From positions 1-6,148 of the forward strand of contig JAGQUE010000298.1 in the NCBI GenBank assembly GCA_020438665.1: 6,148 bases of DNA. The letters run 5' to 3'. Origin of the DNA: Nocardioidaceae bacterium (GTDB lineage Bacteria; Actinomycetota; Actinomycetes; Propionibacteriales; Nocardioidaceae). The translations under genes and the position numbers were made by a program. Below are positions 1 to 6,148 of the stretch, in pieces. The notes beneath the pieces are model-generated. The model did no database searches and had not been told where the DNA came from. It saw only the letters and a list, made by a program, of their open reading frames with translations. Numbering within the stretch: position 1 is the first letter of the stretch; each line of letters starts with the position of its first letter.

Positions 1-744
1 GTCGCCGGCGGCGACGGCAGCCTGCACGCCGTGGTCGCGGCCCTCCACCGCCGCAACGAGCTCAAGAGCGCGGTCCTCGGCCTGCTGCCACTCGGCACCG
101 GCAACGACTTCGCCCGCCACATCGGCATCCCCCTCGACGTCGAGGAGGCCGCGCGCGTCGTCGTCCACGGCCGGGTGCGGCCCGTCGACCTGATCGTCGA
201 CGAGGTCGGCCAGATCGTGGTCAACAGCGTCCACCTCGGCGCCGGGGCCGAGGCCGCCCGCCACGGCGCCGACTGGAAGACCCGCCTCGGCTCGCTCGGC
301 GTCGGCAAGGTCAACCTCGGCAAGCTGGGCTACCCCCTCGGCGCGCTGCGGTCCGCCATCGCGCCGCCGACCCTGCGGCTCCACGTCGAGGTCGACGGCC
401 AGGTGGTCAACGACCTCAACCGCCCCGTCCTCATGCTCGCCATCGGCAACGGCGCCACGGTCGGCGGTGGCACCGCCCTCACCCCCCAGGCCGACGCGCG
501 CGACGGCAAGGCCGACGTGATGATCTCGCGCGCGGTCGGCCCGTTGGCGAGGCTCGGCTATGTCGGCGGGCTGATGGTGGGCCGCCACCACCAACGCGGG
601 GACGTCGTCTATCTCCGCGGGCGGGAGGTGTCCGTGTCCGGCGAGCAGTTCTGGCTGTCGGCCGACGGCGAGATCTCCGGGCCCGAGCGTCAGCGCACCT
701 GGCGTCTCGAGCCGAGCGCCTACTCGATGGTGCTGCCGGACTGA
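1..744 (+). CDS. Diacylglycerol/lipid kinase family protein (5' truncated by window edge)
   Basis: Reading frame 1 is open from the first base to a TGA at 742-744 and gives 247 residues with no start, so the gene begins outside the window. The visible part opens with the nucleotide-binding GGDGS motif (residues 3-7), followed by LGTGNDFAR (31-39), which marks the DAGK catalytic domain. The C-terminal lipid-kinase lobe carries GNGATVGGGTALTPQADARD (149-168) and an ADGE segment (221-224). Family members transfer phosphate from ATP or another NTP to diacylglycerol or a related lipid at the inner membrane face. They are usually about 300 residues long, so roughly 50 N-terminal residues are missing. 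The protein could instead be a sphingosine-kinase-like or YegS-like enzyme, since the lipid substrate cannot be read from sequence. The downstream lysS begins 103 bp later with its own ribosome binding site, so co-transcription is possible but not shown. Confidence 0.88.
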   Translation, partial: VAGGDGSLHAVVAALHRRNELKSAVLGLLPLGTGNDFARHIGIPLDVEEAARVVVHGRVRPVDLIVDEVGQIVVNSVHLGAGAEAARHGADWKTRLGSLGVGKVNLGKLGYPLGALRSAIAPPTLRLHVEVDGQVVNDLNRPVLMLAIGNGATVGGGTALTPQADARDGKADVMISRAVGPLARLGYVGGLMVGRHHQRGDVVYLRGREVSVSGEQFWLSADGEISGPERQRTWRLEPSAYSMVLPD

Positions 745-835
745 CCGGACCCCGGGACCGGCGTCCGCCCCAGCTCGGCGCTTGTTAGCGTTGCAGGTCG
801 CACCCCGATCCCCGACGACCCGACCCACCCTCAGC

Positions 836-840
836 AGGAG
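836..840 (+). promoter_or_regulatory. Ribosome binding site of lysS that decides the start
   Basis: AGGAG lies seven bases before the ATG at 848 but only one base before the in-frame ATG at 842. It therefore supports 848 as the start, and it argues against a start further upstream at 782. Nothing in 745-835 is a convincing -35/-10 pair. Confidence 0.7.
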
Positions 841-847
841 CATGACC

Positions 848-2551
848 ATGGCACGACGCGGACCGTCCGGAGACCCCGTGGACTGGGTGACCCGGGCCGC
901 CGACGAGGCGATCGCCCACGCCGGCGAGGGCAACCTGGTCACCTGCGCCTCCGGGATCTCCCCCTCGGGGCCGATCCACCTCGGCAACCTGCGCGAGTTC
1001 TTGTCGGTGCACTTCGTGGCCGACGAGATCGCGCGCCGCGGCGTACGCGTGCGACACCTGCAGAGCTGGGACGACTACGACCGTTTCCGCAAGGTGCCCC
1101 ACGGCGTCGACGAGTCGTGGAACGAGCACATCGGCCGGCCGCTGTCGGCTGTCCCCGACCCGTGGGAGTGCCACGAGTCATGGGCCGAGCACTTCAAGGC
1201 GCCGCTGCGCGACGCCCTCCGCGAGCTCGGCTGCGACATGGTCGAGATCGACCAGACCCAGATGTACACCTCCGGCGCCTACCGGGAGCAGATCCTCGAG
1301 GTGGTCCGGCGGCGCCGCGAGATCGACGAGGTGCTGGCCCGCTACCGCACCAAGGAGGCCGTCTCCGCCGACAGCGACGAGGAGGCCGCCGCCTATGCCG
1401 ACTCCGTGGCCTATGACGAGGACGACGCCACCGGCGGCACCGACGACGACCTCAGGCACTTCCCGTTCAAGCCCTACTGCCGCCAGTGCACCCGCGATCT
1501 GGTCACGCTGACGTCCTATGACGACGAGACGACCGACCTCGCCTACACCTGCCAGGCCTGCGGCTTCTCCGGCGTCACCAACCTGTCGACCCAGAACGAG
1601 GGCAAGCTGGTCTGGAAGATCGACTGGCCGATGCGGTGGGCCTTCGAGAAGGTCGACTTCGAGCCCGCCGGCGCCGACCACGCCAGCCCCGGGTCGTCGT
1701 TCACCGTCGGCCACGAGCTGGTCGAGAAGATCTGGGAGTTCCCGCGGCCGACCTGGTTCCGCTACTCCTTCGTCGGGTTCGCCGGGATGACCAAGATGTC
1801 GTCGTCCAAGGGCGGCGTCCCGACCGCCGCCGACGCGCTGGAGGTGCTCGAGGCGCCGCTGCTGCGCTGGCTCTATGTCCGGCGGCAGCCCAAGCAGGCC
1901 TTCGACATCGACTTCGGCCCCGAGGTGGTCCGCCTCTATGACGAGTGGGACGCGCTGACCAAGAAGTCCGCCGACCCCGGCAAGCGCGACGTCCAGGTGC
2001 TCGCCTGGGAGCGCGCCTCCAGCACGGCCAGCCACGGTCAGCTGCGCACCCCCGAGGTCACCGTCCCCTTCCGCGTGCTGTCGTCGGTGGCCGACGTCAC
2101 CGCCGGATCGGCCGACCAGATCAGCCGGATCGTCGCCGAGGTCGGCCACGTCCACGACACCGTGGACCAGCTCGAGCCGCGGCTGTCCAAGGCGATGCGC
2201 TGGGTGTCGGAGTTCGTCCCCGCCGAGGACCGTACGACGGTGCGCACGGCCGCGGACGCCGTACGGCTGGCCGCGCTGTCGGAGCGGGAAACCCGGTGGG
2301 TCGACCTGCTCGTCGACGGGCTCGCGGACGAGCCCGACCTCGACGAGGTGACCGCCCTGATCTATGGCGTCCCCAAGCTCGCGCTCGGGATGGCCATCGC
2401 CGACGCGCCGACCGAGGAGGTCAAGGCGGACCAGAAGGCATTCTTCCGGCTGCTCTACAACCTGCTCGTCGACGCCGACCGTGGGCCTCGGCTGCCGACT
2501 CTCGTCATGGCGCTCGGGACCGAACGGGTCTGCTCGCTGCTCGGCCGCTGA
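848..2551 (+). CDS. lysS: Lysyl-tRNA synthetase, class I
   Basis: A 567-residue cytoplasmic enzyme that activates lysine with ATP and loads it on tRNA-Lys. It is the class I type (LysK-like), unrelated in fold to the commoner bacterial class II LysRS. The Rossmann-fold signature SGISPSGPIHLGN ends with HLGN at residues 44-47 (HIGH motif), and TKMSSSKGG carries KMSSS at 316-320 (KMSKS motif). Two cysteine pairs, CRQC (211-214) and CQAC (235-238), look like the zinc knuckle of the family. GADH (275-278) and the VWKIDWPMRW block (255-264) also fit the family. The C-terminal third is the helical anticodon-binding region. Length is normal. A strongly acidic stretch at about 174-201 (DSDEEAAAYADSV...DEDDATGGTDDD) interrupts the catalytic part and looks lineage-specific. 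The start at 848 follows the AGGAG spacing; ATG 842 would add only two residues. The gene converges on the transporter, with 16 bp between stop codons. Confidence 0.95.
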   Translation: MARRGPSGDPVDWVTRAADEAIAHAGEGNLVTCASGISPSGPIHLGNLREFLSVHFVADEIARRGVRVRHLQSWDDYDRFRKVPHGVDESWNEHIGRPLSAVPDPWECHESWAEHFKAPLRDALRELGCDMVEIDQTQMYTSGAYREQILEVVRRRREIDEVLARYRTKEAVSADSDEEAAAYADSVAYDEDDATGGTDDDLRHFPFKPYCRQCTRDLVTLTSYDDETTDLAYTCQACGFSGVTNLSTQNEGKLVWKIDWPMRWAFEKVDFEPAGADHASPGSSFTVGHELVEKIWEFPRPTWFRYSFVGFAGMTKMSSSKGGVPTAADALEVLEAPLLRWLYVRRQPKQAFDIDFGPEVVRLYDEWDALTKKSADPGKRDVQVLAWERASSTASHGQLRTPEVTVPFRVLSSVADVTAGSADQISRIVAEVGHVHDTVDQLEPRLSKAMRWVSEFVPAEDRTTVRTAADAVRLAALSERETRWVDLLVDGLADEPDLDEVTALIYGVPKLALGMAIADAPTEEVKADQKAFFRLLYNLLVDADRGPRLPTLVMALGTERVCSLLGR

Positions 2552-2567
2552 CCGCGTCGATCGTGGG

Positions 2568-4097
2568 TCAGCCGGCCGGCTCGACCACCGACTGCGGCGC
2601 GCCGGCCGGACTGTCCTGCTCAGTGAGGTGGCGCGGTCGCGCATAGGCCAGCGACGCCACCAGGCCCACGACGAGGATCAGGGCCGGGAGCAGCATCGAC
2701 TCGGCCATCGCCTTGCTGAACGGCTCGAGCACCTGAGCCGGCATCCCACCGCCGGCGGCGCTGCCCTCGCTCGGCGAGAACTGGAGTCCGTTGGCGGCCA
2801 GGCGCGAGTCGATGAGCACCGCGATCGCGGCCGAGCCGAGCACCGAGCCGACCTGCCGCGTGGCGTTGTAGACGCCCGCCCCCGCCCCGGCGCGATAGAG
2901 CGGCAGGTTGCGGGTCGCGGTCGCGCTGGTCGGTGCCCAGACGAAGGCGCTGCCGGTGCCCAGGAGCGCCATCGGCAGCAGGATCTGCCACGTGGCGGCG
3001 GTGGGCGTCATCACCCGCGACAGCCACAGGAACGACCCCATCACCGCGAGGAAGCCGAATCCGGCCAGCCACCGCGGGTGCACCCGGTCGGTCAGCTTGC
3101 CGACCGGCTGGGCGAGCACGATCGACATGATCGCCATCGGCACCAGTAGCAGGGCGGCCCTGGTCGGCGACAGCCCCCGGACCAGCTGGGCATAGAGCAT
3201 GATCGGGAAGCCCATGGCGGTCACAGCCAGCCCCATGCTCGAGATCGCGACGTTGGCCAGGGAGAAGTTGCGGTCGCGGAAGAGCACCATCGGCACCAGC
3301 GGCTCGGCCTTGTTGACGAACTGCCACGCCACGAACGCCATCAGCAGCACCAGGCCCACGCCGATCAGCAGCGGCACCGACACCCAGCCGGTGATCGTCG
3401 ACCAGTCGTATTGGTGACCCTCCTGGATCCCGAAGACCAGCGCCACCATGCCGACACCGCTGAGCGCCACACCGAGCCAGTCGAACTTGTGGGGATGGGT
3501 CTCGAGGTGCGGCACGAGCCGCCACGCCAGCACGAAGCCGACGATCCCGACCGGGACGTTGATGAAGAAGATCCACTCCCAGCCGAGCGCGTCGACCAGG
3601 ATGCCGCCCAGCAGCGGCCCCACCAGGGTGGCCACTCCTGCGGTGGCGCCCCACAGGCCCATCGCCTTGCCGCGCTGGTCGGGCGGGAAGATGCGGGTGA
3701 TGATGGCCATCGTCTGAGGCGTCATCATCGCGGCTCCGAGCCCCTGGAAGACGCGGGCGATGACCAGCCACTCGACCGACCCGGTCAGGCCGCACCACAG
3801 GGACGACACCGTGAACACCGCGAGGCCGGTGAGATAGAGCCGCTTCTGGCCGAACCGGTCGCCCAACCGACCGGTGATCAGCACCGGACCGGCATAGGCC
3901 AGCAGATAGGCGCTGGTCACCCAGACGACGGCGTTGACGTCGGCCTGGAGGTCCTGGATCAGGGCCGGCGTCGCCACCGACACGATCGTCATGTCGACGA
4001 GGATCATGAAGAATCCCAGACACAGCGCCCACAGCGCCGGCCAGGGATGGGTGATGGGTCCGGGAGCCGAGCGCGCGTCGGGAGCGACCTGGGTCAT
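2568..4097 (-). CDS. MFS transporter, DHA2 family (EmrB/QacA-type drug:H+ antiporter)
   Basis: A 509-residue polytopic inner-membrane protein, probably with 14 helices, which would export amphipathic drugs or metabolites in exchange for protons. A short polar N-terminus leads into the first helix (about 22-45) with LVDMTIVSVATPAL, the DHA2 helix-1 signature. Motif A, GRLGDRFGQKR (76-86), follows in loop 2-3, then RVFQGLGAAMMTPQ (115-128, motif B) and GPLLGGILVDALGW (150-163, antiporter motif C). The second half has weaker A-like motifs (GKLTDRVHPRW) and ends in a short polar tail after the last helix at about 467-485. Length matches the family. The ATG at 4097 is preferred; an in-frame GTG at 4112 would add five residues, and neither has a strong Shine-Dalgarno sequence. 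No regulator gene adjoins it, and the substrate cannot be predicted. It is divergent from the DUF3151 gene, so the short region 4098-4225 must hold promoters for both. Confidence 0.92.
   Translation of the reverse strand: MTQVAPDARSAPGPITHPWPALWALCLGFFMILVDMTIVSVATPALIQDLQADVNAVVWVTSAYLLAYAGPVLITGRLGDRFGQKRLYLTGLAVFTVSSLWCGLTGSVEWLVIARVFQGLGAAMMTPQTMAIITRIFPPDQRGKAMGLWGATAGVATLVGPLLGGILVDALGWEWIFFINVPVGIVGFVLAWRLVPHLETHPHKFDWLGVALSGVGMVALVFGIQEGHQYDWSTITGWVSVPLLIGVGLVLLMAFVAWQFVNKAEPLVPMVLFRDRNFSLANVAISSMGLAVTAMGFPIMLYAQLVRGLSPTRAALLLVPMAIMSIVLAQPVGKLTDRVHPRWLAGFGFLAVMGSFLWLSRVMTPTAATWQILLPMALLGTGSAFVWAPTSATATRNLPLYRAGAGAGVYNATRQVGSVLGSAAIAVLIDSRLAANGLQFSPSEGSAAGGGMPAQVLEPFSKAMAESMLLPALILVVGLVASLAYARPRHLTEQDSPAGAPQSVVEPAG
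2572..2609 (+). terminator. Possible GC-only hairpin after lysS
   Basis: CCGGCCGGC at 2572-2580 can pair with its perfect complement GCCGGCCGG at 2601-2609 across a 20-base loop, starting 20 bases after the lysS stop. No T-run follows, and the stem lies inside the 3' coding end of the convergent transporter gene. It could act as a tract-less terminator for lysS mRNA, or it could simply reflect GC-rich Pro/Ala/Gly codons. Confidence 0.2.
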
Positions 4098-4180
4098 GTC
4101 GACACTCAACACCGTGGCACCGACACCTGTTCCGCCCGTTCCGCTCCCGCGCGTCCTTCACGGGGCGCGGAGCAGATCTT

Positions 4181-4198
4181 GGCGCAGCGGGCTGCGCC
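4181..4198 (+). other. Hairpin in the leader of the DUF3151 gene
   Basis: GGCGCAGC (4181-4188) and GCTGCGCC (4191-4198) are perfect inverted complements, giving a tight 7-8 bp GC stem. It lies 27 bases before the DUF3151 start, in the divergent region shared with the transporter. It may be an mRNA leader hairpin or an operator. No T-run follows on the + strand, and no recognised riboswitch was seen. Confidence 0.3.
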
Positions 4199-4211
4199 CC
4201 TGGGCCGTGGT

Positions 4212-4217
4212 GAGAGG
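4212..4217 (+). promoter_or_regulatory. Ribosome binding site of the DUF3151 gene
   Basis: GAGAGG sits eight bases before the ATG at 4226 and is the only Shine-Dalgarno-like sequence nearby. It fixes the start of the small gene. Confidence 0.6.
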
Positions 4218-4225
4218 CTGTCGCC

Positions 4226-4639
4226 ATGACCTACCAGGACCTGATGGCCGGGCCGCCCCCGACGCTGCTGCCCGAGGACCCCGCCGCCGCCGAGCTCGCC
4301 GCAGGGCAGTCGCCCGCCGACGTCGTACGCCGGCACCCGGCGTCGCCCGCGGCGTGGGCAGCGCTGGCCTCGTCGGCCGAGGGCTCCGGCGCCGACGACG
4401 TCACCGTCTATGCCTTCGCGCGGGTCGGCTACCACCGCTCGCTGGACATGCTGCGCCGCAACGGCTGGAAGGGCCACGGCCCGATCCCCTGGGAGCACGA
4501 GCCCAACCGCGGCTTCCTCACCTGCCTGGCCACGCTGGCCCGCAGCGCGCGCGCCATCGGCGAGACCGACGAGTGGGAGCGCTGCTCGACGTTCCTGCGC
4601 GACTCCAGCCCCGCCGCCTTCGACACCCTGTTGGGCTGA
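4226..4639 (+). CDS. DUF3151 domain-containing protein
   Basis: A 137-residue protein with no signal peptide or membrane segment, so presumably cytoplasmic. The centre carries the block that defines the actinobacterial DUF3151 family: YAFARVGYHRSLDMLRRNGW (62-81), KGHGPIPWEHEPNRGF (82-97) and, near the end, IGETDEWERCSTFLRDSS (111-128). The whole protein is essentially this one domain and has the normal length. The function is unknown, and no catalytic residues can be assigned with confidence; the invariant-looking Trp, His and Arg cluster in WKGHGPIPWEHEPNR may form a binding site. In mycobacteria the family member (Rv0360c, recalled from memory) lies near the fructose-bisphosphate aldolase gene. 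The same proximity holds here, with fbaA about 1.4 kb downstream on the opposite strand and the palindrome-bounded gene between them. Expression is probably from its own promoter. Confidence 0.9.
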   Translation: MTYQDLMAGPPPTLLPEDPAAAELAAGQSPADVVRRHPASPAAWAALASSAEGSGADDVTVYAFARVGYHRSLDMLRRNGWKGHGPIPWEHEPNRGFLTCLATLARSARAIGETDEWERCSTFLRDSSPAAFDTLLG

Positions 4640-4649
4640 CGCGGCTCAC

Positions 4650-4693
4650 CCCACCTCCCGGCCCGACCCACCTCCCGGCCCGACCCAACTCCC
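4650..4693 (+). repeat. 17-bp tandem repeat, about 2.6 copies
   Basis: The unit CCCACCTCCCGGCCCGA occurs at 4650-4666 and again, identically, at 4667-4683. A third, partial unit (CCCAACTCCC, one change) runs from 4684 into the palindrome. It begins 10 bases after the DUF3151 stop and is non-coding. The partial unit is also the outer end of the palindromic repeat. Confidence 0.75.
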
Positions 4694-4761
4694 GCGCCGC
4701 TGTGGCGGGTTAGTGACCGGTATACCCGTCACTAACCCCCCATGGCCCCGCACCAGTTGGG
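4684..4761. repeat. Left long palindromic repeat (terminal repeat copy 1)
   Basis: An imperfect palindrome centred between 4722 and 4723. The core 4703-4742 pairs at 18 of 20 positions (mismatches 4706/4739 and 4718/4727) and has the inner sequence GTTAGTGACCGGTATACCCG. Symmetry resumes outside the core through GC and GCG/CGC blocks to matching ends CCCAACT (4684-4690) and AGTTGGG (4755-4761), giving 30 Watson-Crick pairs out of 39 plus two G-T pairs. The direct comparison 4693-4742 with 5920-5969 is 47/50 identical. The stop codon of the adjoining - strand gene lies in the right arm. The repeat sits between two convergent genes, so as RNA it could form a stable hairpin from either side. Confidence 0.85.
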
Positions 4762-5799
4762 AGGCAGCTCCCCTGGAGTACGACGTCGCGGGTTCGCCGC
4801 AGCGAAGCGTGCCAGCTCCTCGGGCAGCCGGCAGCCGAACCGCCGACGCGTGGCGGCTTCCTCACGACGCAGCCGCACCAGGGTCGCCTCGCGCCGGGAG
4901 AAGAGGTCAACCCACGTGACATGGGAGATCCCGAGGCCGAGCGTGGCGATGTCGGTGTCCCGCTGACGATCGAGCCAGGCCACCTCGGCGGGGTCGGTCG
5001 TGGCCACGCCACCGTGCTCGGGAGGCAGATACTTCACCTTGCCGTCGAACTCGATCACGTGACACCCCACGCGCAGGTCACACCAGCGCACCCCGCCGGC
5101 GACCGGCACCGGAAACTGCAGATCGATGTCGCTGAACCCAAGCTCCGCCAGCAGGATCCGGGTCAATGACTCGCCTGGCGACTCAGCCCTGGCGTCGCCG
5201 AAGCCGAAAGCGCTCCGCGCCCTGCGGACATGAGGCCAGCTCGTCATCCGGGCGAGCTCGAGCTCGAACGCGCGGCGGGACACGCCCCGGTGCAGGACGT
5301 TGTCGATCGCAGCGACCCCCGACGCGAAGCCATGCTCCCTGGCGAGATCCAGCGCGGTCCGCGCCAGACCCGTCATGGCCATGCCATCACGGCGGACGAC
5401 ATCAGCCGGCAGCTCCCGACCGAGATGGTGCTTCACACCGTGACGCGTGCGGGAGCCGCCCACGCCGGGACGTGTGACATGAATCAGCTGGGAGCGCGCA
5501 GCGACAAGAGGGACCGCGAGGGCACGAGCAGCCGAGTCGTGACTGAGCAGATGGGGCGTTGCCATGTCGAGGTGCGCGGCGATGTCCCGCCACCGTGAGC
5601 GCTCGTGGTCGTCGGCAGCGTCCCAGCTCGCCCGCAGCAGATAGACGCCTCGTCGGACGACCCGCCACGGGCCCCGAGGCCGAAGGCACCCGCGGATCTC
5701 GTCGGCAGAGTAGCCCGAACCGAGGGCCTGCTGGCGGGTGAAGAGGCCGACCTGGGGGATTGAGAGCGCCATGAGCGCCGGGCGCAGGGCCTGGTCCAT
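4732..5799 (-). CDS. AbiEi-type antitoxin domain / DUF559-like nuclease domain fusion protein
   Basis: A 355-residue soluble protein. Residues about 14-56 (VGLFTRQQALGSGYSADEIR, then PWRVVRRGVYLL) form the N-terminal winged-helix seen in AbiEi-family antitoxin-domain proteins. The middle (about 84-165) has SHDSAARAL, IHVTRP and MTGLARTALDLAREHG, as in AbiEi-like regions. The C-terminal half resembles DUF559/Vsr-like PD-(D/E)XK nucleases: SPGESLTRILLAELG with E210, then D241 in CDL, and VIEFDGKVKY giving E250, D252 and K254, so the active site looks intact. No partner nucleotidyltransferase toxin (AbiEii) is adjacent, so toxin-antitoxin function should not be assumed. The ATG at 5799 is chosen because homologues start shortly before the winged helix; an in-frame ATG at 5910 would add 37 low-complexity residues, and neither start has a strong Shine-Dalgarno. 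The last nine residues (PNWCGAMGG) and the TAG stop are encoded by the left palindrome. It lies downstream of fbaA on the same strand, 211 bp away. Confidence 0.75.
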   Translation of the reverse strand: MDQALRPALMALSIPQVGLFTRQQALGSGYSADEIRGCLRPRGPWRVVRRGVYLLRASWDAADDHERSRWRDIAAHLDMATPHLLSHDSAARALAVPLVAARSQLIHVTRPGVGGSRTRHGVKHHLGRELPADVVRRDGMAMTGLARTALDLAREHGFASGVAAIDNVLHRGVSRRAFELELARMTSWPHVRRARSAFGFGDARAESPGESLTRILLAELGFSDIDLQFPVPVAGGVRWCDLRVGCHVIEFDGKVKYLPPEHGGVATTDPAEVAWLDRQRDTDIATLGLGISHVTWVDLFSRREATLVRLRREEAATRRRFGCRLPEELARFAAANPRRRTPGELPPNWCGAMGG

Positions 5800-5927
5800 G
5801 CCGGCATCGTGACGGCGCTGAGCCTCGTGCCGTGGAGAAGGACCGACGGCTGTGGACGGGGCGGCATCCAGCTGTCCCTGTGCGCCTGTGGTGGTCTGAC
5901 GTGACCCCATCGGCTCTTTCGCGCGGC

Positions 5928-5971
5928 TGTGGGGGGTTAGTGACCGGTATACCGGTCACTAACCCCCCACA
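5928..5971. repeat. Right palindromic repeat (terminal repeat copy 2), perfect 44-bp palindrome
   Basis: The 22-base arms are perfectly complementary with no spacer, centred between 5949 and 5950 on GGTATACC; the inner half is GGGGTTAGTGACCGGTA. After three mismatches, a further CGCGC/GCGCG pair (5920-5924 with 5975-5979) extends the stem. The right flank continues to AGTTGGG at 5982-5988, matching the outer end of the left copy, but the gene-side flank (5911-5917) lacks the matching CCCAACT. The palindrome lies 39 bp beyond the fbaA stop and upstream of the AbiEi-type gene, so it could act as terminator, operator or element end. Confidence 0.9.
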
Positions 5972-6010
5972 AGGGCGCGGCAGTTGGGAAAGCGAGTGCG
6001 GCGTACGGCG

Positions 6011-6148
6011 TCAGGCGCCGAGCGAGTGACCGGTGGAGGAGAGGTTCTCGCAGGCCTCGACGACGCGGGCAGCCATGCCCTGCTCGGCGGCCTTGCCCCA
6101 GGCACGGGGGTCATAGACCTTCTTGTTGCCGACCTCGCCGTCGATCTT
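6011..6148 (-). CDS. fbaA: Class II fructose-bisphosphate aldolase, C-terminal fragment (cut by window edge)
   Basis: The - strand frame is open from the right edge to a TGA at 6011-6013 and gives 45 residues, KIDGEVGNKKVYDPRAWGKA... ending STGHSLGA. This is the characteristic C-terminus of actinobacterial class II (zinc-dependent) fructose-bisphosphate aldolase, with GNKKVYDPR and the AEQGMAARVVEACENL helix. The full enzyme, about 340 residues, cleaves fructose 1,6-bisphosphate to dihydroxyacetone phosphate and glyceraldehyde 3-phosphate in glycolysis and works in reverse in gluconeogenesis. The catalytic and zinc-binding residues lie outside the window, so only the identity of the tail is seen. 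The gene is on the same strand as the AbiEi-type gene, with a perfect palindrome in the intergenic space that may end its transcript. Confidence 0.88.
   Translation of the reverse strand, partial: KIDGEVGNKKVYDPRAWGKAAEQGMAARVVEACENLSSTGHSLGA

What the first reader, a model, noticed from the sequence alone, without database searches (positions are those of the whole stretch)
4684..5988. Single-gene unit bounded by 59-bp palindrome-containing inverted repeats
Seen: 4684-4742 and the reverse complement of 5930-5988 agree at 54/59 positions, with agreement ending abruptly on both outer sides. The unit encloses just one gene, coding for a winged-helix plus predicted PD-(D/E)XK nuclease. Known analogy: REP sequences flank RAYT genes, where a DNA-processing enzyme acts on its own palindromes. 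Inference: this may be an actinobacterial selfish or domesticated element whose nuclease recognises the palindrome and spreads it, a type I do not recognise as described.
Basis: partly seen in the sequence, partly recalled or inferred. Interest (0 to 1): 0.72.

Follow-up and report, generated by a model that had tools for sequence, protein, structure and literature searches.

The report
Mobile palindromes with resident nuclease gene
A soil-bacterium gene for a predicted DNA-cutting protein sits between two copies of a palindrome, and in relatives such genes often come with matching palindromes scattered through the genome, like a known family of mobile DNA repeats but with an unrelated enzyme.

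Summary
In detail: 4684-4742 and rc(5930-5988) agree at 54/59; 15 shuffles reach at most 41. The gene encodes an AbiEi-antitoxin-like DNA-binding part (residues 3-202) fused to a Vsr/I-Bth0305I-like nuclease fold (205-321). No genome is held for the window, so relatives were tested. In Nocardioides, 101 of 124 testable relatives have flanking inverted repeats (13 of 365 mismatched pairs), commonly ~70-bp palindromes. Left and right copies stay matched while syntenic orthologues diverge (49 of 52 pairs at 75-80% gene identity). One palindrome type is dispersed: 94 of 214 genomes, reversed-pattern control 0. Of 40 fetched places, 38 have no such gene within 2.5 kb; 30 of those 38 match best, among 207 flanking repeats, one from their own genome. 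Of five places compared between two related genomes, two lack the palindrome in one. This works like REP/RAYT systems, but the protein is not a Y1 transposase. That the nuclease moves the palindromes is inferred, not shown. Dispersal of the window's own palindrome is untested; it is absent from 215 relatives.

The parts
4684..5988 (.). Whole unit: inverted palindrome-containing repeats enclosing one gene
   Evidence: agreement drops to 7/20 outside
4684..4751 (.). Left terminal inverted repeat (68-nt arm); imperfect palindromic core 4703-4742
5921..5988 (.). Right terminal inverted repeat (68-nt arm); perfect 44-bp palindrome 5928-5971
4732..5799 (-). AbiEi-Vsr-like gene from the family-conserved start (ATG at 5799; the ORF reaches back to 5910); its stop lies inside the left repeat
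5194..5793 (-). AbiEi-antitoxin-like winged-helix plus C-terminal domain (residues 3-202 of P0001)
4837..5187 (-). Vsr / I-Bth0305I-like PD-(D/E)XK nuclease domain (residues 205-321); E210, D241, E250, D252, K256 invariant in 62 sequences
4226..4639 (+). Neighbour: DUF3151 gene, used as positional marker
   Evidence: Pfam PF11349 E 4.9e-55
6012..6148 (-).
   Evidence: name not confirmed by Pfam on this fragment

Best explanation
The unit is a resident gene of a REP/RAYT-like system built on an unrelated enzyme. An AbiEi-type DNA-binding half recognises the arms of ~45-75-bp palindromes. Its fused Vsr/I-Bth0305I-like half probably nicks or cuts at them, so that palindromes are copied to new intergenic sites, repaired from one another, or lost. 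The gene itself is mostly inherited vertically. Shown: matched palindromes at both ends of most tested relatives; dispersed, genome-specific palindromes without the gene; similarity of these to the resident gene's ends; palindromes missing from a close relative; concerted change of left and right copies; constraint on the gene. Inferred: binding, cutting, and that cutting drives copying. For the window element itself only the anatomy is shown.
For: Flanking inverted repeats 101/124 vs 13/365 mismatched pairs; 79 elements with [T/A]GTAAC...GTTAC[A/T] ends, unit 1.02-1.60 kb. With the same 450-bp windows and both outer flanks syntenic, left vs right of one element beats left of one vs right of its orthologue in 44/54, 49/52, 41/41 and 56/56 pairs at 80-85, 75-80, 70-75 and 60-70% gene identity. 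Dispersed palindromes in 94/214 genomes, control 0/214; 38/40 fetched places without trace of the gene; 30/38 best-matched by their own genome's gene ends among 101 genome/locus groups. In G009 two palindrome families each match a different resident gene. Genomes with a sampled TGTAAC-type gene have more extra copies (median 4 vs 0; 3 or more in 31/53 vs 15/65; p 1.5e-5). Palindromes of L295 and L299 absent in G017. Fold matches. AbiEi monomers bind pairs of 23-bp inverted repeats 3 or 13 bp apart, i.e. palindrome-sized sites (PMC7319586, passages).
Against: The window's own palindrome has no known dispersed copies and its genome is not held. 23 of 124 relatives show no inverted repeat at the threshold. 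Above 85% gene identity the left/right test is weak (1/8 with 3 ties; 21/29). 8 of 38 lone palindromes match another genome better or tie. 15 of 65 genomes without a sampled TGTAAC-type gene still have 3 or more copies (genes not exhaustively sampled). One genome pair only for presence/absence, five of six fetched G009 regions compared, and insertion versus deletion is not polarised; two of the five look more like loss of a segment. Copies in G048 mostly lie inside a larger ~600-bp repeat (14 of 16). No target duplication seen. No biochemical test; Foldseek E-values against PDB all exceed 0.05.
Confidence: 0.62

Rival explanations
1. The palindromes are operators: the protein is a regulator whose AbiEi half represses its own promoter and other genes, and the nuclease half is vestigial or does something else. 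Dispersed palindromes would be its regulon, co-evolving with its specificity.
For: AbiEi and Rv2827c autoregulate through paired 23-bp inverted repeats in their promoters (PMC7319586, passages). The upstream palindrome lies ~130 bp before the conserved start in the window.
Against: A second copy lies at the 3' end of the gene. Lone palindromes often lie beside gene 3' ends: 21 of 40 places read as between convergent genes by a crude ORF rule, a poor place for operators. Similarity spans the whole ~70 bp. E210, D241, E250, D252 and K256 are invariant in 62 sequences, which does not suggest a dead nuclease.
Confidence: 0.17
2. The palindromes are moved by some other factor (an IS transposase or replication slippage); the AbiEi-Vsr gene is a passenger or parasite that uses them as docking sites.
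For: In G048 a ~600-bp repeat carries the palindrome. In L298 two palindromes bound a segment with PadR-like and membrane-protein reading frames absent in G017.
Against: The window unit holds no second gene; copy number and sequence follow the AbiEi-Vsr gene; two families in one genome each follow their own gene.
Confidence: 0.12
3. The palindromes are ordinary bidirectional terminators or structured RNAs, and flanking similarity is convergent.
For: Frequent position beside gene ends, 21 of 40 read as between convergent genes (crude ORF rule).
Against: Genome-specific whole-length families, left-right matching and gene linkage are not expected of terminators. G-T mismatches are not in excess of A-C (108 vs 143 in 87 palindromes), so there is no RNA-strand signature. 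No Rfam family reaches its gathering score in 6 sources.
Confidence: 0.05

Closest known systems
REP / RAYT (REP-associated tyrosine transposase) systems
   Same: Single gene flanked by two palindromes in inverted orientation, co-evolving with them, and cognate palindromes dispersed extragenically (features as in the abstract of PMC2817692).
   Different: Enzyme is an AbiEi-Vsr-like fusion, not a Y1 transposase; palindromes ~70 bp, commonly with TGTAAC ends; at most 25 exact-pattern matches per strand per genome rather than over 100; Actinomycetes.
AbiE type IV toxin-antitoxin (AbiEi antitoxin; Rv2827c)
   Same: N-terminal 200 residues share the AbiEi fold; palindrome-sized DNA sites near the promoter.
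   Different: No partner toxin gene in the unit; nuclease domain fused; a palindrome at both ends and, in relatives, many elsewhere.
Homing endonuclease I-Bth0305I (EDxHD type, name recalled) and Vsr repair nucleases
   Same: C-terminal domain fold; viral-protein models named homing endonuclease, VSR or DUF559 also match.
   Different: Free-standing AbiEi fusion; tied to a repeat family.
IS elements and MITEs
   Same: Terminal inverted repeats around one gene; short non-coding relatives.
   Different: No recognised transposase, no target duplication seen in 79 elements, close relatives mostly syntenic.

Membership tests
RAYT | Y1/HUH tyrosine transposase domain | tested here: not met
   Pfam scan of 62 members at E<=0.1: AbiEi_4 in 58, no Y1 transposase among the 6 families listed; residues 3-321 of 355 are covered by AbiEi and Vsr-like fold matches
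RAYT | Gene flanked by two palindromic repeats in inverted orientation | tested here: met
   Window; 101/124 relatives
RAYT | Cognate palindromes dispersed in the same genome | tested here: met
   In relatives only: 30/38, 94/214 genomes with the pattern; window genome not held
RAYT | GTAG or CGTC tag at the palindrome end | tested here: inconclusive
   79 sets of ends were chosen by a [T/A]GTAAC pattern, so this is no unbiased test; the tag names come from the title of PMC3733652
AbiE type IV toxin-antitoxin | AbiEi antitoxin fold | tested here: met
AbiE type IV toxin-antitoxin | Adjacent AbiEii nucleotidyltransferase toxin | tested here: not met
   The unit holds one gene; the complete neighbours in the window are class I lysyl-tRNA synthetase, MFS and DUF3151 by Pfam; the gene beyond 6148 is cut off
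Insertion sequence | Terminal inverted repeats | tested here: met
Insertion sequence | Target site duplication | tested here: inconclusive
   Of 79 elements, equal flanking letters of 3, 4 and 5 bp in 1, 2 and 1; old insertions could have lost them, and the end was set by motif
Homing endonuclease | Homing-type nuclease domain | tested here: met
Homing endonuclease | Cleaves sites lacking the element and is copied there by repair | not testable with these tools
   needs biochemistry or genetics

The most novel reading that the evidence does not exclude
AbiEi-Vsr-like fusions are the cognate enzymes of a second, independently evolved class of REP-type mobile palindromes, found across Actinomycetes, in which an antitoxin-derived DNA reader steers a mismatch-repair/homing-type nuclease to palindromes and drives their copying and homogenisation.
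Probability: 0.48. Interest if true: 0.92.

Novelty: categorically new. Interest (0 to 1): 0.85.

Why it matters
REP-type repeats with a resident enzyme are known to me (recall), and in the papers seen here, only with Y1 tyrosine transposases. A second case with an unrelated nuclease would show that such genome-resident palindrome populations evolve repeatedly, would suggest a role for a large set of orphan 'AbiEi antitoxin' genes in Actinomycetes, and would make the open question of how REPs move testable with a second enzyme.

Tried and rejected
Phage or plasmid origin: no match in phage records, no relative confirmed in viral contigs, one weak plasmid hit (31%, Tsukamurella). Window palindrome elsewhere: 0 viral contigs (exact), 0/39 and 0/215 genomes. 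Defence system: PADLOC reports only AbiEi models. Solved relatives by sequence: none convincing (three weak ankyrin rows, E 0.14-0.85). RNA element: no Rfam match in 6 sources, no G-T excess. Recent jumping of the whole unit: among the 70 closest pairs listed most are syntenic, so I dropped frequent whole-unit transposition.

Mended analyses. One search used a faulty synteny count (boolean addition). One search replaced it, but there the repeats had been chosen for left-right likeness, which favours the within-element score (49/54, 56/56, 55/55, 103/103); the same-window test is the one I rely on. One search used a wrong-frame peptide for the fbaA marker; one search repeats it in the right frame: 48 places unchanged, 0 moved, 27 more found, of 81. 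I first read six printed empty sites as palindrome-free; one search shows that one, L162, holds a likely remnant (score 50 vs at most 25 shuffled), the other five score 25-34. G048's near-identical copies first looked like palindrome spread, but 14 of 16 lie in a larger ~600-bp repeat, two of them truncated, so they are not used as evidence.

Literature: searches listed no paper that I recognised as linking AbiEi, DUF559 or Vsr-like proteins, Nocardioides or Actinobacteria with REP-like palindromes. Seen: listings for all; abstract and outline of PMC2817692; matching passages of PMC7319586; one passage of PMC3733652.

Full report
Observation. The inverted repeats are there and abrupt: 54/59 agreement, 7/20 just outside, 10/20 just inside; 15 shuffles reach at most 41/59. 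The right copy contains a perfect 44-bp palindrome. One gene lies between, on the minus strand; relatives share a start at 5799, so the ORF's 5910 start is probably too early. The stop codon falls within the left repeat.

Flanking palindromes are a family trait. Among 132 distinct relatives (124 with 450 bp on both sides), 101 have an upstream/downstream inverted repeat scoring 50 or more; 13 of 365 mismatched pairs do. In a redraw, the high-scoring control pairs ranged from 52 to 391; I suspect shared neighbour genes but did not check. In 79 of the 101 both ends hold the [T/A]GTAAC / GTTAC[A/T] motif, unit 1022-1599 bp. Other end types exist, among them double hairpins and the window's. Twenty-three relatives fall below the threshold, and some lost one side relative to a close relative.

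Left and right evolve together. The unbiased test takes the same 450-bp windows and compares upstream-with-own-downstream against upstream-with-orthologue's-downstream, for pairs whose outer flanks align on both sides. Own wins in 1/8 pairs with 3 ties (gene identity above 90%), 21/29 (85-90), 44/54 (80-85), 49/52 (75-80), 41/41 (70-75) and 56/56 (60-70). Pairs share elements and are not independent. Left-repeat similarity rises with protein identity (Spearman 0.39 over 5050 non-independent pairs). Third-position differences exceed first plus second in the six gene pairs checked, as expected under constraint.

Dispersed palindromes. The pattern TGTAACRCSNNGTTN{36,60}GTTACA occurs in 94 of 214 Nocardioides genomes, up to 25 per strand (25 recurs in five genomes, which looks like a ceiling although the output calls its counts whole); the reversed pattern occurs in none. 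In a first set of 12 genomes, 8 had matches, 50 places by my count. Nine of these flank genes already known; the other 41 were fetched as 40 regions. Thirty-eight of 40 regions have no trace of the gene within 2.5 kb (one of the 40, L282, is cut by a contig end); 29 of 40 palindromes overlap no ORF called coding by a crude GC rule, and 21 of 40 read as between convergent genes. Thirty of 38 are most similar, among 207 flanking repeats from 101 genome/locus groups, to one from their own genome; exceptions: G088 2, G017 2, G096 1, G020 1, G019 1, G073 1. For G088 and G096 the own-genome reference was the palindrome beside the gene in L264 and L282, found by the same pattern search. G009 has two families, each matching a different resident gene.

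Presence and absence. G009 and G017 are related genomes (85-97% identity in matched flanks). Of six G009 regions fetched, five were compared. One palindrome is shared (L297). In L295 the palindrome is missing in G017 with flanks intact; in L299 it is missing with 27 unrelated bases in its place. In L298 two palindromes bound a 1.8-kb segment with PadR-like and membrane-protein reading frames (named by eye), absent in G017, where a nine-base remnant of the palindrome ends remains, suggesting loss there. In L296 a palindrome plus a glyoxalase-like frame (by eye) is absent. Direction of change is unproven.

The gene's position. Of 80 DUF3151 regions fetched (209 of 214 genomes have that marker), 28 hold the gene: beside lysS and DUF3151 in 17, MFS and fbaA in 5, DUF3151 and fbaA in 3 (plus the window), others 3; contig ends cut some regions. 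Of six empty lysS-side intergenic regions inspected, five show no trace of the ends and one (L162) a likely remnant. The nearest relatives are mostly syntenic, so the gene itself seems to move rarely.

Wider. The 30 loci returned for the best AbiEi_4 matches in 197 genomes of the class include six with strong flanking inverted repeats: L359 (already known), L364 (a genome of the genus set), and L365, L366, L370, L373 from other genomes, with unrelated repeat sequences; the rest score at most 37, and 150 control pairs at most 38 except one of 215. L366 has 58- and 72-bp palindromes on either side of its gene and L365 two 48-bp ones. The four proteins have clear AbiEi_4 domains (E about 1e-11 to 1e-12); nuclease-type matches (DUF559, MTES_1575) are sub-threshold in three and absent in L370, so a fused nuclease there is likely but not established.

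Mechanism. AbiEi proteins bind as monomers to 23-bp inverted repeats 3 bp (AbiEi) or 13 bp (Rv2827c) apart (PMC7319586, passages): sites of the size of these palindromes. I infer that the AbiEi half reads palindrome arms and the nuclease half nicks or cuts there, allowing copying into new sites and repair of one copy from another, which would account for the concerted evolution. Binding, cutting and copying are not shown. The main rival, a regulon of operators, explains co-evolution but not the copy at the gene's 3' end, the places beside other genes' 3' ends, or the whole-length similarity.

Verdict. It works like REP/RAYT, yet is not a RAYT. Limits: the window's genome is not held, its palindrome type is unseen elsewhere, one genome pair supports mobility, and G048's copies lie mostly in a larger repeat.

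Noticed in passing
L328-L343 (G048): A ~600-bp repeat (85-95% identical) is dispersed in one Nocardioides genome and carries the palindrome in its middle (14 of 16 copies); L331 and L337 are truncated at or near the palindrome.
   Followed up: partly
L298 2501-4302: Two palindromes bound PadR-like and membrane-protein reading frames; the relative G017 lacks the segment and keeps a nine-base remnant of the palindrome ends, like a composite unit or an excision scar.
   Followed up: partly
L364, L365, L366, L370, L373: AbiEi-type genes, four of five outside the genus set, are flanked by matched inverted repeats of unrelated sequence; L365 also has a DUF3151-like reading frame downstream (by eye).
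   Followed up: partly
L105-L184: The lysS / MFS / DUF3151 / fbaA neighbourhood is rearranged again and again across Nocardioides, with the AbiEi-Vsr gene in several slots.
   Followed up: partly
L301 2501-2570 (G017): A lone palindrome in G017 matches the gene ends of G009 (L021) rather than those sampled in G017: possibly an orphan copy left after loss or divergence of its gene, or a gene not sampled.
   Followed up: no
L058, L060, L065-L067, L070, L071, L073, L181, L182: By eye, a subgroup carries two consecutive hairpins in each end instead of one palindrome, mostly in the lysS-DUF3151 slot.
   Followed up: no
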